64,000 nucleotides of DNA from Corynebacterium genitalium ATCC 33030. Lineage in GTDB: Bacteria > Actinomycetota > Actinomycetes > Mycobacteriales > Mycobacteriaceae. Position numbers and translations under genes: made by a program. How positions within the stretch are numbered: the first letter of the stretch is position 1; every line of letters starts with the position of its first letter. Shown in pieces: positions 1 to 64,000 of the stretch. Under the pieces are notes generated by a model, which ran no database searches, was not told where the DNA came from, and was given only the letters and a program-made list of their open reading frames with translations. The stretch covers positions 806,001 through 870,000 of the forward strand of contig NZ_CM000961.1 of assembly GCF_000143825.1 (NCBI RefSeq), in the 5' to 3' direction.

Positions 1-1257
1 GGCGGCTACGGAAACAACAGCAGCAATTCCAACAACCAGAACCCCGCTGACTCGACCGGTTCCACCTCCTACGGGCAGGGAGGCTACGGCCAGTCCGGCT
101 CCAGCTCCTATGGCCAGAGCAGCTATGGCCAGGGCGGCTCTAGCGCCTACGGAGAGGGCTCCTATGGCCAGGGTGGCTCCAGCGCTTACGGTCAGTCCGG
201 CTCCGACCAGTTCGGTTCCACCTCGAACTCCGGCTACGGTGACTCCACCTACGGTCAGTCTGGCCAGAACGGCTACGGTCAGTCCGGCTCGGGCTACGAC
301 CAGTCTGGCTCCGGCTACGGCGCCTACGGGCAGACACCGGGTCAGGACGGTTACGGACAGAACTCCTACGGTCAGGCCTATGCTCCGGGGCCGGGTTTCC
401 AGCACCCGGAGAATGACCCGAACGCTTCCGAGTCGGGCCGCCCGCTGCAGCCCACCGGCGGCTCGCTGCCGATCGTCGAGTCTATTCCGTTCGCGTTCAA
501 GCGCCTGTTCAGCAAGAACTGGCACGTATACATCGGCTTCACGGTGCTGATGATGATCGCCTCGATCGTTGCGCTGCTCCTCATCATTGTTCCGGTGATC
601 GCGGCGGCGACCAACGACCCCAATGCTGGCAGCCCGAACTACAACCTGGCGGAGGAGCATCCCTTCGGGATCATCGCCGGGTACCTGGTCATGATAGCCA
701 TCATGTTCGTGATGTACATCGTGCTGTACAACACTGCATTGCGCGACAGCCGCGGTGAAGAACCGAGCTGGGGCAACCTGTTCAAGAACATCCGATGGGG
801 CCAGGTCATCTTGGTCCACGTCCTTCTCGGATTGGCTGTGTTTGTGATCTATGTCGTCTTCGCGCTGCTCATGATCTTCTTATCTGAGGTACACGTCGCG
901 CTGGGCATCATCGTCTTCCTGCTCATGATCGCAGCAATGATCGCCGCTGCTCCAGTTCTCAACCTGGCGCCGTTCTACGTGTACGACGGCCGCACCAACG
1001 CCGTCGGTGCCTTCAAGATGGCGTGGCAGGATGCTAAGCCCCATTTCCTGCTGATCGTGGTTTCACTCTTCCTCATCAGCATCGCTTGCAGTGCATTCGC
1101 AATCGTAACGATCGGGTTCGGCATGTTCGCTCTTCCAGCGCTCCAGGCCCTCGCCTACGTCTTCATCTACCGCTGGATCAGCGCACACCGCGACCAGCCC
1201 AACCAGGCTGGCCCGCAGCACCCTGAGTCCCCCAACGGCTACATGAGCATGTACTAA
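1..1257 (+). CDS. Multi-pass membrane protein with Tyr/Gly/Ser/Gln-rich N-terminal domain (5' partial)
   Basis: Frame 1 is open from the first base, so the true start lies upstream; 418 residues are visible. Roughly residues 1-140 are low-complexity Gly, Ser, Tyr and Gln with about eleven YGQ triplets (SYGQ, GYGQ, AYGQ). After a Pro-containing linker comes a conserved entry segment (FKRLF) and about six hydrophobic segments between residues 178 and 395. The same FKR-V/L-F entry and membrane layout occur in the next gene, so the two look like tandem paralogues. Function is unknown; the fold resembles uncharacterised actinobacterial membrane proteins with disordered N-termini. The tail is soluble and probably cytoplasmic, judging from the lack of a signal peptide in the visible part, but the missing N-terminus leaves this open. 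Confidence 0.8.
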   Translation, partial: GGYGNNSSNSNNQNPADSTGSTSYGQGGYGQSGSSSYGQSSYGQGGSSAYGEGSYGQGGSSAYGQSGSDQFGSTSNSGYGDSTYGQSGQNGYGQSGSGYDQSGSGYGAYGQTPGQDGYGQNSYGQAYAPGPGFQHPENDPNASESGRPLQPTGGSLPIVESIPFAFKRLFSKNWHVYIGFTVLMMIASIVALLLIIVPVIAAATNDPNAGSPNYNLAEEHPFGIIAGYLVMIAIMFVMYIVLYNTALRDSRGEEPSWGNLFKNIRWGQVILVHVLLGLAVFVIYVVFALLMIFLSEVHVALGIIVFLLMIAAMIAAAPVLNLAPFYVYDGRTNAVGAFKMAWQDAKPHFLLIVVSLFLISIACSAFAIVTIGFGMFALPALQALAYVFIYRWISAHRDQPNQAGPQHPESPNGYMSMY

Positions 1258-1278
1258 AGCTCACCCGGTGTAACCCTC

Positions 1279-1323
1279 AGCGTGCCGCCTGCATCTAACA
1301 ATGGTGCTGGGCGGCACGCTTTT
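1279..1323 (+). terminator. Rho-independent terminator
   Basis: An 11-bp perfect inverted repeat (AGCGTGCCGCC at 1279-1289, GGCGGCACGCT at 1310-1320) runs into a short T tract. It ends the first membrane-protein gene before its paralogue. Confidence 0.75.
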
Positions 1324-1355
1324 CATCTCTTAGCAGCAGGTATGAAGGAGCCAAG

Positions 1356-2288
1356 ATGACCACGGTGACAGTCACCGAGCCGATCGGGTTCGGGTTCAAG
1401 CGGGTATTCGACAATTTTCTCGTCTACGCCGGGATCAACCTCATCTTCACGGCTATTGTCATCGCCACGTTGATCATGGGTGGGGTCACGGGGGTTCTCT
1501 CCGACGAGGAGATCGTGACCAACGAAGACCTCATTAAGGCGCTCGTTTTCGTCGCTGTTCTCGGCTTCATCTGGTTGTGGTGGCAGGTCGCACGCACCCG
1601 CGTTGCTCTCCGCGATGTCGCCGGCGAAGGAGCCCGCTGGTCCAACGCATTCACTGGTTTGCCGATCATCGGGGCGGTGGTGGCGTACTTCTTGACCGCC
1701 TGTTTCGGGGTGATCGTTGTCGGTCTGCCTATCGCCGGAGCGGCCCTGCTTTTCGACGTCCACCCGGCCTTCACCGTTCTCCTCGGCATTGCTGCTGTAG
1801 TGCTCGCGTTCCTGGTGTACCCGGTGGTCGTTCTGGTGCCGGTGTACGTCATCGATAGGGCAGCGAACCCATTCGAGGCCTTTGGCCGGGTCTTCAAGGA
1901 CCTCAAAGGGTGCTACTGGACGGTTCTGGGGTCGATCACTCTGCTGCGCATCATCAACTCGGTGCTTTCCTTGTTCACGCTCAACCTGTCGCTGTTTGTC
2001 ACCTACCCGGCCGAGTCTTTGGCATTTGCCCGCATTTACCAGCTGATCCGCTCCGACTACCCTTACGTCCCCACGTACGGCGTCGCGCGCGGGATGCAGC
2101 CGCCCTACGGCGATCCCATGTACCCGGCTGGTTCCTACCCGGCTTATCCGGCCCACCCGTACCCGTCTGCATACCCTGATTCCCCGTATCCGGCGCCTTA
2201 CCCGAGCCAGCCGTATCCTAGCCAGCCCTACCCGGGCCAGCCGTACCAGCAGCCGCCGTACCAGGGTCCGGGCACACCCGGCTGGTAA
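1356..2288 (+). CDS. Multi-pass membrane protein with Pro/Tyr-rich C-terminal tail
   Basis: 310 residues starting at ATG with a GAAGGAG ribosome site 7 bases upstream. Residues 1-230 hold about six hydrophobic segments and share the entry pattern (FGFKRVFDNFLVY) with the preceding gene. Residues from about 240 to the end are a repetitive Pro-Tyr tail built on QPYPSQPYPGQPY-like units. The gene upstream carries its Tyr-rich low-complexity region at the N-terminus, whereas this one carries it at the C-terminus. A terminator separates the two genes, so they are not clearly co-transcribed. No function can be assigned from sequence; a role at the membrane in assembly with other proteins through the tail is only a guess. 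Confidence 0.85.
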   Translation: MTTVTVTEPIGFGFKRVFDNFLVYAGINLIFTAIVIATLIMGGVTGVLSDEEIVTNEDLIKALVFVAVLGFIWLWWQVARTRVALRDVAGEGARWSNAFTGLPIIGAVVAYFLTACFGVIVVGLPIAGAALLFDVHPAFTVLLGIAAVVLAFLVYPVVVLVPVYVIDRAANPFEAFGRVFKDLKGCYWTVLGSITLLRIINSVLSLFTLNLSLFVTYPAESLAFARIYQLIRSDYPYVPTYGVARGMQPPYGDPMYPAGSYPAYPAHPYPSAYPDSPYPAPYPSQPYPSQPYPGQPYQQPPYQGPGTPGW

Positions 2289-2329
2289 CAGAAACTGCAG
2301 CTCCCAACTGCTTCGACTGTGAAGAATGA

Positions 2330-2377
2330 CTAAGAGGGTCTGACCCCCGATTCAGAATCGGAGTCAAACCCTCTTAG
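2330..2377. terminator. Bidirectional terminator between convergent genes
   Basis: CTAAGAGGGT at 2330-2339 pairs with ACCCTCTTAG at 2368-2377, with further pairing inside (CGATTC/GAATCG). It lies between the plus-strand membrane protein and the minus-strand phosphate-binding gene. Confidence 0.7.
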
Positions 2378-2415
2378 TTGCGGCCGGGCCGGGCTGCTTG
2401 CCAGCTAGTCCGGGT

Positions 2416-3423
2416 TTATGCTTGCCAGCGCTCGTCTGCGCCGGTCTTGCGGTCAGCGTAGCGCTTCTGGGCGCCTTCGTAGTCCTCTTCCGGGAGCTGG
2501 TAGAAGTACACGCGTGGCATGACAGCCTCAGCGTGCTCGAGGTAGGTGGTGACGAACTTGTCCACGTCCTCGCGCTCGGCCGACTTCTTGCTCACGTAGA
2601 TGAACAGCGGACGGGACAGCGGGTAGTTGCCGTCCTTCGTTTCCTCAGCGGTCGGTTCGACACCGCCGACCTTCACGTTGTCGATCATGCGCTGGGCATC
2701 TTCCTCAGCGGAGAGGTAGTTACCGATGCCCATGAAGGACAGAGCGTTCGGGTCATCAGCAACCCACTGGGTCAGCTCATCGATGTCGTCGGTGGACTCG
2801 TAGTCGTCGCGGATCTCGTCACCGTCCAGGACCAGGTCCTCGAACACGCCGAGGGTACCGGAACCCTCCGGGCGGCCGTAGAGCTTGATCTCCTCGTCCG
2901 GCCAGGACGGGTCGATGTCGGACCACTTGGACACCTCGGACTCCTTCGACCAAATGTCGTGCAGCTGCTCGACGGTCAGGTCGGTCGCGAAGTCGTTGTC
3001 GCGGTGTTTGACGATGGTGATGGCGTCCAGACCGATCGGCAGCTCAATGTACTCGACGTCGTTGTCGGCGCACTGCTTCTGGAAGTCGACCTCTGCGCCG
3101 TCACCCGGGATAGGCGTGGAGGCGTCGTTGATGTCAGCTTCGCCGTTGCAGAACTTCTCGAAACCGTCGGTCGAACCAATGGCCTCTACGTCGACATCGA
3201 AGTCGTAGCGGTTCGCCATGTAGGAGGTGATCGGCTCGATGGTGGCGGAACCGGTGGTCTTGATCGGGCCCCCAGCGGCAGCGTTGGTCTCGCTGCCGTT
3301 GTCGCCGCCAGAGTTGCTGTTGCCGGAGCTGCCGTTCGAGCCGCTGTCAGAGGAGCAGCCGACTGCGAGGACGGTCATGCCCGCCAGGATGGCTGCGGTG
3401 ATGGACTTGCGGGCTTTAGCCAT
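2416..3423 (-). CDS. PstS-like phosphate-binding lipoprotein
   Basis: 335 residues from ATG at 3423; a longer upstream frame exists, but the start given produces a textbook lipoprotein signal (MAKARKSITAAILAGM, lipobox LAVGC with Cys23). After a Ser/Gly/Asn linker the protein shows substrate-binding features of the PstS class: the TTGSATIEPI opening, an IGSTDGF segment, a GSGTLGVFEDLVL segment and a SFMGIGNYL segment. The start overlaps the stop of the preceding small gene by 8 bases, indicating translational coupling. It is the last gene of an operon headed by a Na/Pi cotransporter; no PstC, PstA or PstB is nearby. It probably captures phosphate outside the membrane, and delivery to the cotransporter is inferred from the operon only. 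Confidence 0.85.
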   Translation of the reverse strand: MAKARKSITAAILAGMTVLAVGCSSDSGSNGSSGNSNSGGDNGSETNAAAGGPIKTTGSATIEPITSYMANRYDFDVDVEAIGSTDGFEKFCNGEADINDASTPIPGDGAEVDFQKQCADNDVEYIELPIGLDAITIVKHRDNDFATDLTVEQLHDIWSKESEVSKWSDIDPSWPDEEIKLYGRPEGSGTLGVFEDLVLDGDEIRDDYESTDDIDELTQWVADDPNALSFMGIGNYLSAEEDAQRMIDNVKVGGVEPTAEETKDGNYPLSRPLFIYVSKKSAEREDVDKFVTTYLEHAEAVMPRVYFYQLPEEDYEGAQKRYADRKTGADERWQA

Positions 3424-3793
3424 TGGTCTTGCCCTCCTGCATCTCAGCACGGAACTCGCGCAGCAGGCGGAAGAGGTTCTTCCAGGAACCCTGGGAGTTG
3501 CTCCAGTACTTGGCGAAGTTCTCGTCGAGCTCAGCCTGCTGTTCAGGCGTGACGTTCGGGTTGATCTTCTTGTGCTTGCGGGTGCCCTCTCCGGTTGCAG
3601 CAGCAGCCTCACCCTCCTGGTCAGCGGCTAGACGGTCCGCGTTGCGGCCGCGGGCGTTGAGCTCGACGCGCAGCTCTTCTGCGGTCTCTTCGAGCTCCTC
3701 GAGCAGGGCTTGCAGTGCCTCATCCGGAGCCTCGTTCTGGATGAGCTCCTGAGCCATCGGGGACAGGTCGGGGGTCTCGTTCGGGTTAGTCAT
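3416..3793 (-). CDS. Small charged coiled-coil protein between Na/Pi transporter and phosphate-binding lipoprotein
   Basis: 125 residues with no signal peptide or membrane segment. Residues 20-50 are Glu/Leu-rich with heptad character (EALQALLEELEETAEEL), followed by an Ala/Glu linker, a basic patch (RKHKK) and a C-terminal stretch with Trp and Phe (FAKYWSNSQGSWKNLF). It starts 10 bases after the stop of the Na/Pi gene and overlaps the lipoprotein gene by 8 bases, so all three are likely made together. I do not recognise a family. Its place in the operon suggests a cytoplasmic regulator or accessory subunit of the transporter, which is inference. Confidence 0.75.
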   Translation of the reverse strand: MTNPNETPDLSPMAQELIQNEAPDEALQALLEELEETAEELRVELNARGRNADRLAADQEGEAAAATGEGTRKHKKINPNVTPEQQAELDENFAKYWSNSQGSWKNLFRLLREFRAEMQEGKTNG

Positions 3794-3803
3794 TGAAGAC
3801 TCC

Positions 3804-5165
3804 TTACATCAAAGTGTTGGAAATGAAGACGGCTAGCAGCGGGATAGCGAAGAACACGCCACCGATGTAGATGAAGACGTAGAGCTTGTTCTTCTCGGCC
3901 AGGCCAGCGAGCCAGTCCGAGCAGCGCGGGGGGATGTTGCGCAGGAACGGGATACTCAAGATGAGAATCGCGGAGAAGAGGTTGAACAGCATGTGCACCA
4001 GCGCACCGGACATTGCTGCCTCTGCTTCTGCACCGGATGCGGAGAACGCAGCGATGAGGCCGGTGAAGGTCGTACCGATGTTCGCACCGACCACGAACGG
4101 GAACAGGGTGCGCACTTCGAACTTGCCGGACGCAGCCAGTGGAACCGTCAGGGCGGTGGTGGTGGAGGAAGACTGAACCAGCGCGGTGATCAGGGCGCCG
4201 GAGAGCGCACCGATGAAAGCGTTCTTACCCAGTGCGGCGTAGAGGATGTCCTGGGCCTTGCCCACCAGCAGAGCGTTGAGGACCTTACCGATGAACTGGA
4301 TGGACACCAGAATCAGAGCGACACCGATCAGGGCGAGAATAATGCCGCCCCACATGTCACCGAGTGGCTCGACGAGGCTGCTGACCAGCTCAACGAGCGG
4401 CTCTGTGATCATGTCAATGAAGTCACCGAAGGCCTCGAAGCCCTTCGAGATGATGCTGTCGCCGCCACCGGCCAACGACGGTGCGATGGCAGTTGCGGTC
4501 TTGCCTAAGAATCCGGTGAGGATCTCCAGCGGGAAGAAGACGCCGATGGCGATCAGGTTGAAGAAGTCGTGCACGGTCGCCATGGAGAAACCGTTCTTGA
4601 ACTGCTTCTTGTTACCGGCCAGACCCAGGGCGACCAGGGTCGAGGTGACCGAGGTACCCATGTTGGCACCGAAGAGCATCGGGATGGCGATGTTCAGCGG
4701 CAGACCACCGGCGATCATGCCCACCACGATGGAAGTGGTGGTAGAGGAAGACTGGATGATCGCCGTGGAGACGATACCGATGGCCAGACCCACGAACGGG
4801 TTCTCAGCGAAGGAGAACAGCTCTTTAGCCTGGTCGCCGGCGACCATCTTGAAGCCGTCACCGATCATGCCGACGCCGTTGAGGAGCAGCCAGATGCCGA
4901 GGAAGACGGCGACCCAGTTAGCTACCTGCTTTGCGGTGCCTTCAAACGGGAGGAAACCGAGCGGGTCGTTTTCCTCGGCCTTGTCTTCGATGTCGTCATC
5001 GATATCGGAGGAGTCGGTATCGGAGGAATCAGTGGTCGTGGTGTTCTTGCCGTCGACATCGACCGGCTCAGAATCTTTCACGTTCCGGTCGATGACGCGC
5101 ACGTCTGCCTCGTCGGGCAGATCGTGCTCACCAGCTGGATCGCGGGGGAGTCCCTTTTTACTCAT
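3804..5165 (-). CDS. Na/Pi cotransporter family protein
   Basis: 453 residues. Residues 1-70 are an acidic Thr/Ser/Asp-rich cytoplasmic tail. The membrane part holds the inverted duplication typical of PF02690 Na/phosphate cotransporters: two QSSS motifs, at residues 138-141 and 331-334, each followed by TTT, and paired GAN-GT segments (LFGANMGTSVTS, VVGANIGTTFTG). It lacks the C-terminal PhoU-like domain of many bacterial homologues. Likely role is sodium-coupled phosphate movement across the plasma membrane. It heads a three-gene minus-strand operon with a coiled-coil protein and a PstS-like lipoprotein, an unusual pairing for this family. Confidence 0.9.
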   Translation of the reverse strand: MSKKGLPRDPAGEHDLPDEADVRVIDRNVKDSEPVDVDGKNTTTTDSSDTDSSDIDDDIEDKAEENDPLGFLPFEGTAKQVANWVAVFLGIWLLLNGVGMIGDGFKMVAGDQAKELFSFAENPFVGLAIGIVSTAIIQSSSTTTSIVVGMIAGGLPLNIAIPMLFGANMGTSVTSTLVALGLAGNKKQFKNGFSMATVHDFFNLIAIGVFFPLEILTGFLGKTATAIAPSLAGGGDSIISKGFEAFGDFIDMITEPLVELVSSLVEPLGDMWGGIILALIGVALILVSIQFIGKVLNALLVGKAQDILYAALGKNAFIGALSGALITALVQSSSTTTALTVPLAASGKFEVRTLFPFVVGANIGTTFTGLIAAFSASGAEAEAAMSGALVHMLFNLFSAILILSIPFLRNIPPRCSDWLAGLAEKNKLYVFIYIGGVFFAIPLLAVFISNTLM

Positions 5166-5260
5166 TAGCGCTCACTTCTAATTAGGGGCGAATATGGGCG
5201 CTCGTCAGGCTAATCTAAGGAACTGGACAGGCGAGTAACAGAAGATGAACGCTTGTTGAA

Positions 5261-7075
5261 CTAGAAGTCGCCCGCAGCTCCGTCTGGTTGCTGCATACGC
5301 CAGTACACCCCGCGGCGCGCCATCAGCTCGTCGTGGGAGCCCTGTTCGACGATGCGGCCGGCCTCCATGACCAGGATGGTGTCGGCGTCGCGGATCGTCG
5401 ATAAGCGGTGAGCAATAACGAACGCGGTGCGCCCAGAGCGCAACGACCCCATCGCTTCCTGCACGAGAACCTCGGTGCGGGTGTCCACGGACGACGTTGC
5501 TTCATCGAGGATGAGCACCGACGGCTGAGCAAGAAACGCTCGAGCAATAGTGATCAACTGTCGCTCACCGGCAGAGATGGCGCCGGAATCCAGGTCGACG
5601 ACCGTGTCGTAGCCGTCGGCAAGCGTGCGCACGAAGCGGTCGACGTACGTGGCGCGCGCGGCGGCGATGACCTCCTCGTCGGTGGCGTCAAGATGCCCGT
5701 AGCGAATGTTCTCCATGATGGTGCCTTTGAACAGCACAGCGTCCTGCAGCACCATGCCGATCTCGCCGCGCAAGGCCGCACGAGGGACGCTTCGCGTATC
5801 GACGCCATCGAGCCGGATCTCACCCCTATCGATGTCGTAGAACCGCATGAGCAGGTTGACCAGTGTCGTTTTTCCGGCGCCCGTGGGGCCGACGATCGCG
5901 GCGGTCTGCCCCGGTTCGACGCGCAGGGTCAGGTCTTCGATAAGTGGCGTGTCGGGGGAGTAGCTGAAGGAAACGTCGTCGAATTCGACGAGTCCGCGCG
6001 CGGGTGTGGCAAGGATGCCGTTGGCGTCGGTGCTCTGCGCGGGCGCGTCGAGGAACTCGAAGATGCGCTCGGCCGATGCGACACCGGACTGCAGCATTTG
6101 CAACATCCCGCCGAGCTCACCGAGCGGCTGGTTGAGCTGGCGCGAATACTGGATGAACGCCACCGCCGAGCCCAGCGTGATGTGCCCGCCAGCCACGCGC
6201 AGAGCACCGACGACCGCGATGACCACATACGACAGGTAGGTGATGAACTGCATGGTCGGGAAGATCGTGCCCGAGAGGAACTGCGCCTTGAACGCGGAGC
6301 CGAACAGCTCGGCGTTGCGGCGATCGAATTCATTCTCCATCTCGTCGGTGCGACCGAAGATGAGCGCGACCTCGTGGCCGGTGAACGCTTCCTCGACGTG
6401 ACCGTTCAGCGCGCCGGTAGAGCGCCATTGCTGACTGAACTGCTTTTGCGAGCGCGTTCCCAGCACGGCGATGACCAGTCCTGACAGCGGCACAGCGATG
6501 AGAGCGACGAGGGCGAGCTCCCAGGAGATGGAGAACATCATCACCACGATGCCGGTGAGCATGATCGCCGAGTGAATCAAGTGCCCCATCGCCTGTTGCA
6601 GGGCTTGCTGCACGTTGTCCACGTCGTTCGTCGTGCGCGACAGCAGGTCGCCGCGCTGCCGGGTGTCGAAGTAGCTCAACGGCAGGTCATGAACTTTCGC
6701 CTCGATCGACGCGCGCAGGTCGTACACCGCCCGCATGACGGCCCGGTTGATCACCGCGCCTGAGGCCCAGTCCGCGAACGATGCGCCGGTGTAGATGACC
6801 AGCAGCCACATCACAACGTCGCTCAGCCGCTCCATGTCGCCGCGCGCGATCACGTCGATGGCTATGCCCAGCACCGCCGGCCCGGCCACCATGAGCAGCA
6901 CCGAGACCACATTGAGCACCACGCCGGCACCGAACGCCAGCTTGAGCGGCCCCATGAGCTTCAGCATCCGCCAGGCAAAGGGCCAGAACGCTTTTGCTTG
7001 TCTGCGTCCCGCCTCCCCGGTCTTTTCCTCCAACTCCAGGAACTCTTCGTCGGTCAAGTCTGTCTTGGCACTCAT
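5261..7075 (-). CDS. ABC exporter half-transporter, subunit with canonical Walker B and degenerate signature
   Basis: 604 residues: an N-terminal cytoplasmic stretch, six membrane helices (about residues 45-325) and an ATPase domain. Walker A is GPTGAGKTT at 396-404 and Walker B is LILDE at 521-525 with the catalytic Glu525 present. The signature motif reads ISAGERQ at 500-506 instead of LSGGQ. Its start overlaps the stop of the upstream partner gene by 4 bases (ATGA). The partner has the opposite defect, so together they form a heterodimer with one degenerate and one working ATP site, as in LmrCD/TmrAB-type multidrug exporters. Substrate is unknown; no regulator is adjacent. Confidence 0.9.
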   Translation of the reverse strand: MSAKTDLTDEEFLELEEKTGEAGRRQAKAFWPFAWRMLKLMGPLKLAFGAGVVLNVVSVLLMVAGPAVLGIAIDVIARGDMERLSDVVMWLLVIYTGASFADWASGAVINRAVMRAVYDLRASIEAKVHDLPLSYFDTRQRGDLLSRTTNDVDNVQQALQQAMGHLIHSAIMLTGIVVMMFSISWELALVALIAVPLSGLVIAVLGTRSQKQFSQQWRSTGALNGHVEEAFTGHEVALIFGRTDEMENEFDRRNAELFGSAFKAQFLSGTIFPTMQFITYLSYVVIAVVGALRVAGGHITLGSAVAFIQYSRQLNQPLGELGGMLQMLQSGVASAERIFEFLDAPAQSTDANGILATPARGLVEFDDVSFSYSPDTPLIEDLTLRVEPGQTAAIVGPTGAGKTTLVNLLMRFYDIDRGEIRLDGVDTRSVPRAALRGEIGMVLQDAVLFKGTIMENIRYGHLDATDEEVIAAARATYVDRFVRTLADGYDTVVDLDSGAISAGERQLITIARAFLAQPSVLILDEATSSVDTRTEVLVQEAMGSLRSGRTAFVIAHRLSTIRDADTILVMEAGRIVEQGSHDELMARRGVYWRMQQPDGAAGDF

Positions 7076-8796
7076 GCGTCCACTCCTTCCTGGGACGCAA
7101 CGATCTCTTGGTACGTCGGTGAGTTGGCCAGCAGGGATTCGTGGGTACCGCGGTCCACAATCCGGCCGGCTTCCATGACCAGGATCTGGTCGGCGTCGAC
7201 AATCGAGCTGACCTTCTGCGCCACGAGAATGGTCACCGCACCGGCCGTGTATTCGGCCATGGCCGCCTGCAGGTTGGATTCGGTGATGGGGTCAAGGGCG
7301 GAGAAAGAGTCGTCGAAAAGCAGCACCTTCGGATTTGCTACGAACATGCGCGCGATGCACAGACGCTGGCGCTGCCCGCCCGAGACATTCGTGCCGCCTT
7401 GGGAGATCGGCATGCCCAAGTCCTCGACGAAGTCCGCCTGAGCGACGCGCAACGCCGCCCACAGTTCCTCATCAGTGGCGTCCGGGTTGCCGAAACGCAG
7501 GTTCGTCGCCACCATGCCGGAAAACAGGTACGGCTTCTGCGGAACCATCGACACGGTGCTGGTCAGGTATTCGCGGCTCAGCTCCGTGGTGGGCACGCCG
7601 CCAAGCGACACCACGCCGGAGCTGGGTGCGCGCAGCCGTGGGATCAGGGACAGCAGCGTCGTCTTTCCCGCTCCAGTCGACCCGATCACGGCCGTCGTCG
7701 TGCCTGGGCGGGCCTCGAAAGAGACGCCCTCCAGGACCGGGGCATCCGCGCCGGGGTAGCAGTAGGTGACGCGGTCGAATGTGACGGTGGGGTCAGTGGT
7801 CGGGGTGGTTGGGGCGTCGATAAGCGAGGGCGAGTGCGCCAAGACTTCCGCAACACGGCGTGCGCACACGAACGCGCGGGGCAGCGGAATGATCATCGCC
7901 GCGCCCATGACCACCGCAATGAGAATCTGCAGCATGTACTGCATGAATGCCGTCAACGAACCGATCTGCATCAGGCCTGCGTCGATGCGTTGACCGCCGA
8001 ACCACATCAACGCGGCGATCGCGGCGTTGAGGATCAGCATGACCACAGGAAACAGGGTCACGAACACACGCCCGACGTTCAGGCTCACCCGCGTGATGTC
8101 CGCGTTGGCCTCGGCGAAGCGTTGCGTTTCAAAGTCTTCGCGGCCGAACGCGCGCACCACACGAATGCCGCTGATCTGCTCGCGCAGGACAGCGTTGACG
8201 GCATCGAGGCGCTCTTGCATCTGCGTGAACAGCGGCAACAGCAGCGCAACGACTGCCGTGACCACCACCGCGAGAATCGCCACTGCGACCGCGACCAGCC
8301 ATGACAAGCCAGCGTCCTGCCGCAACGCCATGACCACACCGCCGATCGCCATGATCGGCGCGGTCGCGAGCATGCCCAGTGTGAGCTGCATCGCGACCTG
8401 AATCTGGTAGACGTCGTTCGTCCCGCGCGTGATCAGCGTCGCCGGCGGAAACTCCGCCATATCCTCAGCGTCAAAGCGGTTGACGTGCGCGAACACGTCC
8501 TTGCGCAGCTCACGCGCCACGCTTGTCGACGCCCACGCCGCCAACCACATCACCCCCACCGCCGTGACAATCTGCACCAGGGCGGCGATGAGCATGATCC
8601 CGCCAGTGCGCCATATATAAGGTATGTCGCCACGGGCGAGACCCTTGTCGATGATGTCCGCATTCAGCGACGGCAACCACAACGTAGCCAGCACCGACAC
8701 GAGCTGGAGTACCAGCACGCCCGCGATGGCGGCGGCGAAGCGGCGGTCTGTGCGGAACACGCTGCCGATGAGGCGGATCAGATGGGGGAGGTTCAC
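7072..8796 (-). CDS. ABC exporter half-transporter, subunit with Asp at the catalytic Glu position
   Basis: 574 residues from a GTG start (MNLPHLIRL). Six membrane helices lie in residues 18-310. Walker A is GSTGAGKTT at 372-380, the signature is a normal VSGGQRQ at 471-477, and Walker B reads VLLFDD at 491-496, so Asp496 replaces the catalytic Glu. This is the typical pattern for the degenerate-site subunit of heterodimeric exporters. It is the first gene of the two-gene operon and overlaps its partner by 4 bases. Divergent from VapBC across about 110 bp. Export of drugs, lipids or peptides is possible; the sequence does not decide. Confidence 0.9.
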   Translation of the reverse strand: MNLPHLIRLIGSVFRTDRRFAAAIAGVLVLQLVSVLATLWLPSLNADIIDKGLARGDIPYIWRTGGIMLIAALVQIVTAVGVMWLAAWASTSVARELRKDVFAHVNRFDAEDMAEFPPATLITRGTNDVYQIQVAMQLTLGMLATAPIMAIGGVVMALRQDAGLSWLVAVAVAILAVVVTAVVALLLPLFTQMQERLDAVNAVLREQISGIRVVRAFGREDFETQRFAEANADITRVSLNVGRVFVTLFPVVMLILNAAIAALMWFGGQRIDAGLMQIGSLTAFMQYMLQILIAVVMGAAMIIPLPRAFVCARRVAEVLAHSPSLIDAPTTPTTDPTVTFDRVTYCYPGADAPVLEGVSFEARPGTTTAVIGSTGAGKTTLLSLIPRLRAPSSGVVSLGGVPTTELSREYLTSTVSMVPQKPYLFSGMVATNLRFGNPDATDEELWAALRVAQADFVEDLGMPISQGGTNVSGGQRQRLCIARMFVANPKVLLFDDSFSALDPITESNLQAAMAEYTAGAVTILVAQKVSSIVDADQILVMEAGRIVDRGTHESLLANSPTYQEIVASQEGVDA

Positions 8797-8906
8797 GGGG
8801 CAATCATAGGCCTGTGCCGTTTCTGGAGCATAGTGTCGCCATTCGGCCGTATATACTTGGAGTTATATCCGTAGTGACGGTGTTGATAGTGCCAAAGGAG
8901 GAAGTT

Positions 8907-9173
8907 GTGACGAAGCCCGTTGAAACCACCGTGTTCAAATCCGGAAACAGTCAGGCTGTCCGCATTCCGGTGACCCACCGACTCGTCGTCGAACGAGTGA
9001 CCGTCGAGCACGTCCCCGAGGGTCTGCTCCTCCGTCCCGTCGAAGAGACAATCGGTGACGCGCTCAACCGGCTGCGCGCCTACCAAGCCGCAGAAGGTAT
9101 CGAAGGGGGACTTCTCGAAGAAGTCGAAGACCTTCCACTCGAACCCTCACCTGACTTCGACGACAGGTCCTGA
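8907..9173 (+). CDS. vapB: VapB-type antitoxin, AbrB/SpoVT fold
   Basis: 88 residues from GTG at 8907, chosen because AAAGGAGG sits 6 bases upstream; the same frame is open further upstream but without a ribosome site. The N-terminus has the swapped-hairpin AbrB/MazE pattern (TTVFKSGNSQAVRIP) that binds operator DNA. The acidic C-terminal half (LLEEVEDLPLEPSPDFDD) would be the toxin-binding tail. The toxin gene follows after 6 bases. Like other antitoxins of this type it likely represses its own promoter; a TATACT hexamer at about 8851 is a candidate -10. Confidence 0.88.
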   Translation: MTKPVETTVFKSGNSQAVRIPVTHRLVVERVTVEHVPEGLLLRPVEETIGDALNRLRAYQAAEGIEGGLLEEVEDLPLEPSPDFDDRS

Positions 9174-9179
9174 TAGACC

Positions 9180-9578
9180 ATGCGGTATCTGTTCGACACG
9201 AACGTCTGGATTGATCTTGAACGGGGCAGTTATCCGCACGTGCTGGACCGTGCCTCGAGCTGCACACGAGATCAAGTAGGCGTCTCCACAGTGGTTCTCG
9301 GAGAACTGTATGCAGGTGCTTTACGGTCGATGGACCCTATTCGAGCGCGACAATCCATCGACACGTTCTTGGCGGGCTGGCCGAGGATCGGTGTGGATGA
9401 ACGAACTGCAGAGATCTACGCGGAAATTCGAGCGGCCCTGCAAAGTCAAGGACGAGTTATCGGCCCCAATGACTTATGGATCGCGGCTCAGGCATTGCGC
9501 GAGGATGTGGTCCTCGTGACGGCCAACGACGATGAATTCTCCCGAGTGCCATCGCTTGAGGTTGAGAACTGGCGATAG
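9180..9578 (+). CDS. vapC: VapC-type PIN-domain toxin ribonuclease
   Basis: 132 residues, the normal size for VapC. The acidic residues that bind the metal are all present: Asp6 in FDTNVWI, Glu42 in LGELYAG, Asp98 in GPNDLWIA and Asp117/118 in TANDDEF. The family cleaves specific RNAs (tRNA or rRNA) when the antitoxin is degraded. It begins 6 bases after vapB. It is followed by a repeat-rich intergenic stretch rather than another gene. Confidence 0.9.
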   Translation: MRYLFDTNVWIDLERGSYPHVLDRASSCTRDQVGVSTVVLGELYAGALRSMDPIRARQSIDTFLAGWPRIGVDERTAEIYAEIRAALQSQGRVIGPNDLWIAAQALREDVVLVTANDDEFSRVPSLEVENWR

Positions 9579-9581
9579 CCC

Positions 9582-9610
9582 GCACTGCGGAGTCCCTGCG
9601 GTTTTGCGGC
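9582..9610 (+). repeat. Left copy of a 29-bp direct repeat flanking a 91-bp palindromic element
   Basis: The segment GCGGAGTCCCTGCGGTTTT within 9582-9610 is nearly repeated at 9759-9788 (GCGGAGTCCCTGGGGTTTT). The right copy is the 3' half of a hairpin terminator; the left copy lacks the partner arm. The 91-bp element at 9635-9725 lies between the two. Confidence 0.6.
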
Positions 9611-9634
9611 AGCCCGGTGAGGTGGCGCCGGGCT

Positions 9635-9725
9635 GGAATACTGCTCGGGCATTTCCGGAATACTGCTCACGTAAAAGTACTGGTCAGAAACGTGCGATCT
9701 GGCTTATAAGGTCGAGCAGTATTCC
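9635..9725. repeat. 91-bp intergenic palindromic element, copy A
   Basis: GGAATACTGCTC occurs at 9635-9646 and again at 9657-9668, and its inverted form GAGCAGTATTCC closes the element at 9714-9725. A second copy with identical length and identical spacing of all three half-sites is at 53348-53438; the 45-bp core is about 70 percent identical by eye. It is intergenic and not coding in either copy. Confidence 0.8.
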
Positions 9726-9751
9726 GGGGGTCGGGTCGGGTCCGATGGAGC

Positions 9752-9784
9752 GGACTCCGCATCGCGGAGTCCCTGGGGTTTTGC
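9752..9784. terminator. Hairpin terminator between vapC and the convergent Fpr2-like gene
   Basis: GGACTCCGC pairs perfectly with GCGGAGTCC around a three-base loop and is followed by CTGGGGTTTT. Its 3' half is part of the direct repeat described at 9582-9610. Confidence 0.55.
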
Positions 9785-9788
9785 GGGG

Positions 9789-10448
9789 CTAGGGTGTCGC
9801 TGGAACTGCATTCGCTGCAGACAGCAGGGTCGTCCACTGAGCCACCGTGACGACGCCAGGCGCAGACGGGCCGGATGCTGACACCGCGGAAACGTCCGCC
9901 CAAGCCGGCCGGTGCCAGCCTTCCCACGTGGTGAAGGGGAGGCTGCGGGACTCGAGAAGGGCGACGATCGCCCCGGGCTGGTCAGCCACCTGCGGTGAAG
10001 CGACGACGGGGGTGCGGCTGAGGGCAATCGCGGCATCGGCGAGGCCGGCGCCCGAAAGACCGGCATCGGCGGCGGACGCGGAGAGCGCGTCGTAAACCTC
10101 GGCCGCGCCAGGAGATGTGCCGATGACCACGACGGACCCGGCGGTGTCACCGGCCCCGGCGTCAGAATCAGACGCCACGACAATCGTGTCGTAGTAGTGG
10201 GTCAGTTCGCCGACGGTCACGTCAGTTCCGATGGTGAGGTTGCCGAAGAGTCTGAGGCGGGGGACGTCGATAAGCGAGCGGGCGCTGCGGTGCGATGAGC
10301 CGAAGCGGATGAGGGATGTGGGGGCGGGGGAGGCGTCGAAAAGGTCGACGAAGTAGCTGCGGCCGGGCATGCAGATGAGGAGGTCCGATGCGTGGATGCC
10401 GGTGGGGCCGGCTCCAATGACGGCGACGCGGGAAACGCGGTTGGTCAT
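9789..10448 (-). CDS. Compact FprA-like ferredoxin/adrenodoxin-type reductase remnant or variant
   Basis: 219 residues, less than half of the usual roughly 450 for FprA/Fpr2. The N-terminal dinucleotide-binding motif is intact (VAVIGAGPTGIHASDLL), and a second glycine-rich segment (VVVIGTSPGAAEVYDAL) and the RLFGNLTIG segment typical of this family follow at the right places. The blocks between them, most of the NADPH domain and the final FAD-binding GW segment, are absent. It is divergent from cysI, the position held by fpr2 in Corynebacterium glutamicum, where Fpr2 is thought to supply reduced ferredoxin for sulfite reductase. Either a shrunken protein with a new role or a decaying gene; no internal stop or frameshift is seen. 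Its frame carries one GCTTATCGACG motif. Confidence 0.65.
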   Translation of the reverse strand: MTNRVSRVAVIGAGPTGIHASDLLICMPGRSYFVDLFDASPAPTSLIRFGSSHRSARSLIDVPRLRLFGNLTIGTDVTVGELTHYYDTIVVASDSDAGAGDTAGSVVVIGTSPGAAEVYDALSASAADAGLSGAGLADAAIALSRTPVVASPQVADQPGAIVALLESRSLPFTTWEGWHRPAWADVSAVSASGPSAPGVVTVAQWTTLLSAANAVPATP

Positions 10449-10471
10449 GTGAGGCTCCTTCTGTAGCTAGG

Positions 10472-10487
10472 TAGACCGCTTGGTCTA
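10472..10487. promoter_or_regulatory. McbR-type operator
   Basis: TAGACCGCTTGGTCTA is a perfect TAGAC-N6-GTCTA palindrome, matching the McbR site described in C. glutamicum, the TetR-type repressor of sulfur and methionine genes. It lies 24 bp upstream of the Fpr2-like gene and 184 bp upstream of cysI, so it may control both. Confidence 0.8.
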
Positions 10488-10671
10488 AAAACTTAGCAAC
10501 GATTAGTACGCAGTCAAGGCTCAAGCGAGATTTACATTCATATGAACGTGCAGACCAGCGAGCCGAAACCTTGCAGGGGAGTGACCTTATGCGGGCTGGC
10601 TGTGTAGCGTGCTGATCAACAAACCGCACCGCGCAACGCTATAGACAGAGCGGTACACAGAAGGAGGCGGC

Positions 10672-12354
10672 ATGACCACCACCACAAGCGCAGAAGCACG
10701 GCCCCGCCCGGCGCGTAAGCCAAAGCCGGAAGGCCAGTGGAAGATCGACGGCCAGGCGCCCCTCAACCACGATGAGGAGCTCAAACAGGTCGAGCCCGTG
10801 CTGGCGGTCAAGCAGCGCGTCATCGACATCTACTCTAAGCAGGGCTTCAAGTCGATCCCGGAAGAAGATCTGTACCCGCGCTTCAAGTGGCTGGGCATGT
10901 ACACGCAGCGCAAGCAGAACTTGGGCGGCGAGCACACCGGCAAGGACAACCTCGAGCTGCAGGACGAGTTCTTCATGGCGCGCGTGCGTTTCGACGGCGG
11001 ACAGTGCTCCACTGAGCAGGCCCGCGCCGTCGGCGAGATCAGCCGCGACTACTGCCGCTCCACAGCCGACCTGACGGACCGCCAGAACATTCAGCTCCAC
11101 TGGCTGCGCGTCGAAGACGCGCCGGCGATGTGGGACAAGCTCGAGTCGGTCGGCCTGAACACCTGGGACGCCTGCGGCGATGTGCCGCGCGTGATCATGG
11201 GTTCGCCGGTGGCGGGCATCGCGAAGGATGAGATTATCGACGCCACACCGGCGATCGAGAAGATCAAGAACGAGTACGTCCTGCGCGAGGAATTCCAGAA
11301 CCTGCCGCGCAAGTTCAAGACCGCGATTTCCGGCAACGCCCGCCAGGATGTCGTGCACGAGATCAACGACATCGCGTTCATCGGGGTCAACCACCCCGAG
11401 TTGGGTCCGGGCTTCGAGTGCTTTGTCGGCGGAGGCTTGGCGACGAACCCGATGCTCGCCCAGTCCCTCGGCGCCTTTGTCACCCTGGAGGAGGTGCCGG
11501 AGGTGTGGGCTGGCGTGGTCCGCCTGTTCCGCGACTACGGCTACCGCCGCCTCCGCGCCCGGGCACGCATCAAGTTCTTGGTGGCGCAGTGGGGCATCGA
11601 TAAGTTCCGCCAGGTCCTCGAGGACGAGTACCTGGGCTACAAGCTTCCCGACGGCCCGCACGCCCCGACCAACCTGATCGACCGCGACCACATTGGCATC
11701 CACGAGCAGAAAGACGGCAATGTCTACCTGGGCGTGAAGCCGACGATGGGCCACCTCACCGGCGAGCAGCTCATCGCCATCGCTGACCTGGCCGAGTCTT
11801 ACGGCCTGAGTCGTCTGCGCTTCACCCCGTTCAAGGAAATTCTGTTCCTCGACGTCGACCCGGAGCAGGTCCGGGCGCTTGCGGCAGACCTGACTGAAAT
11901 GGGCCTCTACTCCGCCCCCAGCGAATTCCGCCGCGGCATGCTCACCTGCACCGGCTTGGAATACTGCAAGCTCGCCCACGTGACCACAAAGGCCCGCGGC
12001 ATTGAGCTTGTCGACGAACTCGAGGAACGCCTCAAGGACTTCGACTCTCCCATCACGATCGCCCTGAACGGCTGCCCGAACGCCTGCGCCCGCACGCACA
12101 TCGCGGACATCGGCCTGAAGGGCCAGATGGTCGACGACGGCAACGGCAACAAGGTCGAGGGCTTCCAAGTGCATCTGGGAGGCGCCATCGGCGACGGCGC
12201 CAACTTCGGCCGGAAGCTCCGCGGCCACAAAGTCCTTTCGACTGAGCTTGGGGATTATGTGACGAGGGTGGCGGGTAATTTCGTCGAAAAGCGAAACGAC
12301 GGCGAGCTCTTCCGCGACTGGGTCGCGCGCGCCGACGAGGATGACCTGCGATGA
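10672..12354 (+). CDS. cysI: Ferredoxin-dependent sulfite reductase
   Basis: 560 residues from ATG with AAGGAGG 4-10 bases upstream. Two sulfite/nitrite reductase half-domains are recognisable, and the siroheme-[4Fe-4S] ligands are Cys426 and Cys432 (CTGLEYCK) and Cys468 and Cys472 (NGCPNAC). The enzyme performs six-electron reduction of sulfite to sulfide in the cytoplasm. It is first in a tightly overlapping seven-gene operon for sulfate uptake and reduction. A McbR-type operator lies in its upstream region. Nitrite reductase is the main alternative for this family, but the cysXHDN context settles it. Confidence 0.96.
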   Translation: MTTTTSAEARPRPARKPKPEGQWKIDGQAPLNHDEELKQVEPVLAVKQRVIDIYSKQGFKSIPEEDLYPRFKWLGMYTQRKQNLGGEHTGKDNLELQDEFFMARVRFDGGQCSTEQARAVGEISRDYCRSTADLTDRQNIQLHWLRVEDAPAMWDKLESVGLNTWDACGDVPRVIMGSPVAGIAKDEIIDATPAIEKIKNEYVLREEFQNLPRKFKTAISGNARQDVVHEINDIAFIGVNHPELGPGFECFVGGGLATNPMLAQSLGAFVTLEEVPEVWAGVVRLFRDYGYRRLRARARIKFLVAQWGIDKFRQVLEDEYLGYKLPDGPHAPTNLIDRDHIGIHEQKDGNVYLGVKPTMGHLTGEQLIAIADLAESYGLSRLRFTPFKEILFLDVDPEQVRALAADLTEMGLYSAPSEFRRGMLTCTGLEYCKLAHVTTKARGIELVDELEERLKDFDSPITIALNGCPNACARTHIADIGLKGQMVDDGNGNKVEGFQVHLGGAIGDGANFGRKLRGHKVLSTELGDYVTRVAGNFVEKRNDGELFRDWVARADEDDLR

Positions 12355-12608
12355 GCTTCCGCCGCAAGCCGAACCCGAACCGCAACCACCCCGCGTATTG
12401 CCCCTACTGCGCGGGCGAAGGGTTATTTCCTGATGAACAATCGGATTTTGCATGGAAATGCACCGAGTGCCTGCGTATCTTCGAGGTGTTGTTCCACGGG
12501 CAAGATGACCCGGACGTGGCTCCGCAGAAGGCCAAGTCAACGGAGCAAGCACTGCAGGAATCGCTGGCCCGTCACGGCCACGACGCGGTGTTGAGGAAGG
12601 AGAAATAG
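12351..12608 (+). CDS. cysX: CysX, small four-cysteine zinc-ribbon/ferredoxin-like protein
   Basis: 85 residues, overlapping cysI by 4 bases (ATGA). Two CxxC pairs (CPYC near residue 17 and CTEC near residue 37) suggest a bound zinc or iron-sulfur centre. The rest is charged and without membrane segments. The same small gene lies between cysI and cysH in C. glutamicum, where it was proposed to act as an electron carrier for sulfite reductase; the biochemical role is not settled. Confidence 0.9.
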   Translation: MSFRRKPNPNRNHPAYCPYCAGEGLFPDEQSDFAWKCTECLRIFEVLFHGQDDPDVAPQKAKSTEQALQESLARHGHDAVLRKEK

Positions 12609-13384
12609 TGGACTTTCTAAACAGGTCCGCGGGTGATGTGCGCGACCCCGAAGTGAGCCCCGAGGGCCCCAAAGAAACAGCGCCGCTGACCCCAGAGATC
12701 GCCGAAGCAAACGCGAAGCTTGTCGACGAATGGGCCGACAAACTCTACAACGCCTCCGCGAAAGAGATCCTCGAGTGGGCCCATGAGTATGCCCCAGGCA
12801 ACCTCGTGGTGACGCTGAGCATGGAGAACACCGTTCTCGCGGAGCTGGCGAAAGACTACCTGCCGGAGGCGGACTTCCTCTTCCTGGATACGGAGTACCA
12901 CTTCGACGAGACGCTTGATGTCGCGGACCAGGTCGAAGAGCGTTATCCGGCGCAGCGCCTCGTCCGCGCGAAGGCGATCCTGAGCCGTGAGGAGCAGGAC
13001 CGCGTATACGGCAAGGCACTCTACCGCCGCAACCCGACCGCGTGCTGCCGTATGCGCAAGGTGGAGCCGCTCGCGGTGAACCTCTCGCCCTATGTCGGCT
13101 GGGTCACGGGCCTGCGGCGTGACGACGGCCCCACCCGCGCCGAAGCCCCCGCTTTGAGTTTGGATGCCACGGGCCGGTTGAAGATCAGCCCGATCATCAC
13201 GTGGTCGCTGGACGAGACCGACGCATACATAGAGGACAAGAATTTGATCATCCACCCGCTGACCAAGCAGGGCTACCCCTCCATCGGCTGTGCGACCTGC
13301 ACCCTGCCGGTCGCTGAGGGCGAAGATCCCCGCGCTGGTCGCTGGGCCTTTTCGAGCAAGACGGAGTGTGGTCTGCATGGCTAA
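12608..13384 (+). CDS. cysH: Assimilatory adenylylsulfate (APS) reductase
   Basis: 258 residues from GTG, whose first base is the last base of the cysX stop; GGAGAA lies just upstream. The [4Fe-4S]-type APS reductase signature is present: Cys146-Cys147 and Cys228-x-x-Cys231, plus the catalytic Cys255 in the C-terminal ECGLHG. The iron-sulfur cysteines favour APS over PAPS as substrate, consistent with no cysC kinase in the cluster. Product is sulfite for CysI. Cytoplasmic. Confidence 0.95.
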   Translation: MDFLNRSAGDVRDPEVSPEGPKETAPLTPEIAEANAKLVDEWADKLYNASAKEILEWAHEYAPGNLVVTLSMENTVLAELAKDYLPEADFLFLDTEYHFDETLDVADQVEERYPAQRLVRAKAILSREEQDRVYGKALYRRNPTACCRMRKVEPLAVNLSPYVGWVTGLRRDDGPTRAEAPALSLDATGRLKISPIITWSLDETDAYIEDKNLIIHPLTKQGYPSIGCATCTLPVAEGEDPRAGRWAFSSKTECGLHG

Positions 13385-14279
13385 CGAACTCTCCCCGCAC
13401 CTGCGGGATCTGGAGAACGAGTCGATTCACATCCTGCGTGAGGTGGCAGGGCAATTCGACAAGATCGGCCTGCTGTTCTCGGGCGGCAAGGACTCCTGTG
13501 TCGTCTTCGAGCTGGCGCGCCGCGCGTTTGCGCCCGCCGCAATGCCGATCGAGTTGCTGCACGTGGACACCGGCCACAACTTCCCGGAAGTGATCGAGTT
13601 CCGCGACCGCCTCGTCGAGGAAACCGGTGCCCGCCTGCGCGTGGCGCACGTGCAGGATTGGATTGACCGCGGCGACCTGGTCGAGCGTCCCGACGGCACC
13701 CGCAACCCGCTGCAAACCGTGCCCCTCGTGGAGACCATCGCTGAGGTCGGTTACGACGCCGTTCTCGGCGGCGCCCGCCGCGACGAGGAGCGCGCCCGCG
13801 CCAAGGAGCGCGTCTTCTCCGTCCGCGACTCTTTCGGCGGCTGGGATCCGCGCCGTCAGCGCCCTGAGCTGTGGAGTCTCTACAACGGCGAGAAGCTTCC
13901 GGGCGAGAACATCCGCGTCTTCCCCATCTCCAACTGGACGGAAGCGGACGTGTGGGAGTACATCGGCGCCCGCGACATTGAGCTGCCGGCCATTTACTTC
14001 GCCCACGACCGCGAGGTGTTCAACCGCGACGGCATGTGGCTCACCGCCGGCGAGTGGGGCGGCCCGCGCGAGGATGAGACCGTGGAGACCCGCCGCGTGC
14101 GCTACCGCACCGTCGGTGACATGAGCTGCACCGGTGCGGTCGACTCGACCGCGACAACCATCGATGAGGTGCTCGTCGAGCTCGCCGCTTCCACCCTGAC
14201 CGAGCGCGGCGCCACGCGCGCCGACGACCGCCTGTCCGAATCCGCCATGGAAGACCGCAAGAAGGAGGGCTACTTCTGA
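13377..14279 (+). CDS. cysD: Sulfate adenylyltransferase subunit 2
   Basis: 300 residues from ATG at 13377, overlapping the cysH end by 8 bases; a longer frame upstream merely reads through cysH. The PP-loop FSGGKDSCVV (about residues 38-47) marks the ATP pyrophosphatase fold that adenylates sulfate to APS. Works as a heterodimer with the CysN GTPase encoded immediately downstream. Confidence 0.95.
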   Translation: MANELSPHLRDLENESIHILREVAGQFDKIGLLFSGGKDSCVVFELARRAFAPAAMPIELLHVDTGHNFPEVIEFRDRLVEETGARLRVAHVQDWIDRGDLVERPDGTRNPLQTVPLVETIAEVGYDAVLGGARRDEERARAKERVFSVRDSFGGWDPRRQRPELWSLYNGEKLPGENIRVFPISNWTEADVWEYIGARDIELPAIYFAHDREVFNRDGMWLTAGEWGGPREDETVETRRVRYRTVGDMSCTGAVDSTATTIDEVLVELAASTLTERGATRADDRLSESAMEDRKKEGYF

Positions 14280-15598
14280 TGAGTCCTTTTGGAAATTCTG
14301 CAGAGCCGAATGCGTCGGCGAGTGAAGCGTTAGCGCAACGAGCGACGCTGAGGCTCTGCACGGCCGGCTCCGTTGACGACGGCAAATCCACCTTCGTCGG
14401 CCGCCTCCTGCACGACACGAAGTCGGTGCTCGCGGATCAGCTCGCCAGCGTCGAACGCACCTCCGCCGACCGCGGCTTCGAGGGCCTCGACCTCTCCTTG
14501 CTTGTCGACGGCCTTCGCGCCGAGCGCGAACAAGGCATCACCATCGACGTCGCCTACCGGTACTTCGCCACCGACCAGCGCACCTTCATCCTCGCGGACA
14601 CCCCGGGGCATGAGCAGTACACGCGCAACACCGTCACGGGCATGTCCACGTCCCAGGTCGTCGTTTTGCTTGTCGACGCCCGAAACGGCATCAAACCGCA
14701 AACCATCCGCCACCTCACCGTGGCGAGCCTGCTCGGTGTGAAGACAGTCATCCTGGCCGTGAACAAGATCGACCTGGTGGACTACTCGCAGAACGTCTTC
14801 GAGGAGATCAAGGGCGAGTTCGAGTCCCGCTGTGCTGCCCTGGGCATCGAGGAGCCGCACGCCGTGCCGATCTCCGCGAAGTTCGGCGCCAATGTTGCCG
14901 AGCGCTCCACCGAGACATCCTGGTACGAGGGCCCGACCGTGCTCGAGCTGCTGGAGACCATCCCGGTCAACTCCGGCCGCGCGCTGGACCTGGCGTTCCG
15001 GTTCAACATCCAGTACGTCCTGCGTGAGCACGAGACCGACTACCGTGCCTACGCCGGCACTGTGAACTCCGGCTCCGTGAAGGTCGGCGATGAGGTCGTC
15101 GCGCCGAATGGCCGCACCACGACAGTGACGCACATCGACACGGCGGATGGCCTCGACGGCGCGCAGTCCGCTGACGCTGGAGATGCGGTCGCCCTGCGCC
15201 TTGCCGACGACATCGACCTCACCCGCGGCGACCTGCTGGCCTCCGCGCCATTCCCGGAGCTCGTCCGCGAGTTCCACGGCACCGTCGTCGGTCTGACCGA
15301 GAAGGACGTCGCGGCTGGGCAGGCTGTGAAGCTGCGCTATGGCACCTCGCTGGTCCGTGCCCGTGTTGGCAGCGTCGACCGCGTCATCGACATCGACGGC
15401 ACGGCTTCGTCCAACTCGGATGACACCGCGCCAGAGTCCTTCGGCCTGAACGACATCGCGCACGTGACCGTCCAGACGGCGCAGGAGCTGCCGGTGGAGG
15501 AGTACGCGGCGCGCGGTGCCGTGGGCAACTTCCTGCTCATTGATCAGGCGTCCGGTAACACGCTGGCAGCTGGTCTCGTGGGAACGCGGCTGCGGTAG
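14279..15598 (+). CDS. cysN: Sulfate adenylyltransferase subunit 1 (GTPase)
   Basis: 439 residues from ATG that shares one base with the cysD stop. GTPase motifs are complete: GSVDDGKST (G1), DTPGHEQY (G3) and NKIDLVD (G4), followed by EF-Tu-like beta-barrel domains. It powers APS formation by CysD. There is no fused CysC kinase domain. Two GCTTGTCGACG motifs lie near its 5' part. Confidence 0.95.
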   Translation: MSPFGNSAEPNASASEALAQRATLRLCTAGSVDDGKSTFVGRLLHDTKSVLADQLASVERTSADRGFEGLDLSLLVDGLRAEREQGITIDVAYRYFATDQRTFILADTPGHEQYTRNTVTGMSTSQVVVLLVDARNGIKPQTIRHLTVASLLGVKTVILAVNKIDLVDYSQNVFEEIKGEFESRCAALGIEEPHAVPISAKFGANVAERSTETSWYEGPTVLELLETIPVNSGRALDLAFRFNIQYVLREHETDYRAYAGTVNSGSVKVGDEVVAPNGRTTTVTHIDTADGLDGAQSADAGDAVALRLADDIDLTRGDLLASAPFPELVREFHGTVVGLTEKDVAAGQAVKLRYGTSLVRARVGSVDRVIDIDGTASSNSDDTAPESFGLNDIAHVTVQTAQELPVEEYAARGAVGNFLLIDQASGNTLAAGLVGTRLR

Positions 15599-15614
15599 GA
15601 GAGCTGAGGTCATC

Positions 15615-16331
15615 ATGAACGCACCCGCCCTGATCACGCTGTCGCACGGATCGCGCCACCCCGGCGCGCGCCCCGGTGTGGCCACGCTGACCGCTGCCGC
15701 CGCAGCTCAGCTGGGCGTGGTCGGTGTGGATGCGCACCTCGAGTTCGACACCCCCGACCTCACCGCCGCCGCCCAGCAGCTTGTCGACGCTGGCCACACC
15801 CGCGCCGTTGTCGTACCGACCCTGTTCACCACCGCCTTCCACGCCACCCACGACGTTCCGCAAGCGATCGCGGAAGCCCGCGCAGCGACCGGACTGGAGC
15901 TCATCCCCGCCGACGGGCTGGGCCAAGGCCGTGATGTGGCCGCCATCCTCGCCGCGCGAGCCGTGAGCGATATCGCGGCGTCTGGCCTGTCAATCCAGGA
16001 GATCATCCTCTACCCGGTCGGCACTTCCAACACGGAGGCGGCCGGGAAGACGGTGGAGCTGGGGCGAGACGTCGAAAAGCTCGTCGGCATTCCTGTCACG
16101 ACCGTTCCCGCGACGGGCCATGGGAAGGGGGATGTGGGGGAGCTGGCAAGCGTCGATAAGCATTTGCTCCCGCTCTTTGTCACTGAAGGGTTGCTCCTGG
16201 ACCGGGCGTTTCGAATGTGGCCCGGTTCCGTCTCCGCGCCGTTGGGTGCGGACCTCGCACACGTCGTAGCTTCGCGCTACCGCCGCGCACTCGCGCACAC
16301 AGACGCCCTGGCCGCTTCGGCCACGGCGTAA
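15615..16331 (+). CDS. cysY: CysY, CbiX-type sirohydrochlorin chelatase
   Basis: 238 residues from ATG at 15615; the frame is open upstream inside cysN but MNAPALITLSHGSRHP gives the family's normal N-terminus with its His-Gly-Ser motif. Chelatase-fold residues include a second His in TTAFHATHDVP. It should insert iron into sirohydrochlorin to make siroheme for CysI. Matches cysY of C. glutamicum in position, 16 bases after cysN. Confidence 0.88.
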   Translation: MNAPALITLSHGSRHPGARPGVATLTAAAAAQLGVVGVDAHLEFDTPDLTAAAQQLVDAGHTRAVVVPTLFTTAFHATHDVPQAIAEARAATGLELIPADGLGQGRDVAAILAARAVSDIAASGLSIQEIILYPVGTSNTEAAGKTVELGRDVEKLVGIPVTTVPATGHGKGDVGELASVDKHLLPLFVTEGLLLDRAFRMWPGSVSAPLGADLAHVVASRYRRALAHTDALAASATA

Positions 16332-16353
16332 TTCTCACCAAAGGACAGCCACC

Positions 16354-17316
16354 ATGAACCGCATGATCACGCTCATACTCATCGCCATCGCCGGCTTAGC
16401 CGGCCAACTTGTGGACGGCGGCCTGGGCATGGGCTTCGGCGTCACATCGACGACGATCCTTGTCATGCTCGCAGGCCTGGGACCCGCGCAGGCCTCCGCG
16501 GTGGTGCACACAGCTGAGCTGGGTACAACGCTCGTGTCCGGCATCAGCCACTGGAAATTCGGCAACGTCGACTGGCGCGTTGTCGCCGCGATCGGCATTC
16601 CTGGCTCTGTCGGAGCGTTCGTCGGTGCGACTGTGCTGTCCAACCTGTCGACGGAGTCCGCGAAGCCGATCATGTCGCTTATTCTCGCGGCGATCGGCAT
16701 CAACCTGGTCTATCGATTCTCCCGCGGGCTCATTCGCCGGCAGGTCGTAGAGACCCCGCACTCGAAACCCTTCCTTGGGTTCCTGGGTTTGTTCGGCGGA
16801 TTTGTCGACGCCACTGGTGGCGGCGGCTGGGGTCCCGTCACCACCTCGACGCTGCTGTCGGCTGGCCGCTCCGAGCCGCGCCGCATTGTCGGTACCGTCA
16901 ACACCGCGGAGTTCTTCGTCACCGCGGCCGCGACCGCCGGCTTCGTGCTGGGAATGTGGGACGACCTGGTCACCCACCTCTCCGCGGTCGGTGCGCTGCT
17001 GCTCGGCGGCGTGATCGCCGCGCCGCTGGCCGCATGGCTGGTGACCAGGCTCAACCCGATCCTGCTCGGCGGCATCGTGGGCACCTTGATCGTCATGCTC
17101 AACCTGCCCGTCGTGCTCAAGGCCCTTGGTGTCGGGGCGACCGTGCTGATCGTGGTGCGGGTGGTCGTGCTGGTTGTCGGCGTGGCACTGTCGATCCGTG
17201 GATGGCGGCGCCACCGAGCGAACTGGCGCGCGGCGAACGAGAAGGAAGCAGCCATCGGCGCTGAGTCGGGTTCGGCCGAGGCGACAGAGACTCCGGCAGA
17301 CTCGCACGTCCGGTAA
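16354..17316 (+). CDS. cysZ: CysZ, TauE/SafE-family membrane protein, probable sulfate importer
   Basis: 320 residues with about eight hydrophobic segments and the TauE/SafE signatures LVDGGLGMGFGV near the N-terminus and a mirrored FVDATGGGGWGPV near the middle. In C. glutamicum the gene at this place is proposed to import sulfate. The C-terminal 40 residues are a charged cytoplasmic tail. Last gene of the cys operon; 23 bases after cysY. Confidence 0.9.
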   Translation: MNRMITLILIAIAGLAGQLVDGGLGMGFGVTSTTILVMLAGLGPAQASAVVHTAELGTTLVSGISHWKFGNVDWRVVAAIGIPGSVGAFVGATVLSNLSTESAKPIMSLILAAIGINLVYRFSRGLIRRQVVETPHSKPFLGFLGLFGGFVDATGGGGWGPVTTSTLLSAGRSEPRRIVGTVNTAEFFVTAAATAGFVLGMWDDLVTHLSAVGALLLGGVIAAPLAAWLVTRLNPILLGGIVGTLIVMLNLPVVLKALGVGATVLIVVRVVVLVVGVALSIRGWRRHRANWRAANEKEAAIGAESGSAEATETPADSHVR

Positions 17317-17334
17317 AATATCTACATTTGAGGC

Positions 17335-18007
17335 ATGCTGATCTCGGAGAGCGTCCTCCTCCTGGCCACCAACGACGAAGGCAAGCACGAGTCGGCTTTC
17401 CTGTGGAACGACATGCTGCTGCGCAGCGGTTTGCTTGCGGACTTGATGAGCCGCGGCCTTGCAACCATCACAGAGCGCAAGCTCCGAGACCCGATCGTCG
17501 CTCCGAGCGTGCCTGCGGCCCAAGTGGAGGATCCTGTCCTCCGTACTGCCGTTGAAGCCCTGGAGAAACGGTCGGGCAAAACGACTTACGGACGTCCTGT
17601 GGTCCGAATGGTTTGGCAAGCGCCAGGATGTCGCCCAACGACTGGTCGCCGAGGGGGTTCTGGAGGAGTCCGGCGGAGGCTTCCGTCTTTTCTCCCGGAA
17701 CCAGTTCCCGACCCGCGATGGGATGCCGGAACTGCAGCTCCGCGGCCGCCTGGAGCAGATCCTTCGTGGTCAGGCGCAGCCGACGGAGCAGGATGCGACG
17801 CTCATCATGCTCCTCAATATCTACGACGCCATCCGCCCGCTCCTCAAAGAGGAGCTGCGCGGGATGAGGCGCACAGAACGCAAGCAAGCGATTGAAAACG
17901 CATCCGCCTCCGTCACATCCCCCGAGATCGCTCAGACGCTCAAAGCTGCGAAGAAGTGCGTGGAAATGGCTGCGGTCGGCGCGACGATGACCGTGTTCAC
18001 CCCCTAA
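17335..18007 (+). pseudogene. GPP34 (GOLPH3-like) gene broken by a one-base frameshift
   Basis: The first part (MLISESVLLLATNDEGKH onward, to about 17590) and the second part (from DVLWSEWFGKRQDV, about 17591, to the stop at 18007) are in different frames. Together they align end to end with the intact paralogue at 18287. At 17590-17591 the sequence reads TTACGGACGTC; removing one G gives TTACGACGTC and restores Tyr-Asp-Val, matching the paralogue's TYDIIADDWF. A TACATT hexamer 7 bases before the ATG suggests a leaderless transcript. Could be true inactivation or a sequencing error in a GG pair. Confidence 0.8.
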
Positions 18008-18286
18008 GTCGGACTGGGTGTGTTGGTGTTTTTTCGGGCAAGGCACCGCGCTCACTACATTTTTACTATCGCCTTCTGACGCCTCCGGTGAAATCCCGCC
18101 TGGGAAAACGTCGCATCGGTTCACTGAAAGGCGATACTGAAAATCTATTCCTGCCGAGCCCAGGGGACAGTAGCTCTGACCACACGACCGTGCTCCGCTG
18201 GTTCGGAGCTAACACGCAGGAAACTGCGATGATGCAGGGGACATTTTTCCGGGCGGGCCAGCTCCGAGTGTCCATATACTGAGGGC

Positions 18287-18967
18287 ATGTTGATTTCGGA
18301 GCAAATACTACTTCTCTCCACGAACGACAAAGGTAAACACGAAACCTCAATGCTGTGGAACGACATGCTCCTCCGCAGCGGACTCATGGCCGATCTGGTT
18401 GGTTGGAAACTAGTCACGATCACTGACCGAACAATCCGCGCCCCGAAGCTCACAGCTGCTGTTCCGTCGGCGCAGGTCGAGCATCCTGTGCTGCGACACG
18501 GCGTAGAGATGATTGAGAAGCGAAACAACAGGTCTACTTACGACATCATCGCGGATGACTGGTTCGCGAAGCGGAAAGATGTCGCACAGGGGCTCGTCGC
18601 GCAGGGTGTCCTCGAGGAAACAGACGGGGTTTTCAGTTTCCTCTCCCGAAATCAATTTCCTACTCGCGATGAGTCGGTGGAGCTGCAGCTCCGCGGCCGA
18701 CTTGAGCAGATTCTCCGCGGCCAAGCAAACCCGACATTGCAAGAATCGATGCTCGTAGCGCTTCTCGACGCCTACGATGCCGTCCGCGCCCTCCTCAAGG
18801 AAGAGCTACGCGGAATGGGCCGCGGCGAAGTGAAGCAGGCAGTCAGAGATGTGGCGGCCTTGGTGACGGACCCGGATCTTGAGCTGGTGATCAAGGCAGC
18901 GAACAGTGCTGAAACATCGGTCACGGTCAACACGACAGTGATGATGGCTAACCAGGCCAGGAGGTAG
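18287..18967 (+). CDS. GPP34 (GOLPH3-like) family protein
   Basis: 226 residues, mostly helical, with the GPP34 opening pattern (MLISEQILLLSTNDKGKH) and a central KRKDVAQGLVAQGVLEE segment. Eukaryotic GOLPH3 binds phosphatidylinositol 4-phosphate at the Golgi; the bacterial role is unknown. A TATACT hexamer at 18274-18279 lies 7 bases before the start codon, so the message is probably leaderless or nearly so. Next to a frameshifted tandem paralogue, with a third copy at 24362. Confidence 0.85.
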   Translation: MLISEQILLLSTNDKGKHETSMLWNDMLLRSGLMADLVGWKLVTITDRTIRAPKLTAAVPSAQVEHPVLRHGVEMIEKRNNRSTYDIIADDWFAKRKDVAQGLVAQGVLEETDGVFSFLSRNQFPTRDESVELQLRGRLEQILRGQANPTLQESMLVALLDAYDAVRALLKEELRGMGRGEVKQAVRDVAALVTDPDLELVIKAANSAETSVTVNTTVMMANQARR

Positions 18968-19078
18968 CGCAGGGGCTGACCGGACACCAAGGGAGTGTTC
19001 GGTCCAGCGCCAGCAAGTCCGCACAGGAGTCTTGTCTGCGTCCAATCGCTTACTCACTGCACTGCGCGAACTAAGCGT

Positions 19079-21181
19079 CTAGTTAGAGCTCGTTGATTGG
19101 GTTTTGCCCCATACCTTCTCACCTAGCAAAGCGAGCGTTGCCGGCAGGAGGATGGGTCGAACGATGAGTGCGTCCAAAGCGACGGCCATCGCCAGCCCAA
19201 GGCCCAGCTCTTGAATGATGCTGATTTCAGCCACCATGAATGAGAGGAAAACTCCAATCATGATGATCGCGGCGGAGATGATGAGACGGGATGTGTGCGC
19301 AACTCCCTCCGCAATGGCATCGCGATGGGTTGAGCCGGAAGCGAACTGCTCTTTCATTCGTGAAGCCATCAACACCATGTAATCCATACTCAGGCCAAAT
19401 ACGATCGCGAACACGACGATCGGCGTCACACTGTTGATCGCTTCACCAGTTACGGCTTTCCACAGCAGGGATAGGCAACCCATCGCTGCGGAGACAACGA
19501 GACCGTTGAGCACGACCGCGAGTGTGGCTAGTCGCCACGACCGGAAAGCCCATCCAAGGAGAAGCAGCGAAATCAAGAGGACGAAACCCACGATCCAGGG
19601 AATGGACTTTTGGACCAGTCGATCAAAGTCGTCGCCCTGCGCTGTGGCGCCTGAGACGAAGGTGTCGGGGTACTCGTCTGCCGCTTTCTTGATATCCGCA
19701 ACCATCTCGTGGGCGGCGTCGGAATCCGGTAAGTCCGTAGACGTAATGACGACCCTCTTATAGGCGCGTCCCTCTTTCTCGGCGCTCAATGGGTAGGGGG
19801 AATACTGCTCTGCAGGTGTTCCCGACGCGAATACCTGATCGACGTGTCGAACCTCTTCGATGTCCGCGAGGAATTCCTCGACTTCTGCATCGAGTTCTTG
19901 GGCTGACTGGCCCTCCGTCCCGGCGAACGTAACCATAGTGGGAAACAGCTCGCGGGCGTTGAGCTCAGATTCAATGATTTCGATCCCCTCGCGTGAGTCC
20001 ATTCCTGCTGGGAGAATGGACGAGCTTGCTACGGGAACCTGGAGTTTGATGCTCGCCAGAGGGGTAGCGGCGATGAGCAATGGCACGGCGATCAACACGA
20101 CTGCAAGCAAGGGCGATTTGAGCGGGAGGCTCGAAGTGCGTTTCTCCTTATCTTCCGGAGCTCGCATTGTTTTCTCGTATCCAGGGAGTTTGCCGAAGAA
20201 GAATCGGTCTCCCAGCAGCATAATTGCAGCTGGCACAAGAGTTGCCAACGCCAAAAGCGCGATGGACGTGACCACGATGCCAGCCATGGCAATCGAGCTG
20301 AAAACCATATTCCGAGCGATGAACAGAGCACATAGAGCGGCGATGACGCTCAAGCCGCCAAAGCGGATGGAATGCCCTGCGGTGTTGGTTGCTCGCCGCA
20401 GAGCGTCCTCAGGCGGATGTCCCGCGATAAGAAACTCCTTGTATCGAGCGATCAAGAACAAGCAGTAGTCCACCGAAACGGCCAAGCCGATAAGGGAGGC
20501 TGCGGTGATGTACATGTTGGAAACATCGAGGAACGAAGCTAGCAGGGTTCCGATGCCTTGCGTTCCAATAAGGCAAGCGCCTGCAACCAGGAGTGTCACC
20601 AGCGTAGGACCGACAGCTCTGTAGATGAGCAGCAGAACCAAAATGAGAAGTGGGAAGGCGATGATCTCCGCTCGCAAGGCATCTTGCTGGGACTGAATGT
20701 TCAAGTCGTAGTCCAAAGCGGGGGCTCCAGTCACATGGCTCGTGACATCTTCTCCTTCCACTGCTGTCTCGACTCTGTCACGGAGGTCAGGGATCATGTT
20801 TTGAGTCGTCGTATTATCAGCCGCTACGCCGACTTGGAGGATTTGGGTCTTCCCTGAATCAGAAGACAATGAGGCGAGCGCACGCCCATCGATGACTGAG
20901 TCGATGTTCGGCAGAGTTTCTATACCCGTCGAGACGTTGTCTAGCACTTCTGAAGAGATGCTGCTGTCGGAGTTCAGGACGACAGTGAGTTGATTCGCGG
21001 GATCGCCGAAGGCATGCTCGTTCACCTCTTGGCCGACAAAGGACGTCCCGTTCTCGTCGTTGAAGCCTCCGGCTTTCACGGCGCCGTTGAGCTGGAGTGC
21101 TCCAACTACCCCGAGCGCGGAAAGGAGCAACCACACTACGAGAATGAGCTTTGAGTACTTTTTTACGAGGCTTATGGGCAT
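19079..21181 (-). CDS. MMPL-family RND transporter
   Basis: 700 residues with the 12-helix RND layout: one helix, an outer loop of about 140 residues, five helices, then the same again. Both proton-relay Asp-Tyr pairs known from MmpL3 are present: Asp238-Tyr239 (VSVDYCLF) and Asp600-Tyr601 (LSMDYMVL). The family exports lipids such as trehalose mycolates in mycolic-acid bacteria. It is third in an operon after ribB and an acyltransferase gene, two bases beyond the latter's stop. Substrate is probably an acylated product given the neighbour. Confidence 0.92.
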   Translation of the reverse strand: MPISLVKKYSKLILVVWLLLSALGVVGALQLNGAVKAGGFNDENGTSFVGQEVNEHAFGDPANQLTVVLNSDSSISSEVLDNVSTGIETLPNIDSVIDGRALASLSSDSGKTQILQVGVAADNTTTQNMIPDLRDRVETAVEGEDVTSHVTGAPALDYDLNIQSQQDALRAEIIAFPLLILVLLLIYRAVGPTLVTLLVAGACLIGTQGIGTLLASFLDVSNMYITAASLIGLAVSVDYCLFLIARYKEFLIAGHPPEDALRRATNTAGHSIRFGGLSVIAALCALFIARNMVFSSIAMAGIVVTSIALLALATLVPAAIMLLGDRFFFGKLPGYEKTMRAPEDKEKRTSSLPLKSPLLAVVLIAVPLLIAATPLASIKLQVPVASSSILPAGMDSREGIEIIESELNARELFPTMVTFAGTEGQSAQELDAEVEEFLADIEEVRHVDQVFASGTPAEQYSPYPLSAEKEGRAYKRVVITSTDLPDSDAAHEMVADIKKAADEYPDTFVSGATAQGDDFDRLVQKSIPWIVGFVLLISLLLLGWAFRSWRLATLAVVLNGLVVSAAMGCLSLLWKAVTGEAINSVTPIVVFAIVFGLSMDYMVLMASRMKEQFASGSTHRDAIAEGVAHTSRLIISAAIIMIGVFLSFMVAEISIIQELGLGLAMAVALDALIVRPILLPATLALLGEKVWGKTQSTSSN

Positions 21182-21183
21182 AT

Positions 21184-22425
21184 TTAGTTTCTTTCCGATG
21201 CTGACTTGGCCGACGCAACCGCAGACGCGATCTTTTCTCGACGGAGATCGCCACGCGGATCATCGGCGGGGATGCTGTCCTCTGCTTGGCGGTAAGCCTC
21301 TATTGCGGCGTCAATGTCTCCAATTTTGAGGAACGACTCTGCGAGCCCCACGTACGATTGAGAGGTCATCTTTCCTCCGCGGGACACCGCCCGTTGGAAC
21401 TGAGAGCGCGCTAAATTCGCTCCACCACCGAGCCAACGTGGCAGTGTTAAGGCGCTTCTTCCAGCGAGGTAAGCAGAAAAATCATCAGATCCGTCTAGGT
21501 CTGAAAGTAGAAGAGCCCGCTGGTTAACGATCGCGGCGCGTGCTGCAGTGCCTGCCGATGTGTGTGAGTTGAGGGCCTTGAAACCGGATAACCGGGTCTG
21601 CTGAACGGGGAGACTGAGGTCGCGGCGGGATGTTTTACGCGCGATGCGCAACAGCAATTCGACCCGCCGAACTACCGCCGGAGGAAGGGTTCCCTGGGGA
21701 GTGAGGTTCTCCCGCACTATAGTTTGCGCCAGTTCCACCATGCGGCTCACCGCGGCACCACGATCGGCTCCATTCGGATTCTTGCTTCGATCCTTTAGCT
21801 CAGCGACGATTTCAAACGCTTGGTCGCGCATTTGACGGGCGTTTTCTCGCTCATCACCCACCTCTGGCTGGACCAACGGCTCGCCGATGGAAACGGAGAA
21901 GAGACGGCGCCGCGGTACAGTAGCGCCTTTTGGTAGAACCTCTGCAAGTCCGGTCATTCCGATGGGTACGACGGGTGTGTTGTTCGCTAATGCCATGCGA
22001 AACGCGCCGGATTTGAAGGGCAGGAGTCCTTCGCCCACGTTGCGTGTGCCTTCTGGATAGAGCACGAGAGTGCCGCCGTCCTCGAGAACGTCTTGTGCGC
22101 GACGAAATACTTCTTCTCCTGGTGCGTCACGGTCGACTGGATAACAGTTCATCGACTCGTGCCAAACACGCGAAAGAAACGATTCGAATGCCTCGGCTTT
22201 GGTGGGGAACCACTCCTCGCCTCCGCGAACTGAGTTTGCCAGGGTCTTCGTAACGAAGTGGTCCATGTAACTGGAGTGATTGGCTACAAAAATGACCGGT
22301 CCGGTGCGTGGAATATTTTCCAAACCCTCGATGAAGCCGACGTGGTTCAGGACGAAGTCGTGGATTCGCGGCGTAGAAACTCGGCGGACAGTTTGACCAA
22401 GAAAGCTTGAATTGTAGTTCTTCAC
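21184..22425 (-). CDS. PlsC-type acyltransferase with C-terminal TPR-like region
   Basis: 413 residues. Residues about 35-180 form the lysophosphatidate acyltransferase domain with NHSSYMD (HX4D catalytic motif) and YPEGTRN (substrate motif). The C-terminal 170 residues, beyond the usual length of about 240, include a helical segment resembling a tetratricopeptide repeat (FLKIGDIDAAIEAYRQAED). Start overlaps the ribB stop by 4 bases. It likely acylates a glycerol- or other hydroxyl-bearing substrate for the downstream MMPL exporter; no substrate evidence is visible. Confidence 0.88.
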   Translation of the reverse strand: MKNYNSSFLGQTVRRVSTPRIHDFVLNHVGFIEGLENIPRTGPVIFVANHSSYMDHFVTKTLANSVRGGEEWFPTKAEAFESFLSRVWHESMNCYPVDRDAPGEEVFRRAQDVLEDGGTLVLYPEGTRNVGEGLLPFKSGAFRMALANNTPVVPIGMTGLAEVLPKGATVPRRRLFSVSIGEPLVQPEVGDERENARQMRDQAFEIVAELKDRSKNPNGADRGAAVSRMVELAQTIVRENLTPQGTLPPAVVRRVELLLRIARKTSRRDLSLPVQQTRLSGFKALNSHTSAGTAARAAIVNQRALLLSDLDGSDDFSAYLAGRSALTLPRWLGGGANLARSQFQRAVSRGGKMTSQSYVGLAESFLKIGDIDAAIEAYRQAEDSIPADDPRGDLRREKIASAVASAKSASERN

Positions 22426-23174
22426 TGTGCGTCGCCTTTCAGCGTCTCGGCGATGGGAGTTCCGTCGGGTTTCTGGTCAATTCGGACTCCTGCGCGTACT
22501 TGTTCGTTCCGGTAGTCGCGCATGCGCTCGATGGTCGAGATGGAGATCCCGCGCTCTTTGCACCACGGGACGAGTTGAGGGAGTCGAAGCATTTCACCGT
22601 CATCACCGATGATTTCGATGATGACGCCAACTGGAGAGAAGCCAGCCATTGCGGCCAGATCGCTTCCGGCCTCTGTGTGGCCGACTCGGGTGAGAACCCC
22701 GCCTTCGCGAGCGATGAGGGGGAAGATGTGCCCTGGACGGTGAAAGTCATTCTCGTTACCCCCGTTAGCCAGGAGCTGGACCGTTCGCGCTCTATCAGAG
22801 GCTGAAATACCTGTAGTGACCCCGTAGTCACCGGTCGCATCGCAAGAGACAGAGAATGCCGTGCCGAAATCGTCCTCGTTGGTTTTCACCATGGGGTGCA
22901 GATTCAACCGTTGTGCATGGTTTGCAGGCATCGGCACGCACAGCAATCCTCTGCCCTGCGTAATCATGAAGTTGATGGCCTCTGGAGTAGCAGCTTCAGC
23001 GGCCATGATCAGATCGCCTTCGTTCTCGCGGTCTTCGTCGTCGACAAGGACCACCATCTTGCCCGCCGCGACGTCGGAAACGATTTTCTCAATCGGGCTG
23101 AGTTCGGTTTCTGCGAAAAGGCGCTCGTCAGTCTTGTTGACGGATGCCTGTTCTTCGTGTGTTTGGAGCATCAT
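22422..23174 (-). CDS. ribB: 3,4-dihydroxy-2-butanone 4-phosphate synthase, single-domain
   Basis: 250 residues from ATG at 23174, chosen over an upstream ATG because AAAGGAAC precedes it. The RibB motifs are intact: DDEDRENEGDL (metal and substrate binding) and GHTEAGSDL near the C-terminus. It makes the four-carbon unit of riboflavin from ribulose 5-phosphate. There is no GTP cyclohydrolase II domain and no other rib gene here, so it is probably an accessory copy. It heads ribB-plsC-mmpL and its promoter region contains palindromes likely bound by the divergent MarR protein. Confidence 0.9.
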   Translation of the reverse strand: MMLQTHEEQASVNKTDERLFAETELSPIEKIVSDVAAGKMVVLVDDEDRENEGDLIMAAEAATPEAINFMITQGRGLLCVPMPANHAQRLNLHPMVKTNEDDFGTAFSVSCDATGDYGVTTGISASDRARTVQLLANGGNENDFHRPGHIFPLIAREGGVLTRVGHTEAGSDLAAMAGFSPVGVIIEIIGDDGEMLRLPQLVPWCKERGISISTIERMRDYRNEQVRAGVRIDQKPDGTPIAETLKGDAQ

Positions 23175-23197
23175 GTTCCTTTCCAGTCTTAGATGTG

Positions 23198-23217
23198 GCA
23201 ACATGCATGTTGCAACA
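23198..23217. promoter_or_regulatory. Overlapping palindromes, probable MarR operator
   Basis: GCAACATGCATGTTGC (23198-23213) is a perfect 16-bp palindrome and overlaps a second perfect one, TGTTGCAACA (23208-23217). They lie 24 bases upstream of ribB in the gap between the ribB operon and the divergent SRPBCC-MarR pair. Confidence 0.65.
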
Positions 23218-23312
23218 CGGAATGTAACCAGACGGGAAAACGTAGATCAACTTCTCTGAACTGGGAATTTATTTGAAGTGGAAGTCGACCAGGCAGGGGG
23301 AAATAAATTTAC

Positions 23313-23768
23313 TTGACCAAAGCACGTGTCTTGGATAATGTCGGTGACATGTCATTTAAAACCGAAAATAGTGCCGCCGTGACGATTCATGCCGGTGAGC
23401 GCGCCATTCTTGGGGTCGTGACAGACTTGGAACGCCTGCCCTCGTGGAATCCTGCTTTCAGCTTCGTGAGCCCGCCTCGTGCCGACGGTTCGCACGCGCT
23501 CACGGTGCAAAAAGTATTGAACGGTACGATCGTGGCCGCCGCGTCTGAGACTTCAACGGGCCACGTTGTCGACTTTGAAATTGATATTCCGGGTCTGCGC
23601 GAACATTCGTCTTTTCTGCTTGAATCCCAGTTGGATGGAACGACACGGGTTACTCATCGGATTAGGCAAGCCGGGACTCTGTCGGCCGTGATTGGGCAGC
23701 GAGAGGCGGCGTTGGTGCCCGGTAAGCGGTTAGCGCGATTGGCGCGTTTCCTCGAGACTGAAAGCTGA
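23313..23768 (+). CDS. SRPBCC (START/Bet v1-like) family protein
   Basis: 151 residues if started at TTG 23313; ATG at 23349 (MSFKTENSA) gives 139 residues and is equally possible because neither has a strong ribosome site. The pattern of a central hydrophobic cavity protein is visible: an initial strand ending AVTIHA, the VTDLERLPSWNP segment typical of SRPBCC proteins, and a long C-terminal helix. It would bind a hydrophobic ligand. It is followed 21 bases later by a MarR regulator, so it could buffer the ligand sensed by it. Confidence 0.7.
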   Translation: MTKARVLDNVGDMSFKTENSAAVTIHAGERAILGVVTDLERLPSWNPAFSFVSPPRADGSHALTVQKVLNGTIVAAASETSTGHVVDFEIDIPGLREHSSFLLESQLDGTTRVTHRIRQAGTLSAVIGQREAALVPGKRLARLARFLETES

Positions 23769-23789
23769 CAACACGAGGGAAGGAATGAC

Positions 23790-24278
23790 ATGCCGTTAGA
23801 GCTATTCACTCATCCTGAGGAATTCCGTTATCTCATTCTCGCGCTCCAGCGCCAGGGGAGCCGACGGCTCAATCGGCTCTTCTCTGAGGTGGGTTTGACT
23901 CACTCCCAGGCGGAGGTCGTGGAAGTGCTAGGCGTTCATGGCCCAATTAGCACGAAAGAAGTTGGCCAGTATCTTGTCTGTGAATCCGGTAGCCCTAGCC
24001 GTTTGCTCGACGCGCTTGTTAGGAAAGGAATATCTGTCTCAGCACAGTCGACCGAGGACAAGCGTCTGACGCTTCATGCTCTCTCACCCAAAGGGCGTGA
24101 GCTTCTCACTCAGATCAAAGAGAAGAAAGTCGAGTTCGAATCCCAGTTAGCGGCCGAACTGCGAGCAGTGTCAGAGGCTCACGGGGGATCGGTGATCGAG
24201 GAACTTGTTGCACTTGTGTCGGATCCAGAGCTCAAGGGGGCTCTGCAGCGACGTTTTCCGCACCTCTATCACCCGTGA
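23790..24278 (+). CDS. MarR-family transcriptional regulator
   Basis: 162 residues with an N-terminal dimer helix, a winged helix-turn-helix (STKEVGQYLVCESGSPSRLLDALVRKG) and a wing ending in EDKRLTLHALSPKG, the standard MarR pattern. GGAAGGAATG precedes the ATG. Its most likely target is the double palindrome at 23198-23217 controlling ribB-plsC-mmpL and its own operon. The Cys in YLVCESG could make it redox sensitive, but this is speculation. Confidence 0.9.
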   Translation: MPLELFTHPEEFRYLILALQRQGSRRLNRLFSEVGLTHSQAEVVEVLGVHGPISTKEVGQYLVCESGSPSRLLDALVRKGISVSAQSTEDKRLTLHALSPKGRELLTQIKEKKVEFESQLAAELRAVSEAHGGSVIEELVALVSDPELKGALQRRFPHLYHP

Positions 24279-24361
24279 TGCGAGGGAATGCGGCTTGTTG
24301 TTTACCGATTGCCGGATAGACTGGGGCGAGTTATATATCGACCATAGAAGGACTTTCCACC

Positions 24362-25039
24362 ATGCTCGTCAGCGAAGCCCTCTTCCTGCTGCTCTCGGAC
24401 AAATCCGCCCACGTCGAGGTGGGGGTGAGCCACCAGCGCGTGGCGTTGAACGGCGCGTTGCTGTGCGATCTGGTCGCAACCGGGCTGGTCGATGTGCATG
24501 CCGGTAAGAGCCCGAGCGTCTCGCTTGTCAACGGCGCCGTTGCCCGCTCCGAAGGTCACCCCGCCCTCGCTCACGGTGTGGCCCGTGTGGAGAAGAAGGG
24601 GCACCCGAGCGTGTACTCGCTGCTCAATTCCCGGAAGTTCGCCAAGAAGGAAGCCATTGCCCAGCGACTCATTGAAGAGGGTGTGCTCGACGAGGAGCGC
24701 GCGGGATTCTTGGGCCTGCACTGGCAGCGCTTCCCGGAAAAGGATGAGACCATCGAGAAGGCCATGCGCCAGCGCTACCGCGACATCTTCCTGGGCAAGG
24801 AGGAGCCGCGCCCGGAGGAAGCAATGGTCATTCTTCTGCTGAAGAACACCGGCGAGCTGCGCCGCCAGTTCCTCGGCGAAATCGAGGGCATTCCATTCAA
24901 TGACCTGCGTATGCGGGTGAAGCAGATCGATCGACAGGTGCTGGACGCAGGCACCTTCGAGAATGTCGACGGAATCAACACGGTGCTGCTATCGGTCGCC
25001 AGCGCCGCCGCTGTGGAAGAAGCGGCGGCATCTAGCTAA
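24362..25039 (+). CDS. GPP34 (GOLPH3-like) family protein, third copy
   Basis: 225 residues from ATG with AGAAGGA 8 bases upstream. Opening MLVSEALFLLLSDKSAH and a central KKEAIAQRLIEEGVLDEE segment match the two copies at 17335 and 18287, but overall this copy is more diverged and its codon use is more like the host backbone. Predominantly helical, no membrane segment. Family function in bacteria unknown. Confidence 0.85.
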   Translation: MLVSEALFLLLSDKSAHVEVGVSHQRVALNGALLCDLVATGLVDVHAGKSPSVSLVNGAVARSEGHPALAHGVARVEKKGHPSVYSLLNSRKFAKKEAIAQRLIEEGVLDEERAGFLGLHWQRFPEKDETIEKAMRQRYRDIFLGKEEPRPEEAMVILLLKNTGELRRQFLGEIEGIPFNDLRMRVKQIDRQVLDAGTFENVDGINTVLLSVASAAAVEEAAASS

Positions 25040-25054
25040 CCGTAGTAGCGCCAG

Positions 25055-26116
25055 CTACGGGACGCGGTGCGTCCACTCCTCGGTGCTGAACTTGGTGTCC
25101 ACGAGGTGCTGGGCTGCGGCCAAATCATCGTCGCTAAGCGCGCCGACCTCTGCGGGGTAGCGCGCTATGAACGTGTCCATGAGCGCCTGGATGACTTCCT
25201 GGCGCGGGACACCTGTCTGGCGGCGCAGCGGGTCAACACGCTTGGCGGCGGACTGCACGCCCTTAGACGACAGTTTCACCTTGCCCACGCGCAGGACATC
25301 CATCATCTTGTCGGCGTTGATGTCGTAAGACATCGTCGTGTGGTGCAGGATCGCGCCAGGGATGCGCTTTTGCGCAGCACCGCCGATCTTGCCGCCGTCG
25401 GAGGTGATGTCGTTGATCGGCACGTACCAAGCGTTCACGCCGAGCGACTGCAGCCCGGCCAGGACCCATGCATCGAGGTACTGGTAGCTGTCCACGTAGG
25501 ACAGGCCGCGCACGATGTCGTCGGGCAGGTACATGGAGTAGGTGACGCAGTTGCCGCCCTCCATGAACATCGCCCCGCCGCCGGAGATGCGGCGCACAGG
25601 CACGATGCCGTGCTTCTCAATGCCCTCTGGATCCAACTCGTTCTGGAAGGACTGGTAGGAACCGAAGACAACAGCCTTGTCCTCCCATTCCCAAAAACGC
25701 AGGATCGGGCCCTTGCGCCCAGCAGCGACCTCTTCGAGCAGGTACTGGTCCAGCGCCACGTTGATTGGGGTGGGCAAAACGGGGGAGTGGATGACCGTCC
25801 ACTCGTAGTCGGTGAGGTCTTTGGCGTCGAGGACCGCGCGCCGAGTGACGATGGCCACATCCTTCGTGGAAAAACCGTGGAGCGCGAGGTCATCGAAGCG
25901 AGAAAGCTCTGTGTCAAGGCGTTTGCACAGATCGTCGGCGGTCTCGGTGACTGATGCGCCGACGAGGGCGCGGTTGATCGCGTCGTACGCCTCCTCCGGC
26001 TCGAGGAAGAAATCGCCGGAGATGCGCGCATCCGTGATCGTCGTGCCGTCTTCTTGGACGTCCGCGACGACGAGCTTGCCTCCGGCGACCTTCACCTCAA
26101 AGTGGTGGGAGGTCAC
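25055..26116 (-). CDS. Lipoate-protein ligase A-like protein with N-terminal accessory domain
   Basis: 353 residues. Residues about 1-100 resemble the small accessory domain that in E. coli LplA is at the C-terminus; residues about 105-353 form the biotin/lipoate ligase fold with RRISGGGAMFMEGG (lipoyl-AMP loop) and a GGKIGGAAQKR segment containing the catalytic Lys. It should attach lipoate to E2 and GcvH proteins. Starts inside the end of the DJ-1/PfpI gene with a 4-base overlap, so both are co-transcribed. Confidence 0.88.
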   Translation of the reverse strand: MTSHHFEVKVAGGKLVVADVQEDGTTITDARISGDFFLEPEEAYDAINRALVGASVTETADDLCKRLDTELSRFDDLALHGFSTKDVAIVTRRAVLDAKDLTDYEWTVIHSPVLPTPINVALDQYLLEEVAAGRKGPILRFWEWEDKAVVFGSYQSFQNELDPEGIEKHGIVPVRRISGGGAMFMEGGNCVTYSMYLPDDIVRGLSYVDSYQYLDAWVLAGLQSLGVNAWYVPINDITSDGGKIGGAAQKRIPGAILHHTTMSYDINADKMMDVLRVGKVKLSSKGVQSAAKRVDPLRRQTGVPRQEVIQALMDTFIARYPAEVGALSDDDLAAAQHLVDTKFSTEEWTHRVP

Positions 26117-26637
26117 TTAGCGAACTCCTCGATGATGGCCTTGTTGAAAGCAGGGAGGTCATCGGGGGTGCGCGAAGAGACGATGCGCTTATCGACGACT
26201 ACCTCTTCATCAACCCACGTCGCCCCAGCGTTCGACAGGTCGGTCTTGAGGGAAGGGTAAGAGGTCATGCGCACACCGGAGACAGCTTCTGCGTCGGTGA
26301 GGATCCAGCCGCCGTGGCAGATCACGCCGACGGGCTTGCCGGCCTGGGTGAACTCGCGGACGAGCTTCACAGCAGCCTCGTCCGTGCGGATCTGGTCAGC
26401 GTTGGAGGTGCCACCCGGCAGCAGCAGTGCGTCGTAATCGGCTGCGTTGGCCTCGGAGGTAGTCAGGTCGACAGAGACCTCGGTGCCGTTCTTGCCCTCG
26501 ATGGAGCCGGACTCGGTGGACACGACTACGGTGGCCGCGCCTGCCTCGTGCACGGCATCGCGCGGGCTGGTCAGCTCAGAGTCTTCAAAGTTGTTGGTGG
26601 AAAGGATGGCAATGGTCTTGTTCTCCAGAGTGCTCAT
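26113..26637 (-). CDS. DJ-1/PfpI-family protein (type 1 glutamine amidotransferase-like)
   Basis: 174 residues. The nucleophile elbow VICHGGW holds the family Cys and following His, and an early Glu lies in NFEDSELTSP. Such proteins act in stress protection as deglycases, chaperones or proteases; the exact activity cannot be read off. Translationally coupled to the lipoate ligase gene. A terminator stands immediately upstream, isolating it from the permease gene. Confidence 0.9.
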   Translation of the reverse strand: MSTLENKTIAILSTNNFEDSELTSPRDAVHEAGAATVVVSTESGSIEGKNGTEVSVDLTTSEANAADYDALLLPGGTSNADQIRTDEAAVKLVREFTQAGKPVGVICHGGWILTDAEAVSGVRMTSYPSLKTDLSNAGATWVDEEVVVDKRIVSSRTPDDLPAFNKAIIEEFAK

Positions 26638-26654
26638 GCCAATCCAGGGTATAG

Positions 26655-26682
26655 AAAAAGGCCAGCCCGGGGGCTGGCCTTT
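26655..26682 (-). terminator. Terminator of the AI-2E-family permease gene
   Basis: GGCCAGCCCC and GGGGCTGGCC-type arms (26660-26680) form a strong hairpin with A tracts on the plus-strand left side, giving a T tract on the minus strand. Confidence 0.8.
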
Positions 26683-26705
26683 CAGGGGAAGCGCGGATAA
26701 GCAGT

Positions 26706-28187
26706 TTAAACGTCGTCGCTATCGAGGTCGCGCTTGCGCCCCTTGTCGGACGAGACGGCTTCCTTGGACAGGGCGCGGGATTCGCCCGGCGTCTCCTCGT
26801 CGTAGGTCTTCATCGTATCGTGCGGGACCTTGGTGGAGCCGAGCTTGCCCGCTTCCTCGTCGAGCTGGGTCTGGCCCTTGCGGCGACCGAGGGAGCGCAT
26901 GCGGTCGCGCACAGCCAGGTAGGCTTCGCGGGAATCCAGCGTTTGGGATTGCTGGGTGGCTATCTGTATGTCATCGGCTGTGATCTCTCCGCTGCGGAGC
27001 GACACCATCTCAGCCCAGTAGCGGAACCAGACGGCCACGACAGCAGCCACCGGGACAGCCAAGAATGCGCCGATGATGCCGAAGACCGTACCGCCGACGG
27101 CGACAGCCAAGAGAACAATCGCCGCGTGCAGGCCCATCGCCTGGGACTGCAGCACCGGCTGGAGCACGTTGCCCTCCAGCTGCTGGACCAGGATGACCAG
27201 CGCAAGCACGAGAAGCGCCTTAGTCACGCCGCCGGAGACCAGGGCAACAACGACCGCTAGGGCACCGGCAGTGAACGCACCGATGATCGGGATGAAGCCA
27301 CCGAAGAAGGTGATCACAGCCAGCACCGGCGCCAGCGGAACGCCCAGCAGGACCAGGCCCAGGCCGATGAAAATAGCGTCCACCAGGGACACGATTGCCT
27401 GGGTGCGGATGAAGCCGGACAGGGTGTTCCAGGAGCGCATGAGCACCTCAGTCAGGTGCCAGCCAGCCTTCACGCCGGTGTACTTGCGCAGCCACGGCAG
27501 GAAGCGGTCACCGTCCTTAAGGAAGAAGAAGGTGAGCACCAGCATCAGTGCCAACGTCGTACCGATGGAAGCAACCGCGCCCACACCCGTGACCACCCCG
27601 GACGCGATGTTGGAGGCTTGGCCGCGGACGAAGTCGCCCGCCTGGCTGATGGCCTGCTCAATCTGGCTGGTGTCCACGTCGAACGGGGCGGAGGTTTCCA
27701 CCCAGTCCAGGATGCGCTGGACACCCTCTTCGGCCTGGTGGTAGAGCTCCACCGACTGCGTCTTGATCGTCGGGGCCATTGCGGCGAACAGGCCGCCGAT
27801 CGCGCCGAAGAAAGCGAGCAGAACGATGAAGACGGCCAGCGCGCCGGGCACCTTGTGGTTGCGCAGCCAGCGGACAGGCGGCCACAACACCGTGCAGAAG
27901 ATCAGCGCGAGCAACAGCGGCAGTACGCCGACCCACACGAAGCCGATGATCTTGAACAGGAATGCCGTCGCAATGACGACGACAATGAAACGCAGCGCCC
28001 ACGCCGCCGCCGACTTGCCGTCGCTGGCGATGACCTGGCCGCGGTCGATCGGTTCGTGGGACATCTCCAGTGCCGCGTCGGCGGGAGTGGGGAGGGTCTT
28101 CGGCTCCTCAAGCGAGTCGAGGAGGGTGTCGGCGAAATCCCCACCGGTGTTCTTGCCGGTGGTGCCGTCCTTGTTCGAATTATTCAC
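26706..28187 (-). CDS. AI-2E-transporter family (PF01594) permease
   Basis: 493 residues from GTG at 28187 (reading VNNSNKDGT); an ATG at 28241 would add 18 residues without a better ribosome site. About eight hydrophobic segments lie between residues 75 and 400, with the typical long segment between helices 3 and 4 and the GIIGAFLAVPVAAVVAVW motif near the end. The C-terminal 90 residues are a charged cytoplasmic tail. Members export autoinducer-2 or act as Na/H antiporters; substrate here unknown. Confidence 0.88.
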   Translation of the reverse strand: MNNSNKDGTTGKNTGGDFADTLLDSLEEPKTLPTPADAALEMSHEPIDRGQVIASDGKSAAAWALRFIVVVIATAFLFKIIGFVWVGVLPLLLALIFCTVLWPPVRWLRNHKVPGALAVFIVLLAFFGAIGGLFAAMAPTIKTQSVELYHQAEEGVQRILDWVETSAPFDVDTSQIEQAISQAGDFVRGQASNIASGVVTGVGAVASIGTTLALMLVLTFFFLKDGDRFLPWLRKYTGVKAGWHLTEVLMRSWNTLSGFIRTQAIVSLVDAIFIGLGLVLLGVPLAPVLAVITFFGGFIPIIGAFTAGALAVVVALVSGGVTKALLVLALVILVQQLEGNVLQPVLQSQAMGLHAAIVLLAVAVGGTVFGIIGAFLAVPVAAVVAVWFRYWAEMVSLRSGEITADDIQIATQQSQTLDSREAYLAVRDRMRSLGRRKGQTQLDEEAGKLGSTKVPHDTMKTYDEETPGESRALSKEAVSSDKGRKRDLDSDDV

Positions 28188-28339
28188 GCCTGTGCATTCT
28201 GCCAGAGTGGGCGATTTTGTCCACATCGAATGTGGGCGCATTCCGTAACGGTTCGGCGACAGTCATGATGCACCAGCGTTCACCGGGTGTGGGGGAGGTG
28301 GCGTCGACAAGCGCGCGTGATCAGCGGGAACGAAGAAAG

Positions 28340-28358
28340 TTGAGCGAACCGGGAACAA
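28340..28358. promoter_or_regulatory. HAIR-like HspR operator 1 (weak)
   Basis: TTGAG-N9-AACAA, matching the HAIR consensus TTGAG-N9-CTCAA in one arm and three of five bases in the other. It overlaps the SigH-like -35 element. Confidence 0.5.
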
Positions 28359-28384
28359 CTTTGTGTGGCTGCAGGTTGTGGAGA

Positions 28385-28403
28385 TTGAGTGAGTCAAGCT
28401 CAA
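28385..28403. promoter_or_regulatory. HAIR operator 2 (perfect half-sites)
   Basis: TTGAG-N9-CTCAA with exact consensus arms, 118 bp upstream of the dnaK start. HspR, encoded as the fourth gene of the operon, is the expected repressor. Confidence 0.85.
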
Positions 28404-28450
28404 CTCTTCGCAGCGGTGTCACGCTCGAGTGGTACAGTGGCCCGCAGAAG

Positions 28451-28469
28451 TTGAGCGACGAGCAATCAA
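28451..28469. promoter_or_regulatory. HAIR-like HspR operator 3
   Basis: TTGAG-N9-ATCAA, one mismatch in the right arm, 52 bp upstream of dnaK. Confidence 0.7.
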
Positions 28470-28520
28470 CTCACAGAGAAACACTGATAAACGCACCTTG
28501 ACACAGGAGGACATCACACA

Positions 28521-30386
<1,866 letters not shown>

Positions 30387-30395
30387 GGAGCAACC

Positions 30396-31136
30396 ATGAC
30401 GAACCCGCACGAGCAGATGCCCGACAACCCGGGTGCGCCCGAAGCGACCGACGAGGAGTACATCTCCCCGGACCAGACCGAAACCTTGGCTGAAGAAGCG
30501 GCTGAGGCTGAGGCCCTGGATTCCGAGGACCCCCTCGCCGACCCGGCGGTAGACAAGGAAATCGACGAGGCATTCGCCGAAGGTGAAGGCATTGACCGTG
30601 AGGTCAACCGCGACGTCGACGGCGACGGCACCGTCAGCGACTTGGAGCTCCAGCTCGCCGAGCGCACGGAGGACCTCCAGCGCGTGAGCGCCGAGTACGC
30701 CAACTACCGCCGCCGCACCGACCGCGAGCGCGCACAAATCGCTGACACCGCCAAAGCCAAGGTCGTCGCGCAGCTGCTTCCGCTTATCGACGATCTCGAG
30801 CTCGCAAAACAGCACGGCGACCTGGCCGAAGGACCCCTGAAGGCGTTCAGCGACAACCTCCGCGGCGTACTGGACAACCAGAGCGTGCAGGGGTTCGGTA
30901 CCGAGGGTGATGCCTTCGACCCGGAGATCCACGAAGCTGTGCAGGATCTGTCTACCGGTGACGCCAAGGTCATCGGGACGGTGCTGCGCAAGGGCTACAA
31001 GATCGGCGACAAGCTGATCCGCAACGCGATGGTCATCATCGCTGACCCGGCTGATGGGGCTGGCCCTGATTCGGCTGGCTCCGCGGATGAGGCCGGTCCG
31101 GCTGGTTCGCCTGGCACGGACGGCCCGACGGAATAG
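30396..31136 (+). CDS. grpE: Nucleotide exchange factor GrpE
   Basis: 246 residues, longer than the usual 180-200. Residues 1-75 are an acidic disordered extension; the core has the long helix ending [13 protein letters not shown] and the beta-domain pattern [12 protein letters not shown] and [18 protein letters not shown]. The last 30 residues are a Gly/Ala/Asp/Pro tail. Releases ADP from DnaK. Starts 9 bases after dnaK. Confidence 0.97.
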
Positions 31137-31145
31137 TTGGGTGAT

Positions 31146-31200
31146 GCGGCCGGAGGGGAAGCGCAGATAAGCAGAAAGCTTTCCCCCTGGCCGCTTCTTT
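31146..31200 (+). terminator. Hairpin after grpE, possible intra-operon attenuator
   Basis: GCGGCC...GGGGAAGC pairs imperfectly with GCTTTCCCCC...GGCCGC (31178-31194) and is followed by TTCTTTATTT. It would reduce read-through into dnaJ-hspR. Confidence 0.6.
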
Positions 31201-31272
31201 ATTTAGTAACGAATTTATTGAGCGAAACTACACTTAGAAAGTAAACCTCTGAGACGAAAGGAGGGGGTGCAC

Positions 31273-32472
31273 ATGGCTATGCAGCAAGAATGGGCCAACA
31301 AGGACTATTACGGCGACCTGGGGCTGAGCAAGTCCGCCTCCGCGGCCGACATTAAAAAGGCCTACCGCAAACTCGCCCGGGAATACCACCCGGACTCCAA
31401 CCCCGGCAACAAGGCGGCCGAGGACAAGTTCAAGCGAGTCGCTGAAGCCTACGACGTCATCGGCGACGAAGCAAAGCGCAAAGAGTACGACGAATTCAAG
31501 AAGATGATGGACTCCGGAGGCTTCATGCGCTTCGGAGGGAAAGGAGGCTCGGGTTTCCCGGGCGGGTTTCGCAGCACGGAACAAGACTTCACCACCACCG
31601 ACTACGGATTCGGAGAAGCGTTTGGACAAGGCGGAGGATTTTCTGCGGAAGGCGGTCTTGGTGACCTCTTCGGTGGCCTCTTTAACCGCGGCGGCGGCAC
31701 TGGCAGGGGTGCTCGGCCGACGCGGGGGGCCGACGTCGAAACGCAAATAGAACTCGACTTCCGCGAAGCCGTCAAAGGCACCACCATCCCCGTCGAGCTG
31801 ACCGGTGAAGCGCCGTGCACCGACTGCCACGGCTCAGGGTCGAAGACCGGCAAAACCTCAACATGCCCGGACTGCTCCGGCACCGGGTTTGTCAGCGAGC
31901 AGAAGGGCGCGTTCGGGATGTCCCGGCCCTGCACCCGTTGCGGCGGCACCGGCCAGACCGTCGAGGACCCGTGCCCGACATGCGGCGGCACCGGCACGAC
32001 CCACCGGACTAGGTCAATCACCGTGCGGATCCCCGCCGGCGTGATCGACGGCCAAAAGGTCCGCCTGGCCGGCCAGGGCGAGGCAGGACCGAACGGAACC
32101 CCGGCCGGCGACCTCTTCGTCTACGTCACCGTCCGACCCGACAAAGTGTTCACCCGTAACGGCGACGACCTCGCAGTCACCGTGCCCGTCAGCTTCTGCG
32201 AGCTAGCCCTCGGCGGCACCGTCACCGTGCCCACCCTGGACAACCCCGTCAAGGTCAAAGTGCCGGCCGGCACACCCAACGGCCGCACGCTGCGTGTGAA
32301 AGGCCGCGGCGTGCCCAAGAAATCTGGCAACGCTGGCGACCTCATGGTCACCGTCGAAGTCACCGTGCCGAAGAACCTCGACGCCACCGCCTCCAGCGCC
32401 CTGCGCGCCTACGCCCAGGCCGAAAAGGACTCCGGCTTCAACCCCCGCGCGGGCTGGGCCGGAGCCGTTTAG
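31273..32472 (+). CDS. dnaJ: Chaperone DnaJ (Hsp40)
   Basis: 399 residues from ATG at 31273, AAGGAGG 10 bases upstream; a GTG two codons earlier is possible. J domain with HPD ([10 protein letters not shown]), a Gly/Phe-rich linker, four zinc-binding CxxCxGxG repeats ([32 protein letters not shown]) and the C-terminal substrate domains: a full type I DnaJ. Delivers substrates to DnaK and stimulates its ATPase. Confidence 0.97.
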
Positions 32473-32490
32473 GAAAGGAGGTGACGCACA

Positions 32491-32898
32491 GTGCCAATGG
32501 ATGAGGAATACTACGTCATCTCCGTCGCCGCCGAACTGACCGGAATGCACGCCCAAACCCTGCGCACCTACGACAGGATGGGCCTGGTCACCCCGATGCG
32601 CACCTCCGGCGGCGGGCGCCGCTACTCCGAACGCGACATCAACCGGCTACGGACCATCCAGCGCCTGTCGCAGGAAGAGGGGGTGAACCTCGCAGGCATC
32701 AAGACCATCATCAGCCTCAGCGAGCGTATCGACGAGCTCGAGGACGAAAACACCGAACTCAAACAGCTCCTCGCACAGGAGAAGCGCGAAAAGCGGCGCG
32801 GCGGCGAACTCGTCCACGTGCCCCGCTCCACGGCGGTGGTGGCGTGGTCGCGAAACACTCGCCGGAGTCGGACCTCGTCCACCCAGCAGCAGCAATAG
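32491..32898 (+). CDS. hspR: HspR, MerR-family heat-shock repressor
   Basis: 135 residues from GTG with AAAGGAGGT upstream. The MerR-type winged helix (VISVAAELTGMHAQTLRTYDRMGLVTP) and the GGGRRYSERDI wing are followed by a coiled-coil dimer helix. The C-terminal 30 residues are basic and Ser/Gln-rich. It should bind the HAIR sites before dnaK and clpB, usually with DnaK as co-repressor, giving negative feedback. Confidence 0.96.
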   Translation: MPMDEEYYVISVAAELTGMHAQTLRTYDRMGLVTPMRTSGGGRRYSERDINRLRTIQRLSQEEGVNLAGIKTIISLSERIDELEDENTELKQLLAQEKREKRRGGELVHVPRSTAVVAWSRNTRRSRTSSTQQQQ

Positions 32899-33066
32899 CG
32901 GTCGGGACTGGGGCTGGCGCTGGGGTTGCGGCTGGGGGACTTTGCCCCCTCAGCAGTCCCAGCGGTCCCCATTGGCCCCTGTGCCCGCAATTGTGGGATG
33001 CGGGGGCCTTTTGCGGTCTTGTCTCGGGTTCGTCTTGGGTTCGATTGAGGGCCGCTTGGGTCGCGG

Positions 33067-33169
33067 TTGTGCAAAAGATAACAAACCCGATTCCTGTCTA
33101 GAGCTGTCTGTGCAGTTAGAGAGCTTTTCGGGGGGTAAATCGAATTCGAGTTTGTCATCTTTTGCACAA
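33067..33169. repeat. 103-bp inverted-repeat element C (TGTGCAAAAG family)
   Basis: Left arm 33067-33086 begins TTGTGCAAAAGATAAC and right arm 33150-33169 is its inverse with one mismatch (19 of 20). The right 35 bases are shared with the neighbouring element at 33254-33353. Confidence 0.75.
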
Positions 33170-33253
33170 GGCCCCGTGCGATCGCTCGATCGGGCCTAGC
33201 CCGTGCCCAACTTGGACCTAGCTCGGACCTAGCCCGGGCCACGCTGCCCGGCG

Positions 33254-33353
33254 TGCGCAATAGTTTACGTGCCGGGTTCACTAAAATTGTGTTTGTGCAG
33301 GTGGGCGAGCCAGAGGTCTGTAAATCGAAATCGAGTTTGTCAACTTTTCCGCA
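33254..33353. repeat. 100-bp inverted-repeat element D (TGTGCAAAAG family)
   Basis: Arms TGCGCAATAGTTTAC and the inverse of TGCGGAAAAGTTGAC close a 100-bp unit. The segment GTAAATCGAAATCGAG before the right arm repeats GTAAATCGAATTCGAG of element C. Confidence 0.65.
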
Positions 33354-33451
33354 CGTGAACCCCAAGGGGCGCACTAAACCCACACGCGCACCGCAATTGG
33401 CGCACGCCGCACGCGCACCCTAGGCACTCGCGCGGGGCCGCCTCAGAACCC

Positions 33452-33482
33452 AAAAAGAGGGCCAGCCACAAGGCTGACCCTC
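33452..33482 (-). terminator. Terminator of pqo
   Basis: GAGGGCCAGCC and GGCTGACCCTC flank a four-base loop; the minus-strand reading ends in five T residues. Confidence 0.8.
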
Positions 33483-33503
33483 TCCGAGAACTAGCTCACC
33501 AAG

Positions 33504-35255
33504 CTAGAACTCGATCGCTGCCGCACCCTTGATGTTGCGGAGGTTAGAGCGTGCGAGCTCGACCATGTTGCCGATGCCACCGTCGAGAACGGTCTTGACT
33601 GCGGACTCGGTGAAGCCCTTGATCATGGCCCAGTCGAAGTTGGGCGGCAGGGACAGGGCGTCGGGGTCGGTGACGATGTCGACCAGCACCGGGCCGTCGT
33701 GGGCGAGGGCCTTCTTCAGGGTCTTCTCCAGGTCCTGCGGCTTTTCTACGCGGAAGGAGGTGATGCCCACGGCGGAGGCGATGTCGGCGTAGTTGACGCC
33801 GTCGTGGTCGGTCTGGAATTCCTTCAGGCCGGCGACCATCATCTCGAGCTTGACCATGCCCAGGGACGAGTTGTTGAACACCATCATCTTGACCGGCAGC
33901 TCGTGCTGTTTGACGGTGATGAGCTCGGACAGCAGCATCGAGACGCCGCCGTCACCGGAGAAGGTGATCACCTGGCGGTCACGGTCGGCGGCCTGAGCGC
34001 CGATGGCTTGCGGCACAGCATTGGCCATGGTGCCGTGGCGGAAGGATGCGAGCTCATCCTTCTTGCCGTTCGGGGTGATGTAGCGGGCGGCCCAGACGTT
34101 GCACATGCCGGTGTCGACGGTGAAGAGGGCGTCTTCGTCGGCAAGTTCGTCGATGAGGTTGGCGGCGTACTCGGGGTGGATCGGGGTGGCCTTGTCGTTC
34201 GGGCCGTAGTTGTCGATCACGTTCTCGAGCAGGCGCGCGTGCTCCTTGAGCATCTTGTCCAGGAACGTGCGGTCCTTCTTCTCCTCGATGTGGGGGAGGA
34301 TGTTCTCGATGACGCTCTTGACGTCGCCGACAACGGGGTACTGCACCTTGGTGCGGCGGCCCATGTTCTCGGCCTTGATGTCGATCTGGGCCACGTTGCC
34401 GGTGGGTAGCCAGTCGTTGTAGGGGAAGTCGGTGCCCACCAGGATGAGCAGGTCGGCTTCGTGGGATGCGTCGTAGCACGCGCCGTAGCCGAGCAGGCCG
34501 TTCATGCCTACGTCGAACGGGTTGTCGTACTGGATGTGCATCTTGCCGCCGAAGGAGTGGCCGATGGGAGCCTTGACCTTCTCGGCGAGCTGGAGGACTT
34601 CTTCGCGGGCGTTTTTGACGCCGACGCCGCAGAAGAGGGTCACGGTGTCTGCGTCGTTAATAGCTTGGACCAGCGCTGCAGCTTCGCCGGAGTCCGGGAA
34701 AACGCGCTTGTCGGTGCCGCGTGCGATGGTGGATTCGAGCAGCGGCACGTCGGCTGCGTCCTGGCTAGCGATGTCGCCGGGCATGACGAAGACGGATACG
34801 CCGTTGCCCGCCATCGTGGACTGGATCGCGTGGTGCAGGATGCGCGCGCCCTGGGCGGCGGAGTTAGCCATCTCGCAGTAGCCGGAGCACTCCTGGAAGA
34901 TCTTCTCCGGGTGGGTTTCCTGGAAGAATTTGGAGCCGATCTCCTGGCTGGGGATGTGGGACGCAATGGCGAGCACCTTGTTGCCGTTGCGGTGAGAGTC
35001 ATAAAGGCCCTGGATAAGGTGAGTGTTGCCCGGGCCGCAGGAGGCGGCACATACAGCGAGCTCGCCGGTCACGGAGGACTCAGCGCCGGCTGCGAATGCG
35101 GCAGCTTCCTCGTTGCGGACGTGAATCCACTCGATGTTGCTCTCCGCGACCGCGTCCGAGACGGGGTTGAGCGAGTCGCCGACAATGCCGTAAATGCGCT
35201 TAACGCCGTTCTTTTCTAGCGTTTCCACGATCTGGTGCGCGAAATCTTTAGCCAT
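33504..35255 (-). CDS. pqo: Pyruvate:quinone oxidoreductase (pyruvate dehydrogenase, quinone)
   Basis: 583 residues, the length of PoxB/Pqo. The thiamine-diphosphate enzyme layout is clear: an N-terminal domain with GIVGDSLNPVSDAV and the catalytic Glu in RNEEAAAFAAG, a central FAD-type domain, and the C-terminal GDGGVSM...N ThDP-magnesium motif (SGDGGVSMLLSELITVKQ, then FNNSS). It oxidises pyruvate to acetate and CO2 with electrons to menaquinone at the membrane surface. AAAGGAA precedes the ATG; single-gene unit with its own terminator. Confidence 0.93.
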   Translation of the reverse strand: MAKDFAHQIVETLEKNGVKRIYGIVGDSLNPVSDAVAESNIEWIHVRNEEAAAFAAGAESSVTGELAVCAASCGPGNTHLIQGLYDSHRNGNKVLAIASHIPSQEIGSKFFQETHPEKIFQECSGYCEMANSAAQGARILHHAIQSTMAGNGVSVFVMPGDIASQDAADVPLLESTIARGTDKRVFPDSGEAAALVQAINDADTVTLFCGVGVKNAREEVLQLAEKVKAPIGHSFGGKMHIQYDNPFDVGMNGLLGYGACYDASHEADLLILVGTDFPYNDWLPTGNVAQIDIKAENMGRRTKVQYPVVGDVKSVIENILPHIEEKKDRTFLDKMLKEHARLLENVIDNYGPNDKATPIHPEYAANLIDELADEDALFTVDTGMCNVWAARYITPNGKKDELASFRHGTMANAVPQAIGAQAADRDRQVITFSGDGGVSMLLSELITVKQHELPVKMMVFNNSSLGMVKLEMMVAGLKEFQTDHDGVNYADIASAVGITSFRVEKPQDLEKTLKKALAHDGPVLVDIVTDPDALSLPPNFDWAMIKGFTESAVKTVLDGGIGNMVELARSNLRNIKGAAAIEF

Positions 35256-35302
35256 AAAAAATTCCTTTCATTTTGTAGCACCACCACCGTACGCTTTTTC
35301 GC

Positions 35303-36490
35303 TTATCGACGCGCCATCCGCCCCAGCCCCTCCAGCATCTCCGCGTCCGTGAAGTAATCGGTATGGGAACCGCGCACCCCGTTCAGTTGGTCGGCACCAA
35401 AGATGGGGCTCGCGGGGTTGTAGCCGTGCACGGCGCTGAACGGCCCGCGGAGAGCCCGGATCGGATCGGTGGGGGAGTCCACAACTGTGACCTGCGGATC
35501 ATCGCCCACAAGCGTCAGTTCGTTGGCGTTGCGCGCCGGGACTCCGGGCGAACCGGCGAGGACCAGGTCATCGGCGAACAGCCCGTGGTCCATTGCGGCG
35601 CGGGTGGCCACGACTGATCCGTAGCTGTGGCCGATGACGATCTTGTGGGCGTCGGGGAAGCGTTCGTCGATAGCCATCTGGAACATGGCCAGGTCGTCGG
35701 CTCCGGCGCGCGCGGCTGACGGGTCAATTCCGGAGGGAACGTCCGGCGGCGGGGCGTACCCCTGCCAGACGATGACGGCGCCGCCGGTCGCGTCGGCCAC
35801 GTTCTGGGCTTCCTCGAGAGCGCGGGGAAGCTTCTCCGGGGTTCCGGAGGACACGCCCGAGACCATGGTGGTCACGGAGCTGGGGTCAATGAGGTCCCCC
35901 GCGCCGCCGTCGCCAACATCGCTCCGCGGCCCGACCATGACGGTGTACCCGCCGGGGCCTGCTTCAAGGAGAAGGCCGTCCGCATCCTCGATTGCTTCCC
36001 GGACGGATGCGGGGGCGGTGCCCATGTTCCGCGCGCTGATATCGTTCAGCGACTCCCCGGGATGGAAAGCCAGACGGTCCAGGTCAGCTTCGTGCTCTAA
36101 GAGACACGCCCCGGAGATCGCGGAGGCGCAGGCCTGGTCGAGCATCCGGGCGGCCAGGGCGAGGCTAACGACGGCGGCGCGGTGGGCCGCCATGGCGGGA
36201 GGCGGAACGATCGCTGTCCGCAGGGCCTCGTTCGCGAGGTCGAGGGCGGCCTGCGCTGTGGCGGCATCCTCCAAGATCCCGGCCACAGTATTCATCTGCT
36301 CGGCGGGCCCATCGAAGGCGCGCCCGAGATCAGCCAGGCGGCCCAGGCCGGCGTCGGCGGCCGGTCCGGCGAAGCCGGTGGAGGAGAGGGAGGTGAGGTG
36401 GTGGGAGGTGTCGTCGATACGCGATAGGGCGCTCGTGCGCGCGGACCGCAAGCTGGACGCGGCGGCGGTGAGTTCTGATGTGACCAGCAT
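35303..36490 (-). CDS. DUF1023-type alpha/beta hydrolase with helical N-terminal domain
   Basis: 395 residues. Residues 1-150 are long helices without a signal peptide, reminiscent of WXG100/PPE-type hairpins. Residues 170-395 are an alpha/beta hydrolase with nucleophile elbow GHSYGSVV, the VLAGSPGV segment and a late His in RGSHTDYF. The stop codon lies inside a GCTTATCGACG motif. Its start follows the stop of a small helical protein directly (TAAATG), so the two are coupled. Exact substrate unknown. Confidence 0.82.
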   Translation of the reverse strand: MLVTSELTAAASSLRSARTSALSRIDDTSHHLTSLSSTGFAGPAADAGLGRLADLGRAFDGPAEQMNTVAGILEDAATAQAALDLANEALRTAIVPPPAMAAHRAAVVSLALAARMLDQACASAISGACLLEHEADLDRLAFHPGESLNDISARNMGTAPASVREAIEDADGLLLEAGPGGYTVMVGPRSDVGDGGAGDLIDPSSVTTMVSGVSSGTPEKLPRALEEAQNVADATGGAVIVWQGYAPPPDVPSGIDPSAARAGADDLAMFQMAIDERFPDAHKIVIGHSYGSVVATRAAMDHGLFADDLVLAGSPGVPARNANELTLVGDDPQVTVVDSPTDPIRALRGPFSAVHGYNPASPIFGADQLNGVRGSHTDYFTDAEMLEGLGRMARR

Positions 36491-36721
36491 TTATCCTCCG
36501 AAGACCGTGTCGTCGACGTGGACGGCGTCGGCGACGAAGCTGTGCAGTTCGCCGTCGTGGGCGTGGAGGGCCTCGTCGCGGCGGCGCAGCGCGGCCTGGA
36601 GGGAGTCATGCGCGCGGGCGAGTGCGGTCGCGGTGAGGCTGGGAGTGGCCAGTCCGTCCATCGTGGGTGCGGACCATTCGGACAGGTAGGGGAGGTTACG
36701 TGGCGTTTCGATGTAGCTCAT
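36491..36721 (-). CDS. Small helical partner of the DUF1023 hydrolase
   Basis: 76 residues from ATG at 36721 (MSYIETPRNLPYL). Its second half is an amphipathic helix rich in Ala, Leu, Arg and His, and the length and coupling to a DUF1023 protein resemble the small secreted partners found beside such hydrolases in actinobacteria. No WxG is visible; a single Trp lies at SEWSAP. Encodes the ribosome site GGAGGA of the following gene inside its last codons. Identification is tentative. Confidence 0.6.
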   Translation of the reverse strand: MSYIETPRNLPYLSEWSAPTMDGLATPSLTATALARAHDSLQAALRRRDEALHAHDGELHSFVADAVHVDDTVFGG

Positions 36722-36811
36722 GGCCCTAGCCAAAACCATCCAGAATCGAGGTGCAACAAGGCCCGATTTTGCCTGTGGAATTCGGCGAGAATTGCACATA
36801 CGCTGGGGCGC

Positions 36812-37603
36812 ATGCGTATCGGACTCGTGCAAATCACCACTTCCGACGACAAGGCGGACAACCTCCGGTTGGCGTCCGAAAAGATCCGCGAAGCGGCGGA
36901 CAAAGGTGCCACCCTCATCGTCTGCCCGGAGGCGACTTCGCAGGCGTTCGACTCAGGCCGCCTGGACACGCAGGCCGAGGAGCTTGACGGGCCGTTTGCG
37001 ACGGGGTTGCGCGAGCTTGCCCGCGAGCTCGGCGTCACCATCGTCGCCGGCATGTTCCGCCCCGCCGACAGCCAGGGCGAGATCAACCGCGTCTACAACA
37101 CCGCGTTGATTACCGGAAACGGGCTGCATGAGGGGTACGACAAGATCCACACCTTCGACACCGCGCGGTACCAAGAGTCCAAAACTGTCCGCCCCGGCAC
37201 CGACCTGCACACCTTCACCCATGAGGGCGTGACGGTGGGCGTGGCCATTTGCTTCGACATCCGCTACCCCGAGCAGTTCAAGCAGCTCGCCCGCGAAGGC
37301 GCCAAGGTCATCGTCGTGCCCACCAGCTGGGCCGACGGCGAAAATAAGGTCGAGCAGTGGAACATTCTTTCCCGGGCCCGTGCACTGGATGCAGGGGTAT
37401 TCATCATGGCCCCAGACCAGGCCCGGCCGGGTGGTTCCGCCGAAGCAGGAAAAAATTCCGGGCCGACCGGCGTGGGGCACTCGATGGCGGTCGCACCCGA
37501 CGGCCGCATCCTTGCGGAGGGCGGATACGAGCCCGAGGTCATCGTCGTCGACATCGACCCCGACGAGGCCGCCAAGCAGCAGGAAGCGCTGCCGCTCCTT
37601 TAA
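36812..37603 (+). CDS. Carbon-nitrogen hydrolase (nitrilase superfamily) amidase
   Basis: 263 residues from ATG at 36812 (MRIGLVQITTS), where the family's first strand begins. The catalytic triad is visible: Glu in VCPEATSQAF, Lys in YDKIHTFDT and Cys in VAICFDIRYPE. Closest in pattern to Nit1-type deaminated glutathione amidases, but other small amides are possible. No ribosome site precedes the start, so a leaderless message is likely. Overlaps the convergent gene by 4 bases. Confidence 0.88.
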   Translation: MRIGLVQITTSDDKADNLRLASEKIREAADKGATLIVCPEATSQAFDSGRLDTQAEELDGPFATGLRELARELGVTIVAGMFRPADSQGEINRVYNTALITGNGLHEGYDKIHTFDTARYQESKTVRPGTDLHTFTHEGVTVGVAICFDIRYPEQFKQLAREGAKVIVVPTSWADGENKVEQWNILSRARALDAGVFIMAPDQARPGGSAEAGKNSGPTGVGHSMAVAPDGRILAEGGYEPEVIVVDIDPDEAAKQQEALPLL

Positions 37604-38520
37604 AACAGTGTCAGGCTGAGCCAGTCCGTCTTTTCTGCGAGGGAGCGGATGCCGGGCTCGTTGGCACCGATGGCGTCGACAAGCAGATTGACACTCATCT
37701 GCTGCTTTTCGACGTCCTCAGCCATCCTCCCCACCAGCTCAAACACCGCCGCACGCGCCCCCGGCAACCTCTCGCCCGTGCCGTCGACGGTGAAGGTCAC
37801 GCCCAGCGCGCCGGCGGGCAGGGTGAGGTCAATGGCGTCGCCGCGCGGCTCGCCGAAAGTCCAGTACTCGCCGATGCCCGGCACGCGAATCGGGCCAGCT
37901 TGGCCGCCGTCCCGGAGATTCGGAAGTAGGAAGAAGACGAGCTGACCGTAATCGTTCGGAGGAACGGCGGGAACGAGTTCCTCCCACTGCTGCTCAAGGG
38001 CATCAGCTGCCCCGCTCACCGCTGGGCCGGCGTTCGGCCGCAGGACCGGCAGCGACTGGCCGGAAAGGTAATCGACCGGGGCAGGAGCCTCAAGATAGAC
38101 AGCGCAGCCCGGCATGCCCGAGCCGTTGATCTCCGGCGGGATGAATAGGGGCAACACGCCCGTGACCTCCGCGGCTGTCGCCGGCGGAATGCCGTCCACG
38201 TCCGCCCGGCGGGCAACCGCCGCCATACCGATCAACCTGCCGCGGGCGCGGTCGAGCAGCTCACGCTCGTCGGCCTCCGTCAACCGTCCCGGCAGCTGCC
38301 CTGCCAGCGCCAGCGCGCGGGAGAGGGCTTGCTCCATCTCGTCGGCCAATGCCTCGTAATCCTCCGGGGTAACACCGAGGCGCCGCCGGTCCAAGGCAGT
38401 GTCTTCGACGGAGGGTGTGGGGGAGGGGGTGAATAAAACGTCGATAAGCGTGCGTGCTTCAGGCACCTGCGTGAGCTGCGCGTCCAGCTCTTCCCGTGCC
38501 ATGTGATCAAGCTCGGCCAT
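37600..38520 (-). CDS. Uncharacterised protein
   Basis: 306 residues from ATG at 38520 (MAELDHMAREE). No signal peptide or membrane segment. Residues 60-115 are helical and charged (DYEALADEMEQALSRAL), and the C-terminal half is beta-rich with Pro and Gly (IRVPGIGEYWTFGEPRG). I do not recognise a family. The minus-strand gene is convergent with the nitrilase gene and divergent from gltS. It contains GCTTATCGACG, GCTTGTCGACG and CGTCGAAAAGC motifs, the densest cluster of that motif family in the window. Confidence 0.7.
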   Translation of the reverse strand: MAELDHMAREELDAQLTQVPEARTLIDVLFTPSPTPSVEDTALDRRRLGVTPEDYEALADEMEQALSRALALAGQLPGRLTEADERELLDRARGRLIGMAAVARRADVDGIPPATAAEVTGVLPLFIPPEINGSGMPGCAVYLEAPAPVDYLSGQSLPVLRPNAGPAVSGAADALEQQWEELVPAVPPNDYGQLVFFLLPNLRDGGQAGPIRVPGIGEYWTFGEPRGDAIDLTLPAGALGVTFTVDGTGERLPGARAAVFELVGRMAEDVEKQQMSVNLLVDAIGANEPGIRSLAEKTDWLSLTLF

Positions 38521-38593
38521 GCAACAAACACTAGTATGTCCGGGCTGCACGCTAAGCTAACCGGCATAGCACAATTCGTGAAGGGTCCGGCAC

Positions 38594-39982
38594 ATGGAAT
38601 TCACTCCCTACGACATGCTGCTTGACGTCGGATGGATATCCCTCCTCCTTATCGTCGGCAACGTTCTGCGCCAGCGAATCCGCATGCTCCAGCAGCTGCT
38701 GCTGCCGGCCCCGATCACAGCCGGTCTGCTCGGCCTGGTGCTCGGGCCCGAGGTGCTCGGGTGGATCAACTTCTCAGAGAACGTCGGCACCTACACCACT
38801 ATCCTCATCGCCGTCGTGTTCGCGTCGATGGCGTACTCGATGGATCTCGGCGGCTCCGTGGCTAAGGGTGCGCGCAACATGTGGGCGTTTTCCACCACGA
38901 TGTTCGTGTTCCAGTGGGGCCTGTTCGTGCTGCTCGGCCTCTACCTGTTCAAGCCCGTGTTCGGCACCGAAGACTGGTTCGGCATGATGCTGCCGGTCGG
39001 TTTCGTCGGTGGCTTCGGTACCGCCGCGGCCGTGGGGTCCTCGCTGGAGGACATCGGTGTGGAAGGCGCATCCTCGCTCGGTTTCACTGCCGCGACCGTG
39101 GGCACGCTTGTCGCCATCGTCGGCGGTGTCATCGTGGCCAACTGGGGCATTCGCGCCAGCAAGACGACCGAGCTGCAGGGCGAACTGCCGGAAGACCTCC
39201 GATCCGGCTACATCGAGAACGAAGATGAGCGCCCATCCATCGGTAAAGCCACGACCAACCCGTCGTCGATCGAGCCGCTCGCGTTGCACGCCGGCTTCAT
39301 CGTTTTCACCGTGCTCATTGCCTATGTGCTTAACGACGCAATCAAGGCCCAATGGCCCAACGTCTCCATTCCCTTGTACGCCCTGTCGTTCGTCATCGGC
39401 TTGCTGGGCCGCCTTGGCCTGCGCCTGGTGCGCCGCCCGAACTACCTGGACAAAGACACCGTTAGTGCCATCTCCGGTGCTGCGACCGACTACATGATCG
39501 CGTTCGGTATCGCCTCCATCGTTCCCGCCGCGCTGGCGGACTACTGGCAGGCGCTCGTGCTGCTGTTCGTTCTCGGCGTGGTGTTCTGCCTGTTCTACCT
39601 GCTGGTCATGGCGCCGCTCTACTTCGGTGAACACTGGATCGAGCGCGGGCTCTTCGGCTGGGGCTGGGCAACCGCCGCTGTGGCCACCGGTATCGCGCTG
39701 CTCAAGATGGCCGACCCGAAGCTCAAATCCGGCACCCTGAACGAATACGGCGTGGCCTACGTCGGCTTCGCCCCCTTCGAGATCGGCATGACCATTCTCG
39801 CGCCGATTGCCGTCATCGCCTCCTTCACCGGCGGATTCGGGTGGATTTCCACCGCGATCGCGGCGGGCATTCTGGTCATGAGTTTTGTTCTCAAATGGGC
39901 CCCCGCGAAGAAATACGCCGACGGTCAATCGGGCGCGGGGTCCGGCGGTTCAGGAAGCACACGGATCAAGAACGCGATCTAG
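38594..39982 (+). CDS. gltS: GltS-family sodium:glutamate symporter
   Basis: 462 residues with about 12 hydrophobic segments. The GltS re-entrant loop signature VGFVGGFGTAAAVG appears in the first half and a related GWGWATAAVATGIALL in the second. Imports glutamate with sodium at the plasma membrane. A charged loop of about 40 residues splits the halves and the last 30 residues are a Gly/Ser tail. The end overlaps the convergent HTH gene by 4 bases. Confidence 0.88.
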   Translation: MEFTPYDMLLDVGWISLLLIVGNVLRQRIRMLQQLLLPAPITAGLLGLVLGPEVLGWINFSENVGTYTTILIAVVFASMAYSMDLGGSVAKGARNMWAFSTTMFVFQWGLFVLLGLYLFKPVFGTEDWFGMMLPVGFVGGFGTAAAVGSSLEDIGVEGASSLGFTAATVGTLVAIVGGVIVANWGIRASKTTELQGELPEDLRSGYIENEDERPSIGKATTNPSSIEPLALHAGFIVFTVLIAYVLNDAIKAQWPNVSIPLYALSFVIGLLGRLGLRLVRRPNYLDKDTVSAISGAATDYMIAFGIASIVPAALADYWQALVLLFVLGVVFCLFYLLVMAPLYFGEHWIERGLFGWGWATAAVATGIALLKMADPKLKSGTLNEYGVAYVGFAPFEIGMTILAPIAVIASFTGGFGWISTAIAAGILVMSFVLKWAPAKKYADGQSGAGSGGSGSTRIKNAI

Positions 39983-40467
39983 CCCCCGCTTTTCGACGCT
40001 TTCGCCTCCACCCTCATCTGATAACCCTCCCCGTACTTCTTGAGGAGGGGCATCCGCAGCGACTCGAGGAACGCTTCGGGGAGAAGCTTCCTGATGCGCT
40101 CTTCGAGGTCATTAGCCCGTTCGGCATATTCGTCCTCCGGGTACCTGATGTAGGCAAGACCTGCCAGGATCGTTTCCATTTCATCCTCGCTGAAGATGAG
40201 GGGAGGGATAGCATCGACGCTCTTGAGCTGGTACCCGCCGTAGAATCCGGGGCGGCCCTCGACCTCGAATCCCAACGCGCCGAGTTCTCCAATGTACCTG
40301 CGCAGCGTGCGATCGTTGACACCGATCCGCTCCGCAAGCTCGCTACCTGTGAATGTCTGCCCGGTTTGCAAAAGCGCGAGCAACATCGCGCCTCGTAGAA
40401 ACGGTGGGCACTTCGGGCGACCTTCAAAGATCGATCCAACGTCCTTCGGTTCGGCCTTGTTTGTCAT
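39979..40467 (-). CDS. YafY-like helix-turn-helix protein without WYL domain
   Basis: 162 residues from ATG at 40467, with AGGGGGA upstream; upstream codons in the same frame look non-coding. The winged helix is clear (GSELAERIGVNDRTLRRYIGELGALGFEVEGRPG), as in DeoR/YafY regulators, followed by FYGGYQLKS. The usual WYL ligand domain is missing; instead about 75 helical residues close the protein. Probably a short DNA-binding regulator of unknown targets, possibly gltS or clpB. Confidence 0.8.
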   Translation of the reverse strand: MTNKAEPKDVGSIFEGRPKCPPFLRGAMLLALLQTGQTFTGSELAERIGVNDRTLRRYIGELGALGFEVEGRPGFYGGYQLKSVDAIPPLIFSEDEMETILAGLAYIRYPEDEYAERANDLEERIRKLLPEAFLESLRMPLLKKYGEGYQMRVEAKASKSGG

Positions 40468-40654
40468 GGCCTGTTTCCCCCTCTTTTGTCTCCCACGATC
40501 TCTTCTTGTCCCCCACGATCCACACAGCCCCACGACCGTGGTTGCCGCGATGAATCTGCCGTTAGGTTAGTTTGGTGGACATGTGCTCGCCAGCGGTTGT
40601 GGGCATGACTGACCGCATCGTTGGCGTTTTTATGTCTTGAGCAGCGATTTTGGT

Positions 40655-40716
40655 GCTGCTAGAACCAGGGCATAAAAGCCCTAGTTCTCGCTCGTACGAA
40701 ACTGCTGCTAGAACCC
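40655..40716. repeat. Hairpin with duplicated GCTGCTAGAACC arms
   Basis: GCTGCTAGAACC occurs at about 40656-40667 and 40705-40716. Between them AGAACCAGGGC and GCCCTAGTTCT (40661-40688) form an 11-bp stem with one mismatch around ATAAAA. No T tract follows, so it is not a standard terminator. Confidence 0.55.
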
Positions 40717-40825
40717 GGAAAACGGTCGCAATTAGGATACTGATGCCCGCATCGGCAGGAGCGCACATGTCCGCATGTAGGCGGAAAGGGCCAGAGGGGG
40801 CGGGGCGTCGTCAAGCTTTCTAGCC

Positions 40826-40844
40826 TTGAGTGGAACAGACTCAA
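40826..40844. promoter_or_regulatory. HAIR operator of clpB
   Basis: CTTGAGT-N7-ACTCAA is an exact HspR consensus site 79 bp upstream of clpB. Confidence 0.88.
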
Positions 40845-40857
40845 CCTTACGGGCGTT
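40832..40857 (+). promoter_or_regulatory. SigH-like promoter of clpB
   Basis: GGAACA at 40832-40837 and CGTT at 40854-40857 with 16 bp between fit the SigH consensus of corynebacteria. The HAIR site overlaps the -35, so HspR would block SigH-driven transcription. Confidence 0.6.
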
Positions 40858-40923
40858 GAAGTGAGCGACCACCTAGCGTGGAGTTAGGCATTTAGAACAA
40901 AAGCATTCAGAAAGGAGCCCCTC

Positions 40924-43578
40924 GTGAGCTCATTCAACCCCACTACAAAGACACAGGAAGCTCTCCAGCAGGCGCTGCAGACGGCCTCGGCCAACGGCAA
41001 CCCGGATATCCGTCCAGCGCACTTGCTGCAGGCCATCCTCTCCCAGGAGGAGGGCATCGCCGCGCCGGTGCTGAAGGCAACCGGTGTTGACCCGCAGACC
41101 GTGGTGAAAGAGGCCGCCGCCATCGTGGACGGCTACCCGAAGGCGGAAGGCCAGAACATGGCCAACCCGAACTTCAACCGCGACGGCCTTAACGCGCTGA
41201 ACACGGCGCAGGAACTCGCCAGCGAGCTTGGCGACGAATACGTCTCCACAGAAGTCCTCCTCGCCGGCATCGCCCGCGGTTCGGACGATGCCGCTGACCT
41301 GCTGAAGAAGCGGGGTGCGACGTACGAGACCATTAAGGGGGCGTTTCCGTCGGTACGCGGGCACCAGAAGGTGACCACGCAGGACCCGGAAGGCCAGTTC
41401 CAGGCGCTGGAGAAGTATTCGACCGACCTGACGGCACGCGCCCGGGAGGGCAAGATCGACCCGGTCATCGGGCGCGATAGCGAGATCCGCCGCGTCGTCC
41501 AGGTGCTAAGCCGCCGGACGAAGAACAATCCGGTGCTGATTGGTGAGCCGGGCGTGGGTAAGACCGCGATCGTGGAGGGCCTGGCCCGCCGCATCGTCGC
41601 GGGCGACGTGCCGGAATCTCTGAAGGGCAAGACGCTGATCAGCTTGGACTTGGGTTCGATGGTCGCGGGCGCGAAGTTCCGCGGCGAGTTCGAGGAACGC
41701 CTCAAGGCCGTGCTGGATGAGATCAAGTCCTCCGACGGTGAGATCATCACCTTCATCGACGAGCTGCACACCATCGTCGGCGCTGGCGCGACCGGTGAGG
41801 GCTCGATGGATGCCGGCAACATGATCAAGCCGATGCTGGCCCGCGGCGAGCTGCGCCTGGTCGGTGCGACCACCCTTGACGAGTACCGCAAGTACATCGA
41901 AAAAGACGCCGCCCTGGAGCGCCGCTTCCAGCAGGTGTACGTCGGCGAGCCGAGTGTGGAAGACACCATCGGTATCCTCCGCGGCCTGAAGGACCGCTAC
42001 GAGGTGCATCACGGTGTCCGCATCCAGGACTCGGCGCTCGTCGCGGCGGCAAGCCTGTCTGACCGCTACATCACCAACCGCTTCCTTCCGGACAAGGCTA
42101 TCGACCTGGTCGACGAGGCCGGCTCCCGCCTGCGCATGGAGATCGACTCCTCCCCGCAGGAGATCGATGAGCTTGAGCGCGTCGTCCGCCGTCTCGAGAT
42201 TGAGGAGATCGCACTGGAAAAGGAGTCCGACGCAGCTTCGCGCGAGCGTCTCGACGCCCTGCGTCAGGAACTCGCCGACCAGCGCGAGAAACTCGGCGAG
42301 ATGAAAGCCCGCTGGGAGAACGAGAAGTCCGAAATCGACAAAGTCCAGCACGCCAAGGAAGAGCTGGAAGATCTGCGCAACCAGTCCGAGATCGCTGAAC
42401 GTGACGGTGACTTCGCCAAGGTGTCGGAGCTGCGTTACGGTCGTATCCCGGAGTTGGAGGCGCAGGTTGAGGCGGCGGAGGCGTCGGCAAGCGAAAAAAC
42501 TATGCTCGCGGAAGAGGTCACGCCGGATGTCATCGCGGACGTTGTGTCCAGCTGGACGGGCATTCCCGCCGGCAAGATGATGGAAGGCGAGACCGAGAAG
42601 CTGCTGCACATGGAAAGCGTGCTCGGCGGGCGCGTCGTCGGGCAGCACGAGGCGGTCAACGCGGTGTCGGATGCTGTGCGCCGTTCGCGCGCCGGGATCG
42701 CCGACCCGAACCGCCCAATCGGTTCCTTCCTCTTCCTCGGCCCGACGGGTGTGGGTAAGACGGAGCTGGCCAAGTCGCTCGCGGAGTTCCTCTTCGACGA
42801 CGAATCCGCCATGATCCGCATCGACATGTCCGAATACGGCGAGAAGCACTCCGTCGCGCGCCTCGTCGGTGCGCCTCCGGGATACGTCGGCTTCGACGCC
42901 GGCGGCCAGCTCACTGAAGCCGTGCGCCGTCGCCCGTACTCGCTCGTGCTTTTCGACGAAGTCGAGAAAGCCCACCCGGACGTCTTCGACGTCCTCCTGC
43001 AGGTCCTCGACGAAGGCAGGCTTACCGACGGCCAAGGCCGCACCGTCGACTTCCGCAACACCGTCATCATCCTCACCTCCAACCTGGGTGCCGGCGGTTT
43101 GCGGGACGAGATCATGGAGGCTGTGAAGCGGGCGTTCAAGCCGGAGTTCATCAACCGCCTCGACGACGTGGTCGTGTTCGATCCGCTGACGCAGGACCAG
43201 CTGGTCGGCATCGTGGACATCCAGCTGCGCGGGTTGGCTGACCGGCTCGCTGAACGCCGGTTGGCGTTGGACGTCACCGACGCCGCCAAGCGCTGGCTCG
43301 CCGACCGCGGCTACGACCCCGCCTACGGCGCCCGCCCATTACGCCGCCTGATCCAGAAGGAGATCGGCGACAAGCTGGCCCGCGAGGTACTGGCCGGAGA
43401 GATCCGCGACGGTGATGCCGTGCTCGTTGAGGTCGGCCCGGACGCGGACACGCTGGCCGTCACCCGCGGTGCCGCAGTTGGCGGTGCCGGCGAGGCCGCT
43501 GACGCTGGTGAGGGTGCTGGCGCCGGAGCCGCGCACGCCGGCGCCGACACCGACACCGACGCCGCAGACGCCAACTAG
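40924..43578 (+). CDS. clpB: Disaggregase ClpB
   Basis: 884 residues from GTG with AAAGGAG upstream. Two AAA+ modules: Walker [16 protein letters not shown] with Walker [11 protein letters not shown], a coiled-coil M domain with many Glu and Lys (about residues 410-530), then Walker [17 protein letters not shown] with Walker [15 protein letters not shown]. The C-terminal tail of about 40 residues is an Ala/Gly/Asp extension not usual for ClpB. Works with DnaK-DnaJ-GrpE to dissolve aggregates. Confidence 0.97.
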
Positions 43579-43640
43579 CGCTGCGGCAGGCCCGACAGTC
43601 CCCACCTCGACCCCACCGCGCCCCCCACCATTCCGATTGA

Positions 43641-43708
43641 CTAGAACCAGACGACTAGAAAGCTCCGTTTCGGGCCGAGAACCGGGCAATCTAGCTGTCT
43701 GGTTCTAG
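43641..43708. repeat. 68-bp four-CTAG palindromic element, left copy
   Basis: CTAG at 43641, 43655, 43691 and 43705, that is CTAG-N10-CTAG-N32-CTAG-N10-CTAG. The ends CTAGAACCAGAC and GTCTGGTTCTAG are perfect 12-bp inverted repeats. The matching copy with the same spacing is at 44928-44995. Confidence 0.8.
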
Positions 43709-44626
43709 CTATTTGCCGGGTTGGCTTGGGCGGCGGCTGGCCCGCTCGATCGCGCCGCGCAAGGTCTCGATGCAGTACTCGGGGTTCGTTAACAGCTCCC
43801 GCGGCGAAAACCGCACAACTTCCAGGCCCATGTTGATCAGCAGTTTCTGCCGTTTCAGTTCGCCGCGGCTGATGTCGTCGAGGGATCCGTAGGTGACGCC
43901 GTCGTACTTCGCATCCCCGTCGATTTCCACGGCCACGTGGTCACCGATCATCAGGTCGGGCTCGATGTACCGCCCACCGGGAAGAGGCAGCCGCGGGTGC
44001 ATCCGGATGCCTTCAATTCCGGCTTCGACGAACAGCCCCTGCGCATACGGCTCAAACGGAGACAGCGCGCGCGGACTGCTCAGCTCGATGCACTGTCGAA
44101 TTGTCGCGATCCCTTTAACCGGCCCAAGCCTTTCCGCTTCTCGACGCAGCCTCCCAATTCCCCACCCGCTGTACTTCAACCAAGACATAGCCACCAGGCC
44201 TTCCACCAGCCCATACGTAGCGGCAATGTCGGCGGCGGTGCGGAATGGGGTGAGGGTGCGGGCGCCGTCGATAAGCGTGATCTCTTCAGGGCGCAGCTTC
44301 ATGCGCCGACAACGTTGACCCTCTGGCATGGTCGTGCAGGGGTGAGCGCCGCGGGTCAGTTCGGCGGTTTCTTTCGATCGCGTAACCACCCACATGCCAT
44401 GAATCCGTGCAGCGGTGCGGCCGATTGCAATGGATTTCGGAACACCGCGACCAGTGGCGATGGCAACCAGTCGAGCCCTCTCATGCGGAGCAAGCGACCG
44501 GAAGTAGTCGCTCCGGACAGCTTGTGTCGGTGCCAGTTTGACCATGCGACCGGTTTCGATTTCTGCCCACACTGGGCTGCCCGCTTTGTGGCACCGCAGA
44601 TTGACCAGTTCATCCCCCGAGATCAT
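43709..44626 (-). CDS. DUF559-like (Vsr/PD-(D/E)XK fold) protein with N-terminal helical domain
   Basis: 305 residues from ATG at 44626 (MISGDELVNLRCHK), preceded by GGGAAGG; the frame stays open to 44899 but that part is low-complexity Gly/Pro and unlikely to be translated. The C-terminal 90 residues match the DUF559 nuclease-like pattern: PDLMIGDHVAVEIDGDAKYDG, ELKRQKLLINMGLEVVRFSPRELL. The N-terminal part resembles AbiEi-type antitoxin-like domains (AARIHGMWVV). Such genes are common singletons in mycolata with no proven role. The gene is bracketed by two copies of a 68-bp palindrome, the left one ending exactly at its stop. Confidence 0.75.
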   Translation of the reverse strand: MISGDELVNLRCHKAGSPVWAEIETGRMVKLAPTQAVRSDYFRSLAPHERARLVAIATGRGVPKSIAIGRTAARIHGMWVVTRSKETAELTRGAHPCTTMPEGQRCRRMKLRPEEITLIDGARTLTPFRTAADIAATYGLVEGLVAMSWLKYSGWGIGRLRREAERLGPVKGIATIRQCIELSSPRALSPFEPYAQGLFVEAGIEGIRMHPRLPLPGGRYIEPDLMIGDHVAVEIDGDAKYDGVTYGSLDDISRGELKRQKLLINMGLEVVRFSPRELLTNPEYCIETLRGAIERASRRPSQPGK

Positions 44627-45142
44627 GCGTCCAGCCTTCCCGACCACGCGAGGCAGCGCACGTAAGGTCCTTTCAGGCTGTGGAAATCGGGCAGTAATCC
44701 ACAGGCGGCTGATCCGGCAAGGTTGAGATTTTGAGCCGTTCGGTTCGATCACCTGCGGGTTTGCCAGTACCCGGCCGGTTCCGTCGGCGCCGAAGAAACT
44801 TCCGGAGTTGCTGGGGCCCGGTGAGGCGGTGGGGTGGCCTGCGCGACCTTGGGTCCCGGGCCCGGGGTCCATAGGCCCGAAGGTCCGCGCCCCGTCCACC
44901 CGCCCCCAACCCCTGTTGGGCGATTAGCTAGTTCCAAACAGCTAGTTCGTTGGTTTATCGGCCAAAAATCGGACGGTCTAGTCGTCTAGAACTAGCTAAT
45001 CGCGGATTGGGTGGCGCGGCGGCAGCACGCAGCGGGCGCACCGGCGGCCGGGCACCAGCAGCCGGGCACGGAGCAGCACGCACCAGTAGCCGGGCGAGGC
45101 GGCGGGGCTGGCGGCGGCCGGGTGGGGCGGTAAGGTAGCGGC
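44627..45142. other. Intergenic region with palindromic element
   Basis: About 515 bp. Left half is the upstream region of the DUF559-like gene; the 68-bp element is at 44928-44995; the rest is GC-rich with GCAGCAC/CCGGGCA repeats and no supported gene. Confidence 0.6.
44928..44995. repeat. 68-bp four-CTAG palindromic element, right copy
   Basis: CTAG at 44928, 44942, 44978 and 44992 with exactly the same spacing as the copy at 43641-43708. Read on the minus strand it shares the ten-base block AGACGACTAG with that copy, and arm changes are compensated (AA/TT in one copy, TT/AA in the other). Confidence 0.8.
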
Positions 45143-45544
45143 ATGCAACCGCGCACGACAACGATCGTCACCCGGACGTCTCTGCCGGGGGTCGAGAACG
45201 AGGAACTTGCAGCTCACGACTTGGGCGGCGGGCACTTTGTGGTGGCGTCGGTACCTTTCTTGGACACGAGCCTGGCTGTGGGTGACATTGTCGAGTGCGT
45301 TCGGGTGGGCGGCCAGCTGCATGTGAACCAGACGGTGGTCAAGGGTGGCGCGGAAACGGTGCGGATTCTCATTCAGGAGCCCGGCCCGACGGATATCGCG
45401 GAGACTCTCCTGGCGTTTGGGTGCAGGGTTGAGGTTGGGCCTGGGGGGATGTTGGGGGCGTCGATAAGCGTGGATGCGCCGAGGGAAGGCATCCGCGAGT
45501 GGCTTGACGGCCTGGAGGCGCAGGGCATCATCTCGTTGGCGTAG
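45143..45544 (+). CDS. DUF4265-like small protein
   Basis: 133 residues, no signal or membrane segment. The pattern NEELAAHDLGGGHFVVASVPFLDTSLAVGD, then a GGAETVRI segment and a C-terminal IREWLDGLEAQGI, fits DUF4265, whose function is unknown. The next gene starts 14 bases later, so they are likely co-transcribed. Contains one CGTCGATAAGC motif. Confidence 0.72.
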   Translation: MQPRTTTIVTRTSLPGVENEELAAHDLGGGHFVVASVPFLDTSLAVGDIVECVRVGGQLHVNQTVVKGGAETVRILIQEPGPTDIAETLLAFGCRVEVGPGGMLGASISVDAPREGIREWLDGLEAQGIISLA

Positions 45545-45558
45545 GTACTGTGGGGGCC

Positions 45559-46398
45559 ATGAGCGTCTATGTGTCCTCCGAAGACCTGCGTGAACAGATC
45601 CGAACTGGCGAAAAGCTCACTATTCTTGCCGCGTTGTGGGATGCCCGTGAGGGCCATGCGTGGTCGAAATTTCAGTCTGAACACATTCCAACCGCCCTGT
45701 TTTGCGAGCCTTCTTTGCAGCTCGTCGGCATGCCGGGCTCGCAGGTGGGCCGCAACCCGCTGCCGACGCTAGATCGTCTCATCGAATCGTTCCGCGGTTG
45801 GGGGATCGAGCCCGGCCGTCCCGTGGTCATCTACGACACTGGGCAGGGTATTTTCGCGGCTCGCGCGTGGTGGACGCTGCGGTGGGCCGGCGTGGAGGAC
45901 GTCCGCATCCTCGACGGTGGATTCGCCGCGTGGCACGCGCGCGGCTACGAAACGGTCGCCGGCCCCGGCCCCGTCGCTGTGCACACGGAGCAGGAGGTCA
46001 AGCCCGGGTCGCTGCCGACGGCGGACATTGAGGATGTGCGCCGCTACAAGAGCACGCTTATCGACGCCCGCGAGCCCTCCCGCTTCCGCGGCCAACGCGA
46101 GCGGCTCGACCTGAAGTCCGGGCACATTCCGGGCGCACGCAACCTGCCTGTCGAGTCGCTTTTCGACGATTCCGGCAAGATCCTGGACAACTCCCACATC
46201 CTCGAGCAGTTCGCGAAGTTGGGGATCACCCACGACACGGATCCCGCCTCGGCCATTGCGTACTCCGGGTCAGGCAACCACTCCGCGAAGTTGCTCGCTG
46301 CGATGGCGCACGTTGGCCTGCCGGTTCTTACCCACTGCATCGGTGGGTGGTCGCAATGGTCGGCGGATGCGAGCAACCCGGTTGAGCGCGAGGTGTAG
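45559..46398 (+). CDS. Tandem rhodanese protein with Ser in place of the catalytic Cys
   Basis: 279 residues from ATG at 45559 (MSVYVSSEDL). Two rhodanese domains are recognisable: the first with VIYDTGQGIFAARAWWTLRWAG, the second with LIDAREPSRF, SGHIPGARNLP and the active loop. In active thiosulfate or mercaptopyruvate sulfurtransferases the loop begins with Cys; here it reads AYSGSGNHSAK with Ser236. The codon is TCC, so no simple one-base ambiguity changes the reading to Cys without substitution. It may be a binding or regulatory protein, or use another residue. Confidence 0.85.
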   Translation: MSVYVSSEDLREQIRTGEKLTILAALWDAREGHAWSKFQSEHIPTALFCEPSLQLVGMPGSQVGRNPLPTLDRLIESFRGWGIEPGRPVVIYDTGQGIFAARAWWTLRWAGVEDVRILDGGFAAWHARGYETVAGPGPVAVHTEQEVKPGSLPTADIEDVRRYKSTLIDAREPSRFRGQRERLDLKSGHIPGARNLPVESLFDDSGKILDNSHILEQFAKLGITHDTDPASAIAYSGSGNHSAKLLAAMAHVGLPVLTHCIGGWSQWSADASNPVEREV

Positions 46399-46508
46399 CT
46401 CGGGCGGCTTTTCTGGTTGGGCTGGCTGGCTCGGCCGGTCGGCGGTGGGGCTGATTTGCTCGGAGCCTGCGCGGTGACTGTCGGCCCCTGCTACTAGAGT
46501 GCTTATCG

Positions 46509-47855
46509 ATGGGTCTCGCACTATTCGCTCTGTCCGTGCTCGCCCTTGCCGGGGCGGGCGTTTTGTGGCGCGCGGATGCGGGAGCGAAGAAGGCTGCTCG
46601 GGCCGCGAAACCGGCGCAGCCTGTGAAAGGCGTCGCGCCGGGTTCGGCAGAACCTGCTGCGACCGAGGCTGCCGAGCCTGTTGCCGCTGAGCCTGGCGCG
46701 GTTCCGGAGCCGCCGGCGGAGCCAACCGAGCCCGAGGCGGCGGCGGAGCCGGCGCCGATTGAGGAGCCGGCTCCTGTGGAGTCCGCCGAGCAAACGCAGT
46801 CGCAGCCCGAGCCTGAGCCCGTGGTCGAGGAGGAACGCGAACCGGAGCCGACCCCCGAATCTGAGGCTGAGCCGGCGTCGAAAAAGGCGTCCACACGCTG
46901 GAAGTTGCCGAAGCTGGGAAAGGCCGCAAAGGCCGTCAAAGCGAGCAAGCCCGGAAACTCCGACGCGTCCGCCGAACCCGCCGAAACCGCCCCCGCCGCC
47001 CAAGAAAAATCCACCACGCCAGAAAAGCCAAAACCCAGGACCCCGAAGAATCGCAAGGCCTGGCGCGAGTGGGCCGAGGAGAACGGGTTCACCTACGCCA
47101 AGGAAGATGAGTTTTTGGCGGATGAGTGGACGCGGGGGGCGGCGTCGTCAGGCGTTGTGCTCAAGGACGTGCTGACCGGGACGCGCTTCGGGCATGAAAC
47201 ACGCATTGCTGATATTGCCGGGACGCCGGTGGTGGCGATGGGGACGGGGATGCCGAGTGATGTTGTCGTCGATATGCGGCGTGGCGTTGAGGGGCCGGCC
47301 GACGACCTGGTGAAGGTCTCTGAGCTTGAAGGGTTCACGGTGTTGGCATCGGATGCGGGGCCGGTTGAGCGGATGATTGATATTCGGGTGCAGACAGCCG
47401 TCGAGATGCTTCCGGCGCAGGTCACGGCGGTGTGGTTCGAGACGGAGTGGGTGATTGCGCAGCTGGACGAGCCTGAGTGGGACGACGTTTTCGCCCCGCT
47501 GGCGCTGCTTGCCGACGCAGCGCGCACCCTCCCCCCGCAAACCTGGCCGACGCTGGAGGTGGCCAGCCCGTCGCGCGAGATGGGGGAGCCGCAGATGCCC
47601 AGCGCGGCGCAACCCCAGGAACCCGAGGAGCCGTCGCGGCCGCAAGTGGTGCGCCCGGAAGATCCCGTCGAAATGCCCACGCGTCTCACCGGCGGCGCGC
47701 GCGGCCCAATCGAGGACCGCGAAGTCGGATCGGACGAGGTCAACGCCATCGCGACGGGCGAGCGCAGGCGCATGCTTAACGACGGCACCCGCGTCACCCG
47801 CAAACCCCTACCCCCTTCCATCTTCCGCGACGGCGGCAGCGAGTCTGAACGCTGA
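46509..47855 (+). CDS. Membrane-anchored Pro/Glu-rich protein next to pyrE
   Basis: 448 residues. A single N-terminal hydrophobic segment (LALFALSVLALAGAGVLW) anchors it; residues 25-180 are a disordered Ala/Pro/Glu linker with two Lys-rich patches; residues 185-355 look folded, with KAWREWAEENGFTY and AQVTAVWFETEWVIAQL; the C-terminal 90 residues are again disordered and charged. The folded part is probably cytoplasmic since basic residues follow the anchor. I do not recognise the family; a similar gene stands before pyrE in other corynebacteria, to my recollection. Confidence 0.75.
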   Translation: MGLALFALSVLALAGAGVLWRADAGAKKAARAAKPAQPVKGVAPGSAEPAATEAAEPVAAEPGAVPEPPAEPTEPEAAAEPAPIEEPAPVESAEQTQSQPEPEPVVEEEREPEPTPESEAEPASKKASTRWKLPKLGKAAKAVKASKPGNSDASAEPAETAPAAQEKSTTPEKPKPRTPKNRKAWREWAEENGFTYAKEDEFLADEWTRGAASSGVVLKDVLTGTRFGHETRIADIAGTPVVAMGTGMPSDVVVDMRRGVEGPADDLVKVSELEGFTVLASDAGPVERMIDIRVQTAVEMLPAQVTAVWFETEWVIAQLDEPEWDDVFAPLALLADAARTLPPQTWPTLEVASPSREMGEPQMPSAAQPQEPEEPSRPQVVRPEDPVEMPTRLTGGARGPIEDREVGSDEVNAIATGERRRMLNDGTRVTRKPLPPSIFRDGGSESER

Positions 47856-47873
47856 ACAGCTACCCTGGGGAGC

Positions 47874-48512
47874 ATGAATACTCCACAGCAGCCTGACTAT
47901 GCGACCCCCGCGCGTGACTTCAATCCCGCGAACCCGACTGGCAAGCAGTACCCGGAGGGCACCCACCCGGGGATTAACCCGCGCGACAAGGCCCGGCTTG
48001 CGGAGCTGGTGAAGGAGCTCGCGGTCGTGCACGGCAAGGTGACGTTGAGCTCCGGCGCCGAGGCGGATTACTACGTTGACCTGCGCCGGGCGACTCTGCA
48101 CCATGAGGCGAGTGCGCTGATTGGCAAGCTCATCCGCGAGATGACCTCCGACCTCGACTTCGACGCCGTCGGCGGGCTCACCCTCGGCGCGGACCCGGTT
48201 GCGACCGCGATCATGCACGCGGCCGGTCGCCGTATCGACGCGTTCGTCGTCCGCAAGGAAACCAAAAAGCACGGCATGCAGCGCCGTATCGAGGGCCCAT
48301 CCATCGAGGGCAAGCGCGTACTGGTCGTTGAAGACACCACGACCACGGGCAACTCGCCGCTCACCGCCGTCGAGGCGTGCCGCGAGGAGGGCGCCGAGGT
48401 GGTTGCGGTCGCCACCGTCGTCGACCGTGCCACGGGTGCCGCCCAAGCGCTTAACGACGCCGGCCTCACCTACCGCCACCTCCTCGGCCTCGAAGACCTC
48501 GACCTTGCATAA
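47874..48512 (+). CDS. pyrE: Orotate phosphoribosyltransferase
   Basis: 212 residues. The PRPP-binding loop VLVVEDTTTTGNSP and the upstream KETKKHG catalytic loop are intact. An N-terminal extension of about 35 residues (Pro/Asn-rich) precedes the conserved start of the fold. Converts orotate and PRPP to OMP in pyrimidine synthesis. Its last codons contain the start of the next gene. Confidence 0.95.
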   Translation: MNTPQQPDYATPARDFNPANPTGKQYPEGTHPGINPRDKARLAELVKELAVVHGKVTLSSGAEADYYVDLRRATLHHEASALIGKLIREMTSDLDFDAVGGLTLGADPVATAIMHAAGRRIDAFVVRKETKKHGMQRRIEGPSIEGKRVLVVEDTTTTGNSPLTAVEACREEGAEVVAVATVVDRATGAAQALNDAGLTYRHLLGLEDLDLA

Positions 48513-49176
48513 CCCCGAGTCCGACCGCGGCCCGCATGACCGCGGCCCCACCGAGTGGCAGGAAGGCCGCCACGGTGTCGGCCCGTGGGAAGGGGAGTGG
48601 CCTACCGATCCCCGTTACGACCAAGATTTTCTCCGGGACGGCGATCGCCGCAACGTTGTCGATGCGTACCGGTACTGGTCGCTCGAGGCGATCCGGGAAG
48701 ATCTGGATCAGCGGCGGCACCCGTTCCACGTCGCGATCGAGAACTTCGAGAACGACATGAACATCGGCACTGTCGTCCGTACGGCGAACGCTTTCATGGC
48801 GGAGGCGGTGCACATCGTCGGTCGCAAGCGGTGGAATCGGCGTGGGGCGATGGTGACCGACCGCTATCAGCACATCATCCACCACGAGACGGTGGATGAC
48901 CTGCTGGAATGGGCTACTGCGCGGGGCGTTGCCGTCGTAGCGATCGATAACACTCCCGGCTCCGTGCCCCTCGAAACAGCCGAATTACCCCGCGATTGCG
49001 TCCTCTTGTTCGGCCAGGAAGGTCCCGGCGTGACCGCGGAGGCTCAGCAAGCGGCGGTGATGACGTGTTCGATCGCTCAGTTCGGCTCGACACGGTCGAT
49101 CAATGCCGGGGTTGCGGCTGGGATTGCGATGCACACGTGGATCCGTCAGCACGCAGACCTTTCCCACGCGTGGTGA
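48505..49176 (+). CDS. SpoU/TrmH-family RNA methyltransferase
   Basis: 223 residues from TTG at 48505, which overlaps the pyrE end by 8 bases; later in-frame starts would remove conserved sequence. All SPOUT knot motifs are present: NDMNIGTVVRTANAF, LLFGQEGPGVT and SINAGVAAGIAMHTW. Methylates a ribose 2'-hydroxyl in tRNA or rRNA; the exact site is not predictable. The acidic, His-rich N-terminal 40 residues are extra. Confidence 0.88.
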   Translation: MHNPESDRGPHDRGPTEWQEGRHGVGPWEGEWPTDPRYDQDFLRDGDRRNVVDAYRYWSLEAIREDLDQRRHPFHVAIENFENDMNIGTVVRTANAFMAEAVHIVGRKRWNRRGAMVTDRYQHIIHHETVDDLLEWATARGVAVVAIDNTPGSVPLETAELPRDCVLLFGQEGPGVTAEAQQAAVMTCSIAQFGSTRSINAGVAAGIAMHTWIRQHADLSHAW

Positions 49177-49628
49177 GGGCAAGCGGGGCCGCCGCAGCGC
49201 CGGTGAAATTGGTGCCGGGCTCGGTCCGGATGTCCCGTGTGCAAAAGTTGACATTCCGATGATATTGGTAGAGCGCTAGAAATTCTCTACCTGCATGTTT
49301 GTAAGCATAAGTTTGAACGCATGTAAAGTTTTGCGCAGCGCAGTCACTCGAACGCCCCGCGGGCAACACGGTAGAGGTGGATGGGTTGCATGTGATCCAT
49401 GGGGCGGGCGGGGTTGAGTTCGGGATGGGCCCTACGGTGCTAGACGCGCCCGCAACGCGCCGGCACCACGCGCGCACCGCGCCCCAAACGCGCCGGCATG
49501 TGACACACCCCCAGCGAATCTCATAAGTTCATGGAAAATACTTGCGGGAGAATGTAAAACCTAACGTGGGCATTGAAAGCTGCGATAATTAGAACGGCAT
49601 TACTAGAGATCTGTCAGGTAGGAGATTC
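49177..49628. other. Intergenic region with inverted-repeat element E
   Basis: About 450 bp. It holds the 100-bp element at 49238-49337 and a GC-rich stretch with CGCGCCGGCA repeats near 49460-49500. No gene seen. Confidence 0.65.
49238..49337. repeat. 100-bp inverted-repeat element E (TGTGCAAAAG family)
   Basis: Arms TGTGCAAAAGTTGACATTC and the inverse of TGCGCAAAACTTTACATGC close the unit, matching elements C and D near 33 kb. An inner hairpin GGTAGAG/CTCTACC lies at about 49266-49291. Confidence 0.7.
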
Positions 49629-50801
49629 GTGAACAGTGGGAACGCTGGCCCCGTGCCGGAGACGTGGGCGCACAGGGCGGATTTGGCGGAGATGGCGATT
49701 CAGGATCGTCACGCTTCGCGCCTGTGGGGGCTTCCCCGAACGAACCTGGCGGTGACGGCGTGGCCGCCAACGGCGCGGGAGAAAACGTTCGCGACGTGGC
49801 ATTACTGGTGGCAGGCTCACTATCTGGACTGTTTGATCGATGCGGAACAGCGCCGATCGACGAAGGCCCGCCGCGCGGTGATCGTGCGGACAATGCGCGC
49901 GATCCGGATCCGCAACCGCGGCAACGTGAGCAAGAACCGCTACTACGACGACAAGGCCTGGCTCGCCCTGGCACTCAACCGAGTGACGGATTCGGAGCAG
50001 GTTAGCCGCCCGAAGCAGTTGGTCGACCTGGAGTTCAATATTCTTGCCGGGTTGGATTCGTTGACCGGTGTGCTGCCGTGGCGCACGGACGAGAACTTCT
50101 TCAACGTCCCGGCGAACGGCCCGGCGGCGATCATGATGGCCCGCACGGGCAGGGTGGATAAGGCACGCGAGGTGCTGGACTGGATCTTCACCAACCTGCA
50201 CGCGGATAGCGGGTTGATTCAGGACGGAATTCGTTTGCTTGTCGACGGCCCCCGCCCCACCTCCATCACCTACACCTACAACCAAGGCACGGTCCTGGGC
50301 GCGGCGCTCGAGATCGCCCTGGCCCTGGAGGACCAGCCGGAAGCGCAGATGGAGTACATTGCGCAGATTCGTGCGCTGGTCCAGGCGATCGGGATGCACT
50401 CGGCAACCCCGGCCGGTGTGATTGATAACCCGGCGGACGGCGGGCCTGATGGGGCAGCGGCCGGTGATGGCGGCCTGTTCAAGGGTATCCTGGCCCGTTA
50501 CCTCGCGGATGTGGCGCTGCGCCTGCCAGACGACCCCGCCAACGCCGCCACCGCCAAGGCCGCGGAACGGCTGGTCATGGCCAGTGCGGAGGCGCTGTGG
50601 TCGAACCGTCTCGAGGTCGATGGCCTGCCGATTTTCCCGGCCCGGTGGACTCGCGGGGCGAGGTTGCCGCATAACTATGGGATGGGGCCGGCGTCGATAA
50701 GCGAAGCGGTGAGTGCACCGCGCATTGCTGAACGTGATCTGTCGGTGCAATTGTCTGGCTGGATGCTTCTGGAGGCCGCGGCGAAACTCACGGCGAGGTG
50801 A
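49629..50801 (+). CDS. GH76-like (alpha-1,6-mannanase family) glycoside hydrolase
   Basis: 390 residues from GTG with TAGGAGA upstream. An (alpha/alpha)6 barrel is suggested by repeated Trp/Tyr-rich helices; the paired catalytic aspartates of GH76 fit YYDDKAWLALAL. TYTYNQGTVLGAALE is another family segment. No signal peptide, so it is probably cytoplasmic, unlike fungal members, and may act on mannan or arabinomannan precursors or recycled sugars. Confidence 0.82.
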   Translation: MNSGNAGPVPETWAHRADLAEMAIQDRHASRLWGLPRTNLAVTAWPPTAREKTFATWHYWWQAHYLDCLIDAEQRRSTKARRAVIVRTMRAIRIRNRGNVSKNRYYDDKAWLALALNRVTDSEQVSRPKQLVDLEFNILAGLDSLTGVLPWRTDENFFNVPANGPAAIMMARTGRVDKAREVLDWIFTNLHADSGLIQDGIRLLVDGPRPTSITYTYNQGTVLGAALEIALALEDQPEAQMEYIAQIRALVQAIGMHSATPAGVIDNPADGGPDGAAAGDGGLFKGILARYLADVALRLPDDPANAATAKAAERLVMASAEALWSNRLEVDGLPIFPARWTRGARLPHNYGMGPASISEAVSAPRIAERDLSVQLSGWMLLEAAAKLTAR

Positions 50802-50873
50802 AAGCTGCTGCGCCGGGGCTGCAACACGGGCATACTGGGGGTGTCAGACGCACGCGAGTGAAAAGGACTCTCC

Positions 50874-51908
50874 ATGCCTATTGCAACCCCTGAGGTTTAT
50901 AACCAGATGCTCGATACGGCCAAGAAGGGCGGCTTCGCCTTCCCGGCCATCAACTGCACGTCTTCTGAGACGATCAACGCTGCTCTGCGCGGTTTCGCGG
51001 AGGCGGAGTCGGACGGCATTATCCAGTTCTCCACTGGTGGCGCGGAGTTCGGTTCCGGCCAGTCGGTGAAGAACAAGGTCGCCGGCGCGAAGGCACTGGC
51101 TGCGTTCGCGCACGAGGTCGCGGAGCACTATGACATCAACGTCGCGCTGCACACCGACCACTGCCAGAAGGAAGTGCTGGACGAGTACGTGCGTCCGCTG
51201 ATCGCGATCTCGCAGGAGCGCGTGGACGCCGGCGAGCTGCCGCTGTTCCAGTCCCACATGTGGGACGGCTCCGCTATCCCGATCGACGAGAACCTGGAGA
51301 TCGCCCAGGAGCTGCTGGAGAAGGCGCGCAAGGCGAACATCATCCTCGAGGTGGAAATCGGCGTTGTCGGCGGCGAGGAGGACGGCGTCCAAGCGAAGGC
51401 CGGCGCGAACCTGTACACCACGCGCGAGGACTTCGAGAAGACCATCGACGCGATCGGCACCGGCGAGAACGGCCGTTACCTGCTGGCTGCGACCTTCGGC
51501 AACGTGCACGGCGTGTATAAGCCGGGCAACGTGAAGTTGAAGCCGGAGGTGCTGGAGATGGGCCAGCAGGCCGCTGTGGAGAAGCTCGGCCTGTCCGCGG
51601 GCGACCAGCCGTTCGACTTTGTTTTCCACGGCGGTTCCGGTTCTGAGCCGGAGAAGATCGAGCAGGCTCTGTCCTACGGTGTTGTGAAGATGAACGTGGA
51701 CACCGACACCCAGTACGCCTTCACCCGTCCGGTGGCATCCCACATGTTCGAGAACTACGACGGCGTGCTGAAGATCGACGGCGAGGTGGGCAACAAGAAG
51801 GCCTACGACCCGCGTTCCTACATGAAGAAGGCCGAGCAGTCCATGGCTGACCGTGTTGTCGTGGCCTGCGAGAACCTGAAGTCTGTGGGCAAGACCGTGT
51901 CCAAGTAG
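50874..51908 (+). CDS. fda: Class II fructose-bisphosphate aldolase
   Basis: 344 residues, the length of the class IIA enzyme. Zinc ligands and active-site segments are intact: ALHTDHCQKE, VEIGVVGGEEDG, FGNVHGVYKPGN, FVFHGGSGS and MNVDTDTQYAFT. Glycolysis and gluconeogenesis, cytoplasmic. GAAAAGGAC lies before the ATG and a strong terminator follows. No GCTTNTCGACG motif occurs in this highly expressed gene. Confidence 0.97.
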   Translation: MPIATPEVYNQMLDTAKKGGFAFPAINCTSSETINAALRGFAEAESDGIIQFSTGGAEFGSGQSVKNKVAGAKALAAFAHEVAEHYDINVALHTDHCQKEVLDEYVRPLIAISQERVDAGELPLFQSHMWDGSAIPIDENLEIAQELLEKARKANIILEVEIGVVGGEEDGVQAKAGANLYTTREDFEKTIDAIGTGENGRYLLAATFGNVHGVYKPGNVKLKPEVLEMGQQAAVEKLGLSAGDQPFDFVFHGGSGSEPEKIEQALSYGVVKMNVDTDTQYAFTRPVASHMFENYDGVLKIDGEVGNKKAYDPRSYMKKAEQSMADRVVVACENLKSVGKTVSK

Positions 51909-51938
51909 GTCCAGTTAAACACTCGTTTTTCTCCGTTG

Positions 51939-51965
51939 AAGGCCCCGGTTTGACTGGGGCCTTTA
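51939..51965 (+). terminator. Terminator of fda
   Basis: GGCCCC at 51941 pairs with GGGGCC at 51956 with extra A-T pairs at both ends and a T tract. The next gene starts 11 bases later. Confidence 0.7.
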
Positions 51966-51975
51966 CCATGTCTGT

Positions 51976-53313
51976 ATGGAGAAGATGTCCACCCGTGAGC
52001 GCATCGTGGCCGTCGAGAACTCGATCGGCGCGCGGTTTCGGCGTGTGCGCCAGCGTCTGCTGGCGGCTATCCAGGTGGGCATTGCGGCCGGGTTGGCGTA
52101 CTTCATCGCGCATGAGTGGGTGGGGCACCCGCAGCCGTTCTTCGCGCCGATTTCCGTGGTCATCATCGTGGGCATCTCGGGTGGCGAGCGCATCAACCGT
52201 GCCTTCGACATGGCCCTCGGGTGCATCCTCGGTGTCCTTGTCGGTGATTTCCTCTTCGCCCCGCTGGGCACCGGCGGTTGGCAGATCGCGCTGGCGGTCG
52301 GGGTGTCGTTGCTGTTCGCGGGATTCTTCTCGAAGTCGGTGCTGGTGGCGAATCAGGTGGCCATCGGCTCGATCCTCATCGCCACAATCATGCCGCCCGA
52401 CGCGGACGTCACCGGCATCGACCGCACGATTGACGCGTTCATCGGTTCCGCAGTCGGCCTCGCGGTGATTGCGCTGCTGCCATCAGCGCCGCTCGCGACA
52501 GCACGCCACGAAATCTCCAACGTTCTGCGCGTGCTCAGCAGTGTGCTTAACGACGTCTCCCACGCCCTCCTCACACAAGACCCCACCCAAGTAGCCGAAG
52601 CCTTGTCGGCCATCCGCGGCACCCAGAACGACATCGAGGCGATCACGGCTGCCACGAAATCCGGCCGCGAATCTGCGCGGCTATCTCCGTTTCTGTGGCG
52701 CTCCCGCCGGTACGTCGACGCGCTAGAGAAGATGGTCACGCCGACCGACAACGCAATCCGCACGACGCGTGTGCTGGCCCGCCGTGCCCTCGTCCTGGCC
52801 GAGGACAACGACCCTGTCTCCCCGAAACAGATCTGGATACTCGACCAACTGTCCGCCATCACGTTGGACCTCGCCGCCATCCTGGACGTCAACGCCAAGA
52901 TCTCCCAGGCGCAGGGCGTGCCCGCGCTGACGAACCGGCTGCGCGACCTAGCTGCCGAAGCTGGTCTTGACGTTCTCGACCCGTCCGCCCAGCCGCCCGG
53001 CGGGGCTCCGGAGAGCGTGTTCTCCCGGTCGGACTCGTCGACTCATGCGCCTGCTGCTTCTTCTCCTGGCGACAGTGGTAACTCGTCACAATCCCGGCCC
53101 GCCCTGTCCGCGGCTGTGGTGCTGGCGCAATCCCGTTCCCTGATCGTTGACATGCTGCAGATCTGCGGTTGGTCCCGCGAGTCCGCTATCGCCGTTCTGG
53201 CGCCGACGTCTGAGACCCCGGCATATGAACCGGACTTGCGCGAGTCGCGCAGGCCCGGAGCTGAGAATGCAGGGGATCCCGAAGGTGCCGAGGACTCGGA
53301 GGATAAGGACTAA
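51976..53313 (+). CDS. FUSC-family membrane protein (aromatic acid exporter-like)
   Basis: 445 residues from ATG at 51976 (a second ATG three codons later is possible). Six hydrophobic segments in residues 28-175 carry the FUSC pattern (FFAPISVVIIVGISGGERINRAFDMALGCILGVLVG). The rest is a cytoplasmic helical region (about 180-345) and a disordered Ser/Pro tail. Related proteins export aromatic acids or are uncharacterised. Confidence 0.85.
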   Translation: MEKMSTRERIVAVENSIGARFRRVRQRLLAAIQVGIAAGLAYFIAHEWVGHPQPFFAPISVVIIVGISGGERINRAFDMALGCILGVLVGDFLFAPLGTGGWQIALAVGVSLLFAGFFSKSVLVANQVAIGSILIATIMPPDADVTGIDRTIDAFIGSAVGLAVIALLPSAPLATARHEISNVLRVLSSVLNDVSHALLTQDPTQVAEALSAIRGTQNDIEAITAATKSGRESARLSPFLWRSRRYVDALEKMVTPTDNAIRTTRVLARRALVLAEDNDPVSPKQIWILDQLSAITLDLAAILDVNAKISQAQGVPALTNRLRDLAAEAGLDVLDPSAQPPGGAPESVFSRSDSSTHAPAASSPGDSGNSSQSRPALSAAVVLAQSRSLIVDMLQICGWSRESAIAVLAPTSETPAYEPDLRESRRPGAENAGDPEGAEDSEDKD

Positions 53314-53347
53314 CCCGCCTAACTCAGGGCGGCCTCGTCCGCCGGCT

Positions 53348-53438
53348 GGAATACTACTGGGCAATTTCAGGAATACTGCTCATCTAAACCTGCAGGTCAA
53401 AAGCATGCGATCTAGCGAATAAGCTCGAGCAGTATTCC
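53348..53438. repeat. 91-bp intergenic palindromic element, copy B
   Basis: Half-sites GGAATACTACTG at 53348, GGAATACTGCTC at 53370 and GAGCAGTATTCC at 53427, with the same 22- and 57-base steps as copy A at 9635. Its outer arms extend to GCTGGAATAC and GTATTCCAGC. Confidence 0.8.
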
Positions 53439-53547
53439 AGCGGCTAAGCGGAGGAGCGGGCGCCAGGGGAGCGGGGCGCACGGCTGGGAGGGGCAGGGCA
53501 GACAGGGGAGCACTGTAGTCAAGGCGCCACCAACGTCCGGGCACGCG

Positions 53548-53575
53548 AAAGGCCCCAGCCGAAGCTGGGGCCTTT
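53548..53575. terminator. Bidirectional terminator
   Basis: AAAGGCCCCAGC and GCTGGGGCCTTT form a perfect 12-bp stem with a four-base loop between the FUSC and PRC-barrel genes. Confidence 0.85.
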
Positions 53576-53620
53576 CTCCAGAAAGAGAGACTACTTAGCG
53601 CTAGGCGCTAAGCGGCGTTT

Positions 53621-54475
53621 TTAGCGCTGGTCCTCCGGGCGGATGTCGCGCGCGGTCTCGTCGACAACGTTGCCATCGGTCTCAATGCGCTCCTTGGCGA
53701 CGTCCTCGGTGACCTGGTGGGTCTCACGAACGGTGTCCTTGTCCAGGGAGACCTTCTCGACCGGCACGGACTCCTTGGAAACGTTCACGCGGTCCTCGTG
53801 CAGGGTGACGGATGCTTCCTGCTCGCCGAGCTGGCCGTCGTAGTTAGCGCGGTCTGCCTCGGAGATCGGCTCGCGGGTAACGCGGACCTCTTCGCGCTCA
53901 ACCGGAACCTCAACGGTCTCGGTCTCGTGAACGACGTACTTGCGCAGGCGGACCTGGCCGGACTCGACGCGGTCCTTGTCAACGTTCAGCTGCTCCTCGG
54001 AGCGAACGATGGAACCGTCGTTGTCTGCAGCAACGCCCTCGCGGTCAGCGAACTCAGCGCGGTCGCGGTCAGCAGCGTGCTCGCCGTAACCAGCGCCAGC
54101 GCCTGCACCGGCAGCAGCGCCAGCAGCCGGAGCGCCGGTCTCGTACTGGGTACGGTCCTCAACGCCCTCGAGGCCGTAGTGGCGGTAGAAAGCCTCCTGG
54201 TCAGCGTTGGTCAGGTGGCCGTTCTCGTCCAGGTCCGGGGCGTCCTCGATGCGGTCCTTAGCGAAGGCCAAGTGCAGCTCGCCGTCCTGCAGGGAGTGGC
54301 CGCGCAGCGGGACGATGGAGTCGCCGCCACCGAACAGGCCGTGGTTGACGGAGACGAAGTCCGGCTGGCCGGTGGTGTCGTTAACGTAAACGTCCTTTAC
54401 GCCACCAACCTTGTCGCCATTAACGTCGTATGCAGTTGCGTTTGCAAGGTCTTCAATGCGGTTGTAGTCAGCCAT
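53621..54475 (-). CDS. PRC-barrel and DUF2382 (YsnF-like) stress protein
   Basis: 284 residues. Residues 1-85 are a PRC-barrel (LANATAYDVNGDKVGGVKDVYV, DSIVPLRGH); 90-165 a linker with a repeated Gly/Ala run; 170-284 the acidic DUF2382 domain (EEQLNVDKDRVESGQVRLRKYVVHETETVEVPV). Cytoplasmic, typically induced by general stress. A perfect CRP/GlxR-type palindrome lies 257 bp upstream of its start. Confidence 0.9.
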   Translation of the reverse strand: MADYNRIEDLANATAYDVNGDKVGGVKDVYVNDTTGQPDFVSVNHGLFGGGDSIVPLRGHSLQDGELHLAFAKDRIEDAPDLDENGHLTNADQEAFYRHYGLEGVEDRTQYETGAPAAGAAAGAGAGAGYGEHAADRDRAEFADREGVAADNDGSIVRSEEQLNVDKDRVESGQVRLRKYVVHETETVEVPVEREEVRVTREPISEADRANYDGQLGEQEASVTLHEDRVNVSKESVPVEKVSLDKDTVRETHQVTEDVAKERIETDGNVVDETARDIRPEDQR

Positions 54476-54811
54476 GTTGGCGTGTTCTCCTTAAGTGGTT
54501 TGTCGAAATCGAACAACCACCAACGTAGCCATGGATCGCTGCGGCTGCACCGGCGGACCCCCACTGCCCATAGATCAATCGAAAGATTGAGGGCGCACGT
54601 CACAGAAATGGTTAATATGTCGCGCCATAAACGGTTACCAGCGCAAACGTGCAGGTGTGCACTCGCAGGTAACTAACGGACAGTCTCGCCCAGGTAACGA
54701 AAAGGTCACAGGCCGCCTGTAAACCCGATAATGTGAGATAAATCACATATCGGCGGAAAGCGGCACCCGGGAAAATTCGCCGTCGTTTTACGCGGAGGAC
54801 CCTCCCGTGAA
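54476..54811. other. Upstream region of the PRC-barrel/DUF2382 gene
   Basis: About 335 bp between two minus-strand genes. It contains a GlxR-type site at 54732-54747 and otherwise no recognisable feature or gene. Confidence 0.6.
54732..54747. promoter_or_regulatory. GlxR (CRP-type) operator
   Basis: TGTGA-GATAAA-TCACA is a perfect consensus for the cAMP-dependent regulator GlxR of corynebacteria. It lies downstream of the neighbouring gene's stop and far upstream of the PRC-barrel gene, so activation from a distal promoter is more likely than repression at the start. Confidence 0.78.
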
Positions 54812-55651
54812 CTAAGCCCGCACTGCCTGAATATCCCTCAAGTGCCGGTAGAACGTTACGCGGTTGGCGGCCCTCGGCGCCTGCGCTCCGTCGACGGTGA
54901 CAGCGATCGCCGGCCCTCCGGCCTGGAGCGCTCGCCCGGACAACACGGTCGAGGGATCCGTAACCGACGGCGGCACGTCGCGCCGGAAACGCCGCCGCAC
55001 TCCGGACGCGGGAGTCACCAGTTGGGCGGCGGCCAGGCCGGGCGCGCCAACTGTCGGCACGAGCCGCACCCCGTAGGGGCCCGGCACACCCGGCGACGCA
55101 GACTCGTTGAACAGCAGCACGTCTTGGTCGACAACAACCTCACCTATATATGGGCCTCCATCGGCGCTGCCAATAACAGCAGACCCGGCGACGACGACAC
55201 CGGAGTCATTCCGAATGCACGGCAGCGGCGCAACGCCGCCCGACACGGCCAACGCGACTGCATCGGACGTAGATAGTTCAGACAACCCCCACAGCACCGC
55301 AGCCGGCGACCCCACATCAACGGGTACGTAGGCGACCTCGGCCCACATATAGTCGGCCCGCATCATTCGCGTCAGTACAGCTCCCAGGGCAGCATCAGAC
55401 CCGGACACCACGACCCGTAAGCGCTCTAACGGCGCCTGCCCGGCCAACGCCGGCTCCCCCATGTGCGGCACCGACGGCGAGGACGTGATCTCCGTTAGGG
55501 AAGGAACGGTGCCACCGGGCAAAAGCGACGCGGCTAAAGAGTCGAGGAAGGTGAGGTCGCGGCGGGTGGGGACGTCGGCAAGCGAATGGGCGGAAGCGCC
55601 TGGAACCGTGACCCCGGACGCGCACGCGCAATGAATGAGCTGCATGCGCAT
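54812..55651 (-). CDS. Uncharacterised protein divergent from purA
   Basis: 279 residues from ATG at 55651 (MRMQLIHCACASG); the frame continues upstream across the purA start but that part overlaps purA. No ribosome site is visible, so it may be leaderless. Ala/Val/Gly-rich with alternating strand and helix segments (RLRVVVSGSDAALGAVLTRMM; DAVALAVSGGVAPLPC) and a basic region RRRFRRD near the end. No membrane segment. I do not recognise the family. Confidence 0.65.
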   Translation of the reverse strand: MRMQLIHCACASGVTVPGASAHSLADVPTRRDLTFLDSLAASLLPGGTVPSLTEITSSPSVPHMGEPALAGQAPLERLRVVVSGSDAALGAVLTRMMRADYMWAEVAYVPVDVGSPAAVLWGLSELSTSDAVALAVSGGVAPLPCIRNDSGVVVAGSAVIGSADGGPYIGEVVVDQDVLLFNESASPGVPGPYGVRLVPTVGAPGLAAAQLVTPASGVRRRFRRDVPPSVTDPSTVLSGRALQAGGPAIAVTVDGAQAPRAANRVTFYRHLRDIQAVRA

Positions 55652-55703
55652 CACGCTACAATGACGCTGGAATTTGACGCGAACCAGCGCAAAGGAGCGA
55701 ATC

Positions 55704-56993
55704 ATGGCTGCGATCATCATTGTCGGCGCGCAGTGGGGCGACGAGGGCAAGGGTAAGGCCACGGACATCCTCGGCGGCAAGGTCGATTACGTGGTCAAAC
55801 CCAACGGCGGCAACAACGCTGGTCACACGGTGGTCGTCGGCGGCGAGAAGTACGAGCTCAAGCTGCTGCCGGCGGGCGTCTTGTCTGAAAACGCGACTCC
55901 TGTGCTGGGCAATGGCGTGGTGGTCAACCTCGAGGCGCTGTTCGAGGAGATCGACGGCCTGGAGGCCCGCGGCGCCAACGCGTCGCGCCTGCGGATCAGC
56001 TCCAATGCGCACCTGGTCACGCCGTACCACCAGACGCTCGACCGCGTGCAGGAGCGATTCCTGGGCAAACGCGCGATCGGCACGACGGGGCGCGGCATCG
56101 GTCCGACGTATGCGGATAAGGTCGCGCGCGTGGGCATCCGCGTGCAGGACCTGTTCGACGAGTCCATCCTGCGCCAGAAGATCGAGTCCGCCCTGGACGT
56201 GAAGAACCAGATGCTGGTGAAGATGTACAACCGCAAGGCCATCGAGGTCGACGCGATCATGGACTATTTCATGGGGTACGCCGAGCGCGTCAAGCCCATG
56301 GTCATCGATGCGGAGCGCACGCTTAACGACGCCCTCGCCCAAGGCCACCACATCCTCATGGAAGGCGGCCAAGCCACCATGTTGGATGTTGACCACGGCA
56401 CCTACCCGTTTGTGACCAGCTCGAACCCGACGGCGGGCGGCGCGTGCGTCGGTTCCGGCATCGGTCCGACGCAGATCACGGGCGTGCTGGGCATTGTCAA
56501 GGCCTACACCACGCGTGTGGGTGCGGGCCCGTTCCCGACGGAGCTCTTTGACAAGTGGGGCGACTACCTGCAGGAAGTCGGCGGCGAGGTCGGCGTGAAC
56601 ACCGGTCGTAAGCGCCGCTGCGGCTGGTACGACGCCGTCATCGCCCGTTACGCCGCGCGCGTCAACGGCTTCACCGATTACTTCCTGACCAAGCTGGACG
56701 TGCTCACCGGCATCGGTGAGATTCCGATCTGCGTGGCCTACGACGTCGACGGTGTGCGCCACGACGAGATGCCGTTGACCCAGTCCGAGTTCCACCACGC
56801 GGAGCCGATCTTCGAGACCATGCCCGCCTGGGACGAGGACATCACCGGCTGTAGGGAGTTCTCCGATTTGCCGCAGCGCGCCCAGGATTACGTTCTGCGT
56901 CTCGAGGAGCTCTCCGGTGCCCCCATGTCCTACATCGGTGTGGGTCCGGGCCGCGACCAGACGATCGTGCGCAACGACATCATGGAGCGGTGA
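55704..56993 (+). CDS. purA: Adenylosuccinate synthetase
   Basis: 429 residues from ATG at 55704 with AAAGGAG upstream. The GTP-binding loop [11 protein letters not shown], the [10 protein letters not shown] segment and the central [14 protein letters not shown] are all present. First committed step from IMP to AMP. The gene contains one GCTTAACGACG motif and a further GCTTTTCGACG follows 10 bases after its stop. Confidence 0.97.
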
Positions 56994-57232
56994 AAGCTTT
57001 TCGCTTTTCGACGGAGCCTTCCCAGTCGACTTTCTTGCTCCATCAATGAAGTTATTGCCATGGGGACTATCCGGCAATGTCCTGTACGTGATAACTTCTA
57101 AGCTGTATACCGCCTTGGAACAGGCGGAGGCGGCCATGTGGGCTCGGTGCGAGTTCCGGAGGAAGTAAAACGATTCTCACGGAAGATGTCCGGGTCTCGG
57201 GCCAAATTGCAAATCACGATTGGGAGCGACCC

Positions 57233-60160
57233 TTGAAAGATCAACAACGCGGCGTGCAAATTGCTGGCCTGCTCAGGACTTTGGTTGCCGTAGTGACGGC
57301 ATTTGCTCTGTTCATTACAGGAGCCATGTTCAATCTTGTGCCGAGCTCGGAGGCCCAGAATGCTAACCCGGCACCGGTGACCTTTGGGCAGCCGACAGTG
57401 ACGCAGAACGGTCAGCCGATTGACAAGCAGTTGGATACGCGTGACCGTGTGAGCCTCAGCTTCCCGTGGACGGCAAACGGCACCATTGAGCAGGGCCAGA
57501 CAATGTCCATCGACTTCCCGACAGAGATCCTGCCGCCTGCTAACAAGCTGCCGTTCAGCGTGTCGGGTCAAGAGGCTGGGTCGTGCGAAGTGCAGGAACG
57601 AACCCTGGTTTGCACCTTCAACCGGGACATCAATCAGGATAGTGTGACTGGCTCGATCGGCCTGAGTGTGGGGCTCGGTGAGACCCCAGGCCCGGATTGG
57701 AAGTTCAACACCGTACCGGGCGGTGAACCGCTCTCCGTTGCTATCCCTGGCGGCAGCGTGGTGCCGTACGTGCTGCCGGAAGGCAAAGAAGACCGCGTTT
57801 CGAAGTACGGAACCATCGATTACGTAAACAATGTCATCGACTGGACGATCATCATCCCCGCTGAGAACCTCACTGATGAGAACGGTCAGGCCAGGTCTGT
57901 CCGCATCACTGACCAGCTGCAAAGCCGAAACCACGCCTACGTCGGGTTTGATGACCCCAACAGGGTTGTGTACGTTTACCAGGAGGATCTGAGTCGCAAG
58001 AATCAGGCGTGGCCGAACAGCAACGTCACCGCCCAGGATGGGGGTCGCGGTTTCGCTGCGGACATCGCCCCTCGGAGGGGTGGCTGGAACCCAGAGTGGG
58101 ATCTGAAGATCACCTACCAGACGGAATTCGTCGGTGACCCGAAGGACCGTGATAAGTTCGAAAACTCGGCGAACGTCGTTGTTACTGACTCGCAGGGCAT
58201 CGAGACCACGACTGCGGCTGAGGAGCGCAACGCTGGGGAGCACACCTACGACGCCGCTGCTGCTGCAGCGGGTGCGGGTGTTGAGCGCGGCTCATTCGCA
58301 CTGACGAAGACCGTGATCGGTGAGCAGGAGTGCATTGCACGAATCGAGGAGCCCTTTACGGTCCAGGTCGACATCGACGTGAGGGACTCGGTCGGGCCGA
58401 ACTTCCAGTTCCCGGGAACGGTCAAGCAGACTGAGGCGCAGCCCGCCGACGGCAAGATTTCTTATACCGCGGCCCTTCGGCCCGGTACGACGCTCACCGG
58501 TTACGACTCTCTGCCGCAGGGTTCGAAAGTTACCATTACTGAGGTGAAGCCGGACATCGCAGGTGTTGAATTCGCTGATCCGGATTACAGCCCGGGCCAG
58601 ACCGTGACGATCGAGAACGCCGCAGAGAATGCGACTATCGAGCTGACCAATAGGATCGAGTCTTGTCCGCAGCCTACAACGGAACAGCCGGAGCCGACCA
58701 CCACGGAGGAGCAGCCGGAGCCGACCACAACGGACGAGGAGCCGGAGCCGACCACGACGGACGAGGAGCCGGAACCGACCACAACGGACGAGGAGCCGGA
58801 GCCGACCACAACGGACGAGGAGCCGGTGCCGACCACGACGGATGAGCAGCCGGAACCGACCACGACGGACGAGGAACCGGAGCCGACCACGACGGATGAG
58901 GAGCCGGAGCCGACCACAACGGACGAGGAGCCGGAGCCGACCACGACGGATGAGGAGCCGGAGCCGACGACAACGGATGAGCAGCCGGAGCCGACCACGA
59001 CGGACGAGGAGCCGGAGCCGACCACGACTGATGAGCAGCCGGAGCCGACCACGACGGATGAGGAGCCGGAGCCGACCACGACGGAGGAGCAGCCGGAGCC
59101 GACCACGACTGATGAGCAGCCGGAACCGACGACGACGGACGAGGAGCCGGAGCCGACCACGACGGAGGAGCAGCCGGAACCGACCACGACTGATGAGCAG
59201 CCGGAGCCGACCACGACGGACGAGGAGCCGGAACCGACCACGACGGACGAGGAGCCGGAGCCGACGACGACGGACGAGGAGCCGGAGCCGACGACCACGG
59301 ATGAGGAGCCGGAGCCGACCACGACGGAGGAGCAGCCGGAGCCGACCACCACGGGTGAGCAGCCGGAGCCGACGACCACGGATGAGGAGCCGGAACCGAC
59401 CACCACGGATGAGCAGCCGGAGCCGACCACGACGGATGAGCAGCCGGAGCCGACCACCACGGATGAGCAGCTGGAGCCGACCACCACGGATGAGCAGCCG
59501 GAGCCGACCACCACGGATGAGGAGCCGGAGCCGACCACGACGGATGAGCAGCCGGAGCCGACCACCACGGATGAGCAGACCATCCCCGGTGGCGATGACG
59601 GCGAGACCGGTGGCAACGGTGACGGAACCAACGACGGTGACGATGACGGTGAGACCGGTGGCAACGGTGACGGAACCGACGGCGACGGCAACAACGGCGA
59701 AACCGACGGAGAAACCGACGGTGAAGACGACGGCGGAACCAACGGCAACGACGACGCCAACAAGGAAGGTTCTTCTGCCTTCCCGTGGTGGCTGCTGCTC
59801 CTGGTCCCGGTCATTCCGATCGGTAAGTGGTTGATCGACAACTTCCCGGGCGGTTCCTCGAACCCGGCACCGGGCAAGCCATCCCCGGGTGAGCCAGCGC
59901 CGGGCCGGGGAGATAAGCCCGCTACGGACGAGCCAGGTGGTTCGGAAGGCCAGGGTGACAAACCCAAGGGCAAGCAAGGCGATGAACCCAAGGGTGGACG
60001 CGGTGACAAACCCCAGCAGGCTGAGTCCGGCCAGCCTGGACGAGCCCCTGGTGGGCAACCCGCACAGCCCGGTAAGCCGGGTGGCGGCCGCCAGTCCATC
60101 CAGTCTGTGCCGTCCGGCGCGACTGCGAAGAGCGGTAACGTCCCGGACTTCATCGGCTAA
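57233..60160 (+). CDS. Large surface adhesin-like protein with DUF5979 domain, acidic Thr-rich stalk and C-terminal IQSVPSGAT tag
   Basis: 975 residues from TTG with GGGAGCG upstream. Signal peptide 1-41 ends SSEA. Residues 45-340 form Ig-like adhesin domains of the type seen in Gram-positive MSCRAMMs; 345-475 is a DUF5979-like domain (FALTKTVIG, PQGSKVTITEV, LTN). Residues 482-783 are about thirty copies of the 10-residue unit TTTDEEPEP/TTTDEQPEP, then an Asp/Gly-rich stretch, a short hydrophobic segment WWLLLLVPVIPIGKW (about 852-866), and a 100-residue Gly/Pro/Lys tail ending IQSVPSGAT...FIG. No LPxTG is present. Followed by a terminator. Two later proteins share the tag. Confidence 0.88.
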   Translation: MKDQQRGVQIAGLLRTLVAVVTAFALFITGAMFNLVPSSEAQNANPAPVTFGQPTVTQNGQPIDKQLDTRDRVSLSFPWTANGTIEQGQTMSIDFPTEILPPANKLPFSVSGQEAGSCEVQERTLVCTFNRDINQDSVTGSIGLSVGLGETPGPDWKFNTVPGGEPLSVAIPGGSVVPYVLPEGKEDRVSKYGTIDYVNNVIDWTIIIPAENLTDENGQARSVRITDQLQSRNHAYVGFDDPNRVVYVYQEDLSRKNQAWPNSNVTAQDGGRGFAADIAPRRGGWNPEWDLKITYQTEFVGDPKDRDKFENSANVVVTDSQGIETTTAAEERNAGEHTYDAAAAAAGAGVERGSFALTKTVIGEQECIARIEEPFTVQVDIDVRDSVGPNFQFPGTVKQTEAQPADGKISYTAALRPGTTLTGYDSLPQGSKVTITEVKPDIAGVEFADPDYSPGQTVTIENAAENATIELTNRIESCPQPTTEQPEPTTTEEQPEPTTTDEEPEPTTTDEEPEPTTTDEEPEPTTTDEEPVPTTTDEQPEPTTTDEEPEPTTTDEEPEPTTTDEEPEPTTTDEEPEPTTTDEQPEPTTTDEEPEPTTTDEQPEPTTTDEEPEPTTTEEQPEPTTTDEQPEPTTTDEEPEPTTTEEQPEPTTTDEQPEPTTTDEEPEPTTTDEEPEPTTTDEEPEPTTTDEEPEPTTTEEQPEPTTTGEQPEPTTTDEEPEPTTTDEQPEPTTTDEQPEPTTTDEQLEPTTTDEQPEPTTTDEEPEPTTTDEQPEPTTTDEQTIPGGDDGETGGNGDGTNDGDDDGETGGNGDGTDGDGNNGETDGETDGEDDGGTNGNDDANKEGSSAFPWWLLLLVPVIPIGKWLIDNFPGGSSNPAPGKPSPGEPAPGRGDKPATDEPGGSEGQGDKPKGKQGDEPKGGRGDKPQQAESGQPGRAPGGQPAQPGKPGGGRQSIQSVPSGATAKSGNVPDFIG
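58677..59579 (+). repeat. About thirty 30-bp tandem repeats inside the adhesin gene
   Basis: Near-identical units (GAGCCGGAGCCGACCACGA type) encode the Thr/Asp/Glu/Pro stalk. Copy number is likely to vary by slipped replication without frame change. Confidence 0.95.
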
Positions 60161-60180
60161 AAATTAACCGCTCACCGTGC

Positions 60181-60220
60181 AAGACGGGCTGAAGGGAGAA
60201 ATCCTTTAGCCCGTCTTTTA
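60181..60220 (+). terminator. Terminator of the adhesin gene
   Basis: AAGACGGGCT at 60181 pairs with AGCCCGTCTT at 60208, then TTA. Confidence 0.8.
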
Positions 60221-60298
60221 GTTTCCTCCCAAGACAATGACAATTGCTTGGGTATCGATGTCGCTTTCCAGCCCAAGTATGATTTAGGATATTTCGCG

Positions 60299-61069
60299 AT
60301 GAGTACTGCGACACCAAACCCCAAGAACCTGCCGGATCCCGAAGATACTTCCTACGGTAAGTACCCGGATGACACCCGGGAAAGCGAAGCGACCGAAAGC
60401 TCGAATAAGAAGCTGCCCCTGATCCTCGCTGCGCTAATCGGCGCAGTCGCCCTGATTTGCGCCATTGTTTTCATCCCGTGGGGAGGAAGCGACGACACAG
60501 AGGAGGCGTCGGAAGCACCGCAGCCTCAGACGAGCGCGGCGCCCGAAATTATCGAGGACGGCTATGTCGACGATTCCGGTCAGCAGGAAGAGGAGCTCAA
60601 ACCGGTCCCTCAAAGCCATGAGGACATCAATGAGATGGCGTTGCAGATGAGCATCGGCACCGCGCCGGTCGAGATGGTGGGCCTGACGGCTGAGGGTGCG
60701 CTCATTCCGCCGGAGGACGTCAGTCGTCTCGGGTGGTACGCGTCGTCCGCGATTCCGGGCGATCCGGAGTCGAAGGGGTCCACCGTGATCACCGGGCACG
60801 TCAACCACCAGACGCAGGGCCAGGGTTTCGCTTACAACTTCACGCAGCTTGCGGCGGGCGATGAGGTCTCCGTGCTTATCGACGGCACCACCCACACCTA
60901 CCGCGTCACCAAACCCCCCTTCCGCGCCTCCAAGGAGGGGGCTCTGCCTGAAGAGGTGAATGATTCGACTGGTGAGAACAAGCTCGTGTTGATCACATGC
61001 GGTGGTGAGTTCGTCGGTGGAACGCTCGGTTATGCAGACAACGTATTCGTTGTTGCAGAACCAATTTAA
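60299..61069 (+). CDS. Sortase-like protein (class E/F-like) lacking an Arg after the catalytic Cys
   Basis: 256 residues from ATG at 60299; a TTG at 60248 would add 17 poorly supported residues, and a TATGAT hexamer at 60279 suggests a near-leaderless message. One membrane anchor (residues 41-62), an acidic linker, then the sortase beta-barrel: VITGHVNH with His167 and LITCGG with Cys234. Known sortases need an Arg a dozen or so residues after Cys; the 22 residues that follow here contain none (GYADNVFVV where an Arg would be expected). It lies between two proteins carrying the C-terminal IQSVPSGAT tag, and could act on that instead of LPxTG. Confidence 0.82.
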   Translation: MSTATPNPKNLPDPEDTSYGKYPDDTRESEATESSNKKLPLILAALIGAVALICAIVFIPWGGSDDTEEASEAPQPQTSAAPEIIEDGYVDDSGQQEEELKPVPQSHEDINEMALQMSIGTAPVEMVGLTAEGALIPPEDVSRLGWYASSAIPGDPESKGSTVITGHVNHQTQGQGFAYNFTQLAAGDEVSVLIDGTTHTYRVTKPPFRASKEGALPEEVNDSTGENKLVLITCGGEFVGGTLGYADNVFVVAEPI

Positions 61070-61266
61070 GCCTTGCTCAGGAATTTCGTAGAAAGTTCTC
61101 CGTCAGCCTTTACATATAATTGAAAACTGGGTACGATGCTCAACGTGCTCTGACAGTTACCTAAGAATTTAAACTAAAACTGTGAGCGACGTTCGAGACG
61201 TGCCGATCACTCTTGTCGGTATCGCCATCAGGACGAAACAGATATCGACTAATCAAGGAGTGATTC

Positions 61267-62886
61267 ATGGACGCGCAGCGTAGTCTCGTGGGCCGTAAAG
61301 GCCTGCGTGCAACCCTCATCGCGTTGGTGACGGTTTTCGCCGTCTTCGTCGCTGCAGCTTTCGGGGGCAATGTTGTTCCCACAGCTAACGCGACTGAAGA
61401 TGGGCACGTTCACGGCGAGTCGGAACAGGCCAAGACTGCCGAATCCGAGGCTGAAGAGCGTGCCGAGCAGCACGAGTCTGAGCGGGCGCACACTGATGGG
61501 GAACCGGGCGAGTTCCACATTAAGAAGGAAATCGAAGACTCGAACCTGGCTCACGAGGATATGCCCGATGCGGAGGCGCAGCTGAAGGACGCCACCTTCG
61601 AGGTGACCATGGAGTTCGAGTTCCCGGAGGGTGAGACCGCTCCGGCGAAGCTTGGGCTGGATGGCAACAACACCAAGACCGTCGATCTCGCCGTTGGTAC
61701 TGACGACTACCCAGATGGAAGGGGACTTGCGTTCTCGGAGATCCCGGCAGGCACCAAGGTGACCCTCTCGGAGACCGGCAAGCCGGAGCTTGAGGGTTTC
61801 CACTTTGACGAGGAGAGGTTCATCGCTGAGCAGGTCTCCCCTGGCGATCAAAGAGTTCTGAAAGATGAGGGCAAGACCGTCACCATTGAGTTCGAAGGCG
61901 ACGATTGCTTCGAGGTCACGCTGACGAACCCGATCAGGAAGACGGTTCCGGGCGAGTTCCACATCAAAAAGCAGATCGACTACTCGAAGCTGACCGATGA
62001 GGATAAGGCTAAAGCGAAGGAGCTTGCGGAGGGGAAGCAGTTCCCGGTCAACATGACCTTCGAGTTCCCGGAGGGCACCAACCGTGAGGCTGTGCTTGAG
62101 GGTAAAGAGTTCGAGCTCGTTGGAGACAACAAGGCGCAGGTGAAGCTCAACGTCGACGCAGACCTCGAATCCTACGCAGCTGTCGGCGGCGACGAGAGGG
62201 GTATCGCATTCTCGCACCTCCCGATCGGCACCAAGGTGACTTTCTCTGAGGGCGAGAAGCCTAACCTCGGGGGCTTCGGTTACGGCGAGGAGGTCTTCAT
62301 CGTGAAGGAAGGCCACCCCCACATCAAAGACAAGCCTGTGAAGGATAAGGGTAAGACGGTCACGATCCAGATCAAGGGCAATGACTGCTTCGAGATCGCC
62401 CTTTCGAACCCGATCACGTCAGGAGCCACTCCGGGCACCGATACCCCGGGCACCGATACCCCGGGCACCGATACGCCGGGCACGGACACTCCTGGCACCG
62501 ATACGCCGGGCACGGACACCCCGGAGGAGCCGGGAAGCTCCGATGACAAGAAGAACCTGTGGTGGCTCCTGCTTTTGGTTCCGGTCATTCCGGGTCTGAT
62601 CTGGCTGTTCAACCAGGGTCCGGGTACGTCTTCCACCCCGACGCCGGGTAAGCCGGATGACAACCCGCAACCGGGTAAGCCGGGTGACACCCCGCAGCCA
62701 GGCAAGCCGGGTGACAACCCGAAGCCCGAAACGCCGCGCGAGGGTGACAAGCCCCAGCAGGCGCAGCCTGGTACTCCCGAACAACCGGTGAAGCCTGGTG
62801 CGCCCAGCGATGGGCGTCAGCCGATTCAGTCGGTGCCGTCTGGTGCGACTGAGAAGGGCGATGGAGTTGCTGATTTCATCGGCTAG
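61267..62886 (+). CDS. Surface protein with two DUF5979 domains and C-terminal IQSVPSGAT tag
   Basis: 539 residues from ATG with AAGGAG upstream. Signal peptide 1-43 (VFVAAAFGGNVVPTANA). A charged His/Glu linker leads to two homologous DUF5979 domains (about 78-225 and 228-382), each starting PGEFHIKK and ending FEVTLTNP or FEIALSNP. Then six TPGTD repeats, a hydrophobic segment WWLLLLVPVIPGLIWL (about 432-447) and a Pro/Gly/Lys tail that ends IQSVPSGAT...FIG, nearly the same as the adhesin at 57233. Both share the odd Trp-Trp-Leu4-Val-Pro-Val-Ile-Pro segment. No LPxTG. Confidence 0.88.
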   Translation: MDAQRSLVGRKGLRATLIALVTVFAVFVAAAFGGNVVPTANATEDGHVHGESEQAKTAESEAEERAEQHESERAHTDGEPGEFHIKKEIEDSNLAHEDMPDAEAQLKDATFEVTMEFEFPEGETAPAKLGLDGNNTKTVDLAVGTDDYPDGRGLAFSEIPAGTKVTLSETGKPELEGFHFDEERFIAEQVSPGDQRVLKDEGKTVTIEFEGDDCFEVTLTNPIRKTVPGEFHIKKQIDYSKLTDEDKAKAKELAEGKQFPVNMTFEFPEGTNREAVLEGKEFELVGDNKAQVKLNVDADLESYAAVGGDERGIAFSHLPIGTKVTFSEGEKPNLGGFGYGEEVFIVKEGHPHIKDKPVKDKGKTVTIQIKGNDCFEIALSNPITSGATPGTDTPGTDTPGTDTPGTDTPGTDTPGTDTPEEPGSSDDKKNLWWLLLLVPVIPGLIWLFNQGPGTSSTPTPGKPDDNPQPGKPGDTPQPGKPGDNPKPETPREGDKPQQAQPGTPEQPVKPGAPSDGRQPIQSVPSGATEKGDGVADFIG

Positions 62887-62910
62887 GAGCTAACCACTAC
62901 CTAGAAAAGG

Positions 62911-62945
62911 CGAGCTGAGGGAGCGTTCCCTCGGCTCGTCTTCTA
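62911..62945 (+). terminator. Terminator of the two-DUF5979 gene
   Basis: CGAGCTGAGGGA and TCCCTCGGCTCG form a stem with one G-T pair, followed by TCTTCTATTT. Confidence 0.75.
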
Positions 62946-63046
62946 TTTCCCGTCAAGTGGGTGAGAACTGCATGGATATTCAGGGCCGATCTTGACTCTT
63001 TCAAGGCTTGGTAACTGAATCAATGAACATGGAGCTGGACGTAAAG

Positions 63047-63081
63047 AAGCGGGTGGACTGCGTTCAGCAGCCGACCCGCTT
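63047..63081 (-). terminator. Terminator of the minus-strand surface gene
   Basis: AAGCGGGT at 63047 pairs with ACCCGCTT at 63074; read on the minus strand it stands just past the stop at 63090. Confidence 0.6.
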
Positions 63082-63089
63082 GATTGTTC

Positions 63090-64000
63090 TTATCCGATGA
63101 AGCGCGCCGTTGGATCCGTCAACGCCGTCGCGCCGGACGGCACTGATTGAATCGGTCGCCGTCCCTCTGCGGATGGGGCAGTGGGGGGACCAGAAGGCCG
63201 AGCACCTTCAGAGTTAGGCCGGCCATACGCGGGAGCGGACGGGGACTCACTTGGATAAGTAACCGGCAACGGAAGCTTTGACGGTGCGGTATCCGTCTCA
63301 ACGTTTCCAGAGCTATCCGTCGTTGTAGGCGTGGCTGCGCTGGAAGGTGGTGGAGCTGTCGAGGGCTCCGATGGTGTCGACGAATCGGGTGGCGTCGGAG
63401 CTGTTGTCGGAGCATCGGTGGAGCTGGTGGTTGGCTCAGCGCTCTCCTCGGTGGCAGTGGGGCTTGCCGGTGTGCTTTCTTCGGTGGATTCCGGGGATGG
63501 TTCTGGGCAGGACGCATCGGGATTGAATGTAAACGAATGGAAGACGACCTCATCCGGTTGAGCCTGAGGATAGAGTTCCTCATTGGCTGCGGAAGTCCAC
63601 AGATTGATGTGTAGCTGTTGCGTGCCGTTGTCGATCGGCACCCGTTCCGTCGCTGTGACATCGCTCAATATAGTGCCGTCGGAGGTTGTCGTCGTCACGC
63701 GGAGAAAACCTTCGCGCCACTCGGCGACCGTGGTCAACCTCTGCGGCCCCTCGGGGATATCGAATCCACTGATGAACATGCCGTCACCGGGTTCCGGGGC
63801 CTTGGTCAGATCGTCGGGATAGTAGGTGACGCCAGCATGCGGCAGTGGCCAGTCTTCTTCGCCCCAGCGGCTGATCTCAATGAAATCGATTTCAGTGAAC
63901 CCGCCTTGGGTGAGGTGCGTGTCGTCGACCTGTGCAGCGAGATCGTAGAGGAAGATTCCCAACACGCTACTGGGGTCCATGTGGTCGAAGTCGGCAGAGT
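63090..64000 (-). CDS. Secreted GH16/concanavalin A-like domain protein with C-terminal IQSVPSGAT tag (5' partial)
   Basis: The frame is open to the window end; 303 residues are visible. The first part has the lectin/glucanase pattern DFDHMDPSSVLGIFLYD and IDFIEISRWGEE, in which the Glu/Asp pair resembles the GH16 ExDxxE site with changes (EIDFIEISRW), so catalysis is uncertain. A Ser/Thr/Pro-rich stalk (about 165-250) follows, and the protein ends IQSVPSGAT...FIG. Unlike the two plus-strand tag proteins there is no hydrophobic segment before the tag. The signal peptide must lie outside the window. Confidence 0.82.
   Translation of the reverse strand, partial: SADFDHMDPSSVLGIFLYDLAAQVDDTHLTQGGFTEIDFIEISRWGEEDWPLPHAGVTYYPDDLTKAPEPGDGMFISGFDIPEGPQRLTTVAEWREGFLRVTTTTSDGTILSDVTATERVPIDNGTQQLHINLWTSAANEELYPQAQPDEVVFHSFTFNPDASCPEPSPESTEESTPASPTATEESAEPTTSSTDAPTTAPTPPDSSTPSEPSTAPPPSSAATPTTTDSSGNVETDTAPSKLPLPVTYPSESPSAPAYGRPNSEGARPSGPPTAPSAEGRRPIQSVPSGATALTDPTARFIG

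Follow-up and report, generated by a model that had tools for sequence, protein, structure and literature searches.

Described sortase systems

The closest described systems are the LPxTG sorting signals with sortases A-E, which the C-terminal tag analysed here resembles in standing on exported proteins with Pro and a small residue before Gly, in having a sortase gene nearby, and in sharing the client domains SpaA, thioester (TED) and T-Q ester (TQ), as typical of sortase substrates. However, the tag lacks the LPxTG pentapeptide, its core being R-x-x-[ILV]-x-S-[VI]-P-[STA]-G, and neither a hydrophobic segment nor a basic tail follows the motif in 104 distinct tags. The same genome also holds an LPSTG pilus cluster with a hydrophobic stretch and an RRKTA tail (L218). 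According to an excerpt of PMC4450167, the C-terminus of thioester proteins is almost always LPXTG, and a published sortase-substrate search, as outlined in an excerpt of PMC13251363, demanded basic residues and a transmembrane stretch in addition to a pentapeptide, and would by that rule overlook the tag pathway.

Class F sortases (NCBIfam NF033748) are the best family match of the tag sortase and have the TCGG...Y-x-(D/N)-N region in common with it, but six tag sortases, including the one described below, scored only 64-83 bits, well short of the cut-off at 166. The physiological role of class F was called unknown in 2026 (excerpt of PMC13251363). In the open-access PMC literature, we found no description of the tag.

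The tag and its carriers

The window, the whole stretch of 64,000 nucleotides analysed here, contains the following features:

57233..60160, + strand: protein A, an ORF of 975 aa from TTG, with a signal peptide by heuristic
59786..59836, + strand: hydrophobic segment of protein A, WWLLLLVPVIPIGKWLI, Kyte-Doolittle mean 1.81, N-terminal to the tag and outside the signal
60089..60157, + strand: tag of protein A, RQSIQSVPSGATAKSGNVPDFIG
60248..61069, + strand: putative dedicated sortase, divergent and class-F-like, gene between A and B
61267..62886, + strand: protein B, an ORF of 539 aa, Pfam PF19407 at 34.7 bits against a cut-off of 25
62557..62607, + strand: hydrophobic segment of protein B, LWWLLLLVPVIPGLIWL, Kyte-Doolittle mean 2.22
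62815..62883, + strand: tag of protein B, RQPIQSVPSGATEKGDGVADFIG
63090..64000, - strand: C-terminal part of protein C, whose gene runs past the window to 64370 on the chromosome (entire protein, 426 aa, in L005:14090-15370)
63093..63161, - strand: tag of protein C, RRPIQSVPSGATALTDPTARFIG

Protein A comprises a signal peptide, a long PTTT(D/E)E(E/Q)PE repeat stalk, the hydrophobic segment, a P/G-rich linker and the C-terminal tag, and gave no Pfam match at E<=0.1. In protein B, a signal peptide, a DUF5979 domain and TPGTD repeats are followed by the hydrophobic segment, a P/G-rich linker and the tag. Protein C consists of a signal peptide, a domain with an EIDFIE motif that we take to be reminiscent of glycoside hydrolase family 16, an S/T/P stalk and the tag, with no hydrophobic segment ahead of it; no Pfam family reached its cut-off for this protein, and no PDB sequence matched at E<=0.1.

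The common C-terminal signature claimed by the earlier note was indeed present, as RxxIQSVPSGAT-x8-FIG ends all three proteins, but the spacer between GAT and FIG, given there as 6-8 residues, is 8 in A, B and C alike. The shared WWLLLLVPVIP was likewise confirmed in A and B, where the best 17-residue window begins 124 and 109 residues from the C-terminus, respectively, as was the lack of a hydrophobic segment in protein C (no window of its last 220 residues exceeding a Kyte-Doolittle value of 0.37). Carriers such as protein C thus bear out that the tag is independent of the segment.

When the last 30 residues of B were used as a single query against its own genome, D, a further tagged protein directly outside the window, matched at E 2.8e-13, A at 2.4e-7 and C at 9.2e-6, indicating that the tag similarity exceeds chance, and two small exported proteins, with the C-termini VKSGAT...RFI and VQSGAT...AYI, matched more weakly (E 0.0047 and 0.016). 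In total, six tagged proteins were found in the genome (A, B, C, D and the two small ones), some with a variant of the tag, Pro being missing from two of the six, and a nucleotide pattern encoding IQSVP, with TCN for Ser, matched the genome at four places, A, B, C and D. We rejected a single folded domain behind the tag, because the carriers differ in architecture, having DUF5979, Big_8, TED/TQ, SpaA or the protein C domain, or being small and Pro-rich.

The sortase and its co-occurrence with the tag

The likelier start of the gene between A and B is the ATG at 60299, 51 bases in, and its product carries basic residues, one membrane segment, an acidic stretch, and a sortase domain whose His lies in TGHVN and whose Cys lies in LITCGG. 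It scored 47.1 bits against Pfam Sortase PF04203 (cut-off 26.6) and 77.9 bits against NF033748, below the 166-bit cut-off. On the latter model, a Micromonospora sister sortase reached 200 bits and the comparators L261 and L254 reached 184 and 79; since L254 also falls below the cut-off, failing it is not peculiar to the tag group. The predicted structure of the 169-residue domain (mean pLDDT 85.5) was closest in the PDB to the sortase C 3o0p, with a TM-score of 0.65, and the best 50 rows were all sortases. H80 and C147 are invariant in an alignment of 20 rows; no invariant Arg was found there at the expected catalytic site in the last strand, where comparators from the same bacterial family vary too. 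Furthermore, the tag sortases lie to one side of a single branch in a 112-row tree. Outside Corynebacterium, 35 of 38 sortases are predicted lipoproteins (lipobox signal peptide), and the Corynebacterium sortase is predicted to have an N-terminal membrane segment instead. The words "lipoprotein sortases" occur once, in a classification table, in PMC1586193, with no lipidated sortase described there.

Among 242 Corynebacterium genomes, the tag was present in 49 (31-position model, E<=1e-3) and the sortase in 51 (E<=1.2e-72; two weaker matches, E 6.6e-19 and 3.6e-12, were left out), as raw genome counts uncorrected for shared ancestry and with tag models A4 and A7 built from tags of some of the genomes searched. 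All 49 tag genomes fall within the 51 sortase genomes, and none of the remaining 191 had the tag at E<=1e-3; the proposed co-occurrence with the sortase-like gene across corynebacteria thus held in 49 of 49. The first tag model matched 134 of the 242 genomes at E<=0.5, the weak matches being taken as chance, and counting was limited to the second model at E<=1e-3. A PF04203 search of the own genome reported the pilus sortase alone and was left out of the counting because the window sortase had escaped it. The tag-model search found no tag in G143, where the sortase is present. In seven genomes (G083, G063, G064, G110, G129, G197 and G219), the tag gene and the sortase lie at least 24 kb apart or on separate contigs, and the co-occurrence therefore goes beyond adjacency.

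The same sortase subfamily was found in Gordonia, Rhodococcus, Tsukamurella, Williamsia and Antrihabitans, adjoining secreted proteins that end in RxPIxSIPSG plus 3-6 residues; in Rhodococcus erythropolis, locus L326 contains both a tag gene and the sortase. The tag lies near the sortase in 60 of 68 named loci (among the best 80 of 104 listed), with its stop 72-1317 bases (median 192) ahead of the sortase domain in 58 of the 60 and after the domain in two, and in the family draw, 40 of the 42 loci from outside Corynebacterium showed the adjacency. In control loci, the tag was found beside 0 of 21 other sortases and 0 of 12 Micromonospora sister sortases (0/33 together). Of the 4428 ORFs in the 68 loci, 65 contained the core motif, every one of them on the same strand as the sortase; the 2233 ORFs of the 33 control loci contained none. 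A looser motif occurred in 71 ORFs versus 3. With the short-tag model, 40 genomes of the 301-genome family draw matched at E<=5e-6, all within the 42 non-Corynebacterium sortase genomes, and nine other genomes matched at E 0.002-0.009 only. The Corynebacterium tag model gave three matches in other genera (E about 0.004): L142 proved real, and L140 and L141 resembled chance frames. In the 104 distinct tags, Gly is followed by 3-6 residues in other genera and by 11-15 in Corynebacterium (the motif allowed up to 20).

A rough signal-peptide rule was passed by 76 of 94 tag ORFs with a complete 5' end, 44/46 outside Corynebacterium and only 32 of 48 within it. This supports the expectation that tag carriers are exported.

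A candidate sorting signal and its rivals

On these results, the tag most likely serves the dedicated sortase encoded between A and B as a C-terminal sorting signal. Tagged proteins would be exported via the signal peptide, and the sortase domain would stand outside the plasma membrane. In Corynebacterium, the N-terminal membrane segment would hold the domain there; in other genera, a lipidated Cys probably does so. We infer that the enzyme is active as a sortase and reads the core motif R-x-x-[ILV]-x-S-[VI]-P-[STA]-G near the C-terminal end. On the model of LPxT-G, cleavage would fall before Gly and remove a tail of about 4-16 residues, and the protein would then be transferred to an amino acceptor of the wall, for which a peptidoglycan precursor is the simplest candidate. 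In A, B and D, WWLLLLVPVIP lies ahead of the tag, and cleavage would leave it on the protein; roughly 100 residues away from the anchor, the segment could be embedded in the mycomembrane or span it. A precedent is the PS2 S-layer protein of C. glutamicum, a surface protein with one hydrophobic segment near its C-terminus reported as a mycomembrane anchor, although the PS2 segment is itself at the C-terminus, and the excerpt of PMC12337289 describing it mentions no tag or sortase.

A point against this reading is that the signal contains no membrane-retention element by which an exported substrate would be caught. A separate Mycobacteriales sortase class that acts without membrane retention, using a short soluble tag on released proteins to catch them and attach them to a wall acceptor, is a tentative and rather doubtful extension. 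Being a predicted lipoprotein outside Corynebacterium, the sortase may work at a distance from the translocon, perhaps as far out as the mycomembrane's inner face. In Corynebacterium, it would anchor adhesins, and the hydrophobic segment ahead of their tag would then span the mycomembrane.

The earlier note had found it puzzling that a membrane-spanning segment would place the tag in the cytoplasm in two proteins and outside in the third. This puzzle largely dissolves, since the predicted lipobox or N-terminal membrane segment of the sortase puts its catalytic domain outside the cytoplasm, where the tag should therefore be too. A cytoplasmic tag, lying behind WWLLLLVPVIP as a stop-transfer segment and binding a cytoplasmic partner, would fit the membrane-spanning length of the segment, which precedes the tag in A, B and D and, going by its motif, in 32 of the 63 distinct Corynebacterium tag ORFs altogether. 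However, four of the other 31 have a different hydrophobic stretch (L038:12863-15097, L047 and two in L037), and none was found in 27, including protein C; the 46 tag ORFs outside Corynebacterium, 44 of which pass the signal-peptide rule, have no convincing segment, two motif matches falling in SpaA domains. In addition, the residues after the 32 segments are mostly acidic, contrary to the positive-inside rule (mean charge -0.59 before and -1.72 after; after-side more positive in 9/32). We thus rejected this reading as extremely improbable, on the segment-less carriers and the flanking charges.

The tag carriers are mostly from mycolate-making genera, which would suit an O-mycoloylation site that directs the protein to the mycomembrane. 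A Ser with small residues after it also resembles the mapped sites, mostly Ser near Gly/Ala/Ser (excerpt of PMC11066868), PorA is acylated on Ser15 (excerpt of PMC11927696), and the MytC/Cmt1 substrates are likewise exported envelope proteins with Ser/Gly/Ala-rich surroundings. Nevertheless, the tag is strict, whereas the published sites are without strict consensus (same excerpt of PMC11066868), and acylation predicts no sortase. In 6 of the 45 tags from other genera, Ala replaces the candidate Ser that precedes Gly, and Pks13, the mycolate condensase, was not found in G102 (C. amycolatum SK46), G099, G069 and G034, all with tag and sortase; acylation of this Ser is therefore unlikely, and a role requiring mycolic acids was not upheld. 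The other conserved Ser and Thr also vary; further Ser or Thr in or near the tags may still be candidate sites. Pks13 was found in G000, G005 and G177, likewise with tag and sortase. Of the "recognition or acylation signal" proposed earlier, recognition gained support from the exported carriers and the sortase co-occurrence, and acylation as a general function was rejected as very improbable.

A sortase homologue that binds or cleaves the tag without anchoring, trimming or releasing surface proteins with water as acceptor, would accord with the lack of an invariant Arg, the short tail and the 35 of 38 predicted lipoproteins, but the invariant His and Cys, the sortase-like predicted fold, and the TED, TQ or SpaA domains of several clients, as in anchored adhesins, make it improbable. 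Braun lipoprotein is attached to the wall via a C-terminal Lys; we rejected such an attachment here because the tags do not share one final residue (K, G, A, Q, S, I, N and others).

The pair of tag and sortase recurs across several mycolic-acid genera although the tag is without the greasy tail expected of sortase labels, and the tag supplies testable substrates for a class-F-like sortase group. If true, the sorting-signal reading would explain the attachment of large adhesins in mycolic-acid bacteria, including C. tuberculostearicum and C. amycolatum, corynebacteria known from people. A short soluble sorting tag may also be useful in protein ligation; a candidate peptide substrate for the sortase is RVPISQIPSGPTSRP.

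The tag and the sortase in Corynebacterium genitalium

In the 2.35 Mb genome (window, C1:806001-870000), the C-termini of proteins A, B and C match the description in the earlier note, IQSVPSGAT...FIG, with a GAT-FIG spacing of 8 residues in each. Immediately outside the window are the remaining part of gene C, the gene of another protein bearing the tag (D, the fourth), and a paralogue of C that is ~52% identical to it across 269 residues:

Between A and B: sortase-like gene
Just outside the window: protein D, 694 aa, Big_8 domain, LWWLLLLVPVVPGLIWL
Window-equivalent 67248-68573 (L005:18248-19573, in the locus spanning the window end), + strand: paralogue of protein C, after D, no tag, ends RLWRGIRGFFGF
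C1:918458-923476 (L218:4458-9476): pilus-type cluster, same genome

The RLWRGIRGFFGF ending looks amphipathic and is perhaps another means of surface retention. Elsewhere in the genome, two small exported proteins (165 and 139 aa), sitting between genes that look gatC-like and ligA-like, consist of a signal peptide, a Gly/Ala-rich hydrophobic stretch, a Pro-rich linker and a tag variant, in this order. By eye, an acidic 284-aa protein (window 53621-54475, - strand) resembles a PRC barrel at its start, and its second half is charged and DUF2382-like.

The predicted fold, together with the His and Cys, identifies the window protein as a sortase, which misses the class F cut-off, as does the comparator L254. 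Two defining features of LPxTG signals are absent from the tag. In the pilus-type cluster, whose sortase is judged from its context to be of the pilus type, the SpaA-like pilin ends with LPSTGG, a hydrophobic stretch and RRKTA, and the second protein with LPRGVGASTG, a hydrophobic stretch and KRKKRS, whereas the window tag lacks such a hydrophobic stretch and basic tail. The tag and its partner form a putative system working like a sortase system, in which the sortase would recognise the tag, cleave it at a proposed site and pass the protein to a putative acceptor. Searches of an open-access literature library found no description of the tag.

Co-occurrence of the tag and the sortase

The tag models A3 (from 17 tags) and then A4 (from 28) were both run on 242 Corynebacterium genomes, and A4 detected the tag in 49 of them at E<=1e-3; complete tagged frames in the genus range from 140 to 2875 residues. 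A homologue of the window sortase was found by tblastn in most of the fetched tag loci, and the sortase model A5 (an alignment of 15 sequences) matched 53/242 genomes at E<=1e-10, of which 51 reach E<=1.2e-72 and the other two are weak matches (6.6e-19 and 3.6e-12). The co-occurrence of the tag with the sortase-like gene across corynebacteria, as envisaged in the earlier note, was thus borne out: in counts that ignore shared ancestry, 49/49 tag genomes fall within the 51 sortase genomes, and the tag was absent from all 191 remaining genomes (A4, E<=1e-3). Two genomes have the sortase without the tag. The sortase frame of G218 begins 154 bases from a contig start, and in G143 neither the tag model nor inspection of the sortase locus found a tag; the latter, the sole assessable case, may have lost the tag gene. 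In 7 genomes, the tag gene lies at least 24 kb from the sortase or on another contig. Frames resembling insertion-sequence transposases adjoin the G143 sortase (L204:4915-6365, by eye).

In a 301-genome draw from the family, A4 gave 3 doubtful matches outside Corynebacterium, one of which (locus L142) is a protein ending RHRLQSVPSGSIVAG immediately upstream of a sortase homologue. In the sortase search of the same draw, 42 genomes outside Corynebacterium matched at E<=5.6e-31 (next match, 2.5e-27), and a tag was near the sortase in 40/42 of these loci. In the first batch the motif detected 18/23, and the remaining 5, in which Ala precedes Gly, were recognised by eye; the second batch gave 17/19. 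In both tag-less loci (L228 and L242) the sortase is at a contig end, and an additional 76-aa match in L233 was taken as chance. The model A7, made from 23 short tags, detected 40 genomes at E<=5e-6, every one within the 42, and missed G329 and G419, the variant tag of the latter being visible in L184; nine further genomes matched at E 0.002-0.009 only. Because the tags used for A7 came from genes next to such sortases, its positives arise partly by construction, and the informative part of the search is its silence in the remaining genomes. The Corynebacterium form of the tag was undetected by A7.

A scan of named genomes was limited to the best 80 of 104 sortase relatives, namely 68 Mycobacteriales loci (one classed only as Actinomycetes) and 12 from Micromonospora. 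Among these best 80, the tag is on the sortase strand in 60/68 Mycobacteriales loci, with its stop 72-1317 bases (median 192) upstream of the sortase domain in 58 and the tag downstream in L302 and L304. Three of the eight tag-less loci (L289, L316, L330) are interrupted by contig ends, and the other five (L275, L281, L284, L290, L292) were taken as G110, G064, G129, G219 and G083, which carry tags elsewhere. The tag was found in 0/12 Micromonospora sister-sortase loci and in 0/21 loci of other sortases from the same bacterial family. Furthermore, the core motif occurs in 65/4428 ORFs of the 68 loci versus 0/2233 in the 33 control loci, and a looser motif in 71 versus 3. In a 112-sortase tree, which was made with a quick method without bootstrap and contains several long branches, the tag subfamily forms one side of a single branch. 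The tag-less Micromonospora sister sortase (LITCGGQFIGGRTGYADN; L332-L343) reached 200 bits for class F in the one case scored, and no obvious LPxTG partner was seen beside it in four loci inspected.

Anatomy of the signal and its clients

R and G are invariant in the 28 rows of A4, which were collected through model searches and no fixed motif. A motif requiring R and G gathered 104 distinct tags, 59 from Corynebacterium and 45 from other genera; of these, 101 retain the Pro, and Gly is preceded by S (90), T (8) or A (6). Gly is followed by 11-15 residues in Corynebacterium versus 3-6 in other genera, tails too short for a membrane span. The sequences from other genera suggest a majority form, R-[ND]-P-x-x-R-[VT]-P-[IVL]-x-S-[IV]-P-[STA]-G.

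Domains were searched in eight tagged clients. TED and TQ domains were found in those of L282 and L287, fifteen TQ domains in that of L044, and SpaA domains in those of L305, L302, L310 and L294 (Tsukamurella, Gordonia, Rhodococcus); the L321 client has no TED, TQ or SpaA. According to PMC4450167, thioester proteins almost always have a C-terminal LPXTG, whose place is occupied by the tag in the tagged thioester clients.

Predicted location and the hydrophobic segment

After removal of one antisense false match, 76 of the 94 tag ORFs that are complete at the 5' end passed a rough signal-peptide rule (44/46 outside Corynebacterium, 32/48 inside). The window sortase begins with basic residues, a membrane segment and then acidic residues, a layout shared, by eye, by five other Corynebacterium sortases. 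The lipobox rule was passed by 35/38 non-Corynebacterium tag sortases (L294-L331), which are predicted lipoproteins, versus 0/41 Corynebacterium and 6/33 comparator sortases; of the three failures, L302 and L308 have a lipobox by eye and L330 is truncated. No paper on lipidated sortases of bacteria turned up in a phrase search of an open-access library. Given the membrane segment or lipobox, the sortase is predicted to lie outside the plasma membrane, and so is the tag.

The tag and sortase occur in all seven genomes checked for the mycolate condensase Pks13, which is present in G000, G005 and G177. No Pks13 was detected in G102 (C. amycolatum SK46), G099, G069 and G034 (best <=47.5 bits, cut-off 2100). 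The tag pathway thus seems independent of mycolic acids.

A WW(L/I)LLIP-type segment is present, by motif, in 32/63 distinct Corynebacterium tag ORFs; among the other 31, four have a different hydrophobic stretch and none was found in 27. It follows that the signal does not include this segment. The mean charge beside the 32 segments is -1.72 after versus -0.59 before (similar in an earlier set with 2 false rows), and this more acidic following flank speaks against a cytoplasmic tail. By analogy, we infer that WWLLLLVPVIP may lie in the mycomembrane, for which PS2 is a precedent (PMC12337289). GSS flanks often occur, by eye, on one or both sides of the segment (window 59786-59836 and 62557-62607; L051, L062, L094-L098). 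Such Ser/Gly patches resemble the reported surroundings of O-mycoloylation and might mark a mycomembrane segment.
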